Under the pieces are notes generated by a model. It was not told the DNA's origin, did no database searches, and saw nothing but the letters and a program-made list of their open reading frames with translations. A program made the position numbers and the translations under genes. Shown one piece after another: positions 1 to 64,000 of a stretch of DNA of 64,000 nt (position 1 is the first letter of the stretch; each line of letters starts with the position of its first letter). The stretch lies in the NCBI RefSeq assembly GCF_000317555.1, contig NC_019745.1:2294001-2358000 (forward strand), read 5' to 3'. Source of the DNA: Gloeocapsa sp. PCC 7428. GTDB taxonomy: Bacteria > Cyanobacteriota > Cyanobacteriia > Cyanobacteriales > Chroococcidiopsidaceae.

Positions 1-424
1 AGGATATTTGTTTAGATAAATCTTGCTCCAGTCGCTCTAATAAAGTATTAACATCAGTTGCTAATTGGGCATAACAAATAGGCGGTGCAGGTTCTGGTTC
101 ATAATGTATTAGCTTAATTTGTTCGCTACCAATGCCAATAATTAGAACTTCTTTTTCAGGTTGATGATTATCAACAATACCTAGAATTTCTTGAATTTGG
201 TTTTCTACATTATCATTCAAGGTTTCAATTGCCGACTTTGGACAATACACAAAATGCGGTTGTGGCTTTAAATTAATTCCTAACGTTCCTTGACTATCGC
301 CATTTTCTAGCCATAATCCCCAAGACAAAGCTGCGAGTTGTTGCTGATTTACTTTAGCAAATTGATCTAGTTGACGTCGCCAAGTGTTTTCTTGAGAATG
401 AGGTTGAGGGCTACCAAAAAACAT
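1..424 (-). CDS. conserved cyanobacterial protein, possibly CcmS-like (partial, C-terminus off window)
   Basis: An open frame starts at ATG 424 and runs off the left edge, giving about 141 residues. It begins MFFGSPQPHSQENTWRRQLD and contains AALSWGLWLENGDSQGTLGI and PHFVYCPKSAIETLN, with a soluble, slightly acidic composition and no signal peptide or membrane segment. From memory this matches a small conserved cyanobacterial family that has been named beta-carboxysome assembly chaperone CcmS. I cannot confirm that without a search, so no symbol is given. It is read in the same direction as the ABC exporter, which lies upstream of it, with about 75 bases between them. That gap holds the short repeat GGTAATTGGTAATTG. 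Confidence 0.6.
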   Translation of the reverse strand, partial: MFFGSPQPHSQENTWRRQLDQFAKVNQQQLAALSWGLWLENGDSQGTLGINLKPQPHFVYCPKSAIETLNDNVENQIQEILGIVDNHQPEKEVLIIGIGSEQIKLIHYEPEPAPPICYAQLATDVNTLLERLEQDLSKQIS

Positions 425-500
425 AAGCAATTCAAAATTTAGAGACTGGTAATGGGTAATCGGTAATTGGTAATTGAGGGACTATGCAAAATAGTTTACT

Positions 501-2344
501 TTAACCCTGATTGTACTCGCCAAAGGCTGGTATAGATGCCTTGTTGGTCGATAAGTTCTTCGTGAGTACCTTTCTCAACTAACTTACCGTATTCCATAAC
601 GTAGATACAATCAGCATTACGCACAGTAGATAGCCGATGTGCGATTACCTATGGTACGCTACGCGAACGCAATCGTTGTACGATTCATCGTAATTTTCTC
701 AAGCGATCGCTGAATCGCAGCTTCAGTTTCATTATCTACTGCGGAAGTTGCTTCATCCAAAATCAAAATTGGAGGATTTTTCAGAACCGCGCGGGCGATT
801 GCAATTCTTTGTCTTTGTCCTCCCGATAACTTTTGTCCGCGTTCGCCAACGATGGTATCGTAATCTTGAGGAAGTTGCATAATAAATTCATGCGCTTCGG
901 CAATGGTAGCAGCATGGACAATTTCGGCGGGGGTTGCGTCGAAACTACCATAGGCAATATTTTCGGCGACTGTGCCGTGAAACAAAAACACATCTTGGCT
1001 AACTAACCCAATCGCGCGACGCAAATCGTCAAATCTCAAATCGCGTAACTCAATGCCATCAAGCGTAATACTCCCCGATCGCACTTCATACAACCGCAAC
1101 AAGAGTTTTACCAAAGTACTCTTACCCGAACCGGTAGAACCGACAATTGCGATCGTTTTTCCCGCCGGAACCGACAATGATAAGTTTTCAATAACCGAAT
1201 CGCGTCCATTATAAGCAAAGGTAACATGGTGCAATTCAATCTCACCTCGTACCTTCTCCACAGGAAGCGCCACATCTCCAGTATGAATCGCCACTGGAGT
1301 ATCGAGTAAATTCATCACGCGACTTGTGGAAGCCATCGCGCGTTGATACTGATCAAACGTTTCGCCTAATCGCGTTAAAGGCCATAACAATCGCTGAATC
1401 AAAAACACCAATACGCTGTAAGTTCCGACAGTAATTGTACCTTGCACCGCCGCCAAACCACCGTAGAGCAATAATGCGGTAAAGCCTGCCAAAATAATCA
1501 TGCGAATCAGTGGCACAAACGCCGCAGAAAGTGCGTTCACGAAGTGTGCGCTTTGCGCATTCGCCTTTCTATTACTTTGACGATAAGCATGACTTTCTTC
1601 TTGTACCCGTTGGGCTTCGTAGTCTTCTGCAACAAAGCTTTTAATTGTCAACATTCCTGACAAATTATTTGCAAGACGCGAATTGAGAAAACCCACTTTC
1701 TCACGCACATCTGCATAACGCGGCGCTAACAATCGTTGAAACGCCACCGAACCCCAAAGAATAAATGGCATAGGAAGCATTGCCATCCAAGCTACACTCG
1801 GAGCCATAATAAAGAAAGCACCCGCCATCACAACCACTGTTGTTGTCACTTGAATTAAATCATTCGCACCAATATCTAAAAAGCGTTCTAACTGGTTGAT
1901 ATCATCACTTAAGATTGACATCAAACCGCCTGTACTGCGTTCTTCAAAATAAGCTAATTCTAATTCTTGTAAATGTTGATAAGTATCTAAACGCAAATCG
2001 TGTTGAATTGTTTGAGCTAAATTTCGCCATTGTCGGGAATGAGCATATTCAAAAAGCGACTCAAAAATCCAAAGAATAACAGTTAGAATAGAAAGAATAA
2101 TAAATTGTGCATAAACATCTTGTACACCCCAACGAGCAATGATTGAATCTTGCTGATTGACAACGACATCAACAGCAATACCAATTAAAGCAGGTGGTGC
2201 TAAATCAAATACTTTATTTAACACTGAATACAGCGATGCCAACCAAATTTGACCGCGATATTGACGAGTGTATTCGAGTAAGCGATAGAGAGGATATTGA
2301 CGACGATTTCTTTGACTGTACTTTTGTTTCGACACTAAAACCAC
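501..2344 (-). pseudogene. ABC exporter (MsbA/LmrA-type half transporter) broken by a 22-nt insertion
   Basis: This is a half-size exporter with an N-terminal six-helix membrane domain (about residues 35-330) and a C-terminal ATPase. Walker A (GSTGSGKST), the Q-loop region, the signature LSGGQ and Walker B with D-loop ([12 protein letters not shown]) are all present. The frame stops at 659, right after RTTI. The expected switch-histidine motif AHR is missing there because about 22 extra bases (648-669) sit between ATTG and TAATCGC. They shift the frame and supply a TAG stop. Beyond the insert the family's C-terminus continues in another frame ([16 protein letters not shown]...) to a TAA at 501-503. 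The truncated product keeps most of the ATPase but lacks the H-loop, so transport activity is doubtful. Substrate unknown; MsbA-like lipid or drug export is typical for the family. Confidence 0.85.
648..669. repeat. 22-nt short repeat inserted in the ABC exporter gene
   Basis: The bases between GCGATTAC and AATCGTTG include GGTACGCTACGCGAACGC. Removing 22 nt restores an unbroken ABC transporter frame with the motif [27 protein letters not shown]-type strings are common short repeats in cyanobacterial genomes. A target duplication is not obvious (at most one base). Confidence 0.7.
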
Positions 2345-2746
2345 CTTGCTAGTACACAGATTAGTTAATTAATTTAATAATTTATTTCTTCAATTAATAA
2401 TTTGTCGCTCTACTAATTAAGCTTTGCCACCTTTTTAATAATAGGTATACCTCTCATCAATTCTCCTCCCTTTCTGTTAGCGCTGTATTCTCTGCGCACT
2501 CTGTGGTAGCCTACGACAAGCCCTTCGGGTTCGCAGTCGCTTCAAGTCGGCAAAGCCGCCCAACGCGCTGCTCACCGCTATGCGTCTACGTTTAAAAACA
2601 ATACTTTCTTTTTAAGATTTAATTATAATTTCATTTCTTCTTACAAGACCAACCAATAATGAAAAATCATGCTAATGGTTGATTCCCACTAATATTAAAT
2701 AACCACACAATTGTAGTGCTTTTAAAAGAGGATATCCTTTTCACAA
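2345..2746. other. intergenic region with short palindromic repeats
   Basis: No gene is seen in these 402 bases between two divergent genes. An AT-rich part (2345-2490) is followed at about 2505-2590 by a GC-rich block with AAGCCCTTCGGGTT, GTCGGCAAAGCCGCCC and CTATGCGTCTACG. This is typical of mosaic small repeats in cyanobacteria. The promoter of the downstream plus-strand gene must lie in the AT-rich stretch 2600-2735; AAGAGGATATCC at 2724-2735 includes its ribosome binding site. Confidence 0.5.
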
Positions 2747-3799
2747 ATGTCATCATTCTTGCTATACGGTGCAAACGGTTACACTGGAGAACTCATCGCG
2801 CGATTGGCAGTCCAAAAAGGGCTAACGCCAATTCTTGCAGGGCGTAATCCTCAAAAAATAGCACCATTAGCGACAGAACTAGGACTAGAGTATTGTACAT
2901 TCACCCTAGAGGATACCGCCGCTGTTGACGAAGCGTTAGCCGACGTACCAGTTGTTTTAAACTGTGCAGGTCCTTTTTCGCAAACAGCAAAACCGCTCGT
3001 TGCCGGATGTTTACGCAAGAAGACGCATTATTTAGACATTACCGGAGAAGTTGCCGTATTTGAAGCGATCGCCTCTCAAACTTCCCTAGCCCAAACCGCA
3101 GAGGTTATGCTACTTCCTGGTGTAGGTTTTGATGTTGTTCCTTCCGATTGTCTCGCTGCGCATCTCAAAACTCGACTTCCCAACGCAACACAACTTACCC
3201 TTGCATTTCAAGCACTAGGCAAAATTTCACGCGGAACAGCAATAACAATGGTCGAAGCCCAAGGTAAAGGCGGTTTAGTACGCCGTAATGGAGTTCTCAC
3301 TTTTGTTCCCGCAGCCTGGAAAACGCGAACAATTGATTTTGGCAACGGCGCAGTTACCGCTGTAACAATTCCCTGGGGAGATGTATCTACTGCTTTTTAC
3401 AGTACAGGTATTCCTAACATTGAAGTTTACGCCGCCTTTCCCACACCAGTGCGCATAGGAATGGTTGCAACGCGCTATCTCGGTGGATTACTAAGCCTAC
3501 CACCCGTGCAAAACCTACAAAAACGTTTGATTCAAAATCAGTTACCAGGACCTAGTGAAATAGAACGCACTCAAGGAGCAAGTATACTGTGGGGAGAAGT
3601 TACAGACGACGCTGGTAAAACTGCAACATCACGTCTGCAATGTCCTGAAGGTTACACGTTAACAACAGTGACAGCCGTAGAAGTTGTTTCGAGAGTTCTT
3701 GCAGGACGATTTCACCCTGGATTTCAAACACCATCGCTAGTTTATGGTGCAGACTTCATTTTAGATTTTGATGGAGTTGTGCGTGAAGATTTGAATTAA
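2747..3799 (+). CDS. saccharopine dehydrogenase-like NAD(P)-binding protein (trans-acting enoyl reductase type)
   Basis: The 350-residue protein opens with a Rossmann fold (FLLYGANGYTGELIARLA, residues 4-21) and the GRNPQK segment. These are the hallmarks of the saccharopine dehydrogenase NADP-binding family, which in bacteria includes trans-acting enoyl reductases of lipid synthesis. A second conserved patch, VLNCAGPFSQTAKPLV, follows at about 70-85, then LDITGEV and LLPGVGFDVVPSDC. No signal peptide or transmembrane helix is evident. The gene stands alone, so the substrate cannot be inferred from neighbours. True lysine-pathway saccharopine dehydrogenase is unlikely, because the C-terminal part does not look like that subgroup. 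Confidence 0.8.
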   Translation: MSSFLLYGANGYTGELIARLAVQKGLTPILAGRNPQKIAPLATELGLEYCTFTLEDTAAVDEALADVPVVLNCAGPFSQTAKPLVAGCLRKKTHYLDITGEVAVFEAIASQTSLAQTAEVMLLPGVGFDVVPSDCLAAHLKTRLPNATQLTLAFQALGKISRGTAITMVEAQGKGGLVRRNGVLTFVPAAWKTRTIDFGNGAVTAVTIPWGDVSTAFYSTGIPNIEVYAAFPTPVRIGMVATRYLGGLLSLPPVQNLQKRLIQNQLPGPSEIERTQGASILWGEVTDDAGKTATSRLQCPEGYTLTTVTAVEVVSRVLAGRFHPGFQTPSLVYGADFILDFDGVVREDLN

Positions 3800-3846
3800 C
3801 TTGGTAATGGGTAATTGGTAATTGGGAGTATAATTAATTCAAAAAA

Positions 3847-4833
3847 TCAAAACTTATTTTTTAGCTTATTTAATACTCGCTGGATTCTTAGTTGTACTAT
3901 ACGTGTAGTTGTTAAGTCTTGAATATTACTAGATAAGTGTTTTTTACAATCAAAAAACTCGTTGATATCCTCTAAAATGGTTTGCAAGCGTTTTAGAATA
4001 TTTTGAGTTCGATATTCTGCAAAAAATGATTCAGGTAGTGTAACCGCTGCTGATGTTCCTATTGCTTTTAAAATCCTTTTAATATCATAATCTTGCGCAT
4101 ACCCAGCAATCTTATAGCAGTTGAAACCTGGATCTAAGTAATCAGAAAGTCCACCATTAATACTAGAGAAAACTTGACAACCACACGCCATAGCTTCCAT
4201 TGGTTGCAGTCCAAAGCCCTCGCTAACACCTTGTGTTGCCCAATATTCAGCCGAGTCATAAAGATAAACCTTAGCACGATTGAATAATCCTGCTAAATCT
4301 TCTACATAAGAATCAACAACAACAACATTACATTGCTGTTTTAAGGCGGGAATTAGTTGCTGTAGTAGATAATGCGAAGACTTTCGGGCTTGAACTAAGA
4401 CATCAATATCACGTTCTATGTGTAAATTTTGAAACTCTTCAGATATTTGATTGGGTAAATAGTAAATTAACGAATTGGGTGCATATTGTCCCCAATATCC
4501 CATTGTGTTTCGGCTAACTGTAATAATTGGAATACTTGCAGGCAACTTGAATGCGTAACCTGTACTATGAGCATGATAAACAACGTTATAAGCTGCTAGT
4601 TTACGCGCAAGTTTTGGAATATCAAATCCCCAACTAATCACAAAAATTACATCATCTAAGTTTTTTTGTAATAAATCATCGAGAAACAGCGTATCTTTTT
4701 CTTTTTGGCGGTATGTGACAACTTCTGCGTGACACACCTGCTTTACCAAGTGCAAGGTTTTTAACTCCGCCCAAAGTCCACCACACGCAAATTTACCACC
4801 TGTTCCTGGAACCAAAAAATACACTCTCATCAT
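3847..4833 (-). CDS. glycosyltransferase, GT4-like
   Basis: The 328-residue protein has two Rossmann-like halves. The second carries the nucleotide-sugar binding signature EGFGLQPMEAMACGCQVFSS (about residues 204-223), the E-x7-E region of retaining GT4 enzymes, followed by GGLSDYLDPG. Residues 1-110 form the acceptor half (VYFLVPGTGGKFACGGLWAE). It is cytoplasmic with no membrane segment. It is read divergently from dapL with about 68 bases between starts. Sugar donor and acceptor are unknown; cell-surface polysaccharide synthesis is the usual role. ATG ATG at 4828-4833 gives two possible starts, preceded by GGGAGAG. Confidence 0.75.
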   Translation of the reverse strand: MMRVYFLVPGTGGKFACGGLWAELKTLHLVKQVCHAEVVTYRQKEKDTLFLDDLLQKNLDDVIFVISWGFDIPKLARKLAAYNVVYHAHSTGYAFKLPASIPIITVSRNTMGYWGQYAPNSLIYYLPNQISEEFQNLHIERDIDVLVQARKSSHYLLQQLIPALKQQCNVVVVDSYVEDLAGLFNRAKVYLYDSAEYWATQGVSEGFGLQPMEAMACGCQVFSSINGGLSDYLDPGFNCYKIAGYAQDYDIKRILKAIGTSAAVTLPESFFAEYRTQNILKRLQTILEDINEFFDCKKHLSSNIQDLTTTRIVQLRIQRVLNKLKNKF

Positions 4834-4901
4834 CTCTCCCTCACTCCTCGATTAGGGATAATTGGCAGTAAGCTATTCTACGGTATTCAAGGCGATTCTA
4901 C

Positions 4902-6137
4902 ATGGCAACGATTAACGATAACTATCTCAAACTCAAAGCAGGCTACCTATTTCCAGAAATTGCCCGACGCGTGAATGCTTTTGCTGACGCGAATCCAGAA
5001 GCGAATATTATTCGATTGGGAATTGGAGATGTTACTGAACCATTACCACAAGCGTGCCGCAGCGCGATGATCAAAGCGGTGGAAGAAATGGGCGATCGCG
5101 CGACCTTTAAAGGCTATGGTCCGGAACAAGGTTATGCTTGGTTAAGGGAAAAAATTGCCACGCATGACTTTCAAGCACGTGGATGCGATATTGATGCTTC
5201 CGAAATCTTTATTTCTGATGGTTCTAAGTGCGATACAGGCAACATTCTTGATATTTTTGGTGATGATAATGCGATCGCTGTCACCGATCCTGTTTATCCT
5301 GTGTATGTCGATACCAATGTCATGGCAGGGCATACGGGTGAAATTAATGATAAAGGCGAATATGCAGGTTTAGTCTATCTGCCAATTACCGCAGAAAATA
5401 ACTTTACTGCTGAAATTCCCACGCAAAAAGTTGATTTAATTTATCTGTGCTTCCCCAATAACCCTACAGGTGCAACCGCGACGAAAGAACACCTCAAATC
5501 CTGGGTAGACTACGCCAAAGCGCATAACTCCATTATCTTCTTTGATGCTGCCTACGAAGCTTATATCACCGAGCCAGAATTACCGCATTCGATTTATGAA
5601 ATTGACGGGGCGCGAGATTGTGCGATCGAATTTCGTTCTTTTTCTAAAAATGCAGGTTTTACGGGAACTCGTTGTGCATTAACAGTTGTTCCCAAAACAC
5701 TCACCGCCAAAGCTGCGGATGGTTCGGATGTAGAATTGTGGAAACTGTGGAACCGCCGTCAATCAACAAAGTTCAATGGCGTCTCTTATATCGTGCAACG
5801 CGGTGCAGAAGCGGTATATTCTGATGAAGGACAAGCGCAAATTAAAGCCTTGGTAAGCTTTTATCTCGAAAATGCCAAAATCATCCGCGAACAACTCACC
5901 GCCGCTGGAATCGCCGTGTATGGTGGTGTAAATGCGCCTTATGTTTGGGTACAAACACCGAATAATCTTTCAAGTTGGGATTTCTTTGATAAATTGCTGC
6001 ATACTTGCAATGTAGTCGGAACTCCTGGTTCGGGTTTTGGTGCAGCAGGTGAAGGGTATTTCCGTATTTCTGCATTCAATAGTCGCGAGAATGTCGAAGA
6101 AGCTATGAAGCGGATTACTGAGAAGTTTAAAGTCTAA
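4902..6137 (+). CDS. dapL: LL-diaminopimelate aminotransferase
   Basis: The enzyme converts tetrahydrodipicolinate to LL-2,6-diaminopimelate in one PLP-dependent step, the lysine and peptidoglycan precursor route used by cyanobacteria and plants. The 411-residue protein has the family start [34 protein letters not shown] (about 40-53), the PLP-binding segment FDAAYEAYI and the Schiff-base lysine in [14 protein letters not shown] (about 248-261). Length and motifs are normal. It is monocistronic, divergent from a glycosyltransferase and convergent with a RAYT transposase. Confidence 0.97.
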
Positions 6138-6162
6138 GATTTCTCGGTTTTAAAATGACAAT

Positions 6163-6184
6163 TAGGGTAGATTAGTCTACCCTA
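6163..6184. terminator. hairpin between convergent dapL and RAYT genes
   Basis: TAGGGTAGA-TTAG-TCTACCCTA is a perfect 9-bp stem with a 4-nt loop, ending 4 bases before the RAYT stop codon. There is no clear U-tract on either strand. It could act as a weak bidirectional terminator or be a REP-like hairpin of the neighbouring RAYT. Confidence 0.4.
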
Positions 6185-6188
6185 TCGA

Positions 6189-6758
6189 TTAGTCGGGATT
6201 TTGCGGATGTAAGCGATCGTTTTCCCAAGCGATAGGGTTCATTTGGATGTAATGACGTACTCTTGGTAACGATGATTTGTCGTGAATAATGCGTTCGTAA
6301 TAATTTTTTTGCCAAACAGGGGTTTTGGGGGCGCTGCGGATAATGTTGATGCGTTTGGTGGCGGCGGATTTGAATGAACCAATCATCGTGGGTAATGATC
6401 CTGGAATTGGTTTGCCGAATTTACCCTGGTAGGGACATGGCATTGCCATGTCCCTACCGTCATTGGTTATTGCCATGTCCCTACCGTTGTTGGTTATCAT
6501 CAAAATTCCATGAACGTGATTGGGCATTACCACAAATGCATCTAATTGAACTCTGGAAAAATGTTGTGGAATTTGTTGCCAACATTCTGCTACAATTTGT
6601 CCATACGCATTTAACTCCATGACCCCGTTTCTAATTACTCCAAACAAACATCTTCGTTGATGTGTACAGATTGTAATAAAATAGGCACCTACTGAAGAGT
6701 AATCATATCCTTTTAGGCGAATTGAGCGGCGATGGTGTTTTTCAGGATCGTATTTCAT
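6189..6758 (-). CDS. REP-associated tyrosine transposase (RAYT, Y1/HUH family)
   Basis: The 189-residue protein has the RAYT pattern. It starts RRSIRLKGYDYSSVGAYFIT, followed by ICTHQRRCLFG, the HUH metal site in VVMPNHVHGILM (about 76-87), and the C-terminal YYERIIHDKSSLPRVRHYI with the nucleophilic tyrosine region. RAYTs are single-strand DNA transposases that excise or copy REP palindromes. Residues about 88-110 are an insertion relative to relatives. It is encoded by a 15-bp palindrome plus a 27-nt tandem duplication, giving NGRDMAIT-NDGRDMAM. The insertion keeps the frame, so the protein may still work. It is convergent with dapL. Confidence 0.85.
   Translation of the reverse strand: MKYDPEKHHRRSIRLKGYDYSSVGAYFITICTHQRRCLFGVIRNGVMELNAYGQIVAECWQQIPQHFSRVQLDAFVVMPNHVHGILMITNNGRDMAITNDGRDMAMPCPYQGKFGKPIPGSLPTMIGSFKSAATKRINIIRSAPKTPVWQKNYYERIIHDKSSLPRVRHYIQMNPIAWENDRLHPQNPD
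6428..6495. repeat. REP-like palindrome and 27-nt tandem repeat inside the RAYT gene
   Basis: GGTAGGGACATGGCA (6428-6442) and TGCCATGTCCCTACC (6444-6458) form a perfect 15-bp inverted repeat with a 1-nt loop. A 27-nt unit starting ATTGCCATGTCCCTACCGT occurs at 6442-6468 and again at 6469-6495 with two mismatches. Both preserve the reading frame of the RAYT. Confidence 0.9.
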
Positions 6759-6956
6759 GCAATAACTAGCTGAACCTTTATAGATTCAGATTGCCCAAGC
6801 ATTGTGAAATACTAACTGCAAATCAATTTCCAATGAGATTAAGCTAATTTGTAGCGATCGCACCTTACCTTCACAATTCTCTACCTATTTAGGGTTTAAG
6901 AAATGCGCAAGAATCCTTTACCCTAAGTTAATATACTTACTCTTAGGAGGTGCGCG

Positions 6957-7082
6957 ATGCCCATACCAAAGAGAAATGATGATGAAGTTAATGAAATTGA
7001 TGTTGATGCAGGAACTCTTCTTGTTGTTGTGTCTGCATTAATTTTCATACCTCTTTTACTTGTTGGTTTTTTCTCTCAATAA
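6957..7082 (+). CDS. 41-residue single-pass membrane protein, unknown
   Basis: This small gene has a very good ribosome binding site (TTAGGAGG, 8 bases before ATG). The product starts MPIPKRNDDEVNEIDVD, a charged acidic N-terminus, and ends in one hydrophobic helix (about residues 19-39, LLVVVSALIFIPLLLVGFF). This is the size and design of small photosystem or membrane-complex subunits, but I do not recognise it as a known Psb, Psa, Pet or Ndh subunit. It stands alone between the RAYT and a convergent aminotransferase gene, with a hairpin after it. No function can be assigned. Confidence 0.6.
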   Translation: MPIPKRNDDEVNEIDVDAGTLLVVVSALIFIPLLLVGFFSQ

Positions 7083-7112
7083 GCTTGCAGTTTTGCACTA
7101 ACAAATCATGAG

Positions 7113-7142
7113 ATACAGGCGAAGATGCTTTTACGCCTGTAT
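7113..7142. terminator. hairpin between convergent genes
   Basis: ATACAGGCG and CGCCTGTAT form a perfect 9-bp stem with a 12-nt loop. It lies between the stop of the 41-residue membrane protein gene and the stop of the aminotransferase gene read the other way. The U-tract is weak, so this is a probable but unproven bidirectional terminator. Confidence 0.45.
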
Positions 7143-7156
7143 TCAACTTGTGAATC

Positions 7157-8305
7157 TTAATGTGGTAAAACTTGCCGTAAAGCACCTAAAAGTTGATCGA
7201 CACTTTCTTTACGGCTATTAATGCCCATCAATCCTACACGCCAAACTTTACCAGCTAATTCACCCAAACCACCGCCAATCTCGATATTGTACTCATTTAA
7301 TAACTGTCGAGCCACTGCCTTACCATCAACACCTTCGGGAATACACACAGTTGTGAGAGTGGGTAATCGAAACTCGCGTTCGACGTGTAGCTTTAGTCCT
7401 AGATCTTCTAATCCTTCCCAGAGGTACTCGACGTTTTTTTGATGGCGTTGCCAACAGTTTGCTAATCCTTCTTCGGCAACTAAACGCAAAGCTTCCCGCA
7501 AGGCATAGTATAAATTAATCGGCGCTGTGTGGTGATAAACGCGTTCTTGACCCCAATACTTACCTAACAAAGTCATATCGAGATACCAGTTTGCTACCTT
7601 ATTCTGACGCTGCTGCAACTTCTCCATCGCCCTTGCACTCATTGTAAAAGGCGAAGCCCCTGGCGGACATCCTAAACCTTTCTGGCTACAACTATACGCG
7701 AGGTCAACACCCCAAGCATCTAAAAAAATTGGTACGCCACCAAGACTTGTGACAGTATCTACGAGTAATAAACAGTCGAACTCGCTACACAACTCGCCAA
7801 CGCCTTCTAAAGGTTGCCTTGCACCTGTAGATGTTTCGGCATGAACCAGTGCTAAAATCGCTGGGCGATGCGTTTCTACAGCAGTTCGCAATTCTTCTAA
7901 GGAGAAAACTTGTCCCCAAGGTTTGGTTATTGTGCGGACATCTGCACCATAGCGCCCTGCCATATCGACCAAACGATTGCCAAAATAACCACTGACACCG
8001 ATTAAAACGACATCACCAGGTTCTACTGAATTTGCAATTGTGGCTTCCATCGCCGCAGTTCCCGTTCCACTGACTGCGATCGTCAAGGGATTTTCTGTTT
8101 GCCACACATAGCGTAGTAGCGACTGAATTTCATCCATCAGCGCCAAAAAGGTGGGATCGAGATGTCCTACGGGCTTTTTATTCATCGCTTGCAACACATC
8201 AGGATGCGCGTTTGATGGTCCTGGTCCTAATAGCAGGCGATTCGGCATCTCTAAAGGGGCAAGTTGCAGACGCTGCTTGTCGTTGATTGAAATCGTTTGT
8301 GTCAT
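7157..8305 (-). CDS. alanine--glyoxylate / serine--glyoxylate aminotransferase family
   Basis: This 382-residue class V PLP aminotransferase likely acts in photorespiratory glyoxylate metabolism (glyoxylate to glycine). Visible motifs are LLLGPGPSNAHPDVLQAM (about 24-41), AVSGTGTAAMEA (about 78-89), the cofactor aspartate in LLLVDTVTSLGG and the PLP lysine in SCSQKGLGCPPG (about 206-217). Length is normal. Soluble dehydrogenase SgcA-type proteins of cyanobacterial hydrogenase maturation belong to the same family, so the exact substrate pair is not certain. Confidence 0.88.
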   Translation of the reverse strand: MTQTISINDKQRLQLAPLEMPNRLLLGPGPSNAHPDVLQAMNKKPVGHLDPTFLALMDEIQSLLRYVWQTENPLTIAVSGTGTAAMEATIANSVEPGDVVLIGVSGYFGNRLVDMAGRYGADVRTITKPWGQVFSLEELRTAVETHRPAILALVHAETSTGARQPLEGVGELCSEFDCLLLVDTVTSLGGVPIFLDAWGVDLAYSCSQKGLGCPPGASPFTMSARAMEKLQQRQNKVANWYLDMTLLGKYWGQERVYHHTAPINLYYALREALRLVAEEGLANCWQRHQKNVEYLWEGLEDLGLKLHVEREFRLPTLTTVCIPEGVDGKAVARQLLNEYNIEIGGGLGELAGKVWRVGLMGINSRKESVDQLLGALRQVLPH

Positions 8306-8841
8306 TATTTGGTATCAGCCTATACTGTAATTAATTTAATCAATAAATAAAAGTCTAAACTGAGCAGGAAGCAAAACGTTATACAATCTGTGATTCACCC
8401 CATCTTAGTGTCAGTGGTTAGTGATTAGTGAACTAGACAATACTTATTTAAAAGTTAGAAACACCAATAGACTTCTTGCATGAATCACAAACGCCCTCTG
8501 ACTGAAGTCAGGGGCTACTCAAGCAAAGTGTACTTTCGTACATTGAAGCAAGACTTTTATCAATAAGTTCACATTGGTAGATTGTCTGATGTTGCTGAAT
8601 AGGAGTATGATTTGCCCCCTTATCTCAACTCTGGGGGAATCAAATTTTTCAAAGTCCCTCACGTGTGGGGAGCCACTGCGTTGCGGAGGTGTCCTCCGTT
8701 GTAGCAAGTGGCGTGGATTTAGGGGGCTTATACAAGTGCGGTTGCTTAACGATTCATACATTGATTCAGCGATGCCAGATTGTCTTTTGTTTGGCTGCGA
8801 ATTTATTCGTCAAGCATTCATGCAGGAGGTTTAATTACCAG
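8306..8841. other. intergenic region rich in small repeats
   Basis: No convincing gene is seen in 536 bases. The region holds a TTAGTGATTAGTGA direct repeat (about 8416-8430), the hairpin CTGACTGAAGTCAG (8499-8512), a CCCCC/GGGGG palindrome family block at about 8608-8672, the 42-nt palindromic element at 8673-8714 (listed separately), and the GTTACCAATTACC repeat at 8839-8851. Short open frames here have repeat-derived sequence and no family resemblance. Confidence 0.5.
8673..8714. repeat. 42-nt palindromic element, intergenic copy
   Basis: It starts CCACTGCGTTGC and ends GCAAGTGGCGT. It folds with outer arm CCACT/AGTGG and inner arm GGAGG-TGT-CCTCC. It has the same length and layout as the element inserted at 43361-43402, with base changes in the outer arm that preserve pairing (CCACT/AGTGG here, CCAGT/ACTGG there). 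Confidence 0.8.
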
Positions 8842-9906
8842 TTACCAATTACCTATCACCTTTGTGTGACCAACTTTTTCGCGATTATGTGGTTCTAAAA
8901 GATTTACTTCAGGACCACAAGGAATAATTCCACCAGGATTGAGGGGAAATAAATTACCGTAGTAGTCTTGCTTGACAGCTTCTAAATCGCATGTTTCAGC
9001 CACGCCTGGCAACTGATACAAGTCGCGCAAGTAAGGTCCTAGATTGGGATAATCTTGAATGCGGCGACGGTTACATTTAAATAAACCGTAGTAAACGACA
9101 TCAAAGCGAAACAATGTTGTAAATAGACGCACATCCGCGAGGGTTACACTGTCACCACAAAGATATCGATTTGAATCTAATGCGGTATCAATTTCATCTA
9201 AAGTAGCAAATAGCTCATTGCAAGCTTGTTCATAAGCTTCCTGCGTTTGTGCAAAACCACAACGGTACACGCCGTTATTGACTGCATGATAAATCTTCTC
9301 ATTCCACCAATCAATTTTTTCGCGCAGTTGTTCAGGGTAAAGATCGCGTGTGGGATGCTTTGCAACTTGATTGAATTGTGAGTTCAACATCACTATAATT
9401 TCAGAACTCTCGTTATTCACAATCGTCTTCGTCTGTTTATCCCACAATACAGGCACGGTAGAACGTCCACCATATCCAGGTTTTGCTAACTGATACACTT
9501 GCCCTAGGGTGCGACAGCCGTTTTCTTCTTTGTCAAGTATCCAACCGCCTTCCAGCGGTGAAGGAGACACGGTAGAGACTGAGATCGCATCTTCCAATCC
9601 TTTCAACGCCCGTACAACCAGCGTCCGATGCGCCCACGGACATCCTAACCCAACATAAAGTTGATAGCGTCCTGAAAAAGGTGGATACGAATTTCCCTCT
9701 GCTGCACCTATAAAGTTGCGAAACTCGCTGTTAGGACGAATGTACGCACCTGCGCGATCGCGTGGCGCTAGCTTTGACATCATCATATGCCAAAGATTTG
9801 TCCAAACAAACTTGCCTAACCAAACGATCCACTTCGATGGTAATTTACCGCGCTTGGTGGCGATCGCCTTCTTATTTTCATCTTGTGTAGAGGACATAAC
9901 ACGCAC
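8842..9906 (-). CDS. glutathionyl-hydroquinone reductase (xi-class GST)
   Basis: The 354-residue protein belongs to the xi-class glutathione transferases, which use a cysteine to reduce glutathionyl-hydroquinones. The active site is VGLGCPWAHRTLVV (about 86-99, with CPWA). SPSPLEGGWI, STVPVLWDKQTKTIVNNESS (GSH site, ending in the E-S pair), and an all-alpha C-terminal domain with RFDVVYYGLFKCN follow. It is cytoplasmic. It lies 20 bases downstream of fghA in the same direction, suggesting one transcript concerned with glutathione-linked detoxification. Length fits the family (about 320-360). Confidence 0.88.
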   Translation of the reverse strand: MRVMSSTQDENKKAIATKRGKLPSKWIVWLGKFVWTNLWHMMMSKLAPRDRAGAYIRPNSEFRNFIGAAEGNSYPPFSGRYQLYVGLGCPWAHRTLVVRALKGLEDAISVSTVSPSPLEGGWILDKEENGCRTLGQVYQLAKPGYGGRSTVPVLWDKQTKTIVNNESSEIIVMLNSQFNQVAKHPTRDLYPEQLREKIDWWNEKIYHAVNNGVYRCGFAQTQEAYEQACNELFATLDEIDTALDSNRYLCGDSVTLADVRLFTTLFRFDVVYYGLFKCNRRRIQDYPNLGPYLRDLYQLPGVAETCDLEAVKQDYYGNLFPLNPGGIIPCGPEVNLLEPHNREKVGHTKVIGNW

Positions 9907-9926
9907 TCCTACGAACGTAGGAACAA

Positions 9927-10772
9927 TTAATTCAACAGTGCAGCAGCATGATGACGAATGTGGTCTTCTATAAAAGTAGCAATAAAGTAATAACTATGGT
10001 CGTAACCAGGTTGCATCCGTAAGTTTAACGGTTGGTTAGCTTTGGCGCACGCGCTTGCAAATAATTCTGGCTTGAGTTGATCGACTAAAAATTTATCCGC
10101 AGTACCTTGATCGATCAGTATCGGACGTTGATAGTTTGCCTTCAGTACTAATTCCGTTGCATCATAGGTACGCCAACTTTTGCGATCTGTACCCAAATAA
10201 CGCGACAAAGCTTTTTCACCCCAAGGACACTGCATCGGTGCAACAATTGGCGCAAACGCAGAAACAGACTGGTATCGATCGGGGTTACGCAACGCGCATA
10301 CAAGCGCCCCATGTCCCCCCATTGAATGACCAAAAATTCCTTGTTCTGGTTGTACTGAGAAATTCTCGGCAATGAGTGCAGGTAATTCGCGCACGATGTA
10401 ACTGTACATTTGATAATGCGATCGCCACGGAACTTCTGTCGCATCAACATAAAAACCTGCACCTGTCCCAAAGTCCCAGTCCTCATCTTCGCCTGCAATT
10501 CCCGTATTCCTGGGGCTAGTATCAGGGACAACTAACATTAATCCATATTCAGCTGCGTAACGCTGCGCCCCTGCTTTGACGATGAAGTTTTCTTCGGTGC
10601 AAGTTAACCCTGAAAGAAAATACAATACTGGAACTCGTTGCGACTTTGCTTGCGGCGGTTGGTATACAGCAAAACGCATTTCAATGTTGCAAGTTTCCGA
10701 CTGATGGCGATAAAAGCCGACAGTACCATCAAAACAGCGATATTCACTTGTTAGTTTGAGCGATGCAGCCAT
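9927..10772 (-). CDS. fghA: S-formylglutathione hydrolase
   Basis: The enzyme hydrolyses S-formylglutathione to formate and glutathione, the second step of glutathione-dependent formaldehyde oxidation. The 281-residue esterase-D-like alpha/beta hydrolase shows [14 protein letters not shown] (about 49-62), the nucleophile elbow [10 protein letters not shown] (about 148-157), the acid region [11 protein letters not shown] and the catalytic histidine in YDHSYYFI. The first-step enzyme (frmA/adhC) is 1 kb upstream in the same direction, separated by rbp and rpsU. Confidence 0.95.
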
Positions 10773-10844
10773 GTCAAACAGGTTTAGATAAGCGTCGATC
10801 TGATTTTAGACTAAGCGGCGATCGCGCTCTCTTTTCCACTGACT

Positions 10845-11036
10845 TCAATAGCGACGCTTTCCTTGCTTGCGTTGCTTGTGCTTGGTAAGTTCTTTGCGCT
10901 TGCGTTTTTCAATTGGTGTCTCAAAGTGACGATTTTTCCGCATATCTGGGAAAATCCCTGCTTTAGATACTTGTCGTTTAAAACGACGCAAAGCTGAGTC
11001 AATGCCTTCGTTTTCACCTAGAATTATTTGGGTCAT
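10845..11036 (-). CDS. rpsU: 30S ribosomal protein S21
   Basis: The product is 63 residues from [20 protein letters not shown], with the basic C-terminus [20 protein letters not shown] typical of S21. A start 12 bases further upstream exists, but the site GGAAGAGA sits correctly before the ATG at 11036. It follows the RNA-binding protein gene by about 80 bases in the same direction. An rbp-rpsU pair is a known cold-responsive arrangement in filamentous cyanobacteria. Confidence 0.95.
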
Positions 11037-11118
11037 TCTCTCTTCCAATAGATAATAAAAAAGGCAGACTCTTTGTCTGCCCCTAAGACCTTAGAGTAAA
11101 ATTTGTTGGTCGCGAACC

Positions 11119-11430
11119 CTAGTAGCGGCGCGAGTATCCGCCACCACCGTTTCCTCGCCTTCCACCACCACCACCAGAAGATCTATCTTCTCTAGGTTTA
11201 GCTTTATTTACTTTAAGATTGCGCCCCATCCACTCAGCACCATCAAGTGCTTCAATTGCCGCAGCTTCTTCGGCTTCTGTTCCCATTTCAACAAAAGCAA
11301 AACCTCTTACGCGCCCTGTCTCGCGGTCTGTAGGTAGTTGTACGCTCTTAACGTCTCCATATTCAAGAAATACTTGCTTGAGGTCTTCTTGCTCTACCTG
11401 GTAAGATAGATTACCGACATAAATTGACAT
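11119..11430 (-). CDS. RRM-type RNA-binding protein (cyanobacterial Rbp family)
   Basis: The 103-residue protein has one RRM. RNP2 is SIYVGNLSYQ (residues 2-11), RNP1 is RGFAFVEM (about 42-49), and a glycine/arginine-rich tail (GGGGGRRGNGGGGYSRRY) follows. This is the architecture of cold-induced cyanobacterial Rbp proteins with a Gly-rich C-terminus. The start at 11430 puts RNP2 at the N-terminus; the longer reading from 11448 has no family support. A long untranslated leader upstream (to frmA's terminator, about 290 bases) is consistent with post-transcriptional cold control. rpsU follows. Confidence 0.93.
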   Translation of the reverse strand: MSIYVGNLSYQVEQEDLKQVFLEYGDVKSVQLPTDRETGRVRGFAFVEMGTEAEEAAAIEALDGAEWMGRNLKVNKAKPREDRSSGGGGGRRGNGGGGYSRRY

Positions 11431-11719
11431 AAAAGTCTCCAGAATCAAAGATGTAGAGAATTAGATTCGGAGAGAGGTCTGTGATGTGAAAACAACAAAC
11501 TGCACAACCGAATGTAATCTGTAATTGACACTTTAACACAAGTCGCAAGGTTGTGTTAGTCAAGAATAGCAAACGATAACGTGAATTCAAGTTAACTTTT
11601 TTTCAGGATTGACGTTCGCACGTCTTGCAAATGACTTTGGACTAAATACTAGCAGTAAAGGCGTATTGCTAGTACATCTACCATTCTTTACTAGTTTGCC
11701 AACATTAAAAAAATTTAAC
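11431..11719. other. probable regulated 5' leader of rbp
   Basis: About 290 bases without a gene lie between the frmA terminator and the Rbp start. Cold-inducible rbp genes in cyanobacteria often have long 5' leaders. I see no specific motif that I can name; the region is AT-rich near 11580-11720. A promoter is expected but not identified. Confidence 0.35.
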
Positions 11720-11756
11720 AATTTAGGAGGAGTATTAATTATTCCTCCTAAATTTT
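11720..11756 (-). terminator. rho-independent terminator after frmA
   Basis: AATTTAGGAGGA (11720-11731) and TCCTCCTAAATT (11743-11754) form a 12-bp stem. On the minus strand A/T-rich sequence with a T-run follows just downstream. It lies 12 bases after the frmA stop. T-runs on both sides make it usable in both directions. Confidence 0.8.
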
Positions 11757-11767
11757 TTAGCTTCTAA

Positions 11768-12877
11768 CTAAAACGTTACCACACTGCGGATCGATTCACC
11801 TTTATGCATTAAATCAAACGCGTCATTAATCCGTTCTAATGGCATAGTGTGCGTAATCAAGTCATCAATGTTAATTTTGCCTTCCATATACCAATCAACA
11901 ATTTTGGGGACATCAGTGCGCCCTCTAGCGCCGCCAAATGCCGAACCTTTCCAAACACGTCCCGTCACTAATTGAAAAGGACGAGTACAAATTTCTTGAC
12001 CAGCAGCAGCGACACCAATAATCACACTGACACCCCAGCCTTTGTGACAGCACTCTAATGCTTGACGCATGACATTCACGTTGCCAATGCATTCAAAAGT
12101 ATAATCAGCACCGCCCTTTGTGAGATCAACTAGATAGGGTACTAAATCACCTTCAACTTCTTTCGGATTAACAAAGTGCGTCATCCCGAATTTTTCAGCT
12201 AAGGCTCGCTTACTCGGATTAATATCCACGCCGACAATCATTTCGGCTCCCACCATGCGAGCGCCTTGAATGACATTCAAACCAATGCCGCCTAGTCCAA
12301 AAACGATGACTTTTGCCCCTGGCTCAACTTTGGCAGTGTAAATCACCGCTCCAATACCAGTCGTCACCCCGCAACCGATGTAACACACTTTATCAAAGGG
12401 CGCATCTTCGCGAATTTTAGCTACCGCAATTTCTGGCAAAACTGTATAATTAGCAAAAGTGGAGGTTCCCATGTAGTGGTGGAGCATCGTGCCATCAAGC
12501 GAAAAGCGGCTTGTCCCATCTGGCATCACACCACGCCCTTGCGTTGGGCGGATAGCTTGACAAAGATTTGTTTTGCGACTGAGACAATATTCGCACTGGC
12601 GGCACTCTGGAGTATAGAGCGGAATAACGCGATCGCCAACTTTGAGGCTAGTCACTCCTGCACCCACCTCAACAACAACACCCGCACCTTCATGCCCTAA
12701 AATTGCTGGAAATAAACCTTCAGGATCGGCGCCAGAAAGCGTGAAAGCATCAGTATGACATACTCCAGTCGCTTTGATCTCGACTAAAACTTCTCCTGAT
12801 TTGGGTCCTTCAAGTTGTACCGTTTCAATCGACAATGGTTTATCAGCTTCAAAAGCAACTGCTGCTTTAACATCCAT
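11768..12877 (-). CDS. frmA: S-(hydroxymethyl)glutathione dehydrogenase / class III alcohol dehydrogenase
   Basis: The enzyme oxidises the formaldehyde-glutathione adduct with NAD to S-formylglutathione. The 369-residue zinc MDR protein shows the catalytic-zinc motif [17 protein letters not shown] (about 37-53), GHEGAGVV, the structural-zinc cysteines [15 protein letters not shown] (about 92-106), [17 protein letters not shown] and the NAD fold [16 protein letters not shown]. All are class III signatures. It is followed by a terminator, so it is transcribed separately from rbp-rpsU-fghA, but pathway logic links it to fghA. Confidence 0.96.
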
Positions 12878-13238
12878 TTTGTAGTGTTCTCCGTGTTTTG
12901 CTGCTCAAAAAAATCTGCAATTTGTATTAATGCTTCTTGCCGTCATTTATTAACTTCAGGACTTACGCAGCAGCTACCCAGAACAATTACTGCTTCATGA
13001 GTAGCCGCTTTTTTGGAGGGGCTTTGGGGGAATGGGGGGAAGCCCCCCAAGTCTTGGTTCTGATTCAACCACTAAGATTGCGCAAGTCATAAACTTGTTA
13101 TTTGCAATACTCTTGGTCTATCAAAAGAGTGAATTTGTTTAACAACCTATCATAGGAAAACCTCTATCTAGAGCGCGATTTAGCCGATGAGCCAAATGAA
13201 GTAAAACTAGGATGCCAAATTTAATGGAATTGTATTCT
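12878..13238. other. intergenic region with a GC-rich hairpin repeat
   Basis: No gene is seen in 361 bases between divergent genes. At 13017-13050, GGGGCTTTGGGGGAATGG and AAGCCCCCC form a strong hairpin (GGGGCTT/AAGCCCC) of the CCCCC/GGGGG repeat family that also occurs near 8620, 13945 and 37570. Confidence 0.5.
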
Positions 13239-13679
13239 ATGAAACTAAGTCACTTCACAAAACGGCTTGCCGCAGTAGGACGCACAATAGCAACCGTGCT
13301 ATTTCTCGCTGCGATCGCCTTTGTTTGGCAGGGTACTTTCTTAAATACTGATGCGATCGCTGCTCCCCATGCAACCTTAATCGCAGCCGATCTAGGAGAT
13401 CAAGCACAAGACAAAGTGCAAGAAGATGCTGGACGTGCTAAGGGCTTCATTCGAGATACCGCAGATCGCGTTGAAGAAACAGCAAAGAAAAATGCTAAGC
13501 GTGTAGAAGAAGCAACCGACGGCGATGGTAATTTCGTTGAACGTAGAGCAAAAAAAGACGCGGCTCGTATTGAGAAAAGAGCAGAAGAAGACGCGGCTCG
13601 CACTCAAAAAGCAGTAGACAATACCAAAAATGCTGTTGAACGTACTATCGATAGTATCAAAGAAGCTTTCAGCGATTAA
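13239..13679 (+). CDS. exported LEA-like protein with 11-residue repeats
   Basis: The 146-residue protein (from MKLSHFTKRLAAVGRTIA) has an N-terminal hydrophobic segment (about residues 14-33) followed by an Ala-rich stretch with a possible cleavage near AIAAP, so it is probably exported or membrane-anchored. The mature part is highly charged and alanine-rich. It has consecutive 11-mers RAKKDAARIEK / RAEEDAARTQK / AVDNTKNAVER, which resemble group 3 LEA repeats that form amphipathic helices on drying. The 33-nt units at 13550-13615 are clear DNA duplicates. Upstream ATG codons at 13212 and 13224 are alternatives; 13239 gives the most normal signal sequence. A role in desiccation tolerance is inference. 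Confidence 0.7.
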   Translation: MKLSHFTKRLAAVGRTIATVLFLAAIAFVWQGTFLNTDAIAAPHATLIAADLGDQAQDKVQEDAGRAKGFIRDTADRVEETAKKNAKRVEEATDGDGNFVERRAKKDAARIEKRAEEDAARTQKAVDNTKNAVERTIDSIKEAFSD

Positions 13680-14020
13680 ATAATTTGTGATTATTTGATT
13701 CAAGGCGCACGCCGCTTAATTTAGCACTTTAAGCTTGATAAATTCACTGCTAGACAAAAGAAGTTTCTTGCGTATAAATACGGGAGTTTCATTAGTTCTA
13801 AGTGCGTGAAATTACATACGAGGTGCTGGGCGGAGGTCTTCCGCCCTTTGTCAATTTTGCCTAACTCTGAGTTTCAAAGGGTATCTGCAATTCATACACA
13901 AGGTTTGTTAGACTTCCTGCATAGATCCCTTACGCCCCCCTGCCCCCAATTCTGGGGGATTCTGAAGTTTAAGTCCCCCACTTGTGGGGGATTTGCAACC
14001 GACCTACTGAGTAATAACGA
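13680..14020. repeat. intergenic region with CCCCC/GGGGG palindromes
   Basis: No gene is seen in 341 bases between convergent genes. GGCGGAGGTCTTCCGCC (13829-13845) is a hairpin. At about 13935-13992, CCCCCAATTCTGGGGG and AAGTCCCCCACTTGTGGGGG are perfect or near-perfect palindromes of a repeat family with other copies in this window. Confidence 0.7.
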
Positions 14021-14815
14021 TCATGCCGAGCCAGGCTCAGTTAGTTGGCGGTGCTGCTCAGCCGCGATAGTATCCGGTAAGACTTTACTGACATTGCCTT
14101 GAATCTTGGTCATCACTGAACCAGCGATAACAGAATCCTTACCCGCCATTAGTGCCTCAAACCCTTGCTTAGCAACCTCGGCCGGATCGTCCTTTTTGCT
14201 CGCACCTGCCTTAGTGTCATCCATACCAGCGCGATGGAAGAAGTTAGTATCAGTTGGTCCAGGCATGAGGGAAGTTACAGTAACGCCTGTGTCTTTTAGC
14301 TCGTTGCGCAATCCCTCAGCAAACGAATGCACAAACGCTTTAGATGCCGCATAAACTGCCTCAAAAGGTCCAGGCATCAGCGCTGCGATTGATGAGGTGA
14401 ACAAAATTTTTCCTTTGCTACGCTCCACCATATCTTTTACTACTCGCTTAGCAAGATGAACGGACGATACAACATTGAGGTTGATTAAATTAAGTTCGTC
14501 CTGCAAGTCAGTCTCGCGGGCAAAATCACCACCGACACCAACACCCGCGTTAATTGCGATCGCTTCCACAGGTTGTCCTATTGCTTTAATTTGGCTGTAA
14601 AGCGCCTCAACACCATCATAAGTAGCAAGATCAGCTTGAACTGTCTTGACCTTAGCACCTAGCTTTTCAAAGGCTTGAGCCGCTTCATTGATACTTTCTC
14701 CTGTAGCTGTGACGAGAAGATCGAAGCCGTTTTGAGCAAACTGCTTTGCAAGCTCATAACCAATGCCATTAGAAGCACCAGTTACAACAGCTAAAGGTCG
14801 AGTTAACGAATTCAT
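14021..14815 (-). CDS. short-chain dehydrogenase/reductase (SDR)
   Basis: This 264-residue classical SDR starts MNSLTRPLAVVTGASNGIGY. It shows the cofactor motif TGASNGIG (about 12-19), the NAG motif in AINAGVGVGG (about 90-99), the catalytic Ser region LFTSSIAALMPG, and YAASKAFVHSFAEGL (about 155-169) with the Tyr-x3-Lys pair. A good site GGGAG precedes the ATG at 14815; a longer frame to 14854 lacks support. Substrate unknown. It is divergent from rpmI. Confidence 0.88.
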   Translation of the reverse strand: MNSLTRPLAVVTGASNGIGYELAKQFAQNGFDLLVTATGESINEAAQAFEKLGAKVKTVQADLATYDGVEALYSQIKAIGQPVEAIAINAGVGVGGDFARETDLQDELNLINLNVVSSVHLAKRVVKDMVERSKGKILFTSSIAALMPGPFEAVYAASKAFVHSFAEGLRNELKDTGVTVTSLMPGPTDTNFFHRAGMDDTKAGASKKDDPAEVAKQGFEALMAGKDSVIAGSVMTKIQGNVSKVLPDTIAAEQHRQLTEPGSA

Positions 14816-14990
14816 CAATGCACTCCCAAGATGGTTAACACAGATTGTGTACAAATTTCCACCATCCTAAAAAAGTAACAGTAGGTTTACGTCTTTCCCA
14901 CGACAGATCGCGGACGCTAGCAAGTCACACTAATGCAGGACAGGCAACGACATGGTATGATGATAGATTGTGTCGAATTAATAAAAACTC

Positions 14991-15188
14991 ATGCCAAAAC
15001 TTAAAACCAGAAAAGCAGCGGCAAAAAGGTTTCGTGCAACTGGTAGCGGAAAAATTGTTCGCCGCAAAGCGTTCAAAAACCACTTACTACAGCACAAATC
15101 TTCTGCAAGAAAGCGTCGCCTCTCACAAATGGAAATCGTCAACGAACGTGACGAGCAAAACGTCCGTTTCATGCTGCCATACTTGTAA
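14991..15188 (+). CDS. rpmI: 50S ribosomal protein L35
   Basis: The 65-residue basic protein begins [20 protein letters not shown] and contains [16 protein letters not shown], the classic L35 sequence. rplT follows 21 bases downstream. infC, which precedes this pair in many bacteria, is not present here; that separation is common in cyanobacteria. A TATGAT hexamer at about 14955 may be the -10 box. Confidence 0.97.
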
Positions 15189-15209
15189 TTTAACTTTTAG
15201 GAAAAAACT

Positions 15210-15563
15210 ATGACACGCGTCAAACGTGGTAATGTTGCGCGCAAGCGCCGTAAGAAAATTCTCAAACTAGCGAAAGGTTTTCGCGGTTCGCACTCGACTC
15301 TGTTTCGCACCGCAAATCAACAAGTGATGAAGGCACTGCGAAGCGCCTATCGCGATCGCAAAAAGCGCAAGCGTGATTTCCGTCGGTTGTGGATTACCCG
15401 CATCAATGCTGCGGCAAGACAGCATGATATGAGTTACAGCCAACTGATCGGAAACCTGAAAAAAGCCAATGTTCAACTCAATCGTAAAATGTTGGCACAA
15501 ATGGCAGTCCTCGATCCAACAGGTTTTGCCAAAGTCGCAGAGATGGCACAGTCGCAAGGATAA
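15210..15563 (+). CDS. rplT: 50S ribosomal protein L20
   Basis: The 117-residue basic protein has the start [40 protein letters not shown] and [17 protein letters not shown], the L20 signature. It lies 21 bases after rpmI with a site TTTAGGAAA before its ATG. L20 assembles early on 23S rRNA and represses its own operon in other bacteria. A solute-binding protein gene begins within about 15 bases after it. Confidence 0.97.
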
Positions 15564-15576
15564 AGTAAAATATCAG

Positions 15577-16419
15577 TTGCTGATTCTTATTTGTTCGTTT
15601 CTAACGGCTAGCATGAACATTAGGGCAAGCACAGCGATTGCACGTTGGGAAATTCCATTTGCAATCGCTACCCATGCTGCTAATTTGCCAGAAATTCAGC
15701 AACGCGGCTATTTTATCGTTGCAGTGAAAGACAATTTACGTCCACTTAGTTATCGCGATACCCAAGGAAACCTCCAAGGGCTAGAGATTGACATAGCACA
15801 GCGTTTAGCTCAAGACTTGCTAGGGAATGCTAACGCGGTTCGATTTCAACCTGTCGCCAACCGCGATCGCTTAGCAGCAGTGATAGATCATAAAGTTGAT
15901 CTAGCGATCGCTAATGTAACCGTGACACAATCGCGCGCGCGGTTGGTGGATTTTAGTCTTCCTTACTACTTTGATGGAACAGCGATCGTGACAAAAGTTC
16001 CGTCTGTACAGAACTTGAGTGATTTTGCGGCTAGAAAAATAGCAGTTTTAAATGGTTCAAGTACGATTCCTACGATTCGTTATTTGATTCCATCCGCGCA
16101 ATTAGTCGGTGTTGACTCTTACACACAAGCTTACTCACTTTTAGAATCTAATAATGCTGATGCCTTCGCCGCTGATGCGAGTGTTTTAAGCGGCTGGGTA
16201 CAAGAATATCCACAATATCGCCTTTTGCCAACATTACTTTCAGCAGAGCCAATAGCGATCGCAATGCCCAAAGGCTTGCAATATAATGCTTTGCGACAAC
16301 AGGTAAACGCGGCGATCGCGCGTTACTTCGCTCAAGGGTGGTTACAACAACGCGCCAGCTATTGGGGATTACCAATTAATCAGAAATTTAAAGAACCAAG
16401 CAAAAGCAGGAACTCTTAG
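15577..16419 (+). CDS. family 3 extracellular solute-binding protein (amino-acid ABC transporter type)
   Basis: The protein has a hydrophobic N-terminus (LLILICSFLTASMNIRAS) that looks like a signal peptide. The SBP-bac-3 core follows: LPEIQQRGYFIVAVKDNLRPL (about 35-55), GLEIDIAQRLAQDLL, DLAIANVTVTQSRARLVDFS and YYFDGTAIV. The start is uncertain. TTG at 15577 keeps the signal peptide, while ATG at 15613 would cut it short; neither has a strong ribosome site. It follows rplT with no room for a promoter, yet no permease or ATPase gene is adjacent. Ligand is probably an amino acid, by family only. Confidence 0.8.
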   Translation: MLILICSFLTASMNIRASTAIARWEIPFAIATHAANLPEIQQRGYFIVAVKDNLRPLSYRDTQGNLQGLEIDIAQRLAQDLLGNANAVRFQPVANRDRLAAVIDHKVDLAIANVTVTQSRARLVDFSLPYYFDGTAIVTKVPSVQNLSDFAARKIAVLNGSSTIPTIRYLIPSAQLVGVDSYTQAYSLLESNNADAFAADASVLSGWVQEYPQYRLLPTLLSAEPIAIAMPKGLQYNALRQQVNAAIARYFAQGWLQQRASYWGLPINQKFKEPSKSRNS

Positions 16420-16500
16420 TGTTCACCACTAGCTCCTAGTCACCTATCTCTCTAATAATAAAGACAGAACAAAAACGTTTAATATCTGTATTTACAGACA

Positions 16501-17028
16501 ATGGATAACTCTTTAGCTATTGTTTATCTGGCTATCTTACTCGTGTTATTGTCAGCAGCTGGCTTCACGATTTTCCGTCAGATCTTTAAAACCCGCAAAA
16601 TTGAAAATGCGCTCTCGCGGCTCCAAAAAAAGCTCAATAAGGAAAAGGGAACAACGCAAGAATATTATGAGTTGGCAAGCATTTATTTAGACAAGAAAGT
16701 TTACGCTCAAGCAATCTCGCTGTTTCAAAAAGCACTCAAAGCAGCCGAACAAGAAGAAGAAGACAATATTGCTCCTATATATAACGGGTTAGGTTATGCT
16801 TACTTTGCTCAAGAGCAGTATGATTTAGCAATTCGCAACTACAAAGAAGCTATTAAACATCGACCTCAATACATTACCGCGCTCAACAATTTAGGTCATG
16901 CTTACGAACGCAAAAGTTTAACGGCTCAAGCACTACAAACCTATGAGCAAGCGCTAGAATTTGAACCTAACAATTCCACAGCTAAGCGCAGATCGGAAAA
17001 GCTACGCAGGAGATTAGTCACTTCATAA
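16501..17028 (+). CDS. ycf37: TPR protein, Ycf37-like photosystem I assembly factor
   Basis: The 175-residue protein has one N-terminal membrane helix (LAIVYLAILLVLLSAAGFTI, about 4-23), then three TPR units: TQEYYELASIYLDKKVYAQA, PIYNGLGYAYFAQEQYDLAI and ALNNLGHAYERKSLTAQALQ. This size, the single anchor and the phrase YYELASIYLDKK match cyanobacterial/plastid Ycf37, a thylakoid protein that aids photosystem I stability. A generic TPR protein is the alternative. Confidence 0.75.
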   Translation: MDNSLAIVYLAILLVLLSAAGFTIFRQIFKTRKIENALSRLQKKLNKEKGTTQEYYELASIYLDKKVYAQAISLFQKALKAAEQEEEDNIAPIYNGLGYAYFAQEQYDLAIRNYKEAIKHRPQYITALNNLGHAYERKSLTAQALQTYEQALEFEPNNSTAKRRSEKLRRRLVTS

Positions 17029-17314
17029 TCGAAGCTACGGTATCTACGACAAGTGTGAAATCTAACTAAATCTCTGGTGAACCGCCCTTAACCTACATCA
17101 GTTCGATGCCACCCCTTCATGACACTGTATCTCCAGTTGGTAGGGGAACCGAGCCGTTCAAAGTATCCCAAATTTGGAGGATTTAGAGAGCTAAAAAGCT
17201 TTGAACCGAACCTATCAGATTTATGAGGGAGGGAGCGAGAAACGATTGGTTAACAAAAGTAGAATCATCAACAAACCATCTTTCTCCGCTTCCCTTGTCT
17301 TTATCCCCAGTTGC

Positions 17315-17440
17315 TTATGCTTCTTTGTTCAAAAAAGCTTGAATTTGCTTGATTGCAGCAGGCGCAATATTGAAGACTGCCCAACTTGCTGCGGCAATTA
17401 CAGGAAGTAACACAAAAGCAACACGCATATCGATGTCCAT
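17315..17440 (-). CDS. psbY: photosystem II protein Y
   Basis: The 41-residue product starts [20 protein letters not shown], continues [17 protein letters not shown] and ends in NKEA. One membrane helix followed by a short amphipathic tail is the pattern of PsbY, a peripheral subunit next to cytochrome b559. A strong site AAGAGG lies 7 bases before the ATG at 17440. The gene is monocistronic and too short for common length cut-offs. Confidence 0.92.
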
Positions 17441-17618
17441 ATCTTTACCTCTTGAAAGTAGAAATTAAAGATTTTTGAATTTTCTCATCTTTTATTGTTA
17501 GCCGAAATTGGTAAAATTTCTAGATCCCCGCGCTGTTATCTTAGCGAGCAAGTTCTTTATGTAAAGATTGTTGTAAACGCATTGTGCTTAAAGCATTTTT
17601 ATGCATACAAAGCACTTT

Positions 17619-18143
17619 CTACGGCAGGAATCCTAAATCGGTGCCTTTACCTGCATGAACGAGCGCTAACTTTTGGTAGTGATGAGCGTGAGCGATTAAA
17701 TCGGCGGCTTCAGTTTCAGAAACTTCACGAATGCATTTGCCAGGAACGCCAACAACCAGCGATCGCGGCGGAACATCTTTATTCACAACAGCACCAGCAC
17801 CAATAATACTCCCTGTGCCTACCCTAACTCCATCCAAGATGACTGCGCCTATTCCGATCAAGCTACCGCGTTCAATATACGCTGAATGCACAACTGCTCG
17901 ATGTCCTACAGTTACGTAATCTTCTAAAATCGTGGGCTTGCCAGGATCGCCATGCAGAATCGCGCCATCCTGAATATTTGTATACTCGCCAATTTCAATC
18001 CGCTCAACATCCCCGCGAATGACAGCGTTATACCAAACACTTACGCCAGCGCCAAGTGTCACTTTACCGACAACGGTAGCATTGGCAGCAACAAAAGCAG
18101 CCGCAGAAAGGTCAGGATCGCTCCAGTAGGATATAACAGACAC
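17619..18143 (-). CDS. gamma-class carbonic anhydrase-like hexapeptide protein
   Basis: The 174-residue left-handed beta-helix protein has repeated hexapeptides (VVGKVTLGAGVSVW, IGIGAVILDGVRVG). The three zinc-binding histidines are in place (AILHGD, TVGHRAVVHS), and VIRGDVERIEIGEYTNIQDG follows the family consensus. A GTG at 18143 puts the start just before SVISYWSDPDLS, the usual family N-terminus. A TTG at 18209 would add 22 residues with no family match. Relatives include PaaY/CaiE-type proteins and the N-terminal domain of CcmM. This is a stand-alone form, so carboxysome involvement is not implied. Confidence 0.88.
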   Translation of the reverse strand: MSVISYWSDPDLSAAAFVAANATVVGKVTLGAGVSVWYNAVIRGDVERIEIGEYTNIQDGAILHGDPGKPTILEDYVTVGHRAVVHSAYIERGSLIGIGAVILDGVRVGTGSIIGAGAVVNKDVPPRSLVVGVPGKCIREVSETEAADLIAHAHHYQKLALVHAGKGTDLGFLP

Positions 18144-18352
18144 AGTAGAATAGATATTATTCTCACAGTTCAACCAAAATTTATCCGCGAATGTGGATAA
18201 AAGAATCAAAACTTGGTTGTTTTATGAGCATATCATGGTGTAAAAACTGATAGAAAGACAGTGCAAGCAAAAAAGTATGACAGCTTTTTAGAGCAATGTC
18301 AAAATAAAACTACTGGCGCTGGTGTACAGAGACTTATGCTGCTTTGCTCTAC

Positions 18353-18862
18353 ATGATTAACCCAGGCTTACAATACCCAATTTTTGGTCCCGAAATTCAG
18401 TGTCCTCACTGTCGCCAGACGATTCCGGCACTGACTTTGACTGATACGTATTTGTGTCCGCGTCACGGCGCGTTTGAAGCTGATCCCAAAACTGGCGAAC
18501 TTATTCACCTCCAATCAGGGCGTCACTGGCGACGTTGGAATAGCGAGTGGTATCGACAGCACACGCATCCTGATGGCATTCGCTTTGAAATTCACGAGGC
18601 GCTCGATCGCCTGTACACGCAAGGATATCGCGCAACTCGCGTGATCATTGCCCGTCGCTATCAAGAACTCATTAGTGGCTATTTAGAGCGAAGTACACCC
18701 TGGCGAGGACAATCAGAAGCTTCTAAACCAAGACTCTACGGTTTACCCGTAGAATTTAGCCCCGATCCTCAAGAGGAACCATGTTGGGAAGTGATCAATT
18801 TTGACTTGGAGAAAGAGCCTGGTGTCCCTGTACGCTATCCTTATTTCCGATTGTTTGAATAG
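18353..18862 (+). CDS. conserved cyanobacterial protein, TIGR02652-like
   Basis: The 169-residue protein starts MINPGLQYPIFGPEIQCPHC. It has a CPHC...CPRHG zinc-ribbon-like pair near the N-terminus, then RHWRRWNSEWYRQHTHPDGIR and a C-terminal PVRYPYFRLFE. From memory it belongs to a conserved cyanobacterial family of unknown function (TIGR02652). An in-frame TTG nine bases upstream is less likely than the ATG at 18353. It is followed 29 bases later by a VOC-fold gene in the same direction. Confidence 0.75.
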   Translation: MINPGLQYPIFGPEIQCPHCRQTIPALTLTDTYLCPRHGAFEADPKTGELIHLQSGRHWRRWNSEWYRQHTHPDGIRFEIHEALDRLYTQGYRATRVIIARRYQELISGYLERSTPWRGQSEASKPRLYGLPVEFSPDPQEEPCWEVINFDLEKEPGVPVRYPYFRLFE

Positions 18863-18891
18863 CACGCGGGTGAGACACCTGCATTACTTCC

Positions 18892-19326
18892 ATGCATCAC
18901 GCTTCAATTCGCACTGCTGATATTCATCGCGCGATCGCCTTTTACGAACTTTTAGGGTTTACCGTGTGCGATCGCTTTACCACAGGCTACACCTTAGCTT
19001 GCTGGATGGAAGGACTCAATGGCAGAATTGAACTGATTCAAATTCCTCAACCCCGCCCCGCACCGGATGCTTTCAACGACGAGCATTATGTCGGGTATTA
19101 TCACTTATCGTTTGATCTAAGTGCTGTCACTACCGATCTCCCCAGTTGGTTAACTGCGTTAGAACAGCGCTTTACTCAAGCCCAGCAGTCGCAACCCGAA
19201 CAATACCAAACTTTGAAAGTACTTCTCGAACCGACTCAACAACAAATTGGCGATCGCTGTTATGAAGTCGCTTTTATTGCCGATGCGGATGGATTACCAT
19301 TAGAATTCATTCGCGTTCTCGGCTAA
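18892..19326 (+). CDS. VOC/glyoxalase-fold protein
   Basis: The 144-residue protein starts MHHASIRTADIHRAIAFYEL. It has two beta-alpha-beta-beta-beta halves typical of the vicinal-oxygen-chelate fold: HHASI...FYELLGF in the first half, YYHLSFDL and CYEVAFIADADGLPLEFIRV in the second. Potential metal ligands (H2/H3, E40, H67 region, and the E of LEFIR) are present. The exact reaction (lyase, dioxygenase or resistance protein) cannot be told. It probably shares a transcript with the TIGR02652-like gene. Confidence 0.75.
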   Translation: MHHASIRTADIHRAIAFYELLGFTVCDRFTTGYTLACWMEGLNGRIELIQIPQPRPAPDAFNDEHYVGYYHLSFDLSAVTTDLPSWLTALEQRFTQAQQSQPEQYQTLKVLLEPTQQQIGDRCYEVAFIADADGLPLEFIRVLG

Positions 19327-19328
19327 GC

Positions 19329-19709
19329 TTACTGACGTTCGGCGCTATAAGTGTAAAAATTATTGAAAACTCCCACAGTTTCAAATTGATAAGACGGCAG
19401 TAAAGGATTCACCGATAGATTCGTCCGGTAAATACTAAATAAAATAAAATTTTGCTGCTGTGTTGCTTGGGTAATAATCAACCGCATCTGTGCTTGGCTC
19501 GAATCAACAATTTTAGAGCAATTGCGCTGCAAGAAATCACCAAAAACCTCTGGTACTTGCGGACAAACGTCACTTTTGAGATATTCTGTCAGCCGCTCTA
19601 CTGCATAAGCTTCGTAGGCTGGCAAGCTTGGGTTAGTCACAGCCATGGTGATTCCTATCCCTGCGAGGGCTGCAACTCCGACGTAGGCAATAATATGCGA
19701 ATTTTTCAT
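19329..19709 (-). CDS. DUF4359-like small membrane-anchored protein
   Basis: The 126-residue protein begins MKNSHIIAYVGVAALAGIGI with one N-terminal hydrophobic helix, then TNPSLPAYEAYAVERLTEYL and QAQMRLIITQATQQQNFILFSIY. This matches the cyanobacterial DUF4359 pattern as I recall it. A longer frame to 19853 would run through the tRNA-His gene and is rejected. It is convergent with the VOC gene, with 2 bases between stops. Confidence 0.75.
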   Translation of the reverse strand: MKNSHIIAYVGVAALAGIGITMAVTNPSLPAYEAYAVERLTEYLKSDVCPQVPEVFGDFLQRNCSKIVDSSQAQMRLIITQATQQQNFILFSIYRTNLSVNPLLPSYQFETVGVFNNFYTYSAERQ

Positions 19710-19748
19710 ATTTTTTGTTTGAGCAACCAAGCTACAAATAAAAAGTGG

Positions 19749-19754
19749 TATAAT
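19749..19754 (+). promoter_or_regulatory. -10 box of tRNA-His
   Basis: A perfect TATAAT lies 12 bases before the mature tRNA 5' end, preceded by GTGG. No good -35 hexamer is seen at the standard distance. Confidence 0.45.
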
Positions 19755-19766
19755 CAATAATGCGAT

Positions 19767-19840
19767 GGCGAGCGTAGCCAAGTGGTTAAGGCAGAGGATT
19801 GTGGTTCCTCCATTCGTGGGTTCGAGTCCCATCGTTCGCC
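19767..19840 (+). tRNA. tRNA-His (GTG anticodon)
   Basis: The cloverleaf can be drawn by hand. The acceptor GCGAGCG pairs with CGTTCGC, with an extra G at -1 paired to C73, the identity element of tRNA-His. The D arm is GCC..GGC, the anticodon stem GAGGA/TCCTC holds ATTGTGGTT with anticodon GTG, and the T arm is GTGGG-TTCGAGT-CCCAT. No CCA is encoded. Confidence 0.97.
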
Positions 19841-20419
19841 CTGTTAAATACACAAGCTAAAGCCTTTGTTTCTCAGGATATATAGCCCTAGTCAATAGAT
19901 GTTAGGACATTATAGAGGCTCGTAGTGTTTCCCTGAGGGGAGTTTAACGCTGACCCCTGCTATATTAATGTTCCTGAAAATTTATGAGCGCACTCAGACT
20001 TGACAAAAATAGTAATTGGTAATGAGCAACGGATAATAGCAGCCAGTTATTACTAACTTGAATACGCGAAAGTTTTATAGCAGTCTTGTATTTGTGAGTC
20101 AAAGAAATTAGAAAGAATTGCGATCGCTATGCTAAGTCTCAAACGCATCCAGCAACGCATAATAAAAGTTGATTGAGTCTTAAGCCTGATTAATCACCTA
20201 CAAAGTAGCTTGCAGTTTGACACGACAAATTGTAGCACTTGAAAAGATGCTTAGGACATAATAGAAAATCAATTCATAGCTTGTAAAGTTTGCGCTGATC
20301 TTACGGAAACATTAGCTGGCTTTTAACCCTGAACCGTAAGTCTGGGCTTGCGCGCCCTCTGACCTCTGACCCCTGACCTCCCAACTCACCGATAATTTAT
20401 TTTCTTGACGGAAAATCTA
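19841..20419. other. intergenic region, 579 bases
   Basis: No gene is recognised. Weak features are a CCCTGAGGGG hairpin at about 19932, a GGTAATGAGCAACGG repeat at about 20015 and a heptanucleotide tandem repeat (CTGACCTCTGACCCCTGACC) at about 20360-20388. I looked for RNase P RNA, 6S RNA and tmRNA signatures and saw none. Confidence 0.4.
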
Positions 20420-20989
20420 CTATCTTCCCATATTCCGCTTTAACTGGTCTAGCTCCTCTTGAGTTTCCCATCGTTGAAACGTTGCTTCGAGATCGTCTGC
20501 ACCCTGCGATCGCGCCCGACGATTCCAACCCTCTGTTTCCCAAAGTTGCTGCGTTTGATAGTTAGCACGGTTCGTTTGTGCTTCTGTGGCTTTACTTTGA
20601 ACTTCTTGGCGTCGTTGTTGAATTTGGCGTAGTAATTCTTTTGCTTGGGTGATGCGTTCTTTTAAGCCCTGCATATGACCCCAACGCTGATTACCTTCGC
20701 GTAACAGTGCGGCTTCGCGCTCTTGTGCTGGTTGCGCAAGATCGAGTCGATTTGCAGCTTTTGCTTTTTCTACACGAACGTGCCAACGCTGGATTTCTTG
20801 CGCAGTCGCTAGAATTTCATCCTGTGCGCGTTTCTCTTGTAATTGCAAATCCGCAATTAACTTTAAAGTATCTTCTTCTTGTTCGCGTAATTGTTCTAAA
20901 AGCGCTTCAAACTCCAAATGCGGATTGTTACGCAAAAATTCTTCTAAGCGGTTTTCTAAAAAGCGGTTGAAATCGTCAAATAAGCCCAC
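20420..20989 (-). CDS. coiled-coil protein, TIGR04376-like
   Basis: The 189-residue protein starts MGLFDDFNRFLENRLEEFLR. It is almost entirely charged helix with Glu/Gln/Arg-rich heptads (about 25-150), predicting a long coiled coil; there is no signal peptide or membrane helix. It matches a conserved cyanobacterial family of unknown function (TIGR04376 by memory). It lies 130 bases downstream of mnmG, in the same direction. Confidence 0.7.
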   Translation of the reverse strand: MGLFDDFNRFLENRLEEFLRNNPHLEFEALLEQLREQEEDTLKLIADLQLQEKRAQDEILATAQEIQRWHVRVEKAKAANRLDLAQPAQEREAALLREGNQRWGHMQGLKERITQAKELLRQIQQRRQEVQSKATEAQTNRANYQTQQLWETEGWNRRARSQGADDLEATFQRWETQEELDQLKRNMGR

Positions 20990-21002
20990 TATAAGAACTC
21001 CA

Positions 21003-21043
21003 TTGATGAGGGGTCAGGGGTCAGGGGTCAGAGGTCGGGGGAG
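21003..21043. repeat. heptanucleotide tandem repeat (STRR)
   Basis: The block contains about four units of a GGGGTCA/GAGGTCA heptamer (GGGGTCAGGGGTCAGAGGTC). Related blocks occur near 20360, 23115 and 25800. This is the short tandemly repeated repetitive sequence type known from cyanobacteria. Confidence 0.8.
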
Positions 21044-21121
21044 AATTACATATAACTTCTTCACTCATTACTAGCTACTATATACACTCGCTCCTTGCTC
21101 CTCGTTCCTTACCCTTCTTCC

Positions 21122-23050
21122 CTACGATACTAAAACTGAAGGTTGGGCGATCGCTCGACCACGAGAACGTACCTCTAGATAGACAAGCAACGCATTCACA
21201 TCCGCAGGGTTGACGCCACCAATGCGCGCTGCTTGACCAATTGTCAGCGGTTTAACTTTGGCAAGTTTCTCGCGTGCTTCTTTTGATAGCGTTTCGATCG
21301 CAGCATAATCTAGATCGGGTGGTAATGCGCGGTGTGCTTGTCGCGAGATTTGGTCAATCTGGTTTTGCTGGCGTTGCAGATAACCGGAATACTTAATCTC
21401 AATTTCAGCACCTTCTTTTTCCACAACATCAAGATCCGAGTTACCCAAACCATGATGTTCTAGATCTTTGTAATGAAAGCCAGGACGCCGCAGTAAGTCA
21501 GCAAGCGTAATCGAGCCTTTAATTGCTTGCTGTGTAGAGTTGGCGATCGCTTGTCCTACAGGTTCGTGTTCTTTCACGCGTGTGGTGTAGAGTCGTTCTT
21601 TTTCCGCTGCAATGTTTGCTTGTTTGCGGGTAAACAGTTCCCACCTGCGGTCATCAATCAACCCAATCGCGCGCCCCAATGGTGTTAACCGCTGATCGGC
21701 ATTATCGGAGCGCAGTAACAACCGATACTCAGAACGGCTAGTCAGCATTCGATAAGGTTCGCGGAGGTCTTTGGTACACAAATCGTCTACTAACGTCCCG
21801 ATATAACTTTGTTCGCGGGGAAAGACAATCATTTCTTGATGCCGTACATAACGCGCCGCATTGATCCCAGCGACAATTCCCTGCGCGGCGGCTTCTTCAT
21901 AACCTGTTGTACCGTTAATTTGTCCAGCACAGAATAAACCCGCGATTTTCTTTGTCATCAACGTTGGGTAACATTGCGTTGCGGGTAGATAGTCGTATTC
22001 CACCGCATACGCTGGACGCAGCATTACGCAGTTTTCCAGCCCTGGGAGCGTGCGGAGCATTTGGAGTTGCAGCGCTTCGGGTAAACCTGTGGAAAATCCT
22101 TGAATATAAAGTTCAGGAATATCGCGCCCTTCGGGTTCAATAAATATCTGATGGCTTTCTTTATCAGCAAAGCGGACAATTTTATCTTCAATACTGGGAC
22201 AGTAGCGCGGTCCTTTAGCATCGATCCAGCCGCCGTAGACTGGAGATAAATGAAGATTATCGCGAATCAACTGATGTGTTGCAGCGGTCGTGCGCGTTAG
22301 ATAACAAGGCATTTGCTCGCGTTCTACCCACACATTCGGGTCAAAGCTGAACCAACGTACCTCCAAGTCGCCTGGTTGGGGTTCTAATTGGGTGTAATCA
22401 AGCGATCGCTTGTCAACTCGTGCTGGCGTTCCTGTTTTTAATCGTCCAGTTTCAAACCCTAGCTGATTGAGTGTTTCTGTCAATCCTTCGGCGGCAAATT
22501 CTCCCGCGCGTCCGGCGGGCATTGATTTATTACCAACCCAAATGCGACCACCGAGAAATGTCCCCGTCGTTAAAATCACTGTAGGAGATTTGAATCCGAC
22601 ACCGAAGTAAGTTTCGACACCAATAACTTCATCGTTTGCGCCCAATACCAAATCTGTGACCATCGCTTCGCGAATTGTCAAGTTTTCTTGGTTCTCGACA
22701 ATTCCTTTCATAACGGCTGCGTATTCCCGCTTATCCGTTTGCGCGCGTAATGCCCACACCGCAGGACCTCTCGACGAGTTAAGTATCCGCTTTTGCAGGT
22801 AGGTACGGTCTGCCATTTTGCCGATTTCCCCACCCAAGGCATCAACTTCGTGCGTCAACTGCGATTTTGCTGGACCTCCGACCGCAGGATTACACGGTTG
22901 CCAAGCAATTTTATCCAAGTTGAGCGTCAGGAGTAGCGTCCGACAGCCCAAGCGTGCGGTAGCAAGAGCAGCTTCACAACCAGCATGACCTGCTCCGACA
23001 ACGATGACATCAAACGCGTCGATAAATTCTACATTGGTGGGCGATCGCAT
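21122..23050 (-). CDS. mnmG: tRNA uridine-5-carboxymethylaminomethyl modification enzyme
   Basis: MnmG with MnmE modifies the wobble uridine U34 of several tRNAs using FAD, NADH and a folate C1 donor. The 642-residue protein shows the FAD-binding motif [20 protein letters not shown] (about 15-34), the signature [10 protein letters not shown] (about 54-63), [26 protein letters not shown] (second family signature) and a helical C-terminus ending [12 protein letters not shown]. Length is normal. No mnmE gene is nearby. Confidence 0.97.
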
Positions 23051-23113
23051 AAGCTATGGCTTCAAGCAGCAGCAACGACTCAGTATTTTAATTCTAATTG
23101 TTATACCAAAGAA

Positions 23114-23140
23114 GGGGTCGGAGGTCAGAGGTCAGAGGTC
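23114..23140. repeat. heptanucleotide tandem repeat (STRR)
   Basis: The block GGGTCGGAGGTCAGAGGTC continues with GGTCGGGG. It contains heptamers of the GAGGTCA family, as seen also near 20360, 21003 and 25800. Confidence 0.7.
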
Positions 23141-23312
23141 GGGGGTTTAGCAAGATGAATACAAGTTGTTGCGATGATTCTCATTTTGCAACAATTACAG
23201 ATTACAGAAGCTCGTGATACTATTTCACAAAAAGCATGATTGAAAGGACGACTCTCTAATTCTTTTTCTGTGCCCTTGCTCTTTATTCGGATCAGCCTTA
23301 CGGAAATACGGT

Positions 23313-23648
23313 ATGAAATACTTCTTTCTCACTGATGGCTGGATGGTGTGCCGAGTCTGGGCATCGGATGGGTTGTGGAACGAAACTGCGTGGCGACGTC
23401 AACCAGATATTAACCGCTTAAATATTTGTCTTGTAGAAGCTAACGAAAAGTTGTGGTTGTACGCTGTAGAAGACATCGTGTTGACCGTAGAGGTCAAACC
23501 AATCGTCAGTCTTCAAAATAACTCCACAGCCCAAGGAATCGGTCAAGTTGTCCTCAAACGCTTAATAAGTGCCGAACAAGTGATTGAGCGCTTAGGTGCA
23601 GCCGAAGCGATGTGTCAATTGACAAATATTCAATCAGTTGTGCAATAA
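23313..23648 (+). CDS. conserved hypothetical protein
   Basis: The 111-residue protein begins MKYFFLTDGWMVCRVWASDG and contains WNETAWRRQPDI and LWLYAVEDIVLTVEVKP. It is soluble, mixed alpha/beta, with no motif I can name. The DGW...RVW start is familiar from unnamed cyanobacterial proteins. It stands alone about 200 bases before psbB and is read the same way, but psbB normally has its own promoter. Confidence 0.65.
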   Translation: MKYFFLTDGWMVCRVWASDGLWNETAWRRQPDINRLNICLVEANEKLWLYAVEDIVLTVEVKPIVSLQNNSTAQGIGQVVLKRLISAEQVIERLGAAEAMCQLTNIQSVVQ

Positions 23649-23851
23649 CCCGACGGGATCGCTCTTGCAATCGGCACAGGACATAGTTACACTTTTTTAA
23701 TAATTCTCATTTTTGTTTGTCCTTCCATTGCTTAGCCGTGAAGACAATTTGTTACTCCAACACAGTTGTGTTTCTTGGCAAGCACCTGGTAATAACAAAA
23801 AGTTGAAAAATTGCGTTGTAGACATAATTCACCCTTGGAGGATCGTAGTCA

Positions 23852-25408
23852 ATGGGACTACCCTGGTACCGAGTACATACAGTCGTCTTGAATGATCCAG
23901 GGCGACTGATTTCTGTACACCTAATGCATACTGCGCTTGTTGCAGGTTGGGCTGGTTCTATGGCCCTGTATGAATTAGCAATTTTTGACTCCAGCGATCC
24001 GGTTCTCAACCCCATGTGGCGGCAAGGAATGTACGTACTGCCCTTCATGGCGCGCTTAGGCGTTACTGGTTCCTGGGGGGGCTGGAACGTTACAGGAAGT
24101 GCTGTAACTGACCCAGGTATTTGGTCATTTGAAGGCGTTGCTGCTGCTCATATTGTCCTTTCTGGGCTGTTATTCTTAGCTGCTGTTTGGCACTGGGTTT
24201 ATTGGGATTTAGAACTTTTCAGAGATCCCCGTACTGGCGAACCCGCGCTTGATTTGCCAAAAATGTTTGGCATCCACTTGTTTTTATCTGGTCTATTGTG
24301 CTTCGGTTTTGGTGCGTTCCACCTTACCGGATTATTTGGTCCAGGAATGTGGGTGTCTGACCCTTACGGTTTAACAGGTAGCGTTCAACCTGTCGCACCA
24401 GAGTGGGGACCTGCTGGATTTAACCCCTTTAACCCTGGAGGCGTTGTCGCCCACCATATCGCGGCGGGTGTTGTTGGTATTATTGCTGGTTTATTCCACC
24501 TTTCCGTGCGACCACCCGAACGGCTGTACAAAGCTCTACGGATGGGTAACATTGAAACGGTACTTTCTAGCAGTATTGCGGCAGTCTTTTTTGCTGCGTT
24601 TGTTGTTGCTGGCACCATGTGGTACGGCAGCGCGACCACGCCAATCGAATTGTTTGGTCCTACCCGTTATCAATGGGATGATGGTTATTTCAAACAAGAA
24701 ATTCAGCGCCGCGTCCAAGCAAGTGTAGCCGAAGGAGCGTCTTTATCTGAAGCTTGGTCGGAAATTCCTGAAAAGCTTGCATTCTACGACTACATCGGTA
24801 ACAACCCTGCTAAAGGTGGTTTGTTCCGTGTAGGTCCAATGAATAAAACTAACGGCGTTGCTTTGGCTTGGTTGGGTCATCCGGTGTTTCAAGATGCTGA
24901 AGGACGCGAATTGTTTGTGCGTCGGATGCCTGCGTTCTTTGAAACATTTCCAGTAATCTTGACCGATGCCGATGGTGTTGTCCGCGCGGATATTCCTTTC
25001 CGTCGGGCAGAATCTAAGTACAGCTTTGAGCAAGCAGGTGTCACTGTTAGCTTCTACGGCGGTGAGTTAGGCGGACAAACCTTCACCGATCCAACTGATG
25101 TGAAGAAGTATGCACGTCAAGCTCAATTAGGCGAACCCTTCTTATTTGATGGCGACCAAAGCACGCGATTTGGCGATTTGGCGATCGCGAAGCCGGACGG
25201 TGTATTCCGTACCTCTCCTCGCGGTTGGTTTACTTTCGCACACGCTACGTTTGCGTTGTTATTCTTCTTTGGTCATCTCTGGCATGGTTCTCGGACAATC
25301 TTCCGCGACGTATTTGCTGGAATTGAAGCCGATCTAGAAGAACAAGTCGAGTTTGGTCTGTTCCAGAAATTGGGCGACAAGACAACCAGAAAGAAAGAAG
25401 CCGTTTAG
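23852..25408 (+). CDS. psbB: photosystem II CP47 chlorophyll apoprotein
   Basis: CP47 is the inner antenna of photosystem II, with six membrane helices, about sixteen chlorophylls and a large lumenal loop. The 518-residue sequence starts [20 protein letters not shown] and contains [28 protein letters not shown], the lumenal region [20 protein letters not shown] and [20 protein letters not shown]. Conserved histidines in the helices (for example HTVV, HLMH, HHI, HAT, HLWH) are in place. The ribosome site TTGGAGG lies about 9 bases before the ATG. psbT follows in the usual cyanobacterial order. Confidence 0.99.
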
Positions 25409-25426
25409 TGCTTTTTGATAATTTGT

Positions 25427-25490
25427 AAAGAACGGTAACAAATTGCTGCGGCAACTATAGCCTTAGTAGTTTTTTAAACCGTTCTTTTCT
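25427..25490 (+). terminator. long-loop hairpin with T-rich tail between psbB and psbT
   Basis: AAGAACGG (25428-25435) can pair with CCGTTCTT (25479-25486), followed by TTCTTTTG. The loop is 43 bases long. It may stabilise the psbB 3' end or partly terminate before psbT; the long loop makes this uncertain. Confidence 0.4.
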
Positions 25491-25543
25491 TTTGCTTGGT
25501 AAACTATCAATATTAGCTCAGCTTGTAATTAGAACATTGTCTT

Positions 25544-25642
25544 ATGGAAAGCGTTGCTTACATCTTAATTCTTGCTTTGGCAATCGGAACTCTATTCTTT
25601 GCGATCGCCTTTCGCGAACCTCCCCGTATCCAAAAGAAATAG
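25544..25642 (+). CDS. psbT: photosystem II protein T
   Basis: The 32-residue product begins [20 protein letters not shown] and ends [12 protein letters not shown]. It is one membrane helix with the conserved REPPR stromal tail of PsbT, which sits at the photosystem II dimer interface. It lies 135 bases after psbB, the normal cyanobacterial arrangement. It is too short for usual gene-length cut-offs. Confidence 0.97.
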
Positions 25643-25682
25643 CAATTCAAGCTAGTTTTAGCAAGAAATGCGATTAGACAAC

Positions 25683-25709
25683 CGCTGCTACCGATTGTGG
25701 TAGTGGCGG
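25683..25709 (+). terminator. possible terminator after psbT
   Basis: CCGCTGCTACC and GGTAGTGGCGG form an imperfect stem (CCGC/GCGG and CTACC/GGTAG, with a 2x2 internal loop). A TTTGCATTTTT tail begins about 8 bases later. Confidence 0.4.
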
Positions 25710-25799
25710 ATTGTTTGCATTTTTACCTGCTTTAAGGTAAATAGAGTTTTATAGCAAGGTTAATAGAGTTAGAACATTATGTTGAGGCTAACTTTTAGT

Positions 25800-25832
25800 T
25801 CTGACCTCTAACCTTCGACCTCTGACCTCTGC
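25800..25832. repeat. heptanucleotide tandem repeat (STRR)
   Basis: TCTGACCTCTAACC-TTCGACCTCTGACCTCTG consists of repeated TGACCTC-type heptamers just before nrdR. It is the reverse complement of the GAGGTCA units seen elsewhere in the window. Confidence 0.7.
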
Positions 25833-25866
25833 TGTTGAAAGTAAATCCTTTAAAGATGCGTTTTTT

Positions 25867-26382
25867 ATGCGCTGTCCTTTCTGCCAACATCCTAATCATC
25901 GGGTGTTGGAATCACGAGTAACAGAAGCAGGACAAAGTATCCGCAGGCGACGTGATTGCCTCAATTGTCAACGTCGCTTTACGACCTATGAGCGTATTGA
26001 GTTTTTACCCATTACCGTTTTAAAACAAAACGGCGATCGCGAGTGTTTTGACCGCTCAAAACTACTTCGAGGCATTGTCCAAGCTTGTCATAAAACAGGT
26101 ATTTCTACAGTACGGCTCGAAGCATTAGTAGACGAAATTGAATCGGAACTTCAACAACGCACCTCGCGCGAAGTCACAAGTTTGGAAATTGGCGAATTAG
26201 TTTTGCACCACCTCAAATCACTTAGCGAGGTAGCTTATGTACGTTTTGCTTCTGTATACCGCCAATTTCAAAGCATCCGTGATTTTGTAGATACTTTAGA
26301 AGATCTGGCACAGCGCAGCAGCCCCGCAGCAACCGACATCGCCGCCGAAACCATTAATGATTATGAATTTACTCATTCATGA
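25867..26382 (+). CDS. nrdR: transcriptional repressor NrdR
   Basis: NrdR represses ribonucleotide reductase genes according to the ATP/dATP state. The 171-residue protein has the N-terminal zinc ribbon [20 protein letters not shown] with the second pair [15 protein letters not shown], and the ATP-cone domain (about 49-139: [51 protein letters not shown]). The C-terminus extends about 20 residues past the ATP cone. No ribonucleotide reductase gene is in the window. Confidence 0.97.
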
Positions 26383-26396
26383 TAATCAGGTATAAT
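26368..26396 (+). promoter_or_regulatory. sigma70-type promoter of rpsA
   Basis: TTTACT (26368-26373) and a perfect TATAAT (26391-26396) are exactly 17 bases apart. The -35 lies in the end of nrdR. This leaves a 5' leader of about 145 bases before the rpsA ATG. Confidence 0.6.
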
Positions 26397-26547
26397 GGAG
26401 GGTCTGAATACTTGTGCGTATAGATTTGGCTTTCCTACGCTAGGATTAATTAAAGATGTAGGTGTAAAGCGCTGTTAAGAAGTAGCGAACATATACATCG
26501 ATAGGAGGCAAAAACTTACGGAGACTAAATACCAGGAACACATTAGC

Positions 26548-27540
26548 ATGGTCAATCAGAAACAAACTGTCGCAGAAATTGGTTTTACTCACGAAGATTT
26601 CGCTGCTCTACTCGATAAATACGATTATCACTTTAGTCCTGGAGATACGGTAGCTGGGACAGTATTCAGTATCGAGCCTAGAGGCGCTCTGATTGACATT
26701 GGTGCGAAAACAGCGGCGTACATCCCCATTCAGGAGATGTCCATTAACCGCGTGGATTCCCCAGAAGAAGTTTTACAATCGAACGAAACACGGGAATTCT
26801 TCATTCTTACCGATGAAAATGAAGATGGTCAGCTAACGCTGTCGATTCGCCGAATCGAGTATATGCGGGCGTGGGAACGAGTACGCCAATTGCAAACCGA
26901 AGATGCTACGGTGCGCTCTAATGTCTTTGCGACCAATCGTGGTGGCGCATTAGTCCGCATTGAAGGTCTGCGGGGCTTCATTCCAGGATCGCATATCAGT
27001 ACTCGTAAACCCAAGGAAGACTTAGTCGGCGAAGAACTACCGCTAAAATTTTTAGAAGTAGATGAAGACCGCAACCGCTTGGTTCTCTCGCACCGCCGAG
27101 CCTTAGTTGAGCGCAAGATGAACCGTCTAGAAGTCGGTGAGGTTGTGATTGGTACTGTACGCGGAATTAAGCCTTACGGTGCCTTTATTGATATTGGTGG
27201 CGTCAGCGGTTTGCTGCACATCTCCGAAATCTCACACGACCACATCGACACACCGCACAGCGTATTTAACGTCAATGACGAAGTGAAAGTGATGATCATT
27301 GATTTAGACGCGGAACGCGGTCGGATCTCGTTGTCTACGAAGCAGCTAGAACCCGAACCAGGCGATATGATTAAAAATCGCGACCTGGTGTACGATAAAG
27401 CCGAAGAAATGGCTGCTAAGTATCGAGAGCAGATGCTTGCTAAACAGCAAGGAATCACTCTAGAAGAAACGGAAGCAGTCGAGGAAGAAATTCCTGCTGC
27501 TACTGAAGAAGAAATTCCTACTGCTATTGACGAGGAGTAA
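26548..27540 (+). CDS. rpsA: 30S ribosomal protein S1 (short cyanobacterial form)
   Basis: The 330-residue protein has three S1 RNA-binding domains. These are GDTVAGTVFSIEPRGALIDI (about 33-52), then about 115-180 with TNRGGALVRIEGLRGFIPGS, and GEVVIGTVRGIKPYGAFIDI with GLLHISEISHDH (about 195-270). An acidic tail follows (VEEEIPAATEEEIPTAIDEE). Cyanobacterial and plastid S1 have three such domains rather than the six of E. coli. It has its own promoter and a terminator. Confidence 0.96.
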   Translation: MVNQKQTVAEIGFTHEDFAALLDKYDYHFSPGDTVAGTVFSIEPRGALIDIGAKTAAYIPIQEMSINRVDSPEEVLQSNETREFFILTDENEDGQLTLSIRRIEYMRAWERVRQLQTEDATVRSNVFATNRGGALVRIEGLRGFIPGSHISTRKPKEDLVGEELPLKFLEVDEDRNRLVLSHRRALVERKMNRLEVGEVVIGTVRGIKPYGAFIDIGGVSGLLHISEISHDHIDTPHSVFNVNDEVKVMIIDLDAERGRISLSTKQLEPEPGDMIKNRDLVYDKAEEMAAKYREQMLAKQQGITLEETEAVEEEIPAATEEEIPTAIDEE

Positions 27541-27582
27541 GTCTATTTCTGCGGAGAAAGTAGCACAATTCATGTTTATAAC

Positions 27583-27607
27583 AAGAGGGTTTATCCCTCT
27601 TTTTTTA
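27583..27607 (+). terminator. rho-independent terminator of rpsA
   Basis: AAGAGGG-TTTAT-CCCTCTT gives a 7-bp stem and a 5-nt loop, followed directly by a run of T. It lies 43 bases after the rpsA stop. Confidence 0.9.
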
Positions 27608-27731
27608 TTTCTCAAGTCGGTGGGTTAGACACAATCAAATGTGCAGGCACACTTCGTGCAATGAGCCGCAAATTGCGTTTTAGACGAGTTTTAATCAGAA
27701 TAACAGCAGCATTATCAGCGAGGTATCTTAT

Positions 27732-28472
27732 TTGGTTACAATTCAGTGTAAACATATAACTTTTCAAAACATCCAAGCAATCATATTTGATAAAGACGGC
27801 ACGCTAGAAGATTCTGAAGAATATTTGCGTTCCTTAGGGCAAAAGCGATCGCGCTTAATTGATGCGCAAATTCCAGGAATCGGAGAACCGTTATTAATGG
27901 CGTTTGGAATTCAGGGCGATCGCCTCGATCCGACAGGATTACTGGCAGTTGGTAGTCGTTATGAAACCGAAATTGCCGCAGCAGCTTATATTGCTGAAAC
28001 AGGGCGGGGGTGGTTAGAGTCACGCGCGATCGCGCACAATGCGTTTATGGAAGCCGATCAAGTGATTGGGACAACACCTTCACCCTTATTTGTCGGTTCA
28101 TTAGAAGTCTTACAGGATCTATCGCAAGCAGGTTTAAAACTAGGAATTCTTTCAGCAGCTTCTACACAGCGCGTAAAAGCCTTTGTCGAACGTCATCAGT
28201 TGCAAGACTACGTACAATTGCAAATGGGAGTTGAGGAATTTGGACCTAGTAAACCCGATCCGGCGTTGTTTATTCAAGCTTGCCAAAAGCTAGAAGTCGC
28301 ACCCCAAAATACCTTAATGGTAGGAGATTCGGTAGGTGATATCGAAATGGCGCGTAACGCTGGTGCAGCAGGGTGTATTGGTATTTCCTGGAGAAGTACG
28401 GCTGCACATTTACATTCAGCCGATGTGGCGATCGCGCAACTCAATGAAATTCAGATTTGCCAATCCGACTAA
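27732..28472 (+). CDS. HAD-family hydrolase (phosphatase-like)
   Basis: The 246-residue haloacid-dehalogenase protein has motif I IIFDKDGTLEDSEEYL (about 17-32, nucleophile and acid in DKD), a helical cap domain, motif II in LGILSAASTQRVKAF, motif III lysine in FGPSKPDPALF and motif IV GDSVGDIEMARNAG. The start is a TTG at 27732, supported by GAGG nine bases upstream; no nearby in-frame ATG exists. A phosphoglycolate-phosphatase-like role is possible, but the substrate cannot be assigned. Confidence 0.82.
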   Translation: MVTIQCKHITFQNIQAIIFDKDGTLEDSEEYLRSLGQKRSRLIDAQIPGIGEPLLMAFGIQGDRLDPTGLLAVGSRYETEIAAAAYIAETGRGWLESRAIAHNAFMEADQVIGTTPSPLFVGSLEVLQDLSQAGLKLGILSAASTQRVKAFVERHQLQDYVQLQMGVEEFGPSKPDPALFIQACQKLEVAPQNTLMVGDSVGDIEMARNAGAAGCIGISWRSTAAHLHSADVAIAQLNEIQICQSD

Positions 28473-28586
28473 ATTTTCCCCGACTTTTGCGATCATACCT
28501 TATTCTTAACTTATCCGTATATTGGAAATGTTGCTATGATGGCAGACTAACATCATACAACCATCAACACTTATACATCATGAGTT

Positions 28587-28592
28587 AAGGAG
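28587..28592 (+). promoter_or_regulatory. ribosome binding site that decides the metK start
   Basis: AAGGAG directly abuts an ATG at 28593 (zero spacing, unusable) but lies 6 bases before the in-frame TTG at 28599. The TTG start gives [19 protein letters not shown], the usual N-terminus of cyanobacterial MetK. Confidence 0.7.
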
Positions 28593-28598
28593 ATGCCC

Positions 28599-29858
28599 TT
28601 GTCTCGTCGTTATTTTTTCACTTCTGAATCAGTTACAGAAGGACATCCAGACAAAATCTGCGATCAAATTTCTGACACCATTTTAGATACGCTACTAGCA
28701 CAAGATCCTGCTAGCCGCGTTGCCGCAGAAGTTGTTGTCAATACTGGGTTAGTCCTGATTACCGGAGAAATCAGCACCAAAGCCCAAGTCAACTACGTTG
28801 ATATTGCGCGCAAGAAAATTGCTGATATTGGCTATACCGATGCGAATAATGGCTTTTCCGACAATAGTTGTGCGGTTTTAGTTGCTTTAGACGAACAATC
28901 GCCCGATATTGCCCAAGGTGTGAATACAGCGCACGAAAGTCGCGAACAAGATAGCGAAGAACAATTCGATGCGATCGGTGCTGGCGACCAAGGTATCATG
29001 TTTGGCTTTGCTTGCAATGAAACACCAGAATTGATGCCATTACCAATCAGTTTGGCACACCGAATTTCCCGCCGCTTAGCTGCTGTACGCAAAACAGGAG
29101 ATTTACCTTACCTTCGCCCTGATGGTAAGACACAAGTCACTGTGGCTTACGAAGATGGACGTCCGGTTGGAATTGACACAATCCTCATTTCTACGCAGCA
29201 TACAGCGACAATTGGCGATCTCACTGACACCGATGCTGTACAAGCCAAAATCAAAGCTGATTTGTGGACAGCGGTAGTTGAACCTGTGTTTGCCGATATT
29301 GCGATTAAACCAGATGACAGTACGCGCTTTTTAGTAAATCCGACTGGTAAGTTTGTGATCGGTGGTCCGCAAGGCGACTCAGGACTTACTGGACGCAAAA
29401 TTATCGTGGATACCTACGGGGGTTATTCGCGACATGGTGGCGGGGCTTTTTCAGGCAAAGATCCCACAAAAGTAGACCGCAGTGCGGCTTATGCGTGTCG
29501 TTATGTCGCTAAAAATATTGTTGCTGCTGGGTTGGCAGAAAAGTGTGAAGTACAACTAAGTTATGCGATCGGTGTCGCGCGACCTGTCAGTATCATGGTA
29601 GAAACCTTTGGTACGGGCAAAGTTGAAGAAGACCGCTTGCTAGAGTTAGTCAAACAGCACTTTGAACTTCGTCCTGCGGGCATTATCCATGCTTTCAATT
29701 TACAGAAGCTGCCATCTGAACGAGGCGGACGTTTTTATCAGGACGTCGCGGCTTACGGTCATTTTGGTCGCACCGATTTAGATTTGCCGTGGGAACGTAC
29801 CGATAAAGCCGATGCGTTGAAAGCAGCTTCTCAGCCACTTTCAGCAACTGTTGGATAA
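28599..29858 (+). CDS. metK: S-adenosylmethionine synthetase
   Basis: The enzyme makes S-adenosylmethionine from methionine and ATP. The 419-residue protein has [20 protein letters not shown] (N-terminal ATP site), [12 protein letters not shown] (signature 1, about 128-139), the loop [20 protein letters not shown] and [19 protein letters not shown] (signature 2). The family usually has about 380-420 residues; cyanobacterial forms are at the long end. The preferred start is TTG 28599; ATG 28593 would add two residues. No SAM riboswitch is visible in the short leader. Confidence 0.97.
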
Positions 29859-29870
29859 ATACGAGTGATG

Positions 29871-29909
29871 AGTGGCTGGTGTGTAGTAACTAGAACAAAG
29901 CCAGCCACT
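29871..29909 (+). terminator. hairpin after metK
   Basis: AGTGGCTGG (29871-29879) and CCAGCCACT (29901-29909) form a perfect 9-bp stem with a 21-nt loop. It lies between convergent metK and MAPEG genes. No T-run follows, so termination is uncertain. Confidence 0.4.
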
Positions 29910-29952
29910 TATCGCTGTGCGGAGTTATGAATGATGACTTGCTAACTTGCAG

Positions 29953-30468
29953 TTACGACAAAATTCCAACTACGCCATGATAAACACAAACACCAGCACC
30001 AACTAAATACACGAACCAAGTCAGAAAAAATCCAACAGCACGACCTGGGGACGGTCCATACGTTGTGATTAATCCCCAAGCATGGGCAATTCGTCCTACA
30101 ATCAATCCACTTCCAAGCAGCCATACTAACACAGTCGGCAATTTCATTAACTCCAACGCCACAAGAAACAGCAGTCCCAGCGGGACATACTCGATAAAAT
30201 TGCCAAAAGCACGAACTTTTCGCTGCAATACTCCATCGTCACTCGTTTTGGTTGCAACTGACTTTTGCGTGTAGTTTTCGACAAAAGCTGCCCATTTACT
30301 AGGCTTATCGAGGTAATTATGCTGAGTTACCACCTCTTCTTTCGATCCTCCATGCCAAACTCTGGTACTAATTCGCTCCATCACCACAATGTAAGACAGC
30401 GCGAAAGCGATGAAACCACTAAGTCCGATAAAAAGCGTTGAAATGGGAATAGGATTAGTCATTGACAC
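29953..30468 (-). CDS. MAPEG-family membrane protein
   Basis: The 171-residue protein has four hydrophobic helices (about 8-28, 88-106, 107-125 and 143-165). It shows the MAPEG-type core EYVPLGLLFLVALELMKLPT and RIAHAWGLITTYGPSPGRAV, where the RxAHxxG and N/E-P patterns are typical of bacterial microsomal-GST-like proteins. The N-terminal 70 residues include a soluble loop absent from shorter members. Glutathione-dependent activity is possible but unproven. Confidence 0.82.
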   Translation of the reverse strand: MSMTNPIPISTLFIGLSGFIAFALSYIVVMERISTRVWHGGSKEEVVTQHNYLDKPSKWAAFVENYTQKSVATKTSDDGVLQRKVRAFGNFIEYVPLGLLFLVALELMKLPTVLVWLLGSGLIVGRIAHAWGLITTYGPSPGRAVGFFLTWFVYLVGAGVCVYHGVVGILS

Positions 30469-30502
30469 TTGCTTTGTAACTTCTGCCCTTGATTGTGCCA
30501 GC

Positions 30503-32008
30503 TTAATAATTAGAAAGTATCTCGGCTACTTGTTGCGGTGTTACTAAAGTATTGGCACACAAAATGCCTGAAGCTGCAACCGCAGGAACGCCAATTCCTG
30601 GCATTGTGCTATCGCCAACGCGGTATAATCCTGGTATTGGTGTGGTGGTTCCAGGAAACATCCCTTGACCTGCGGCGATCGCTGGTCCATATGTACCTTG
30701 ATACCGTCGTAAATAATAGGCATGAGTTAATGGTGTACCAATAAGTTCTATAACAACTCGTTGCCTAATATCAGGAATTATGCATTCTAAAGCTTTGTAT
30801 AAAGATTGCGATTGCGCTTTTTTCTTCTCTTCATACCGATCATCGCGCTGCCAATTGCTGTAAGGTTCTAATGTGTAAGCGTGAACGACATGATGATCTG
30901 GTGGCGCAAGCGTTGCATCCCATACCGAGGGAATCGAAATCATGCAAGTATTACCTGGTAGAGTGATATCCTGTTGTGAATCGTGAACGACAACATGATG
31001 ACCTGTTAATTGCTCTAAACCTTCAGCTTTGATACCGAGATGAAGATGCATAAAGCTATCTACCGCCGGTGTTTTTAACGCAGCTTGGCGATAGGAACTC
31101 GGTAAATCTTGCGGTTGTAATAAATTATTGTAAGTATCCCAAATTGAAGCATTGGAAATAACTACAGGTGCTTTAAGGACTTCACCGTTACGTAAGCGCA
31201 CCCCAGCAACTTTACCAGACTCCACCACAATTTGCTCGACATGAGTCCCCAAGCGTAACTGACCACCCCAACGTTGTAACCCGCGTATTAAAGCATCAAC
31301 GATCGCGCCACTACCACCAATGGGATAATCTACTCCAATGTGCGATCGCTCTCCTAACATAAACGCAACTTCTGGAGCGATCGTGCCATGCGCTTTTAAA
31401 CCAGAAAGTAAAAAGCATTCCAAGTCAATCAGCCTTCGTACCCAAGGATCTTGCACTTCCCGATCCATCACTTGCCCTACGGAACTTTGAATTGTTCCTA
31501 GATGAGGTAGCATTTTGAGTAACGAGGGCAAGTATTTTAATAAAGTCGGAATAAGTTGCCAATCTGCTCTTAAAGCGAGTGTGGGAATACCTTGTAAAGC
31601 TTCGTATAGCGGTAGCAAGCGTTGCGTAAATTGCTGTAGTTCCCTTGCACCTTGGGGAGTAATTTGGGCGACTGTCTCAAGATACTGGTCAATTGCGCTA
31701 TAAACTGCAAAAGTCCCTTCAGGAAAGTGGTAGTGTCCTAGTGGGTCATACGGGATAGACTGTATTGATTCTCCTAACACGTCTAGAACTTGTCTTAAGG
31801 GATTGTAACTGTTTGGGTTACTTAAACCACAGTAAAACGAAGGACCTGAATCAAAGGTAAATCCGCGACGTGAGAAACTGTGTGCTGCACCGCCAGGGAT
31901 GTTGTGACTTTCGCAGACAATAACTCGTTTGCCATAACGCGATAATAAAGCCGCAGCGGTTAATCCGCCAATTCCGCTACCAATGACGATGACATCGCTA
32001 TCTTGCAT
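30503..32008 (-). CDS. CrtH/retinol-saturase-like FAD-dependent oxidoreductase
   Basis: The 501-residue protein starts MQDSDVIVIGSGIGGLTAAA with a dinucleotide-binding motif, then ESHNIPGGAAHSFSRRGF and FDSGPSFYCGL. The C-terminus GLYRVGDSTMPGIGVPAVAA is the conserved FAD motif of carotenoid desaturases and isomerases. It is the length of carotenoid cis-trans isomerase CrtH but a different branch, so the substrate is open. A longer frame to 32164 would translate a repeat-rich stretch (GTAGACGCGTAGCGG..., 32061-32110) and is rejected. Divergent or convergent neighbours give no pathway hint. Confidence 0.82.
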   Translation of the reverse strand: MQDSDVIVIGSGIGGLTAAALLSRYGKRVIVCESHNIPGGAAHSFSRRGFTFDSGPSFYCGLSNPNSYNPLRQVLDVLGESIQSIPYDPLGHYHFPEGTFAVYSAIDQYLETVAQITPQGARELQQFTQRLLPLYEALQGIPTLALRADWQLIPTLLKYLPSLLKMLPHLGTIQSSVGQVMDREVQDPWVRRLIDLECFLLSGLKAHGTIAPEVAFMLGERSHIGVDYPIGGSGAIVDALIRGLQRWGGQLRLGTHVEQIVVESGKVAGVRLRNGEVLKAPVVISNASIWDTYNNLLQPQDLPSSYRQAALKTPAVDSFMHLHLGIKAEGLEQLTGHHVVVHDSQQDITLPGNTCMISIPSVWDATLAPPDHHVVHAYTLEPYSNWQRDDRYEEKKKAQSQSLYKALECIIPDIRQRVVIELIGTPLTHAYYLRRYQGTYGPAIAAGQGMFPGTTTPIPGLYRVGDSTMPGIGVPAVAASGILCANTLVTPQQVAEILSNY

Positions 32009-32039
32009 GGAGATACTTAAATAATAACTTGAGCGTGGC

Positions 32040-32115
32040 GACTGAAGTCGCAGCTTCATGAACGTAGACGCGTAGCGGCTTCCCGCAGGGTAGTCCACCT
32101 TCGTGGACTCATGCA
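32040..32115. repeat. small palindromic repeat cluster upstream of the CrtH-like gene
   Basis: The block contains GTAGACGCGTAGCGGCTTCC, CGCAGGGTAG and the hairpin GTCCACCTTCGTGGAC (32094-32109). It is of the same style as 2505-2590 and extends the open frame of the CrtH-like gene by chance. Confidence 0.6.
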
Positions 32116-32160
32116 AAGGATTTCTAGCTGCGGTTTCAACCAAATCAGCTTTTTCTGTAA

Positions 32161-32718
32161 TCAATACAACCAGCTACGATATTCTGCATTGGTGTTTTTC
32201 ATGTCTTCGTACAGCCAAACCATACGGTCTATAAACCACAGTTTGCCAAGATAAACAACGACGTTTCCTAGCAGTGTAGACCAAATATTGAAAGTAACTA
32301 AACCATAAATAATGAATAGCACACCCGTAGTAGAAACAATACTGAGAATACTAGGTATGCGGCGATGATGCTCTGGTACAGGAATTTTATCTCGGTTTAA
32401 CCAAACGCGCTCGCCAAGTACAGCTTTTGCAGCCTAGTTATTCTCTTGAAAACTTTCCTCAACGCGGGGAACCCGCGCACGGAAGTTTCCGCTTGTTGAA
32501 GCGGGTGGCGGGAAAATTCGTGGATTTATCCACATCCAGACAACTACTATGCTAATCGGAACGAGCGATCGCCAACCCAACCAAGCACGGCTCCAAATTG
32601 CCAGGATGAGTAGCGGTAAAACTGTAAACCGCGTCCAAACACTCCAAGGATTAGCATGACGTGCCCAAGTATCATCACTCATGCTAAAGGCGGCTGCGAT
32701 TTTGCTTTCTAGAGTCAT
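32161..32718 (-). pseudogene. DUF6653-like membrane protein, interrupted by a 51-nt repeat and an amber codon
   Basis: The first part reads MTLESKIAAAFSMSDDTWAR..., with membrane helices at about 29-42 and 48-64, up to INPRIFPPPAST. Then 17 foreign residues (SGNFRARVPRVEESFQE) lead to NN and TAG (32434-32436). Past the stop the same frame continues AAKAVLGERVWLNRDKIPVP and two more helices to TGA at 32161-32163. Family members have a tryptophan (TGG) where this TAG stands. So a 51-nt in-frame insert (32443-32493) plus a nonsense change disrupt the gene. The fold is that of a small four-helix protein of unknown function (DUF6653 from memory). Confidence 0.75.
32443..32493. repeat. 51-nt palindromic repeat inserted in the DUF6653 gene
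   Basis: The central stem is CGCGGGGAACCCGCG. Flanking arms GAAAACTTTCC and GGAAGTTTCC are also self-complementary. Removing 51 nt restores a continuous protein (PPPAST-NN). GCGGGTTCCCCGCGTTGAGG-type repeats are familiar from filamentous cyanobacteria. Confidence 0.75.
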
Positions 32719-32869
32719 CGATCGACCCTTGTATCATCCTCTCGATCCTAACTAATGTCGGGAGTAAGTAGCGATCGCATTCCACACCAACATCAAATGA
32801 TGATCTGTGCAATAATACTGCAAACTATTCTTATTTAGCAGCAATTATATTAAAGATTATCCTGACGCT

Positions 32870-33859
32870 ATGACTGTTACCATCTCAGAAAAAACTTTTG
32901 GAGAACTTTGGCAAGAAGCCAATCCCACACTACAACACGCTGACGCATCAGATCCTTTTGATGTCATTCGGAAGTATCCATCTAAGTTAGGACAAGGTTT
33001 TCGACGCAACATTGAGTATCAAGAAGGAATCGAGATTAGAATTGATGACTATCAACTGCACGATAATGTCATTGAGAAGGTTGATGTACACGAACATCCT
33101 ATCCAGTGCGGATTTCTTCTCTCTGGAAACTACAACAATAATGATGAACAGGTTTGTTCTGGGTTGTATTGGTTTTGCGGAAGTGGATTTGCAACAGGTG
33201 GCTTGTGCGAAGAATTGATGCAGCAACGGATGTTAGCTGTTAACGTTCATATTGCGCCAGAGTTATTTCAGTCGTATCTTGCCAAATCAACCGAACAAAT
33301 TCCTCCAGAGTTAATTCATCTATTTAAGCAACCGCATCAACACTATTTTTATCGCTACGGGAAAGTGACACCACAGATGCAGATAGCGCTACAGCAAATT
33401 CTGCAATGTCCGTATGCAGGAATTACCAAACGCTTGTATCTCGAAAGCAAGGTGATGGAATTACTCGCGTTGATGGTGGAACAGGAAATTGAAATTCAAC
33501 AAGGTGAACGCTGTCGGTTAGTTTTAAAACTCGATGATGTCGATCGAATTCATCAAGCACAAACGATTTTACAACAACGTTTAGACAATCCACCTTCGCT
33601 GATTGAGCTAGCGCGTTTAGTTGGGCTGAATGACTATACACTTAAACGCGGATTTCGGCGGGTATTTGGGAAAACGGTGTTTGGTTACTTGCACGATTAT
33701 CGCATGGAGCAAGCACAGCAATTGTTAGGCACAGGTGATTTCAAGGTGGAAGAAGTAGCGCGAATGGTAGGGTATCGCGATCGCAGTGCATTTACTAAAG
33801 CCTTTTGCCGTAAATTTAGTATTAGCCCAAACGACTATCGCCAAGCTAAACGCAGATAA
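32870..33859 (+). CDS. AraC-family transcriptional regulator (PchR-like), siderophore uptake
   Basis: The 329-residue protein has an N-terminal effector-binding domain (about 1-220, with ELMQQRMLAVNVHIAPELF) and a C-terminal double helix-turn-helix (about 225-327: SLIELARLVGLNDYTLKRGF, FGYLHDYRMEQAQQLLGTGD, EEVARMVGYRDRSAFTKAFC). PchR-type regulators respond to iron-siderophores and activate TonB receptor genes. It precedes a Rpn gene and a TonB receptor gene, and the receptor's leader has an 18-nt direct repeat that could be its operator. Confidence 0.87.
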   Translation: MTVTISEKTFGELWQEANPTLQHADASDPFDVIRKYPSKLGQGFRRNIEYQEGIEIRIDDYQLHDNVIEKVDVHEHPIQCGFLLSGNYNNNDEQVCSGLYWFCGSGFATGGLCEELMQQRMLAVNVHIAPELFQSYLAKSTEQIPPELIHLFKQPHQHYFYRYGKVTPQMQIALQQILQCPYAGITKRLYLESKVMELLALMVEQEIEIQQGERCRLVLKLDDVDRIHQAQTILQQRLDNPPSLIELARLVGLNDYTLKRGFRRVFGKTVFGYLHDYRMEQAQQLLGTGDFKVEEVARMVGYRDRSAFTKAFCRKFSISPNDYRQAKRR

Positions 33860-33861
33860 AA

Positions 33862-34782
33862 TTAGTCATTCGATTGCGCGATATTTGGATTGAGCGATCG
33901 CGCTTCTAACCAAGCTTGTAAATCAGCTATACTCGTAAAATCCAACAAAGCTTCACTCAAATCTTGCAACACAGGCAGCGGCAAACCTGAAATTGAAGCA
34001 CGCATTTGGGCAGAGATTTCGCCGAAGCGCTTAGTCAACTGTCGGGAAAGCATTGAAGCGATCGCTTGCCGTCCTTCTTCAAGTCCTTCTTCCTTAATAT
34101 CTTGGTAAAGCCGTGTTTTCTTGAGCGCTATTCCCAGCATCGATTCTACCTCGGTTCGATTTAGTCGTTCAAACTTGTAGGCGATGATTGTTGTAATCAT
34201 CTCTATTATCGCTTGCGAAGTCGGTGGCGGGACTTGTTGACGAGTCTTTGCTAACAAATACCTAGCTTGTTCAAGTGCTTGGGTTTTGTTTAATGTTGTC
34301 AGTACCATCAATGCTACACCCACTGACAAAGAGCGAATATCGCCGAGTTCATCAAGATACACACGATGTACTTGTCCACCATTAAGCAATGAGCGATGCG
34401 GATAAACACTGCTTTGTTCGACATTTCGTGCGGGGTAAATGATTACCGCTTGCCAGTCGTTGAACCGAGGGCGGTTGCGGTAGAAATACAATGCTGATTC
34501 GGCAAACACTCGTTCGTAAAGCATTTCATCCTTCTGGAATTGTACTTCACAGAAATATACAACGCCTGCATCATCGTTTTCAGGTGGTAAAAACACGCCA
34601 TCGATTTCAAATTTGGGTTCTTTGACAGCTACCGAATCAAAGCGATATTCTTCAGCATTTGGAGGGCGATTTGTCAATAGTTCAAATAATAGTGTGGGTG
34701 ATTGTTGAAACAGTTGATAAAAAATTGAGTCGCGTCGCATCCAGGTGTTGATTTGCTTGCTTATTATACGATCGCATCTCAT
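33862..34782 (-). CDS. Rpn-family PD-(D/E)XK nuclease/transposase-like protein
   Basis: The 306-residue protein (from MRCDRIISKQINTWMRRDSI) has the Rpn/DUF2887 nuclease core. EEYRFDSVAVKEPKFEIDGV (about 48-67), then VVYFCEVQFQKDEMLYERVF (about 77-96) gives the acidic D...ExQ/K catalytic pattern, and YFYRNRPRFNDWQAVIIYP follows. A DUF4351-like C-terminus (LSRQLTKRFGEISAQMRASI, QDLSEALLDFTSIADLQAWL) completes it. It ends 3 bases from the AraC gene stop and separates that gene from the receptor it probably controls. A longer frame to 34869 overlaps the candidate operator. Confidence 0.8.
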   Translation of the reverse strand: MRCDRIISKQINTWMRRDSIFYQLFQQSPTLLFELLTNRPPNAEEYRFDSVAVKEPKFEIDGVFLPPENDDAGVVYFCEVQFQKDEMLYERVFAESALYFYRNRPRFNDWQAVIIYPARNVEQSSVYPHRSLLNGGQVHRVYLDELGDIRSLSVGVALMVLTTLNKTQALEQARYLLAKTRQQVPPPTSQAIIEMITTIIAYKFERLNRTEVESMLGIALKKTRLYQDIKEEGLEEGRQAIASMLSRQLTKRFGEISAQMRASISGLPLPVLQDLSEALLDFTSIADLQAWLEARSLNPNIAQSND

Positions 34783-34851
34783 CACACTTTCTTCAAGAAA
34801 TTTACTCAACTTCGGTATAACACCAGAACTATCGCCAAACGCAAATAAAAA

Positions 34852-34891
34852 ATTCCGTTTCAACCACAAAAATATTCCGGCTCAACCACAA
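34852..34891. promoter_or_regulatory. candidate AraC-type operator: two 18-nt direct repeats
   Basis: ATTCCGTTTCAACCACAA (34852-34869) and ATTCCGGCTCAACCACAA (34874-34891) match at 16 of 18 positions with a 22-nt period, two helical turns. This is the layout expected for an AraC-family dimer site. It lies about 85 bases before the TonB receptor ATG. Confidence 0.55.
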
Positions 34892-34976
34892 GCGATCGCA
34901 CATAGCCACGTTAAACCTGATAAGTTCATGAGAAGCTTTCTCAGTAGTTTTATGTAGTTGCGTGGTGTCGGGAGTT

Positions 34977-37508
34977 ATGTTGTATCGCTTTTTTCTGCGG
35001 CTAGCGGCGGCGAGTGCCATTTTTATTTTTGTTGTCCCTGCACAAGCACAAACCGACACCGTATCGTCATCGGTGCAAAAACGACAATCTGACTCCTCGA
35101 TTCCTCGACTTAGCAACCTCAACCAGCCTGCAACCACGGTTGACGAGTGGATGTCTCAAATCGCTCAAACTTCAGTTGTGCAAATTACTGGAGTGCGACT
35201 AAATGCTACAGCAGCAGGATTAGAAATTGTGCTGGAAACTGTAGCAGGACTTGCGATTCCTGAAACTTATGTTGTCGATAATGCCTTAATTGCAGATATT
35301 CCCAATGCAGTAGTTATCCCACCGAGTGGATTTCAGCAAGCAAATCCGGCGGAGGGAATTGCATCGGTATCAGTCACAAATCTGCCAAATAATTTTGTGC
35401 GTGTGGCAATTACAGGTTTCGATGCGCCCCCAATCGCAGATGTACGAACTGAAGCACAAGGCTTGGTGTTGAGTGTTGCAGTAGAAGAACCTGAGGATGA
35501 TGTTATTGAAATTGTCGTGACAGGCGAACAGGATACGGGATATTATGTGCCGAATACTTCAACCGCAACGCGAACTGATACTCCGTTACGCGATATTCCC
35601 CAATCGATTCAGGTTGTACCAAACGAGGTGATACGAGATCGCGGCATTGTGGAACTGCGCGATGCATTAGAAAACGTTGCTGGCGTACAACAACAAGGTA
35701 CTAGAGGAACGGGTCAAGGGGGAGATACCTTTACAGTTCGCGGTTCTGGCTTTTTTACTGAAACTTTTAGAGATGGCATCCGCTACAACTTAATCAGCCC
35801 AACCGAAACTAGTGATATTGAACGAATTGAAGTTTTAAAGGGTCCGGCTTCGGTGTTGTTTGGTCGAGGAGAACCAGGTGGAATTATCAATTTGATTCCG
35901 AAGCAACCTCTAGATACACCGTACTATGCTGCCTCGTTCACTGCCGGAAGTTTTAGCACATACCAAGGGCAATTAGATATTTCGGGTCCACTCAATACGT
36001 CCAGAACACTAAAGTATCGCTTGAACGTTTTCTATGAAAACTACGGTAGTTTCCGCGATTTTGTCAACGGTGAAAGGTTGGCGATTAGCCCTAGCGTAAC
36101 TTGGGATATTAGCCCCAACACCTCGCTGAATTTTAATGCTAAGTTCATTCCCATACAACGAGAAACGATTGATAACGGCTTGCCAGTTATTGGCGATCGC
36201 CCTGCGGATTTACCACGCGATCGCTTTTTAGATGAACCTTTTACAGAACAAACGCTTGATGCCTTTAGCCTTGGTTACACTTTAGAGCACCGCTTCAATC
36301 AAAATTGGTCAGTTCGCCATGCTTCACAGTTTGTCCGTCAAACCGATACTAGACTAATTACAGCTTTTGACGCTTTAGATGAAACTACAGGTGAGTTAGC
36401 CCGTGAGGGACGATTTATTGACGGTGATTACCAAAGATTTCAAACCAACACCGACTTGATTGGTGAATTTACCACAGGTTCAATTCAACACAGGCTTTTG
36501 TTTGGCATTGAGTACTACAGTGGGTTTGAAGATCCATCGTATCAGTCAGTTCCTTATCCATCGATTAATATCTTCAATCCGGTTTATACAAGACAGCGCT
36601 TTGCATTGGAACCAGACTTTTTTCGAGACGATCATTATTCGGGAGTTGGCATTTACCTGCAAGATCAGATTGATTTGTTGCCAAATTTAAAACTACTAGC
36701 AGGCTTGCGGTTTGATAGTGCTTACCAGTTCGCGAGTGAACAAGATGCAGGACAACCGCGCAACGATTTTGAGCAAACAGATAGTGCTTGGACACCCCGC
36801 GTTGGCATTGTTTATCAGCCTATTGAACCACTATCCTTATATGCGTCCTATACGCGATCGTTTAACCCGACATTTCCAAGCTTCCGCAATGCTGATGGTA
36901 CTCCCTTCGAGCCGGAAACGGGTAGACAATTTGAAGTCGGCTTGAAAGCAGATTTATCCGATCAACTCAGCTTAACGTTAGCAGCGTTTGATCTGCGAAA
37001 GCAAAATGTTGTCACTGCCGATCCGAACGATTCTTTGTTCTCAATTCAAGTTGGGGAACAAACCAGTCGCGGGATTGAATTGAGCTTAGACGGAGAAATT
37101 TTGCCTAGTTGGAATATTACCGCATCCTATGCTTACCTTGATGCTTTTGTGAGTGAAGATAATACCCTACCAGTAGGTAATCGGTTAGCAAATATACCTT
37201 ACAATCAGTTGAGCTTATGGACAACTTACAGTATTGAGAACGGTGATTTTGAAGGATTGGGTTTTGGTTTGGGGTTATTTTACGTAGGCGATCGCGTTGG
37301 CGATATTGATGATACCTTTCGCCTGCCAAGCTATTTTCGCACCGATGCTGCACTATTCTACAGACGCGACAATTGGCAAATGCAGTTAAACGTTCAGAAC
37401 CTCTTTGATGTAGAGTATTTCACCTCTGCTAACTATGGCTCTCGAACTGGTGGTGTGAATGTCGGTGCGCCATTTACAGTGCAAGGCACGATTTCTGTAC
37501 AGTTTTGA
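34977..37508 (+). CDS. TonB-dependent siderophore receptor with AMIN domain
   Basis: This 843-residue outer-membrane receptor has a signal peptide (FFLRLAAASAIFIFVVPAQA). An AMIN domain (about 45-150: GVRLNATAAGLEIVLETVAG), a TonB-box-like segment VIEIVVTGEQ, the plug domain (DIPQSIQVVPNEVIRDRGIV, TFTVRGSGFFTETFRDGIRY, VLKGPASVLFGRGEPGGIIN) and a beta-barrel ending NVGAPFTVQGTISVQF follow. The terminal F is the usual barrel signal. AMIN plus FhuA-type receptor is a common cyanobacterial schizokinen/hydroxamate architecture. ATG 34977 is preferred over an upstream GTG at 34962. Confidence 0.93.
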   Translation: MLYRFFLRLAAASAIFIFVVPAQAQTDTVSSSVQKRQSDSSIPRLSNLNQPATTVDEWMSQIAQTSVVQITGVRLNATAAGLEIVLETVAGLAIPETYVVDNALIADIPNAVVIPPSGFQQANPAEGIASVSVTNLPNNFVRVAITGFDAPPIADVRTEAQGLVLSVAVEEPEDDVIEIVVTGEQDTGYYVPNTSTATRTDTPLRDIPQSIQVVPNEVIRDRGIVELRDALENVAGVQQQGTRGTGQGGDTFTVRGSGFFTETFRDGIRYNLISPTETSDIERIEVLKGPASVLFGRGEPGGIINLIPKQPLDTPYYAASFTAGSFSTYQGQLDISGPLNTSRTLKYRLNVFYENYGSFRDFVNGERLAISPSVTWDISPNTSLNFNAKFIPIQRETIDNGLPVIGDRPADLPRDRFLDEPFTEQTLDAFSLGYTLEHRFNQNWSVRHASQFVRQTDTRLITAFDALDETTGELAREGRFIDGDYQRFQTNTDLIGEFTTGSIQHRLLFGIEYYSGFEDPSYQSVPYPSINIFNPVYTRQRFALEPDFFRDDHYSGVGIYLQDQIDLLPNLKLLAGLRFDSAYQFASEQDAGQPRNDFEQTDSAWTPRVGIVYQPIEPLSLYASYTRSFNPTFPSFRNADGTPFEPETGRQFEVGLKADLSDQLSLTLAAFDLRKQNVVTADPNDSLFSIQVGEQTSRGIELSLDGEILPSWNITASYAYLDAFVSEDNTLPVGNRLANIPYNQLSLWTTYSIENGDFEGLGFGLGLFYVGDRVGDIDDTFRLPSYFRTDAALFYRRDNWQMQLNVQNLFDVEYFTSANYGSRTGGVNVGAPFTVQGTISVQF

Positions 37509-37883
37509 TTTTAAGGTGAGGAGGCTGAATTAAGGTAGTAATCGTTGAGTAACTTGACGGCTGATAGCCCCCTAAATCCCTCATCCTGGGGGACTTCGAG
37601 CAGTTTATAACTCCTTCACCTCCTCTTAATCCTCCTGCGAATTCAGAGATAAGGAAGAACGTTTGTTCACGAGGTTAAAAAGCAAAGGGTAATATTTTGA
37701 GGTTGAACCGAATCTTGATATACATCATAGTCATTCAGGCAAAAATCTTTCTAAGTCTCCCATATTTGGGGGATTTAGGGGGCGAGAAGACTTGCGTATA
37801 AACTGTAGCCCACAATTGGAGAGTAAATCGTATTTTAATCCAGTCACACCGAGATTGATTTGTTGTGATAATTGCCTGAAGTT
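37509..37883. other. intergenic region with repeats and a second operator-like motif
   Basis: No gene is seen in 375 bases. CCCCC/GGGGG family blocks are at about 37567-37600 and 37755-37785. At 37697-37713, TTGAGGTTGAACCGAAT is close to the reverse complement of the repeats at 34852-34891 (about 15 matching positions with one gap). It is a candidate site for the same regulator upstream of the binding protein gene. Confidence 0.45.
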
Positions 37884-38864
37884 ATGAGAAAAAGCGTGAG
37901 TAATTGGTGTTGGTTGATGCAGTGGTGCTTTTTAGTGCTGATTACTGTTCTAATTACGGTCAGTTGTGGTAATAATCAGGCTCAGCAAACCGCTTCTTTT
38001 GATGCCAAGTCGAGCGATTCATCTTGTCGAATCATCCAACACGCAATGGGGGAAATTTGTGTTCCTAAAAATCCAAAGCGAGTTGTTACGCTTTCTACAG
38101 AAAATCTCAGTAACGCAATTGTCTTGGGTATTAAACCCGTTGGGAGTGCTACTTCTTTTGATACAACACTTCCTAGCTATTTACAAGGTAAAACTGAGGG
38201 AATGACCACAATAGGAACAGATGAGCAACCTAGTATAGAAGCGATCGCACTGCTAAAACCTGATTTAATTATAGGTGTGAAAAGTCCACATGAAGCCATT
38301 TATCCTCTACTTTCAAAAATTGCCCCGACTGCACTATATGATTGGCAAAGTGATGAAACTTGGCGAGATCAATTTAGTTTTGTAGCTGAAGTGTTAGGGA
38401 GACGAGAAGCGGCTCAACAAGCTTGGACTCGATACTATCAAAGAATTGAAGACCTCAAACTTGCGTTGGGCAATAAATACCAAAACAAAACCATTTCCTT
38501 TGTCTATTATTACTTTGGTCGCTTGGGTAGCGACACTAAAAACTCATTTATTGGTTCTATTCTCAGTGATGTTGGTCTAAAGCGTCCTCCATCACAAGCA
38601 GTTATTGCTCCTTATGGCAGCATTGAATACTCTGAAGAAAAATTAGAACAGATTGATGGTGATTTTTTATTTTTAACAGCTTTTTCAGATAATGATGAGG
38701 AGAGCCTCAAACGACTTCTACAAAAACCGCTTTTCAAGCAACTCAAAGCTGTCCAGCAAAATCATGTATATTTTGTAGATAAATTAACTTGGGTAGGATG
38801 GAATTTATTTGCTGCCGATGCCGTTATTGATGACTTGTACAAATACTTAGTGAACACACCTTAA
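37884..38864 (+). CDS. iron-siderophore ABC transporter substrate-binding lipoprotein
   Basis: The 326-residue protein starts MRKSVSNWCWLMQWCFLVLI with a lipoprotein signal and lipobox VSCG (cysteine at about residue 34). The FecB/FhuD-like fold follows: CRIIQHAMGEICVPKNPKRV, LIIGVKSPHEAIYPLLSKIA and SEEKLEQIDGDFLFLTAF. It collects Fe-siderophores in the periplasm after TonB import. No permease or ATPase gene is present next to it. An in-frame TTG at 37872 is the less likely start. The DUF1636 gene begins 4 bases after its stop, so the two are co-transcribed. Confidence 0.9.
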   Translation: MRKSVSNWCWLMQWCFLVLITVLITVSCGNNQAQQTASFDAKSSDSSCRIIQHAMGEICVPKNPKRVVTLSTENLSNAIVLGIKPVGSATSFDTTLPSYLQGKTEGMTTIGTDEQPSIEAIALLKPDLIIGVKSPHEAIYPLLSKIAPTALYDWQSDETWRDQFSFVAEVLGRREAAQQAWTRYYQRIEDLKLALGNKYQNKTISFVYYYFGRLGSDTKNSFIGSILSDVGLKRPPSQAVIAPYGSIEYSEEKLEQIDGDFLFLTAFSDNDEESLKRLLQKPLFKQLKAVQQNHVYFVDKLTWVGWNLFAADAVIDDLYKYLVNTP

Positions 38865-38867
38865 ACT

Positions 38868-39242
38868 ATGCACAAACACAATCTATTTGTCTGTAAATCA
38901 TGTAACCGTTCCTCGGAAGAATTGCCAGAAAATCAAGTTGCTGATGGTACTCGTTTAATCGAACAACTCAACGCCTTGAGTGCTGAACAAGCGCAGTCTC
39001 AGGATCTGAGAATTCAGCCAGTAGGATGCTTGTGGACGTGCGGTTCTCCCTGCGCTGTTGCTTTTTCCGCGCCTGGTAAACCAACTTATCTATTTACCAA
39101 TGTACCTGCGGATGACACCGCCGCTGCATTACTTCAGTTTGGTGAATTGTATTTGAACAGCAAAACAGGAAATATACCTTGGCAGCAGTTTCCGCAAGTG
39201 TTACAAGAAGTGAGTATTGCCAAGATTCCAACAATGAGTTGA
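38868..39242 (+). CDS. DUF1636 metal-binding protein, thioredoxin-like ferredoxin pattern
   Basis: The 124-residue protein has cysteines arranged as C9-x2-C12 (FVCKSCNRSS) and GCLWTCGSPCAVAF at about 54-67, the pattern of thioredoxin-fold [2Fe-2S] ferredoxins. There is no signal peptide, so it is cytoplasmic. It starts 4 bases after the siderophore-binding protein gene, indicating translational coupling. A role in reducing or releasing iron from imported siderophore is a reasonable inference. DUF1636 proteins are also found near cobalt/cobalamin genes, so a different metal is possible. Confidence 0.8.
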   Translation: MHKHNLFVCKSCNRSSEELPENQVADGTRLIEQLNALSAEQAQSQDLRIQPVGCLWTCGSPCAVAFSAPGKPTYLFTNVPADDTAAALLQFGELYLNSKTGNIPWQQFPQVLQEVSIAKIPTMS

Positions 39243-39904
39243 TAGGTAAAATGCGGTGCGATCGCACCCTAAATACCTTGGCTACTATCTAGACTCGGTA
39301 ATAGTGCCACTTCGACATTAGATGCATTAACAAAAATTACTAGTCAACTCCAACGCTTCATTGACATTAGATAGCCGACCACTTAGAGAGTATAGGTTAC
39401 ATCTTTATATCTGCATAGAAATACTTATAAAGATGCCAAAGTTTTGTAAAATTCTGTAACAAAAACAACAATTCCTCCGTAACTTACACCGCAAGGATGA
39501 AGAATCATTCGTTGGGTTGAGCCTCAAGGCGTACAACATCGGCAATTAGGATGAAAAACCTGTGTTAGACACGAGCTTAAAAATCTGCTCGGATAAACAG
39601 GTCTTTCCGAACTATCTTGCCTTTTTACACGCGTCTTGGCACGCTATCACAAATCTCCAACTTTAGTGACAATTGCACCAGTCCTAGCTCGGTAAACCTA
39701 TAGGTTTCTGAGATTAACTGAGGTCTGTAAACACTAAATCTAAGAGATTTTCTGTAACGACAGATACTAATTTGTTGATTACTCTGAGCATTTTCAGAGT
39801 ACAGCACTAACAAACCTTAACTTCTTAGGAGAACAAAGTTAAGGCATTTTATGCAGGGTTCATTTCTTCGTTTTCAAAAAAGTAACTGAGGACAAGGAAG
39901 TATA
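39243..39904. other. 662-base intergenic region with four hairpins
   Basis: No gene is recognised. Hairpins seen: GGTGCGATCGCACC (39255-39268), a perfect palindrome built on HIP1 just after the DUF1636 gene and possibly its terminator; ACCTGT...CGAGC/GCTCG...ACAGGT (about 39559-39602); ACTCTGA-GCATTT-TCAGAGT (39781-39800); and CCTTAACTT/AAGTTAAGG (39815-39844). The last two lie in what would be the leader of the secreted protein gene. TTGGGTTGAGCC at about 39513 weakly resembles the operator motif at 34852-34891. Confidence 0.5.
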
Positions 39905-40675
39905 ATGTTTACAAAATTTTACCCAAGTGCTACGCTGTTTTTAGCTATATCATTTCTAATGCCAACAGCTACCCTCGCCGCTCCTGTTGTTAGGAAAGCG
40001 GCTGGTCCTAACGCTGCCACAATTCAATCTGCTGTAGACGACTTCCGAAATGCTTTAGGGCAAAACAACGGAGTGGGTGGCACATTTCCTAATGGTCGCC
40101 GTGAAATTAACTGGGATGGCGTTCCTGACAATTTTGCCGCCTCTAATAAGCTGCCGCCCGACTTCTTTAATGTTGACTCTCCACGAGGTGTCTTCTTCCA
40201 AACCCCAGGTCAAGGGTTTCAAGTCAGCGCTAACATTGGTGTGGCTCCCATCGAGTTTGGTAATCTTAATCCCACCTATTCATCCATCTTTCGCGTCTTT
40301 AGTCCCCAAAGACTATTCACCGCTTTAGGCAGCAACATCACGAATGTGCTTTTCTTTGTGCCTGGTACTGCGAAGAAGGCAACGGTCAATGGGTTTGGCG
40401 CAATTTTTACCGATGTAGACCGCTGGGGTAGTACGAAGATAGAGTATTTTGGTGCTAACAATAAGCTACTATTTAGTGACTTCGTTCCGAACGTACCCAA
40501 CAGTAAAGAAAGCCTCTCTTTCCTAGGGGTAGTATTCAATCAGGGCGAACGCATTTATCGAGTCCGTATTACCAGTGGCAATACTGCCTTAAGCTATAAC
40601 AATAATGACGGTGGTACTAAAGATATTGTCGTTATGGATGATTTCATTTATGGGGAACCTCAACCGCAGAGATAG
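39905..40675 (+). CDS. secreted protein of unknown function
   Basis: The 256-residue protein has a clear signal peptide (MFTKFYPSATLFLAISFLMP to about TLAA-P). The mature part contains IQSAVDDFRNALGQNNGVGG, REINWDGVPDNFAASNKLP, FFVPGTAKKATVNGFGAIFT and the C-terminal DGGTKDIVVMDDFIYGE. The last looks like the end of a lectin-like beta-sandwich domain seen in PEP-CTERM proteins, but no PEP-CTERM sorting tail follows. I do not recognise a named family. It is a single gene with a structured leader. Confidence 0.7.
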   Translation: MFTKFYPSATLFLAISFLMPTATLAAPVVRKAAGPNAATIQSAVDDFRNALGQNNGVGGTFPNGRREINWDGVPDNFAASNKLPPDFFNVDSPRGVFFQTPGQGFQVSANIGVAPIEFGNLNPTYSSIFRVFSPQRLFTALGSNITNVLFFVPGTAKKATVNGFGAIFTDVDRWGSTKIEYFGANNKLLFSDFVPNVPNSKESLSFLGVVFNQGERIYRVRITSGNTALSYNNNDGGTKDIVVMDDFIYGEPQPQR

Positions 40676-41029
40676 CGAGAAGTAGCATCGATACTGTTGG
40701 TAAGATCGGACAATTTTGAAAAACTCCTAAAATCTGCCACGCAAGAACAAGGGTTTCCAATTGAGAGCCTAAAATTTCTTAAGGAGAACCATGGTAGATT
40801 TCCCTGAGTAGAGGAACTAAAATGCAAGCCCTAAGGCATCAAGTGCGTAACTTCTAATTTTGTTAACTATTGATTAGCCTACTGGCTGCTGGGCTTGCAG
40901 TATACGCTAGCGTGCGGTTTCCTCAATTGAGGATACTGTGCGATCGCGCATCGTCCCAAAACATTATCATCATTCACCTTTAAGGTAAAATTGTTGCAAT
41001 TAATTATTATTAATTCTTAAGAGCTAGTG
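40676..41029. other. intergenic region, 354 bases
   Basis: No gene is seen. Two good ribosome sites (AAGGAGAACC at about 40780, GAGGAACTAAA at about 40812) precede only 6- and 11-codon frames, suggesting decayed or interrupted genes. CCTCAATTGAGG (40921-40932) is a 12-base palindrome. Confidence 0.4.
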
Positions 41030-41110
41030 ATGACAATCACCTTGACAGACGATGACTACATTGAACTACTAAAAAACGAACAAAATAGTACGTGCGGCGT
41101 TGCTGAATGA
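41030..41110 (+). pseudogene. 5' fragment of a small gene cut by the IS1 element
   Basis: ATG at 41030 opens MTITLTDDDYIELLKNEQNS, which runs into the IS1 terminal repeat at 41096 and stops at 41110. The acidic start resembles small antitoxin or regulator N-termini but is too short to name. The remaining part was not found beyond the other end of the IS. Confidence 0.35.
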
Positions 41111-41789
41111 TGTAATGAATGATTGAGGAATCGGGATATCCCAGAATTTGAGGTAATGTAGTAACAAGCGAATCGAGTGCTTCAGCATTTGTGCTGTTTT
41201 TGAGTAACACAACGTCTTGCGATGCAGCCGCGCCAGGTAGTGACGCAATCGAGTATTTTCTCCTTCCACTTGGATCATATAAGTCTTGCTAACAATCTGA
41301 TCTGCGTGTGGATAAATCCTGGGTATACCGACCAGCCATCAGTGACATAGAAGTAACATTTCCAGGTGGACACCATTGCCCACAATGGGGCAAACGTCTT
41401 AGCACTATGGTCTCCCTGTTGAAAGTGGTCAACCGCCGTCCAGAGCCAAATTTTGTGTTTTTAGAGCCAATAAAAGTTTCGAGTTCATCGAGTTTTCCGA
41501 CCTCTGGATTAGTTTCTGGTTCGTAGGCATCAGGTAAGTGCTCTCCAACTTGTCTCACCCAGTTAATCACGGTGGTGTGATGGACTGCCGTCACCCGCTC
41601 AATACCTCTAAATCCCATGCCATTAACAGACATTTTCAAACATTGTCTTTTGATTTCATTTGAGTATCCTTGAGGGGCTGTATAGACATCAATAAACTGA
41701 CGACGGCAATCGACACAAATATGATTTTGTTTGCCTCTGATCCTGCCGTTCTTACGGATATGGTTGGAGTTACATTCAGGGCATTGCAT
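41096..41789 (-). pseudogene. IS1-family transposase, frameshifted
   Basis: The N-terminus is intact (MQCPECNSNHIRKNGRIRGK, a C4 zinc finger, then YSNEIKRQCLKMSVNGMGFR). After GSKN the proper frame (IWLWTAVDHFQQGDHSAKTF ... FYVTDGWSVYPGF) is one base out. A second shift occurs before ADQIVSKTYMIQVEGENTRL, and about seven residues are missing before DHSAKTF. The tail RLRHYLARLHRKTLCYSK is typical of IS1. The first slip lies at an A-run but further downstream than IS1's programmed frameshift, so decay is more likely. Confidence 0.85.
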
Positions 41790-41828
41790 CAGATTTAGTA
41801 CCTATTCATTGCTCTATTATGCAACGCC
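41096..41828 (-). mobile_element. degenerate IS1-family element
   Basis: Ends match as inverted repeats: GGCGTTGCTGAATGATG inward from 41096, and GGCGTTGCATAATAGAG inward from 41828 on the other strand. The length of about 733 bases fits IS1 (about 770) with small deletions. No target duplication is seen at the flanks (TACGTGC against GGAAAAG). Confidence 0.75.
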
Positions 41829-41939
41829 GGAAAAGCTTCCAAGACCTTAAAATACTTTGTTTGATACGAGTAAGTCGTTATCACTATTACTACTGTACCT
41901 AATCGAGTAAAAATTCTCAAGTAAAAATTTAGCCAAAGT

Positions 41940-42898
41940 TTGGGATTACCATTTCGAGAGCTATTACCATGCTCTGTAACTGAGCAAGCTATAGACGAGT
42001 TAAAAATTAAATATCGTCGCCGTCTGTTTGACCCATTCGTGACTTTATGGGTATTTCTGTCTCAAGTTTTAGATGATGATAAAAGTTGCTATAAGGCAGT
42101 AAGTAGTGTGATTGCTTATTTGGTAGAAGAATCTATAGAAATTCCGTCAACCGACACAAGTGGATACTGTCAAGCTAGGTCTAGATTACCAGAGAAACCG
42201 TGAGAAAAACTGTTTGGTAAAGCTAGACAAAATTTAGAAGAGAAAGTGTCATGTGAATATTTGTGGTGTGACCGTTACATGAAAGTAATAGACGGTTCAA
42301 GCGGATCGCTGCCTGACACACCAGAAAACCAAAAAGCCTACCCTCAACCGAGTAGCCAAAAGCTTGGGTGTGGGTTTCCAATCGCCAAAGTTGGTGTAAT
42401 ATTTAGTCTAGCTACAAGCGCTGCTATTGCCCTAGCTATAGATGTTCTGAATACTCATGACCTAAAGCTTGCGAGGCAATTATACCTAGAACTCAATCCA
42501 AAAGATGTACTTTTAGGAGATAGAGCATACGAGCGCTTATGCTGACTTGTTTTTCATTAAGAATTTGCGTTGTGACGCAGTATAACGTTACGCATCAATC
42601 TCGGAAAACAACGATGCGAAAAGGTAAAATTGTTGGAGATTGCGACAAACTAGTTGTTTGGCATAAACCAAAAACTTGTCCATAACGATTAAGTCGAGAG
42701 GAATTTGCTGCCTTACCTCAATCTATAACTGTGCGAGAAATTTATTACTACATTATCATTCCTGGTTTTCGCACTCAACGAGTGAGTTTAATCACTACTT
42801 TATTAGATTCAACAAAATATTTTACTCTTGAAGTTCTCAGACTTTTTGGTGAACGGTGGAATGTTGAACTGAATCTGAAACATTTAAAAACAACGTTA
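41940..42898 (+). pseudogene. IS4-family transposase remnant
   Basis: Pieces in order are FRELLPCSVTEQAIDELKIK ... QARSRLPEK, a TGA at 42201, then EKLFGKARQNLEEKVSCEYL, the first catalytic aspartate region MKVIDGSSGS, the second LNPKDVLLGDRAYE, and after frame changes the C-terminal LFGERWNVELNLKHLKTTL, the RW-x2-E-x6-K region of IS4. At least one nonsense codon and one frameshift are present. The 3' end is cut at 42898 by the IS5 element, and the missing end is not found on the other side. Confidence 0.82.
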
Positions 42899-42920
42899 GT
42901 GCTAATTTATAAAGTAAATA

Positions 42921-43795
42921 TTAAGCGACTAATCGTTTAACCATGAGACGAATTAAGGAGCCATAAATCATCGCTTCACTTAGCTCTGAATACATCTCGT
43001 AATCCTTGCTCAAGCGTCGAAATCGATTGAGCCATCCAAACGTTCGCTCCACAATCCAACGCTTCGGCAACTGTTCAAACGTTTGGGAGGTTCGCTCAAT
43101 CACGTCCACTCGTACCGTCTGACCACACACCTGTCTGACCGCATTGACAAAATTCTTGCCAGAATATCCCTGGTCTACCCAGACAACCTCTAAGTTGGAC
43201 AACTTTTCCTTGGCTTCATCAAGCACAACGATTGCCCCTAATCGTTCTGAAGCATTGGCTTCAGTGACCAGTACACCAATCACGAATTCTTGCGAATCGA
43301 CGACGACATGACGCTTACGTCCTTTAACCTTTTTGCCACCATCGAAACCGTAGACCTCCCACGCCAGTTGCTACAGCGGGGGGAACCCTCGCAACGCACT
43401 GGCTCCCTTTTTTCCGTTGTTTTGACGGATTGAGAGTCCGCAATAGCAACGGTAGACTGTTGATCTCGACCGATGTTTGTTCGCAATTGTTGACGTACTT
43501 GGTCGTGCATTTTTTGCCAAATACCTTTGCGTTGCCATTTCTGAAAGTAGTGGTACACCGTGCTGTAAGGGGGAAGGTCATGAGGCATCATTTCCCATTG
43601 GCACCCCGTACGTTGGACATAGAAAATCCCATTGAGAATTTCCCTGAAATCAACTTCCACTGGATGACCAAATCCTTTGGGTTGGGGCACCATCTGCTTC
43701 AATATCTCCCACTCGGCATCTCTCAAGTCACTGGCGTATGGCTTGCGTTTAGAATTGGCAATTTCAGGCCGACGAGTCATCACTAATGCAACCAT
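42921..43795 (-). pseudogene. IS5-family transposase interrupted by a 42-nt palindrome
   Basis: The N-terminal part runs MVALVMTRRPEIANSKRKPY ... IFYVQRTGCQWEMMPHDLPP ... VAIADSQSVKTTEKRE (first catalytic D). The C-terminal part is in another frame: VYGFDGGKKVKGRKRHVVVD, VVWVDQGYSGKNF (second D) and WIVERTFGWLNRFRRL (E). Between them 47 nt (42 plus a 5-bp duplication) break the frame. Removing the insert rejoins KRE-VYGFDGG perfectly. So the transposase is complete except for this insertion, which must be recent. Confidence 0.88.
43356..43407. repeat. 42-nt palindromic element with 5-bp target duplication
   Basis: On the minus strand the element runs CCAGTGCGTTGCGAGG ... AGCAACTGGCGT (43402 down to 43361), flanked on both sides by GGGAG (43356-43360 and 43403-43407 on the plus strand as CTCCC). 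The outer arms CCAGT/ACTGG and inner arms GCGAGGG/CCCCCGC pair. Its relative is at 8673-8714. Confidence 0.85.
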
Positions 43796-43868
43796 TCAAC
43801 TGCTTCTAGCCTAAAATCTACTCAACTCTATTCCAGGCACCTTTTAGATTCTCTTTATAAATCAGCTC

Positions 43869-44110
43869 TGAATGCTGATATCACGAAATTGGCGTTAGTG
43901 AAACTCAACAAAGTACTGACAGAGACAGGAGCGAAACTGATTTGCACGGTTCATGATGAAATCCTGTTGGAGTGCCCTGTTGCTGAGGTGAAGCAAATCA
44001 GTTGTCTTTTGCATCAATGCATGATTGCAGCCGCTCGGAAGTTTTTGCACCCGATCCCGGTAGTCGTGGATATCAAGGTTTCTGCCAGTTGGGGTGGGGA
44101 CGAAATTTAG
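43869..44110 (+). pseudogene. C-terminal fragment of a family A DNA polymerase
   Basis: Right after the IS5 end the frame reads NADITKLALVKLNKVLTETG, CTVHDEILLECPVAEVKQIS and ends PVVVDIKVSASWGGDEI. The motif VHDEILLECP is motif C of polymerase I-type enzymes, and SW(G) near the end is typical. Only about 80 of several hundred residues remain. The KVSASWG ending is the form found in plasmid and phage-type polymerases of cyanobacteria rather than host PolA, by memory. It was truncated by the IS5. Confidence 0.82.
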
Positions 44111-44220
44111 GGAATAGCTTAGAGTAAAACGTGAAACAGCTTTCCCTAAGTCTGCTCAGTACGGATGCATCTAGACTTAGGGAATAAAAGCAGGCTAAAG
44201 CTCCCTAAGTATTCCCTAAG
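44106..44220. repeat. iteron-like cluster of TTCCCTAAG motifs
   Basis: Five copies occur in 115 bases: TTTAGGGAA (44106-44114), TTCCCTAAG (44142-44150), CTTAGGGAA (44176-44184), CTCCCTAAG (44201-44209) and TTCCCTAAG (44212-44220), in both orientations, ending 24 bases before the next gene. Single copies also occur at 44967 and 52922. Confidence 0.8.
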
Positions 44221-44243
44221 CAATTCTGCCGAGGTGGGGAAGC

Positions 44244-44588
44244 ATGGCGAAACAAAGTAAATCAGCGCGGTTGATTCAACAACTCCAGGATTGGAGTGAT
44301 GAGGAGTTGGGGGAGCTAGCTGAGATGATCCAGGGGTTGTTGGAGTCACGGCAGGCAGAGTCAGAAGAGGAGAACCAAGAGACTCGTGAGGATGGTTCAC
44401 CACTAGGTAAGCATGGAGGACGGGGGCACATTGAGCTGAAGATGATTCCTGATGCTAAGACCGGCAAGATTTATGAACCTTATCGTTATCTTCGCTATTG
44501 GGGAGTAACGAAGAAGGGGACAATGGGGCTGAAGAGCGTGTATTTGGGTAAGGTTGGAGGAGACGGGGGCGATCGCTCCTCAACGTGA
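44244..44588 (+). CDS. plasmid-type hypothetical protein with a YRYLRYW motif
   Basis: The 114-residue protein begins MAKQSKSARLIQQLQDWSDE with an acidic helical half, then GKHGGRGHIELKMIPDAKTG and YEPYRYLRYWGVTKKGTMGL, KSVYLGK. The GxIELKxI...GPYRYLRYW...YLGK pattern recurs in small proteins on cyanobacterial plasmids and in mobile regions, as I recall. Function unknown; nucleic-acid binding by the basic half is plausible. It follows an iteron cluster and a DNA polymerase fragment, consistent with a captured plasmid segment. The site GAGGTGGGGAAGC precedes the ATG. Confidence 0.7.
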   Translation: MAKQSKSARLIQQLQDWSDEELGELAEMIQGLLESRQAESEEENQETREDGSPLGKHGGRGHIELKMIPDAKTGKIYEPYRYLRYWGVTKKGTMGLKSVYLGKVGGDGGDRSST

Positions 44589-44924
44589 ATTAGGGTTACG
44601 AAGACTTAGAAGCTGAGGAGAAATAAGCTTAAGCATAGCGGAATAGGGAGTTAAAAATTCTTTAGATCCAGCAGTACTTAGGGTTGTTTTAGACAAATAT
44701 AGCCATCTTTTTCAACAGTGGTACATCTGCACCAAGAAGTTGAAATTTAAGGTGTGCCATTAAATCTAAAGAAAATCTTCTGTCTATATACTTGAATGGA
44801 GATTGAGGTCAGCTAAATAAAGACCTTAACCATAGGTTGTTGTAAATACTTATGTGAAGCGTCAAGTCTGCTAGTGCGGATTTGGCGCTTCATAGTTCTG
44901 ATAGCTTGCTGGGAGGCACACCCG
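44589..44924. other. intergenic region, 336 bases
   Basis: Nothing is recognised except the approach to the right end of the TnpB element and a weak GAAGCGTCAAGTCTGC/GCGGATTTGGCGCTTC imperfect inverted repeat at about 44857-44891. Confidence 0.35.
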
Positions 44925-45100
44925 TATTGACATCCTCCCTACCCTGCTTACGCAGAGGGTAGGGATTCCCTAAGTCCGTTTGCGTTGCGACGACTTAGGT
45001 TTTACGGTTCCTGCTTCATTGCACCCGCCTATGTCCTTAGAGGATTTCGGTCTTACGGTCGCTCCACAGGCTGTCACGGTCTGCCCGACCGCCAAAAGGT
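44925..45100 (-). ncRNA. candidate omega RNA of TnpB
   Basis: In this family the guide RNA overlaps the 3' end of tnpB and the right end, with the guide taken from flanking DNA. The right-end hairpin (CCCTACCC/GGGTAGGG) and the tail GGATGTCAATAC fit that location. The guide would start at or near the boundary at 44925, reading outwards on the minus strand. Boundaries are inferred from the family, not seen directly. Confidence 0.35.
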
Positions 45101-46160
45101 TCACTGCCGCATTGATGTCTCGGTCGTGATGAGTGTTACACTTTGGGCAATCCCACTCCCGCACATTGAGCGGCATTTTGGGAGAAATGTACCCGCAGTT
45201 TGAGCAGCGTTTGGAACTGGGAAACCACTGATCCACCTGAATCAGGTTCCGTCCATACCATTGCGCTTTGTACTCTAACTGCCTCACCAATTCTCCCCAA
45301 CTGGCATCGGAGATTGCCTGAGTGAGTTTGTGGTTTTGCATCATGCCTTTCACATTCAACGATTCAACCACAATCGTTTGATTTTCACGAATGAGTTGAG
45401 TCGTTGTTTTATGTAAATGATCCTTGCGGATATTAGCAATGTGAGCATGATGTTTTGCAAGCTTTAACCTCGCCTTGCGCCGGTTGTTTGACCCTTTTTC
45501 TTTGCGCGATAGCGACTTTTGAAGCTGTTTTAATTTCTTCAGTGCCTTGCGTAAAGAGTTTGGATTGGCAACCTTAGTACCATCGCTTCCCGTGACGAGG
45601 GTAGAAACGCCCATGTCTAGCCCAATTTCTTGAGTAGAGCGAGGTAGAGGCAGAATCTTAATGTCACACAGAATTGAGACGAACCATTTCCCGTCTGGGG
45701 TTAGCCGCACCGTCACACTGGAGGGATCAGCATTGCGAGGAAGCTGACGGCTCCAGCGAACTGCAAGTGGCTCACTACACTTTGCCAGATAGAGCTTGCC
45801 ATCTTTCCAGCTAAAGGCAGCACGGGTAAACGTGGCAGATCCGCCATTGCGCTTCTTTTTGAATTGCGGGTAACTTGCCCGTTTCTCAAAAAAGTTCGTG
45901 TAGGCAGACTGCAAGTGCCTCAAGCACTGCTGCAATGGAACGCTGGACACTTCATTGAGGAAACTTAAATCCTCCTGTTTCTTCCATTGCGTCAATGCAG
46001 CAGAGGTCTGGTTATAGCCAATGCGCTCACCGTTGTAAAACGACTCGGTACGATAGGCAAGAGCTTTGTTGTACACAAGCCGCACACAGCCAACCGTCCG
46101 CCGCAACAGGTTTTCCTGTGCAGGCGTAGGATAGAATCGGTAGCGAAAGGCTTTTTCCAT
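44970..46160 (-). CDS. tnpB: RNA-guided endonuclease TnpB
   Basis: The 396-residue protein has the N-terminal helix-turn-helix/wedge region (FRYRFYPTPAQENLLRRTVG), the RuvC residues D182 (IGLDMGVSTLV), E266 (IVVESLNVKGM) and D348 (HHDRDINAAVN), and the zinc finger CSNCG (319-323) / CPKC (338-341). All catalytic positions are intact. It is read away from the adjacent histidine kinase gene. TnpB cuts target DNA next to a TAM, guided by the omega RNA, and helps retain the element. Confidence 0.95.
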   Translation of the reverse strand: MEKAFRYRFYPTPAQENLLRRTVGCVRLVYNKALAYRTESFYNGERIGYNQTSAALTQWKKQEDLSFLNEVSSVPLQQCLRHLQSAYTNFFEKRASYPQFKKKRNGGSATFTRAAFSWKDGKLYLAKCSEPLAVRWSRQLPRNADPSSVTVRLTPDGKWFVSILCDIKILPLPRSTQEIGLDMGVSTLVTGSDGTKVANPNSLRKALKKLKQLQKSLSRKEKGSNNRRKARLKLAKHHAHIANIRKDHLHKTTTQLIRENQTIVVESLNVKGMMQNHKLTQAISDASWGELVRQLEYKAQWYGRNLIQVDQWFPSSKRCSNCGYISPKMPLNVREWDCPKCNTHHDRDINAAVNLLAVGQTVTACGATVRPKSSKDIGGCNEAGTVKPKSSQRKRT

Positions 46161-46283
46161 GTCTTACATTCTAGCAAGTATTTTGTAAGACATAGAGATC
46201 TTGGATTCTTGTTCGCCTTCGGCTCACTCGCTCGTCATCCCTACCCTCTTTAGGGTAGGGACTTTCGCTACTAAGATAAAAAC

Positions 46284-49200
46284 ATGATTCTTGCCCTTGC
46301 CCAAACCCGATTTCGCCGCAGGCTGACCCGTGCGATCGTCCTACCGATCGTGTTGCTGCTTTTTCTGTCTAGCATTTTCATTTGGCAAACGACCCAGTTG
46401 GTGTCCGCGCTGCGTTGGGTAGACCATACCAATCAGGTCATCTCACAAGCTAACTATACCCAGAAGCTGTTGTTAGATAGGGAAACGGGACTGCGCGGAT
46501 ATTTACTAGCAGGACGGCAGAATTTTCTGGAGCCATATGAGCAAGCGAGCGACAAAATCAACGCTAGTTTGGAAGAACTCAAGCGCCGCGTTGCTGACAA
46601 TCCCGGTCAAGTTCAACGAGTCACTGCGCTAATCGCTCAATCTAACCAATGGGAACAACAAGTACCCCCTGCCATTACTCGTAAACAGCGTGGTGAACCT
46701 GAACCACTGAACGCTCTGGAACGCCGTAAACAGAGTATGGATCGGATGCGGCAGAAGATAACCGAGTTTATTGCAACCGAAGAGCAACTGCGTAACCAGC
46801 GTAGCCAAGTAGCTCAACAAACAACCCAATCAGTAATTCTGTCTAGCTTGCTGCTGGCATTAGGTGTGGGTGCTGTGCTTGCCTATTTCCTTCGTCGGCA
46901 AATTCTACAAGTGTCTAGGAGCTACGAGGATGCCCTGCATACTGCTCAAGTCAAGACTGAGGAGGCGCAGCGATCGGCGGCAGCCTTACAGCAGTATAAA
47001 GACATTTTTCAATTTGCTGAACATGGGTTGGTGATGGGCGCGCCCGATGATCAAACTCTCGCTCTCATGAATCCGGCGTTTGCTCGAATGCATGGGTACA
47101 CCGTCGAAGAACTTTTGGGAACCCCCATTCTCAATTTGTTTCCATTAGACTGTCATGCTGAAGCGATCGAATTCATTCAGCATGTCAATGAGCGGGGGTA
47201 TTATGCTGTTGAGTCACAGCATTGTCGTAAGGATGGCACGGTATTTCCTGTTTTCCTGAGCGGAACAGCAGTACGGGATGTCAGCGGCAACTTACTTTAC
47301 CGGATTGTCAGTGTTCACGATATCACTGAAAATAAGCAGGCAAAACTGGCTCTACAGCGAAGCGCCCAACGGCTAGCGGCACTGCATGAGATTGACCGAG
47401 CAATTCTGGCAACAGAAACGGATGAGGCTCTGATCAGTAACGCCCTTGCAAAGATGCGTCAAGTTGTGCCTCACCAGCAGGCGTTTGTGGCGGTGTTTGA
47501 TCTAGCGGTTGGAACCGCCCAAGTATTAGCGGGAAGCAGTCAAACTGAGGAATTGTCCCTACCTGTTGGCACTCTCCTAACTGTTACCGATTTTGCTCCT
47601 GAGCAAAGCTTACTTCATGGGATACGCTACGTGGAAAATTTGGCAACCGCAGAAGACTGTCCGCGTGTGCTGAGGCAGTTGAGATCGCAGGGCTTTTGCA
47701 GTTGTCTCTGTGTGCCCTTATTGGTAGAAAATACGCTAGTTGGAGAACTCAGCCTCGCAGCTACTGAACCTGCTGCCTTTGATGAGGAAGCGCAGGAGAT
47801 TGCCCGTGAAGTGGCAGATCAGTTGGCGATCGCTCTCCAGCAATCCCGCCTGCGACACCAACTGCAAGCTACAAATCAGCAGTTACAGCGTGAGTTGCAG
47901 GAACGTCAGCAAATTGAACGATCGCTGCGGGAACGCGAGGAACGCTTGAGGTTGTTCATCGAATATGCTCCAGTGAGCATTGCTATGTTTGATCGGGAAA
48001 TGCACTATGTTGCCCTCAGTCAGCGCTGGATTGATGAGTACCACCTCGATTCGATCGAGTCAGTATTAGGCAAATCCCATTATGAGATTTTCCCCAATAT
48101 TCCTGACTATTGGCGAAAAGTACACCAGCGGGGACTGGCAGGACACAGCGAAACATGCGACGAGGATCGTTTCGTGCTGCCGGATGGCACGGAACAATAC
48201 CTGCGGTGGGAAGTGCAGCCTTGGTTTGATGACAGCGGCACGGTGAGTGGCATTCTCATCTTCGTCGAGGATATTACTGCCCGAAAAAGAGTTGAAATTG
48301 CGCTAGTTGAAAGTGAGCAGCAGTTTAGGGCAACCTTCAATCAAGCCGCTGTGGGCATTGCTCATGTCAGCTTGACCGGACAATGGCTACGGGTTAATCA
48401 AAAGCTATGTGAAATTGTGGGCTACACCCATGAGGAAGTACTGCAACGCACCTTCCAGGACATGACCTATGCGGAAGACTTAGACAGTGACCTCGATTAT
48501 GTTCGCCAAATGCTGGCAGATGAAATTCAAACTTACTCAATGGAGAAACGCTACATCCGTAAGGATGGCTCCCTGGTTTGGATTAACTTAACGGTGTCCC
48601 TTGTGCGAGAAGTGGATGGGCAGCCCAAATACTTTATTTCGATTGTTGAAGATATTCACGATCGCAAAATTGCTCAACTGCATAAGCAATTTCTGAATGA
48701 CCTCGATTTCCGGTTACGACAGCTTTCTAGCGCAGACGCGATGGAATGGGAAGCTGTCAGCCGCATTGGAGAGTATCTTCAGGTGGAGCGCTGCGTCTGG
48801 TTTGAAATCAATTTACAGGAGGATGTGGCGATTGCCCGACAAGACTGGCGACAGCGGGAGGACATTCCCAGTGTGGTTGGGGTCTTCCCTATATCACAGT
48901 TCTCATTACCAGAGATCATCGCCCAGTACCAGGCAGGAGAACCTGTCGTTGTTTCCGATGTAGCCACCTACCCTGCTACGGCTCCCTTTGCCCGTAGCTA
49001 TGAAGAGCGAGGCATTCGCGCTTACATTGGCGTTCCTTGCCTTCACGAAGGGCGCTTGGTTGCCAATCTAGCCATTAACGCCGAAACCCCACAGCAGTGG
49101 CAATCCCATCAAGTTTCCCTCCTGCAAGAAGCCGTTGCGCGGCTCTGGTCGCTCCTGCTGCAAACGAGAGCAGTTGAAGCACTGCGGAACAGTGAAGAGC

Positions 49201-50369
49201 GAATTCGACTGGCAACTGAAGCTGCCCAGTTAGGGATGTGGTTCTGGAATATTCCTCAAAATAAATTAATTTGGACAGACCGCTGTAAAGCCATATTTGG
49301 ACTTGTGCCAGAAACGCCAATAAGCTATGAGGTGTTTCTAAATGCGCTGCACCCAGACGATCGCGATCGCGCTCATGCCGCTGTCACACAGGCGTTAGAG
49401 CAAAGAGGTGAATATAACATTGAATACCGCACCCTTTGGCAAGATGGCAGCACTCACTGGATTGCCGCTAAAGGACGAGCGTATTACGATGCTAGTGACA
49501 ACCCATTGCATCTGATGGGAACGGTGCAAGATATCACCGAACGCAAGCAAGCAGAAGCGGATCTGCATCAGCTTAATGTCACCTTAGAGCAACGAGTTGC
49601 TGAACGCACTGCCCAACTAGAGGAAACCAACCAGGAACTTGAAGCATTTACCTACTCGGTTTCCCATGATTTGCGAGCACCGCTACGAACAATACAAGGC
49701 TTTGCAAAAGCCCTGTTAGAAGATTGTGGCGAACAGCTAGAAGACTTTTGCCGCAGCTATATCGATTCCATCATTGAGGATGCCGTTCAGATGAATCTGC
49801 TGATCAGCGACTTGCTGAACTATAGTCGTCTAACTCGGACTCAGATTAAGCTACAACCCACGGCATTAGACGATGTGGTGAAAGAAGCCCTGAAGCAATT
49901 AACGGCTCAAATTCAGGAAACCCAGGCTCAGATTCAGGTGGCAGTGGATCTGCCACCAGTCATGGCGCACCGTTCAACGTTGATTCAAGTTATTACCAAT
50001 CTGATTAGCAATGCCATTAAATTTGTCGAACCCAATATGCAGCCACAGATAGATATTTTTGTGGAAGAAGCATACCAAAATGACGAACGCTGGATACGAT
50101 TGTGGATTGTAGACAACGGCATTGGCATTGCACCTGAACACCAAGAGCGAGTATTCCGGGTCTTTGAACGCCTTCATGGTGCCGAACACTACCCTGGTAC
50201 GGGCATTGGCTTAGCCATTGTGCGTAAAGGGCTAGAGCGGATGGGCGGGCAAGTTGGTGTGGAATCGCAACTGGGGCAGGGAAGCCGTTTTTGGATTGCG
50301 CTGCTAAGTGCTGTTCTCCCATTGAACGACTCAACTCATGACCCAACCTCTCCGAATCCTCCTGATTGA
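46284..50369 (+). CDS. sensor histidine kinase: CHASE3, PAS, GAF, PAS, PAS, GAF, PAS, HisKA, HATPase
   Basis: This 1361-residue membrane kinase has TM helices at about 19-38 and 184-203, enclosing a CHASE3 domain (NYTQKLLLDRETGLRGYLLA). Then come PAS (about 240-350), GAF (about 360-520), two PAS (about 556-670, 680-795), GAF (about 815-960, containing RCVWFEI), PAS (about 975-1090), HisKA with phosphorylatable His in YSVSHDLRAPLRTIQGFAKA, and HATPase (SNAIKFVE, DNGIGIAPEH, GTGIGLAIVRKG). The next gene overlaps its end by 32 bases and starts with a receiver, its likely partner. Its ATG lies only 20 bases from the TnpB element, so the original promoter was probably displaced. Confidence 0.93.
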   Translation: MILALAQTRFRRRLTRAIVLPIVLLLFLSSIFIWQTTQLVSALRWVDHTNQVISQANYTQKLLLDRETGLRGYLLAGRQNFLEPYEQASDKINASLEELKRRVADNPGQVQRVTALIAQSNQWEQQVPPAITRKQRGEPEPLNALERRKQSMDRMRQKITEFIATEEQLRNQRSQVAQQTTQSVILSSLLLALGVGAVLAYFLRRQILQVSRSYEDALHTAQVKTEEAQRSAAALQQYKDIFQFAEHGLVMGAPDDQTLALMNPAFARMHGYTVEELLGTPILNLFPLDCHAEAIEFIQHVNERGYYAVESQHCRKDGTVFPVFLSGTAVRDVSGNLLYRIVSVHDITENKQAKLALQRSAQRLAALHEIDRAILATETDEALISNALAKMRQVVPHQQAFVAVFDLAVGTAQVLAGSSQTEELSLPVGTLLTVTDFAPEQSLLHGIRYVENLATAEDCPRVLRQLRSQGFCSCLCVPLLVENTLVGELSLAATEPAAFDEEAQEIAREVADQLAIALQQSRLRHQLQATNQQLQRELQERQQIERSLREREERLRLFIEYAPVSIAMFDREMHYVALSQRWIDEYHLDSIESVLGKSHYEIFPNIPDYWRKVHQRGLAGHSETCDEDRFVLPDGTEQYLRWEVQPWFDDSGTVSGILIFVEDITARKRVEIALVESEQQFRATFNQAAVGIAHVSLTGQWLRVNQKLCEIVGYTHEEVLQRTFQDMTYAEDLDSDLDYVRQMLADEIQTYSMEKRYIRKDGSLVWINLTVSLVREVDGQPKYFISIVEDIHDRKIAQLHKQFLNDLDFRLRQLSSADAMEWEAVSRIGEYLQVERCVWFEINLQEDVAIARQDWRQREDIPSVVGVFPISQFSLPEIIAQYQAGEPVVVSDVATYPATAPFARSYEERGIRAYIGVPCLHEGRLVANLAINAETPQQWQSHQVSLLQEAVARLWSLLLQTRAVEALRNSEERIRLATEAAQLGMWFWNIPQNKLIWTDRCKAIFGLVPETPISYEVFLNALHPDDRDRAHAAVTQALEQRGEYNIEYRTLWQDGSTHWIAAKGRAYYDASDNPLHLMGTVQDITERKQAEADLHQLNVTLEQRVAERTAQLEETNQELEAFTYSVSHDLRAPLRTIQGFAKALLEDCGEQLEDFCRSYIDSIIEDAVQMNLLISDLLNYSRLTRTQIKLQPTALDDVVKEALKQLTAQIQETQAQIQVAVDLPPVMAHRSTLIQVITNLISNAIKFVEPNMQPQIDIFVEEAYQNDERWIRLWIVDNGIGIAPEHQERVFRVFERLHGAEHYPGTGIGLAIVRKGLERMGGQVGVESQLGQGSRFWIALLSAVLPLNDSTHDPTSPNPPD

Positions 50370-51852
50370 TGATAACCGCAGCGATCGCGCCCTCGCTCTG
50401 CGCGAATTGCAGCGGGACTTTAACCAACTGGATGTCCAGGAAATTTCCAGTTCCGGTGAGTTTAATCGTGCAATCGAGGCAGGTGCTTTTGATGCCGTAA
50501 TCACGGATTTTCAACTGCGCTGGACAACCGGGTTAGATATTCTGGAGACGGTGAGACAACGGTATCCCCGCTGTCCGGTGATTATGTTTACCAATACCGG
50601 AACCGAGGAAGTCGCCGTCGAAGCCATGAAGCTAGGACTCGATGATTATATTCTTAAAGAGCCAAACCGCTACGTGCGATTGCCTGCTTCGCTACGGGTA
50701 GCACTAGAGCGGCGCGAAACCCAACAACGAGCGGCGCTACTGGAAATCCGATTGCAAGGATTGCTCAATCAGGTCAATATTGGCATTTTTCGCTTCAGTT
50801 CAGAGGGTGCATTGATCGAGAGTAATCCTGCTTTTCTAGAGTTATTGGGCGTAGAATCGCTGGATCAAGCCAATGAGATGAATTTGATCGATATTTGTGA
50901 CTGCTATGTTCGATTAGCCAATTTGCCGCCACCTCAACGGCAAGAGCAAGAAGTGCAACTGCAACGAAGTGATGGCACGCAATTTTGGGCGCTTCTGACG
51001 ACGACTTTGAATACCGTTGAGGGGATTACTGTTCTCGATGGGCTACTAGACGACATTACAGAGCGTAAACAGGCTGAAGTAGCGCTTCAGCAACTCAATG
51101 CCACCTTAGAAGCACGAGTGCAGGAACGCACCGCTGAACTGGCTGCGGCGAATCAAGATCTCGAAGAGTTCACATATTCGATCTCCCATGATTTGCGTAC
51201 CCCTTTGCGAACGATTCAGGGATTTGCTCAAGTATTGTTAGAGGATCTGGGTGAGTCATTAGATGCGAGTCATCTGACATTTCTACAGCGAATTGCTGCC
51301 AATGCCCAACAACTGGATACCTTAATCACCGACCTTTTAACTTACAGTCGCTTGAGACAGGCTGAAATCGATTTGGAACCTGTTAATCTATCCCTGGTTT
51401 TAACAGACGTGTTAACTCAATTAGAGCCAGAGATTCAGACGCGACAGGCACAACTTCAGATTGAGGAACCGTTACCCCTTGTGCAAGCGAATCGTCTAAT
51501 TTTGATTCAGGTTCTGACAAACCTACTGTCTAATGCGGTTAAGTTTGTGGCAGACGATGTGCAGCCTCAAGTGCGAGTATGGGCGGAGGAGCGGAGGAGT
51601 GGGGGGGCAGGAGAGCGATCCAGTGTCCGTCTATATGTAGAGGATAATGGGATTGGTGTTGCTGTAGACAATCAGCAACAGATTTTTAGACCCTTTATTC
51701 GTCTGCATGGGGAGGAAAAATATCCGGGTAATGGGATTGGGCTGGCGATCGTCCGCAAAGGAATCGAGCGCATGGGTGGACAGGTAGGCGTTGAGTCGCA
51801 ACTAGGGCAAGGCAGCCGATTTTGGATTGAGCTACCTGCCATAGGAGAATAA
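50338..51852 (+). CDS. receiver-PAS histidine kinase
   Basis: The 504-residue protein starts with a receiver (RILLIDDNRSDRA, phosphoacceptor D57 in VITDFQLRW, lysine in YILKEPNR), then a PAS domain (about 135-240), a coiled coil, HisKA (YSISHDLRTPLRTIQGFAQV) and HATPase (SNAVKFVADD, GNGIGLAIVRKGIERMGGQV). The C-terminal 50 residues are nearly the same as those of the upstream kinase, so the two arose by duplication. The gene overlaps the upstream gene by 32 bases, which implies coupled translation and a direct phosphorelay step. The stretch GGGCGGAGGAGCGGAGGAGT at about 51579-51600 encodes a low-complexity linker. Confidence 0.92.
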   Translation: MTQPLRILLIDDNRSDRALALRELQRDFNQLDVQEISSSGEFNRAIEAGAFDAVITDFQLRWTTGLDILETVRQRYPRCPVIMFTNTGTEEVAVEAMKLGLDDYILKEPNRYVRLPASLRVALERRETQQRAALLEIRLQGLLNQVNIGIFRFSSEGALIESNPAFLELLGVESLDQANEMNLIDICDCYVRLANLPPPQRQEQEVQLQRSDGTQFWALLTTTLNTVEGITVLDGLLDDITERKQAEVALQQLNATLEARVQERTAELAAANQDLEEFTYSISHDLRTPLRTIQGFAQVLLEDLGESLDASHLTFLQRIAANAQQLDTLITDLLTYSRLRQAEIDLEPVNLSLVLTDVLTQLEPEIQTRQAQLQIEEPLPLVQANRLILIQVLTNLLSNAVKFVADDVQPQVRVWAEERRSGGAGERSSVRLYVEDNGIGVAVDNQQQIFRPFIRLHGEEKYPGNGIGLAIVRKGIERMGGQVGVESQLGQGSRFWIELPAIGE

Positions 51853-51877
51853 GACCATAATAGGTATTAGTTAGCAG

Positions 51878-52153
51878 ATGCGATTCATTTGGGATGAAAA
51901 CAAGCGGCAATCAAATTTGGACAAACATGGGTTTGATTTTGTCGATGCTTTCCAGGTTTTTGAGGGGGCAACGCTCACATTTGAAGACGATCGCTATGCT
52001 TATGGTGAGCAACGCTTTATTACACTGGGGTTGCTATCTGGACGAGTGGTGGTGATTGCTCATACAGAGGTTGGAGACGAAATTCGGGTTATTTCGATGA
52101 GGGAGGGAACTAAACGTGAGCAAATCATCTTCTTCCAAAGTCTCTCAAACTGA
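51878..52153 (+). CDS. brnT: BrnT-family toxin
   Basis: The 91-residue protein starts MRFIWDENKRQSNLDKHGFD, with the BrnT hallmarks DENKRQSNLDKHGFDF, TFEDDRYAYGEQRFITLGL and RVISMREGTKREQ. These carry the His/Glu/Arg residues of the RNase-like active site. BrnT is a ribonuclease toxin with a RelE-like fold. The BrnA gene overlaps its 3' end by 38 bases. The pair lies 25 bases after a kinase gene and may be carried on its transcript. Confidence 0.93.
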   Translation: MRFIWDENKRQSNLDKHGFDFVDAFQVFEGATLTFEDDRYAYGEQRFITLGLLSGRVVVIAHTEVGDEIRVISMREGTKREQIIFFQSLSN

Positions 52154-52403
52154 TTGGGAGCGGATTGACGCTATGAAAGATGAAGATATTGATCTGTCTG
52201 ATATTCCAGAGGTAACTGAAGAACAAATGCAGCGGGCCGTGCTGCGGGTTGCCGGAAAACCTGTTGAGCGAGGTCAGCGGCATGTTGATCTCCTCCTGGA
52301 TGCTTTCATCGTGGAATACTTTGAGGCACAGGCTGGTGAGCAGGGAGTTCAAGTGCTGATTAATCAGGTGTTGGCGGAGTATATTCATAACCGCGATCGC
52401 TAA
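52116..52403 (+). CDS. brnA: BrnA-family antitoxin
   Basis: The 95-residue protein uses a GTG start at 52116 inside brnT. It has the BrnA core TDWERIDAMKDEDIDLSDIP (the toxin-binding segment), EVTEEQMQRAVLRVAG and a C-terminal ribbon-helix-helix-like region HVDLLLDAFIVEYFEAQAGE ... YQTLINQVL-like ending LINQVLAEYIHNRDR. BrnA binds BrnT and DNA and normally represses the operon. A nested GTG start suggests coupled, limited antitoxin synthesis. Confidence 0.92.
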   Translation: MSKSSSSKVSQTDWERIDAMKDEDIDLSDIPEVTEEQMQRAVLRVAGKPVERGQRHVDLLLDAFIVEYFEAQAGEQGVQVLINQVLAEYIHNRDR

Positions 52404-52412
52404 ACTCGGAAA

Positions 52413-52865
52413 ATGATGAGCACAGAACACACCATTCTACTTGTAGAAGATAACCCCAAAGATGTCTTCCTCGTACAACGAGCGTTTCGTAAGGCTGGAA
52501 TCATCACGTCTCTGCAAGTGGTGAATGACGGCGATGCTGCCATTCAGTACCTTGCTGGAGAAACGCCCTACAACGATCGCACTGCCTATCCATTGCCTGT
52601 ATTTGTACTGCTCGATCTCAAACTGCCGCGACGATCGGGGGCGGAAGTGTTGTCTTGGATTCGCCAACAGCCTGAACTCCGGCGTTTACCTGTGGTTGCC
52701 CTCACGTCGTCGAGGGAGTATGTGGATGTCAATCACATCTACGATTTAGGTGGTAATGCTTATATCGTCAAGCCTCCAGATTTTGATCAGTTAGTCGAGA
52801 TCCTCAAAACGCTTGATTTGCATTGGATTACTTACAACGAAAAGCCTCAGCTAGGTATGGCATAG
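52413..52865 (+). CDS. single-domain response regulator (Rcp1-like)
   Basis: The 150-residue stand-alone receiver has TILLVEDNPKDVFLVQRAF (acidic pair E/D near residues 12-13), the phosphoacceptor aspartate in VFVLLDLKLPRRSG, Thr in VALTSS and lysine in YIVKPPDFDQL. The insertion with AGETPYNDRTAYPLP matches the Rcp1/CheY-like group that partners phytochrome-type and multi-PAS kinases in cyanobacteria. There is no output domain, so it is a relay or protein-binding output for the neighbouring kinases. Confidence 0.93.
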   Translation: MMSTEHTILLVEDNPKDVFLVQRAFRKAGIITSLQVVNDGDAAIQYLAGETPYNDRTAYPLPVFVLLDLKLPRRSGAEVLSWIRQQPELRRLPVVALTSSREYVDVNHIYDLGGNAYIVKPPDFDQLVEILKTLDLHWITYNEKPQLGMA

Positions 52866-52969
52866 TCCACTATATTGTGTAAGGCAATCTCTCGAAGGAT
52901 AGATATACAAATAACGCAGATACTCCCTAAGATAGACTCACTTGTCCCCTTCCCAGTAGGGAACGCTTC

Positions 52970-55414
52970 ATGTTGCGGATTCTTTTGATCGACAACAACC
53001 CAGACGATCGTGCTTTAGCGATTCGTGAGTTGGGACGGGCTTTCCCAGAGGCGCAGATCACGGAAGTTGGTATTGCTGAGCAGTTTGAGCAGGTATTCAT
53101 AAATTTTCTATTTGATGTGGTCATCACTGACTACCAACTGCACTGGAGTGATGGACTGACCATCCTCAGAACGATCAAGGCGCAATATCCCAACTGCCCG
53201 GTCATTATGTTTACCAGCACCGCGACCCAGGAGATTGCGTTGGAGGCAATGAAGTCTGGGTTAGATGACTATGTGATCAAATCTCCCAGCCATTACGTTC
53301 GTTTACCGGCTGCGGTTGAAACGGCGCTAGAGCGAATTGCGGCACAGCAACAGGCAGCCAGTTTGCAGGCACGAGTGCAAACCTTGCTCAACCAGCTTGA
53401 TGTCGGCGTTTATCGCCTCACCTCTGACGGCACTTTATTAGAAGGGAATGCTGCATTTTTGCGATTACTTGGGTTGGGATCGCTGACAGAAGTTCCTCCT
53501 AATCAAACGCTGGAGTCATACTTTCAAGCCCAAGACTATGCTGAACTGTTGGCTCAGTTAAAACAGAATAGTGAAGTGCGCGATCGTGAAATTCAACTTC
53601 GTTGCGCGGATGGCACCACTCGTTGGGTCAAAATTAGCAAAACCTTTACCAGAACCAATGGCACCACCATCATTGATGGCTTGATGGAGGATATTACCCA
53701 ACGGAAACAGGCAGAAGCCCAAGCCGAACTTGAAAAGCAGCGGTCTGAGTTTTTAGCCGAAGCCAGTCGCCTCCTATCTTCCTCCCTCGACTACCGCACG
53801 ACCTTAGAAAATTTAGTCAACCTTGCAGTGCCAACTCTGGCAGATATTTGCTTAGTGGATGTGATTGAACCAGCAACACTGGCGCTTGGTGAACCGATCG
53901 TGGCAGCCTCAGAGCCAGAGCAAGCAGCCCTCATTCTCGAACTGAGACGACGCTATCCACCGCCTGCTGATGCCGATTATGGTTCTATTAAAGTGTTACG
54001 CACTGGGCAGTCTGAATTAAGAAGCACTATTTCTGATTCAATTTTTGAACAAATTGCCCAGGATGCAGACCATCTGAGGTTGCTGCAACAGCTTGGAGTC
54101 AAAGCCTCGATCGTCGTGCCGATGATGGTACATGACCGCAAGTTCGGTACGATCGCCTTAGTCAAGACTAAGGCGATCCGCCGCTACGATCGCGCCGATC
54201 TGGAGATGGCAGAGGAGTTGGCACGACGAACGGCGATCGCACTGGATAATGCTCGGTTGTATCAAGAAGCCCAGGAAGCCAACCGAACAAAAGACGAGTT
54301 TCTAGCGATCGTCTCTCACGAACTGAGAAATCCGCTCAACTCCATGCTGGGATGGGCACAACTTCTTCGCAAACGCCAATTTGAAGATCCAACCGTGAGT
54401 CGGGCGCACGAAATCATTGCCCGCAATGCCAGACTGCAAAATAAGCTGATTGAAGACCTGCTTGACGTTTCCCGGATTATTCAAAATCGATTAGAGATAT
54501 CGCGCCAATCTGTTTATCTGGTTCCTGTGATTGATGCTGCGATCGAAACATTTCGACCTAATGCCGAGGCAAAAGCCATTCAGATTTCGTCTCACCTTGA
54601 TCCATTGACTGGACAAGTGCTGGGTGATTCAGAGCGTCTGGAACAAGTTGTTAGCAATCTGCTTTCCAATGCTATTAAATTCACCCCTAATGGTGGGCGG
54701 GTTGAAGTGCGCTTAGAACAGGTTGGTTCGCTCGCACAAATCACTTTAACTGATAGTGGACAAGGAATTTCAGCAGATTTCCTGCCATTTATTTTCGAGC
54801 GGTTTCGGCAAGCTGATGCCTCTAAGACGCGATCTCAGAGTGGACTAGGGTTAGGACTAGCGATCGTGCGTCACTTAGTGGAACTGCACGGCGGCACTGT
54901 CTATGCAGCTAGTGAGGGCGAAGGTAAAGGTACTACCTTCACGGTGCAATTGCCGCTGCTGAGGAGTGAGGGAGCCGAGGAGCAAGGGAGCAAGGAAATA
55001 CCCCCCCACGCCCCTGCCTCCCCGCACCCCCTCACTGGCATTCGGATTCTTGTGGTCGATGATGATTTAGACAACCGTGAGTTAGTTGGCTTTATTCTGG
55101 AGCAGCAGCAAGCTCAGGTCATACTAGCAGAATCTGCGGCAGTTGCCTTTGACGTTATCTCCCAAACAGACATTGATCTAGTGATCAGCGATGTTGGGAT
55201 GCCCAATGAAGACGGCTATTCTCTAATCCGTCGAATCAGAACACTTCAGTCTCCTCAAAAGCGCCGAGTGCCTGCGATCGCCCTGACTGCTTTTGTCAAA
55301 GAAGAAGATCAACAAGAAGCAACGGCAGCAGGGTTTCAGCGACATCTCTCCAAACCTGTCAGCCCAGACGACTTAATTGAAGCGGTGGCAAGCCTTGCCA
55401 GTCTCTTGCGGTAA
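52970..55414 (+). CDS. hybrid histidine kinase: receiver, PAS, GAF, HisKA, HATPase, receiver
   Basis: The 814-residue soluble protein starts with a receiver (LRILLIDNNPDDRALAIREL, D54 in VITDYQLHWS; the acidic pair is D-N instead of D-D). PAS (about 140-245), GAF (about 255-420), HisKA (AIVSHELRNPLNSMLGWAQL), HATPase (SNAIKFTPNG, SGLGLGLAIVRHLVELHGGT) and a C-terminal receiver (RILVVDDDLDNRELV, D in LVISDVGMPNEDGY, K in LSKPVSPDDL) follow. The linker at about 663-687 is encoded by purine-rich then pyrimidine-rich repeats that are self-complementary. It has no membrane segment. Confidence 0.93.
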   Translation: MLRILLIDNNPDDRALAIRELGRAFPEAQITEVGIAEQFEQVFINFLFDVVITDYQLHWSDGLTILRTIKAQYPNCPVIMFTSTATQEIALEAMKSGLDDYVIKSPSHYVRLPAAVETALERIAAQQQAASLQARVQTLLNQLDVGVYRLTSDGTLLEGNAAFLRLLGLGSLTEVPPNQTLESYFQAQDYAELLAQLKQNSEVRDREIQLRCADGTTRWVKISKTFTRTNGTTIIDGLMEDITQRKQAEAQAELEKQRSEFLAEASRLLSSSLDYRTTLENLVNLAVPTLADICLVDVIEPATLALGEPIVAASEPEQAALILELRRRYPPPADADYGSIKVLRTGQSELRSTISDSIFEQIAQDADHLRLLQQLGVKASIVVPMMVHDRKFGTIALVKTKAIRRYDRADLEMAEELARRTAIALDNARLYQEAQEANRTKDEFLAIVSHELRNPLNSMLGWAQLLRKRQFEDPTVSRAHEIIARNARLQNKLIEDLLDVSRIIQNRLEISRQSVYLVPVIDAAIETFRPNAEAKAIQISSHLDPLTGQVLGDSERLEQVVSNLLSNAIKFTPNGGRVEVRLEQVGSLAQITLTDSGQGISADFLPFIFERFRQADASKTRSQSGLGLGLAIVRHLVELHGGTVYAASEGEGKGTTFTVQLPLLRSEGAEEQGSKEIPPHAPASPHPLTGIRILVVDDDLDNRELVGFILEQQQAQVILAESAAVAFDVISQTDIDLVISDVGMPNEDGYSLIRRIRTLQSPQKRRVPAIALTAFVKEEDQQEATAAGFQRHLSKPVSPDDLIEAVASLASLLR

Positions 55415-55581
55415 CGAAGCAAGGGTAACTGAGCGAGCAACACATCTGAATACTTGCATAAATTGCTCCCCAGGAAATACGATCTCCAACCTAAAGTGAA
55501 ACTCCTGGTAGAGAAAGAAAAGCTGGCTTAATCAGTACAACATTAGCTATGAGGACATCACTTTACAAGGATGAGGTCATT

Positions 55582-55827
55582 ATGGCTGCAACCATCACAA
55601 AAGTACCCCAGTTTCGCAAAGGTGAAAACGTCAAGTTTGTGGGTGGGGTTGGCACCATTAAGAGCTACCAACTAGAAGCGGGTAGCTGGACTTATGCAGT
55701 TGAGATGGCAATGGGACCAGAGCCAGAAATGGGTAGAATTGGCTACGAAACGACCGTTTTGTTGAACGAAGCTGATTTGGTTCCCCAAACTGTGACCTTT
55801 TCCTCTGAGTTGGCAATTAGTGCTTAG
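55582..55827 (+). CDS. conserved small protein, SH3-like, unknown
   Basis: The 81-residue protein (from MAATITKVPQFRKGENVKFV) has a compact all-beta pattern. FRKGENVKFVGGVGTIKSYQ and WTYAVEMAMG...RIGYETTVLLNEADL resemble a small SH3-like or CarD/Tudor-type barrel (GENVKFVGG...V...N/EADL). ATG 55582 has GGATGAGG upstream; a longer frame from 55549 is less likely. It has its own terminator at 55970. Its relation to the kinases is unknown. Confidence 0.65.
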   Translation: MAATITKVPQFRKGENVKFVGGVGTIKSYQLEAGSWTYAVEMAMGPEPEMGRIGYETTVLLNEADLVPQTVTFSSELAISA

Positions 55828-55969
55828 TTTAATTCCACTGGTGAAATCATCTTAAACAGGATAGAACGGGAATTCTAAAGTATTTCATTTCAATTCCAGC
55901 CAAGTGATGTCAAAAGTATTAAACGATGAAGACGATGGTGGCGCATTCGCGTTGCTGTTGTGGTCATGG

Positions 55970-55997
55970 GGTAGTCTTGATGAAGACTGCCTTTTTT
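55970..55997 (+). terminator. rho-independent terminator
   Basis: GGTAGTCTT-GATG-AAGACTGCC (one G-T wobble) gives a 9-bp stem with a 4-nt loop, followed by six T. It lies 140 bases after the 81-residue protein gene and 22 bases before the stop of the response regulator gene on the other strand. Confidence 0.85.
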
Positions 55998-56019
55998 GTA
56001 TGAATTAATCCATGTAGTA

Positions 56020-56433
56020 TCATGGATCAATTAGTTGCTTGGGCTGTAGGATTGTCTGGACTCGGTTCAGTAAATCATCAAAGTCAATGGGTTTGCGAAT
56101 AAAGCCGTCGGCTCCGGCATCAAACCCATCCGCAGGTGTAGGTTCACTGTAGCCTGTCACTAAGAGGATGGGAATAAATGGAAGCGATACATTTTGCCGA
56201 ATGCGACGAGTAACTTCAAACCCGTTCATCTCTGGCATCATCACATCGAGCAATACTAAATCTGGTAGATGAGATGCAATCTTTTCTAACGCAACGTAAC
56301 CATTATCGGCAACCTCAACTTGATAGCCTTCGTTTTCCAGGACAGTTTGCAGCAGAAAGGAGTTGTCAGGTAGATCATCAACAACCAAGATGCGATTGAC
56401 ATTAGTAACGGCTTTAGGAGGCACGCTGTTCAT
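56020..56433 (-). CDS. single-domain response regulator
   Basis: The 137-residue receiver has RILVVDDLPDNSFLLQTVLE (acidic pair), the phosphoacceptor aspartate in LVLLDVMMPEMNGFEV, Thr in ILLVTGYSE and lysine in FIRKPIDFDDLL. This is the CheY/PleD-receiver style, with no output domain. A longer frame from 56478 adds 15 residues without family match. It is opposite in direction to the surrounding kinases. Confidence 0.9.
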   Translation of the reverse strand: MNSVPPKAVTNVNRILVVDDLPDNSFLLQTVLENEGYQVEVADNGYVALEKIASHLPDLVLLDVMMPEMNGFEVTRRIRQNVSLPFIPILLVTGYSEPTPADGFDAGADGFIRKPIDFDDLLNRVQTILQPKQLIDP

Positions 56434-56629
56434 CAAACAATCCAATCTGGATAACAGAAACACCTCCATTCTCATCATTGGAGCCGCTCAGTTCACTCTC
56501 ACTCAAGGCTGAAGTTTTCTATCTAAAGTATGTTGTGCTTAATGTGAATACTTTTACTGGGACGAGCAAACCTGAATGCCAGTGAGTGGGGAGTGAAGCG
56601 TAGAGAACCAGCGTTATTTTCTCCATTCC

Positions 56630-56745
56630 CTACTTCCGATTCCCTAATGGCAGCAATTGCACCGTAAACGTGACTCCCATACCCTCACCCAAACTTTCTG
56701 TCCAGACAGTGCCTCCATGCAATACCTGAATGAGTAGATGGGCAG
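56630..56745 (-). pseudogene. remnant of a histidine kinase C-terminus
   Basis: The minus strand reads HLLIQVLHGGTVWTESLGEG then MGVTFTVQLLPLGNRK and a stop at 56630. This is the end of a HATPase domain (compare HGGTVYAASEGEGKGTTFTV in the kinase at 52970). Nothing upstream in frame continues the domain. Confidence 0.75.
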
Positions 56746-56764
56746 ATGTGTGAATGGTAGATGG

Positions 56765-57181
56765 CTAGTTTTGGGTTGCTTCGGCACGATCGCTTCTTTC
56801 AGTATCTAATTGTCCACCAGTAAACAGATATATCCTTCTGTCCTTTGGCTTATTCAGATTGCCTTCATTTTCCGCGATAAAACTAGAAACAATCGATACA
56901 AATTTTTCTGGATGCAAAAGAACCCATTCGTGAAATCCCTCTGAAACCGTAACCAGTCTTGAATCGTGAATAAGCTGGGAGAATTCCTGAGCGATCGATA
57001 AAGGAACTGCCAAATCTTTTTCAGACCACAGAATCAAACAAGGAGCTTGAATCTGTGGTAACACCGATCGCAAGTCTGCTTGTAATGAAAAGAGCAAAGA
57101 CTTGATCGCCTGTACGGGATTGAAGATGAGGTTGTGAATAAACACTTGAGGGATATCCACTTTGTAACTGAATGCAATCAT
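56765..57181 (-). pseudogene. alpha/beta hydrolase, C-terminal part only
   Basis: The 138-residue frame contains VLPQIQAPCLILWSEKDLAV (acid residue) and VSEGFHEWVLLHPEKFVSIV (catalytic His), the last third of an alpha/beta hydrolase. The nucleophile elbow and the first half are absent. Its ATG overlaps the stop of a receiver remnant, so the frame is a chimera of broken genes. Expression as a protein is possible, but hydrolase activity is not. Confidence 0.6.
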
Positions 57182-57262
57182 TCCATCAAGCTGGCGATCG
57201 TGGTAACTAATTCGGCTAGCTCAACTGGCTTACTGAGGTGACTCTGGGCGACCCTGGCAGTA
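57178..57262 (-). pseudogene. remnant of a receiver domain
   Basis: The minus strand reads DTARVAQSHLSKPVELAELV then TTIASLME and a stop at 57178. LSKPVE is the conserved lysine motif at the end of a hybrid-kinase receiver. Together with the HATPase tail at 56630 it suggests that a minus-strand hybrid kinase once lay here and was broken up. Confidence 0.7.
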
Positions 57263-57407
57263 TCTGCAAAGCAGCACGATAAGACATCTGTTATTTCACC
57301 CCAAATAAGCAATTCCTTCCAGAGGTAGATGCCTTAATAAGCTTCTCTACCCTCTGATAGACAGTGTGTCTTCTGATCAATTGTCTATCACCGGCTGGAT
57401 AAGATTT

Positions 57408-57689
57408 ATGGCAACTACACCTGGCACCTCAATCGAACACCGGACTGACGTGAGCAAATTTATTCGCCAGTTACGTAACCTGCTGGAACTGACACAGGCA
57501 CAATTTGCCTTGAAATTAGGTGTCGCTTCTCCAACGATCGTCCGTTGGGAGAACAATAAAACGCAACCCTCTCAGTTGGCACTCTTGCAACTGAAAGCGA
57601 TGCTGCAAGAACTGACGAACTCATCCGACGAGGTTCAGCAAGCGTATGCTCAAGCTCTGCTGATGAAGTACTTCGGCGAGAACTTTTAG
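57408..57689 (+). CDS. XRE-family helix-turn-helix regulator
   Basis: The 93-residue protein starts MATTPGTSIEHRTDVSKFIR. It has an XRE/Cro-type HTH at about 23-75 (LRNLLELTQAQFALKLGVAS, PTIVRWENNKTQPSQLALLQ) and a short C-terminal helix. It ends 23 bases before the 1764-residue kinase gene, so the two are likely co-transcribed and it may control that operon. A GTG start at 57366 is an alternative. Confidence 0.87.
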   Translation: MATTPGTSIEHRTDVSKFIRQLRNLLELTQAQFALKLGVASPTIVRWENNKTQPSQLALLQLKAMLQELTNSSDEVQQAYAQALLMKYFGENF

Positions 57690-57712
57690 CAACCGTTAGG
57701 TCTGGTCATGCC

Positions 57713-60700
57713 ATGCAGCCCCAAGAATCTCCTACCGCTCAAACCATGAAACACTCCGATCAAGATGGATCGCCCTCTGCTGAAAGTCTAATGGGCACCC
57801 TCCTGCAAGGAGCAGATGGCATCGTGCTGTCTTGCGATCCGGTGGCAGAGCAACTGTTGGGCTACAGTGCCAGACAGCTTGTGGGGACAACGGCATTTGA
57901 TCCTGCGTGGCAAACAATTCATCCTGATAGGTCTTCGTTTCTACCAGAGCATTACCCAGCGATCGCGGCGTTGCGATCGCGTAAACCCTGTCGCGATGTT
58001 GTAATGGGTTTTTATCAACCCGACGGTAATCTCGTCTGGCTTTGCCTTAATTCAACTCCCCTGTTTCAACCGGATATTGAAACGCCCTATGCGGTGGTGA
58101 CGACCTTCCATGAAATTCCGAAGGCAACTGCATCTTTGTCTTCATTAGAGGAAGAGGCATCCACTTCTGCAAATCTTGATCCGATTGAAGGAAAGTCTGA
58201 AGCAGACGTTTGCCGCTCGATCGAAGAACAGTTACGGGTGAGTGAACAGCGCTTCCGCCGCCTTGCCGACTCAATGCCGCACATCGTCTTTGCTGCCCGA
58301 CCCGATGGCAGCATCGTGTATGTCAACCGTTTTACCCAGGAATATACGGGACTGAGCAGCGAACTGTTAGAGCAAGGATGGGCAGTCTGTGTTCATCCTG
58401 ACGATCGCGATCGAGTCTTTCAAACCTGGATGCAAGCGGTGCAAGCAGGCGAGTCCTACGAGATGGAATGTCGGTTCCGCAAAGCCGATGGCACGTATCG
58501 CTGGCTCTTGAGTCGGGGATTGCCAATTCGAGATAGCGAGGGGCAAATCGTCGAGTGGATTGGTGGCAGTACCGACATCCACGATCGTAAACAAGCTGAG
58601 ATTGTATTGCAGGAGAGCGAAGAGAAACTGCGACTGTTTGTGCAGTACGCCCCCGCTGGAGTCGCCATGTTTGATCGAGAGATGCGCTACCTCCAGGTGA
58701 GCCAGCAATGGGTGGATGCCTATGGACTGGGTTCGATTGAGGCAGTGTTGGGGCGATCGCACTACGAAATCTTTCCCGAAATCTCCGATCGCTGGCGCGA
58801 GGCGCATCAACGCGGTTTGGCAGGCGCAACTGAGAAATGCGATGAAGATCCCTTCGTGCGCGCAGATGGTTCGGTGCAATGGATACGCTGGGAAATTCGC
58901 CCCTGGCACGATAGCACGGGTCAAATTGGCGGTATCGTCATCTTCTCGGAGGAGATTACCCAACGCAAGCAAGCCCAGCAGCAGCTTCAACAAACGCTAC
59001 AAACCCTGGAAACCCTGGTTGCGTGTTCCCCACTGCCGATCGTGGTGATTGAGCCAGACTGTATTACTCGACTGTGGAACCCTGCCGCAGAACGATTATT
59101 TGGCTGGAGTGCCGCTGAGGTGCTGGGGCAAGAGTTGCCGATCGTGGCTGAGGAAAAGCGCGAGGAATGTCGCCAGGTGCGAGCGGCAGTGGTGAGTGGG
59201 GAGATTTTCTCAGGGATAGAAACCTATCGCTGCAAACGCGACGGCTCAAACGTCATCCTGAGTATTTCAGCGGCTCCTCTCTATGATGAGCAGAACACAG
59301 CCAATGCGATCGTGCTGATTTTTCAGGACATTACCGAGCGTCAGCAGGCAGAATCCGCTTTGCGCGACAGTGAACAACGGCTGAAAATTGCTCTCCAAAC
59401 TGGCAAGCTTGGCTCCTGGCAACTGAATCTAATCACGAACGTCCTGGAAAGCTCGAATCAGTGTAAGGCGAACTTTGGGTTAGCACCAGAAGAAGAGTTG
59501 ACTTATGAACGGCTGTTCGAGTTGATTCATCCAGAGGATCGTGAAGCTGTCCGGCAGACTGTTCAGCAGGCGATCGCCACCCGCACTGATTACGAAGCCG
59601 AATATCGCGCGATTTGGTCTGATGGCAGTGTGCATTGGATTCTGGCACGGGGACGGGCAATTTATGACGACCGCACTGGCGTTCCTTTGCGGATGGTTGG
59701 TGTCACGCTCGACTTCAGCGATCGCAAAGAGATTGAAGCCGCCTTACGCGAGAGTAATGAACGGTTTCAGACTGCCATGCAAGCGGTCGATGGCATTGTG
59801 TTTGAGTGGAACCTGCAAACGGGTTACGTTTATCGTTCCGAGGGATTGCTTCAGCTTGTGGGAGTCCGAGCCGAAGATGCACCGCCGACCAGAGATTGGT
59901 GGGCAGAACGCATTCACCTCGATGACCTGCGGCGGATTGAGTCAAGCGCTGCATCGGTAATGGCAAGTGGCGATCGCTATCAAGGCGAGTATCGGGTACG
60001 GCATGAGGATGGACACTGGGTCGAAGTGTGGGAACAGGGCTACCTGAAACGCAATTTGCAGGGAGACCTGATTGGAATTATTGGCTGTACCACCAATATC
60101 ACTGAGCGTAAGCAAGCAGAGGAAGAGTTACGGCAAAGTCAGGCGATCGCTGAACATCAACTGGTAGAAATTGAAGCCATTTATCAAACTGCGCCAGTTG
60201 GTCTAGCAATTTTAAGTCCTGACTTGCGCTTTCAACGAATTAATCAACAACTTGCAGAAATCAATGGTATTGCTGCCGAAGACCACATTGGGCGTACCGT
60301 GCGCGAAATTGTTCCCGACCTGGCAGACGAGGTTGAACCGTTATTCCGGCAAGTTTTAGAAACAGGAGAGCCGTTGCTGAATTTAGAAATTAGTGGCGAA
60401 ACGAAGGCTCAACCGGAAGAGCATCGAACCTGGATTGAAAACTGGTATCCGATTAAGGATGCGAACGGACAAGTCATTGGGATCAATGTAGTTGTTCAAG
60501 AAATTACCGATCGCAAACAAGCTGAAGCAGAGCGTGAACAATTACTGCACCATGAACAAGTTCTACGCCAGCAAGCAGAGGCAGCAGAGGCAAAACTGCA
60601 ACAGGTGTTAACCAGCATTCGCGAAGATTTTGTGTTGCTTGATCGCGATTGGCACATTGCCTATCTCAATGACCAGGCTACGGAAACGTTGCGACTGTCC

Positions 60701-63007
60701 TACGAAGAGGCTTTGGGCAGAAGCCTGTGGGATTTGTTTCCCGATCTGGTCGGAACTGAGTTTTATAATCTCCTGCATCAGGTGATGCGCGATCGCACCC
60801 CCGCTCAGTTTGAGTACTACTACCCTACCTGGGATCGCTGGTTTGAGAACCGCTTGTATCCGGCTCCCGATGGCATTGTTAATCTTTCTACGGACATTAC
60901 CGATCGCAGGCGGGCTGAACTCAACGATCAGTTTCTCAACCAACTTGATGCACGGTTACGGCAACTCTCAGATGCCGATGAGATGGCGTTGGAAGTGGTT
61001 AGCAGTGTAGGCAGATACCTGAACGTCGATCGCTGTGTGTGGAATGAAATTGATAGCGACGCACAGATTGCGATCGTCAAGCAAGACTGGTATCAGCAGA
61101 GCCATATGCCCAGTGTAGTTGGGGTTTATCAATTGTCAGACTTTGCCTTGCCTGACCTGATCGACCTTTATCACCAGGGGCAACCCGTTACTGTCGCAGA
61201 TGTCACCACCCATCCCTGCACAGCCCCTTTTGTTGAGAATTACATTCCTTATGGCACTCATGCCTATGTTGCAGTGCCTTGTGTAATCCAGGGAATTTGG
61301 GTGGCGATGCTGGCGGTCAACGCAAGCACCCCTCGGAATTGGCGATCGGATGAAGTCGCACTGCTACAAGAAGTGGTGTCCCGGCTCTGGTCAATCATTG
61401 AGCATACCCGCGCCGTTGAAGAACTGCGTCAGAGTGAAGTCCAGTTTCGCCAGCTTGCGAACGGGATGCCACAGATTGTTTGGGTCGCTGATGCAAACGG
61501 AACGGTAGAGTTTACCAACGATCGCTGGACAGAATACACCGGATTAACGCTTGAACAAAGCCGCGACCCTGCTGTGATGCGGCAAATCATTCCACCTGAA
61601 GATCAGGAGCAACTCCAGGCTGACTTTATTCAGGCACAGGAAGCGCGATCGCTCTATCAGTCGCAGTTTCGCTTGATTCAACCGGATGGTAGCTATCTTC
61701 ATTTCCTCACTCGTGCGGTTCCAATTCTGAATGAGCAAGGACAAGTTCACAAATGGTACGGCACTTCAACTGATATTAGCGATCGCGTTCAAATTGAACG
61801 CGATCGCGAACGCATTTTACAACAAGAGCAAGAGGCACGAGAAGCCGCCGAGAACGCTAACCGGATCAAAGATGAGTTTTTGGCAGTGTTGTCCCATGAA
61901 CTGCGATCGCCGCTCAATCCAATTCTAGGCTGGTCAAAACTGTTGCAGCAAGGAAAATTGGATACTGCCAGAACGAAGACAGCACTGACCACGATCGAAC
62001 GGAATGCCCAGCTACAGGCACAGTTGATTGACGATCTGCTCGATATCTCCCGCATTCTACGCGGCAAACTGAGTTTGGATCAAAGTGCTGTTGACTTGAG
62101 TATTGTCATTTCATCTGCCTTAGAAACGGTTCGCCTCGCCGCCGAAGCCAAGTCATTGCACATTCAAACAATTGTTTCACCAGACGTTGGAGCGGTGATG
62201 GGTGATGCCGGACGATTGCAGCAAGTGGTGTGGAATCTGTTATCGAATGCGGTGAAGTTTACACCACCAACCGGACAAATCACGATCAGTCTAACCCAAG
62301 CTGGAACTGATGCCCAAATTCAAGTGATTGATACGGGTAAAGGCATCAAGTCAGATTTCTTGCCCTACGTGTTTGAACACTTTCGGCAAGAAGATGGCGC
62401 GACGACGCGCAAGTTTGGTGGATTGGGATTGGGATTGGCGATTGCCCGTCAAATTGTTGAAATGCACGGCGGACAGATTAGCGTAGACAGTCTTGGAGAA
62501 GGGCAAGGGGCAACGTTCACTGTGAGGCTGCCACTGCAAAAAAGTGAAGCAGTGAAGGAATGGAGGAGTGAAGGACAGGATCGCTCTTTCACCTCTTCAC
62601 CCCTTAACCCTTTAACTGGCTTACACATCTTGGTAGTAGACGACGAGCCAGATTCACGCGAGTTTGTGGCGTTCGTGCTGGAGCAAGCAGGGGCGATCGT
62701 TACTAGCTTTGCATCAGGAATTGAGGCACTGCAAGTGATTGAGCGAGCGGCTCCTGATTTGATTGTCAGCGATATTGGAATGCCGGAAATGGATGGCTAT
62801 ATGTTGATGCAGCAAGTTCGGAGGTTAGAGCAAGGCAAGACAGTCCCAGCGATCGCCCTGACCGCCTACGCGGGAGAGTTCGATCGCCAACAAGCATTAC
62901 AGGCTGGATTTCAACGGCATTTGAGCAAACCGATCGAGCCAGAGGGATTAATTCAAGCGATCGTTGCGCTAATTCAGCGTACAGGAGGTAAGCATGGCGC
63001 AACCTAA
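57713..63007 (+). CDS. giant multi-PAS hybrid histidine kinase
   Basis: The 1764-residue protein has no membrane helix. Eight to nine PAS/PAC units cover about 25-1060 and 1230-1360 (recurring DITERKQAE, HDRKQAE, DRKQAEAE linkers). A GAF domain with RCVWNEI lies at about 1075-1225. Then come HisKA (AVLSHELRSPLNPILGWSKL), HATPase (SNAVKFTPPTGQ, GLGLGLAIARQIVEMHGGQI) and a C-terminal receiver (LHILVVDDEPDSREFV, D in IVSDIGMPEMDGY, K in LSKPIEPEGL). Its third PAS and its GAF block are close relatives of those in the kinase at 46284. The next kinase gene overlaps its end by 14 bases, implying a coupled pair. Confidence 0.94.
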   Translation: MQPQESPTAQTMKHSDQDGSPSAESLMGTLLQGADGIVLSCDPVAEQLLGYSARQLVGTTAFDPAWQTIHPDRSSFLPEHYPAIAALRSRKPCRDVVMGFYQPDGNLVWLCLNSTPLFQPDIETPYAVVTTFHEIPKATASLSSLEEEASTSANLDPIEGKSEADVCRSIEEQLRVSEQRFRRLADSMPHIVFAARPDGSIVYVNRFTQEYTGLSSELLEQGWAVCVHPDDRDRVFQTWMQAVQAGESYEMECRFRKADGTYRWLLSRGLPIRDSEGQIVEWIGGSTDIHDRKQAEIVLQESEEKLRLFVQYAPAGVAMFDREMRYLQVSQQWVDAYGLGSIEAVLGRSHYEIFPEISDRWREAHQRGLAGATEKCDEDPFVRADGSVQWIRWEIRPWHDSTGQIGGIVIFSEEITQRKQAQQQLQQTLQTLETLVACSPLPIVVIEPDCITRLWNPAAERLFGWSAAEVLGQELPIVAEEKREECRQVRAAVVSGEIFSGIETYRCKRDGSNVILSISAAPLYDEQNTANAIVLIFQDITERQQAESALRDSEQRLKIALQTGKLGSWQLNLITNVLESSNQCKANFGLAPEEELTYERLFELIHPEDREAVRQTVQQAIATRTDYEAEYRAIWSDGSVHWILARGRAIYDDRTGVPLRMVGVTLDFSDRKEIEAALRESNERFQTAMQAVDGIVFEWNLQTGYVYRSEGLLQLVGVRAEDAPPTRDWWAERIHLDDLRRIESSAASVMASGDRYQGEYRVRHEDGHWVEVWEQGYLKRNLQGDLIGIIGCTTNITERKQAEEELRQSQAIAEHQLVEIEAIYQTAPVGLAILSPDLRFQRINQQLAEINGIAAEDHIGRTVREIVPDLADEVEPLFRQVLETGEPLLNLEISGETKAQPEEHRTWIENWYPIKDANGQVIGINVVVQEITDRKQAEAEREQLLHHEQVLRQQAEAAEAKLQQVLTSIREDFVLLDRDWHIAYLNDQATETLRLSYEEALGRSLWDLFPDLVGTEFYNLLHQVMRDRTPAQFEYYYPTWDRWFENRLYPAPDGIVNLSTDITDRRRAELNDQFLNQLDARLRQLSDADEMALEVVSSVGRYLNVDRCVWNEIDSDAQIAIVKQDWYQQSHMPSVVGVYQLSDFALPDLIDLYHQGQPVTVADVTTHPCTAPFVENYIPYGTHAYVAVPCVIQGIWVAMLAVNASTPRNWRSDEVALLQEVVSRLWSIIEHTRAVEELRQSEVQFRQLANGMPQIVWVADANGTVEFTNDRWTEYTGLTLEQSRDPAVMRQIIPPEDQEQLQADFIQAQEARSLYQSQFRLIQPDGSYLHFLTRAVPILNEQGQVHKWYGTSTDISDRVQIERDRERILQQEQEAREAAENANRIKDEFLAVLSHELRSPLNPILGWSKLLQQGKLDTARTKTALTTIERNAQLQAQLIDDLLDISRILRGKLSLDQSAVDLSIVISSALETVRLAAEAKSLHIQTIVSPDVGAVMGDAGRLQQVVWNLLSNAVKFTPPTGQITISLTQAGTDAQIQVIDTGKGIKSDFLPYVFEHFRQEDGATTRKFGGLGLGLAIARQIVEMHGGQISVDSLGEGQGATFTVRLPLQKSEAVKEWRSEGQDRSFTSSPLNPLTGLHILVVDDEPDSREFVAFVLEQAGAIVTSFASGIEALQVIERAAPDLIVSDIGMPEMDGYMLMQQVRRLEQGKTVPAIALTAYAGEFDRQQALQAGFQRHLSKPIEPEGLIQAIVALIQRTGGKHGAT

Positions 63008-64000
63008 GGCAGTTGAAAATCAGCACTTGAATGCAGGAATGCACCGGAGGTCTAGCTTGAAGCAGCAACTTTGGAATTATGCTGTGGCGATCGCCCTCGT
63101 GCTAATGGCGCTGCTGTTGATGCTGGTGCTTGATCCCTACATTCAGGTTAAAAATACGACATTTTTGATTTTCCATACTGCACTGGTGCTGGCTGCCTGG
63201 TATGGCGGACGCAATACTGGGATTCTAGCCACTGTATTATCAGCATTTCTGGCAACCTATTTTTTTGGCGATCCAATTTTCAGCTTGAATGTGACCTTTG
63301 CCAGTGGCGCAAGAATTTTGATATTTGTCCTTCAGGGCATTTTGATTAGTGTTTTAGTGGGAGCATTACGCACGGCACAACAACAGAGCAAACAGAGCTT
63401 AAAACTTCAGGAAGCGGTATTTTGTGAACAGCAAGCCGTCCTACGGGAACTCCAACAAACGGAGGTAGCCCTGCGCGACAGTGAAGCGAGATTTCAGGGA
63501 TTGGTCAGCAACCTGCCTGGAATGGTCTATCGCTATGCTCCTTGTGCAGATGGTACAGAGGTGTTCACGTATGTCAGTTCTGGTTCCCACGAGTTAACTG
63601 AATTGTCACCAGAAACCATTCTCCAGGATGCGGGTGCGTTTCTGGCGTTGATTCATCCCGATGATTTGCCCTCGTTTCGAGAGTCAGTGGCGATCGCCGT
63701 TGAGAATGCTATCTGGCAATGGGAAGGACGCATCATTACCCGATCGGGACAATTGAAGTGGATTCAAGGTCGTTCCCGTCCCCAGCAAACTGAAGATGGA
63801 GAGGTGTGGGATGGGTTGTTGGTTGATATTACTGATCGCAAACAAGCAGAAGAAGCCCTGCGGCGCAGCGAAGAGCGGCAGGCTTTCTTACTGAAGCTCA
63901 ACGACACGCTTCGACCCCTTATGGATGTTGAAGAAATCCAGTATCAAGCGGCTTGTGTCTTGGGTGAATATTTGGGGGCAAGCCGAGTAGGATATGCCGA
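62994..64000 (+). CDS. DUF4118-PAS-GAF sensor protein, probably histidine kinase (partial)
   Basis: ATG 62994, with AGGAGGT 5 bases upstream, opens a frame that runs off the right edge (335 residues seen). It starts MAQPKAVENQHLNAGMHRRS. A four-helix DUF4118/KdpD-like membrane domain (about 24-130: LVLAAWYGGRNTGILATVLS, GARILIFVLQGILISVLVGA), a coiled coil, a PAS domain (about 155-285: LVSNLPGMVYRYAPCADGTE, DITDRKQAEEALRRSEER) and the beginning of a GAF domain (ACVLGEYLGASRVGYA) follow. The start overlaps the stop of the giant kinase gene. The kinase part is expected beyond the window. Confidence 0.85.
   Translation, partial: MAQPKAVENQHLNAGMHRRSSLKQQLWNYAVAIALVLMALLLMLVLDPYIQVKNTTFLIFHTALVLAAWYGGRNTGILATVLSAFLATYFFGDPIFSLNVTFASGARILIFVLQGILISVLVGALRTAQQQSKQSLKLQEAVFCEQQAVLRELQQTEVALRDSEARFQGLVSNLPGMVYRYAPCADGTEVFTYVSSGSHELTELSPETILQDAGAFLALIHPDDLPSFRESVAIAVENAIWQWEGRIITRSGQLKWIQGRSRPQQTEDGEVWDGLLVDITDRKQAEEALRRSEERQAFLLKLNDTLRPLMDVEEIQYQAACVLGEYLGASRVGYA

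Follow-up and report, generated by a model that had tools for sequence, protein, structure and literature searches.

A 45-nt hairpin in an IS5-family transposase gene of Gloeocapsa sp. PCC 7428 and its probable mobility among cyanobacteria

The DNA stretch analysed here (64,000 nt, the window, corresponding to C1:2294001-2358000 in the 5.88-Mb genome of Gloeocapsa sp. PCC 7428) carries, inside a gene for an IS5-family transposase, one copy of a 45-nt non-coding hairpin with its own ends, AC...TC. This hairpin is probably a mobile element dispersed in cyanobacteria that landed in the IS5 gene. Copies enter without duplication or loss of target sequence, mostly just 5' of C-Y-C and bringing their own ends along. 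Since the element has no gene of its own, it would be moved in trans, by way of a folded single strand.

The copy in the transposase gene

The copy in the window belongs to subfamily I (ACGCC...GGCTC) and occupies positions 43361-43405 of the plus strand (model R1, 69.9 bits, E 2.2e-16), its net length being taken from the IS5 relatives described below; a placement at 43360-43404 is equally possible, because the preceding base is also a C. Covariation and folding identify an outer stem, in which the 5' arm GCCAGT (43363-43368, plus) pairs with the 3' arm ACTGGC (43398-43403, plus), two further outer-stem pairs between 43370-43371 and 43396-43397, and an inner stem CGGGGG/CCCTCG with the loop GAA (43377-43391, plus). 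Without the outer arms, the core comprises about 28 nt. When the stretch 43356-43407 was folded as RNA, it formed a hairpin of -24.1 kcal/mol that none of 200 shuffled sequences equalled; folded as DNA, it reached -11.5 kcal/mol, and 8 of 200 shuffles did as well.

The host gene is read from the minus strand in two frames. The N-terminal frame (43283-43795), which runs into the element, matches positions 2-115 of NF033580 as well as PF13340, and the C-terminal, DDE-containing frame (42921-43283, from the ORF finder) matches positions 141-257 of NF033580, PF01609, and PF13586, in agreement with the earlier assignment of this gene to the IS5 family. That first-pass annotation had described a palindromic 42-nt element flanked by a 5-bp target duplication. 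The discrete insertion and its hairpin structure stand, and the pentamer CTCCC does occur at 43356-43360 and again at 43403-43407, with 42 nt in between. The length of 42 nt and the duplication have to be given up.

Both revisions follow from a comparison with 62 IS5 loci besides the window, taken from the same genome, the family, and other genomes. Both protein anchors were found in 20 of these, and the remaining 42 were left out (one of them, L040, has the same 13-nt C/T tract). The interval between the anchors is 14 nt in 17 of the 20 informative relatives and 13, 15, and 64 nt in the other three, the last value being due to a different hairpin carried there. In the window copy the interval is 59 nt, so that the net insert is 45 nt and not 47 nt, and the insertion point is CCC^CC. 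The first CTCCC (43356-43360, plus) is the left target flank, which matches the C-tract of the IS5 relatives, while the second (43403-43407, plus) consists of the element end CTC (43403-43405) followed by two target C residues; other copies of the element likewise end in CTC. A second IS5 relative of the same genome (L019, G000:C2:126145-126274) has no insert and an anchor interval of 13 nt.

Removal of the 42 nt together with one pentamer had appeared to rejoin the transposase exactly (KRE-VYGFDGG), which proves to be an artefact. In all five IS5 relatives inspected, the two halves of the transposase are offset by -1 frame at A_AAA_AAG (in one of these, L037, the second frame is also interrupted, after 56 codons), and a two-frame (-1) arrangement is known for part of the IS5 family. 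Because of this natural offset, a 47-nt deletion, which takes out 2 nt too many, keeps an open frame. The shifted frame of the window copy runs into a TAG inside the insert (KKGASALRGFPPL and stop), and the element thus adds a stop to it. The C-tract that the element entered is the complement of the putative frameshift site of the IS5-family transposase. Another relative of the same IS5 type (L039, in G018:C76) carries a hairpin about 50 nt long that differs from the 45-nt element (GATGGCTTCCTTGC.../GCAAGGAAGCCATC, present as a single copy in G018) at the same tract, which may be a common target for hairpin insertions.

Copies, covariation, and insertion sites

A simple pattern of the element ends matched the genome at 17 places; by eye, 13 of these were judged to be the same element, and the reversed control pattern matched nowhere. 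A covariance model built from 20 copies found at least 104 matches in the same genome at E<=1, of which at least 78 at E<=0.001. (All copy numbers are lower bounds, 150 candidates per genome having been scored in the source genome and its family and 32 per genome in the phylum.) The view of a discrete, small, non-coding palindromic element that is unable to encode its own mover holds up, and the element has many further copies in the genome. In the window, a second clear copy with the arms GCCACT/AGTGGC (8670-8714, minus; 69.4 bits, E 3e-16) sits inside a miniature inverted-repeat transposable element (MITE)-like repeat; a hairpin that is related but belongs to a different subfamily (TGAAAACTTTCC.../GGAAGTTTCCG), with two pairs that are non-standard in the model, lies at 32447-32491 (plus; 33.6 bits, E 1.2e-6), and there is a weak match to the model at 2531-2573. 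Copies were found in 14 of the 19 genomes of the family, which include Chroococcidiopsis thermalis PCC 7203 and the source genome itself (12 of 14 among the good genomes), and, under stricter filters, in 23 of the 194 genomes of a phylum-wide sample, the source genome included, all of them from one order. The model also matched 12 plasmid records, all cyanobacterial. The phage collection contained no match to the 45-nt element, and four viral contigs that matched a loose pattern were dismissed as chance hits because all four share one sequence, which is a repeated coding region. In four loci with element copies, the Rfam covariance models gave no matches at E<=1.

In several copies (L115-L118, L124, L128, L140, and others), the loop is longer by about 33 nt (GACTCGGGGACCCCACGTAGTGGGGATTGGGGGT), apparently through the insertion of another hairpin, and the matches extend to 77-79 nt. 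Related hairpins also lie within annotated genes on plasmid pCHRO.01 of C. thermalis (L242) and plasmid6 of Aulosira laxa (L249), which encode, respectively, a DUF3987 protein and a hypothetical protein; the reading frames of both genes are open through the hairpin.

The stems are maintained by compensatory changes. Among the 20 copies, 7 of the 14 stem pairs have changed on both sides, a value that was not reached in any of 500 shuffles. In a set of 83 distinct rows, in an alignment that had been fitted to the structure, 94.4% of the cells pair and double changes affect 11 of the 14 pairs; this pair count was reached in 2 of 500 shuffles, and none reached the other measures. The outer arms differ between copies as whole units (GCCAGT/ACTGGC, GCCACT/AGTGGC, GCGAGT/ACTCGC, GGACACT/AGTGTCC, and TGGAAACT/AGTTTCC), whereas the internal loop and the core (CAACGG...CCGCAC or CCGCAAC) are mostly constant. 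Such covariation of the arms means that one single strand must fold at some stage. Wobble cells (33 G-T versus 18 A-C) are few and not independent, which makes them a weak test of which strand is functional.

The insertion sites were compared in 86 subfamily-I copies, the other 34 of 120 non-redundant rows, which belong to other subfamilies or failed the end filter, having been left out. The terminal TC is not independent evidence here, because it was part of the row filter. The trinucleotide CYC immediately follows the 3' end of the element in 61 of the 86 copies and occurs in at most 15 of 86 at 29 other right-hand offsets. In the left flank, it is found in 30 of 86 copies at -3 and in 33 of 86 at -11, showing that the flanks are C/T-rich in general. 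A 5-nt duplication of the kind originally proposed is seen in 1 of the 86, namely, the copy in the IS5 gene of the window. Plain flank repeats amount to 3 nt in 11 of 86 copies, 7 nt in 4 (read as heptad arrays), and 9 nt in 1, with none of 4, 5, 6, or 8 nt.

Empty sites of several kinds (IS5, the MITE-like repeat, a plasmid pair, arrays, and nested copies) give identical ends without duplication. The MITE-like repeat, whose ends are CCCCCTAAATCC...GGGGGACTTTGA, is found in the window at 8600-8740 and at L058, L059, L067, L079, L141, and other loci, and often contains the hairpin. Its 11 occupied contexts compare with 4 empty forms that read CCCCCTAAATCC^CCCA, all in loci of the source genome. 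A plasmid of Sphaerospermopsis and one of Dolichospermum differ by a 45-nt gap. In perfect arrays, 4 of 7 copies (L095, L055, L085, and L102) fit the stated ends uniquely, L092 gives a tie, and a better fit is obtained elsewhere for L065 and L104. Nested copies were tested on the 11 that passed the filter, further visible ones being uncounted: of the subfamily-I copies, 5 of 7 agree with the stated ends and 2 deviate by one position, and four cases in another subfamily tie at, or favour, two more bases, read as extra left-end bases of that subfamily. Two candidate comparisons were set aside. The one between T. variabilis and Nostoc HK-01 was rejected as an empty site because the match covers positions 1-273 of the query and stops before the site, and the gap between Nostoc ATCC 53789 and C057 is uninformative on the ends because it is larger and extends into the element. 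Other copies without a flanking duplication, which the first-pass annotation had itself named as speaking against its proposal, were thus encountered with the IS5 relatives, at several kinds of empty site, and among the 86 copies compared.

Candidate routes of movement

The geometry alone favours a single-strand DNA route through a Y1-type (HUH, IS200/IS605-type) transposase, which on these grounds is a plausible, if tentative, candidate. Read on the strand GAGCC...GGCGT, the element has its preferred target, GRG, outside the 5' side, no specific conservation outside the 3' side, and no duplication. Matches to Y1_Tnp, some of them fragments, were found in each of the 14 family genomes that carry the element and in 3 of the 5 that do not, a distribution that is compatible with this route but does not discriminate. 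The two best Y1 loci of the source genome (L043 and L044) contain no hairpin copy at E<=0.01, which speaks against this route, as does the absence of chromosomal strand bias from the 71 typed positions on contig C1 (drawn from the 104 matches and merged to 67): 34 copies lie on the plus and 33 on the minus strand, and the two-arc contrast was reached in 999 of 2000 permutations. The window also has a 396-aa ORF (44970-46160, minus), which by eye resembles a TnpB (IS605 OrfB) protein.

The window contains a RAYT (6189-6758, minus; NF047646, 63 bits, below the cut-off of 80), which had been put forward as a possible mover. Of the 14 family genomes that carry the element, 7 have no relative of this protein at E<=1e-5, and 2 of the 5 genomes without the element do have one, in a survey that addressed relatives of the window RAYT and may have missed other subclasses. 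Its ORF contains a palindrome, GGTAGGGACATGGC/GCCATGTCCCTACC (6428-6458), that is quite different from the 45-nt hairpin; a palindrome inside the gene is described for subclass 2.4 of TnpA-REP in section 23 of PMC6006769. Given the occurrence pattern and the different palindrome, this RAYT is unlikely to be the mover, and a Y1/HUH enzyme of another kind may fill that role. Transposition by DDE enzymes normally leaves a target duplication, and the lack of one argues against the DDE enzyme that had been suggested as the other option. The original proposal as a whole, in which the window RAYT or a DDE enzyme moved a 42-nt element that produced a 5-bp target duplication, can point to CTCCC on either side and an in-frame join, at one site. 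With the duplication in a single copy of 86, a 45-nt rather than 47-nt insert by the IS5 relatives, and half of the element-bearing genomes lacking the RAYT, whose own palindrome differs, it now appears highly improbable.

Reportedly, Elhai and colleagues proposed for the small dispersed repeats of cyanobacteria an RNA-copy route, in which a transcript folds and is copied by a reverse transcriptase into DNA at nicks. Such a route would agree with a structure kept by compensatory changes, with the lack of duplication, and with the slight excess of G-T over A-C cells, although these cells are few and non-independent. However, RVT_1 was not found at E<=0.001 in the source genome or in G011, G012, G013, and G016, which carry at least 78, 37, 24, 40, and 26 copies, respectively, and it was found in 4 of the 5 element-free genomes of the family. 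With five copy-rich genomes devoid of a match, RVT_1 as a necessary partner is unsupported, and we regard the RNA-copy route as unlikely. Much the same standing is given to replication-based spread without a dedicated enzyme, by which a polymerase stalled at the hairpin would switch templates at short C/T-rich matches: many copies do lie within heptad arrays and other copies of the element, and the element end CTC resembles the CYC target, but template switching is expected to yield variable lengths, whereas similar ends and a similar unit length are seen at many sites in several genomes, also outside arrays. That the hairpin is a passenger, spreading solely inside larger repeats such as MITE-like elements and heptad arrays, would account for the MITE-like left flank that 11 distinct contexts have in common and for the right flank CTGAAGCTGCCTATTTGTAG in many rows. 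Yet the MITE-like repeat also exists in four forms without the hairpin, the hairpin occurs at unrelated places, such as coding genes and the IS5 gene of the window, and for the latter copy the empty IS5 relatives rule this explanation out, leaving it with very little probability overall.

The preferred reading is still that of a dispersed hairpin that inserts cleanly and is mobilised in trans. In one more specific form, the hairpin would be recognised by its core and internal loop while its arms drift, with compensating changes, into subfamilies that differ in their tags, and unnamed machinery acting in trans, neither a RAYT of the window type nor RVT_1, would insert it exactly before C-Y-C and without duplication; this form is possible but rather doubtful. 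As for the route itself, an unknown or replication-based one deserves serious consideration short of preference, alongside the Y1-type route.

Relation to known repeats and mobile elements

The small dispersed repeats (SDR) of cyanobacteria, reportedly described by Elhai et al. in 2008 (Genome Res 18:1484), are said to be tiny mobile repeats of 21-27 nt that share a hairpin with compensatory changes, reside in heptad arrays, mini-transposons, and one another, and are confined to one cyanobacterial group. As far as these reported features go, the 45-nt element resembles the SDRs in its covarying hairpin, in its settings (heptad arrays, larger repeats, and self-nesting), and in its restriction to a coherent group of cyanobacteria (23 of 194 genomes, one order). 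Its unit length of 45 nt is greater than theirs, although with a core of about 28 nt the count may depend on definition, and no RVT_1 partner for the RNA route reportedly proposed for SDRs was found in its genome. On these reported features, the element is provisionally assigned to the SDR kind, as a new member. A passage in PMC4390886 mentions precise insertion of SDR5 into HIP1, and one in PMC3733652, citing Elhai, refers to REP-like sequences of cyanobacteria that have no conserved motifs at their termini, a remark that fits the 45-nt element. Literature searches listed no paper on the element itself.

With REP/RAYT systems, the element shares short repeated non-coding hairpins, the lack of target duplication, and the presence of a RAYT gene in the window. 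However, it has neither of the terminal tags GTAG and CGTC (given for REP/RAYT in a passage of PMC3733652) at the foot of the hairpin, GTAG occurring only within its reverse strand, and its occurrence does not track the RAYT gene, whose palindrome differs. MITEs moved by DDE enzymes, for example, IS5-derived ones, are likewise small, non-coding, bounded by inverted repeats, and moved in trans, and the element differs from them in its missing target duplication and its length of 45 nt; no parent element came to light among the loci examined. Membership in the tagged REP/RAYT systems and in the DDE MITEs fails on the tested features. Elements of the IS200/IS605 type insert without duplication beside a short target, and their hairpins are recognised as single strands. 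The 45-nt element has in common with these the duplication-free entry and the one-sided short target (CYC in 61 of 86 copies); it differs in having no gene and in consisting entirely of a single hairpin, and the two Y1 loci scanned contain no copy.

Two warnings follow for the interpretation of such insertions: where the end of an element is similar to its target, the result may be mistaken for a target-site duplication, and where a frameshift site is present, an incorrect excision may appear exact. To our knowledge, hairpins of 45 nt are among the smallest mobile elements. Several kinds of empty site define their ends, the length of the unit, and a rule for the target, which makes the question of what moves them testable: any enzyme put forward as the mover has to work without producing a duplication and to make its join between X and CYC.
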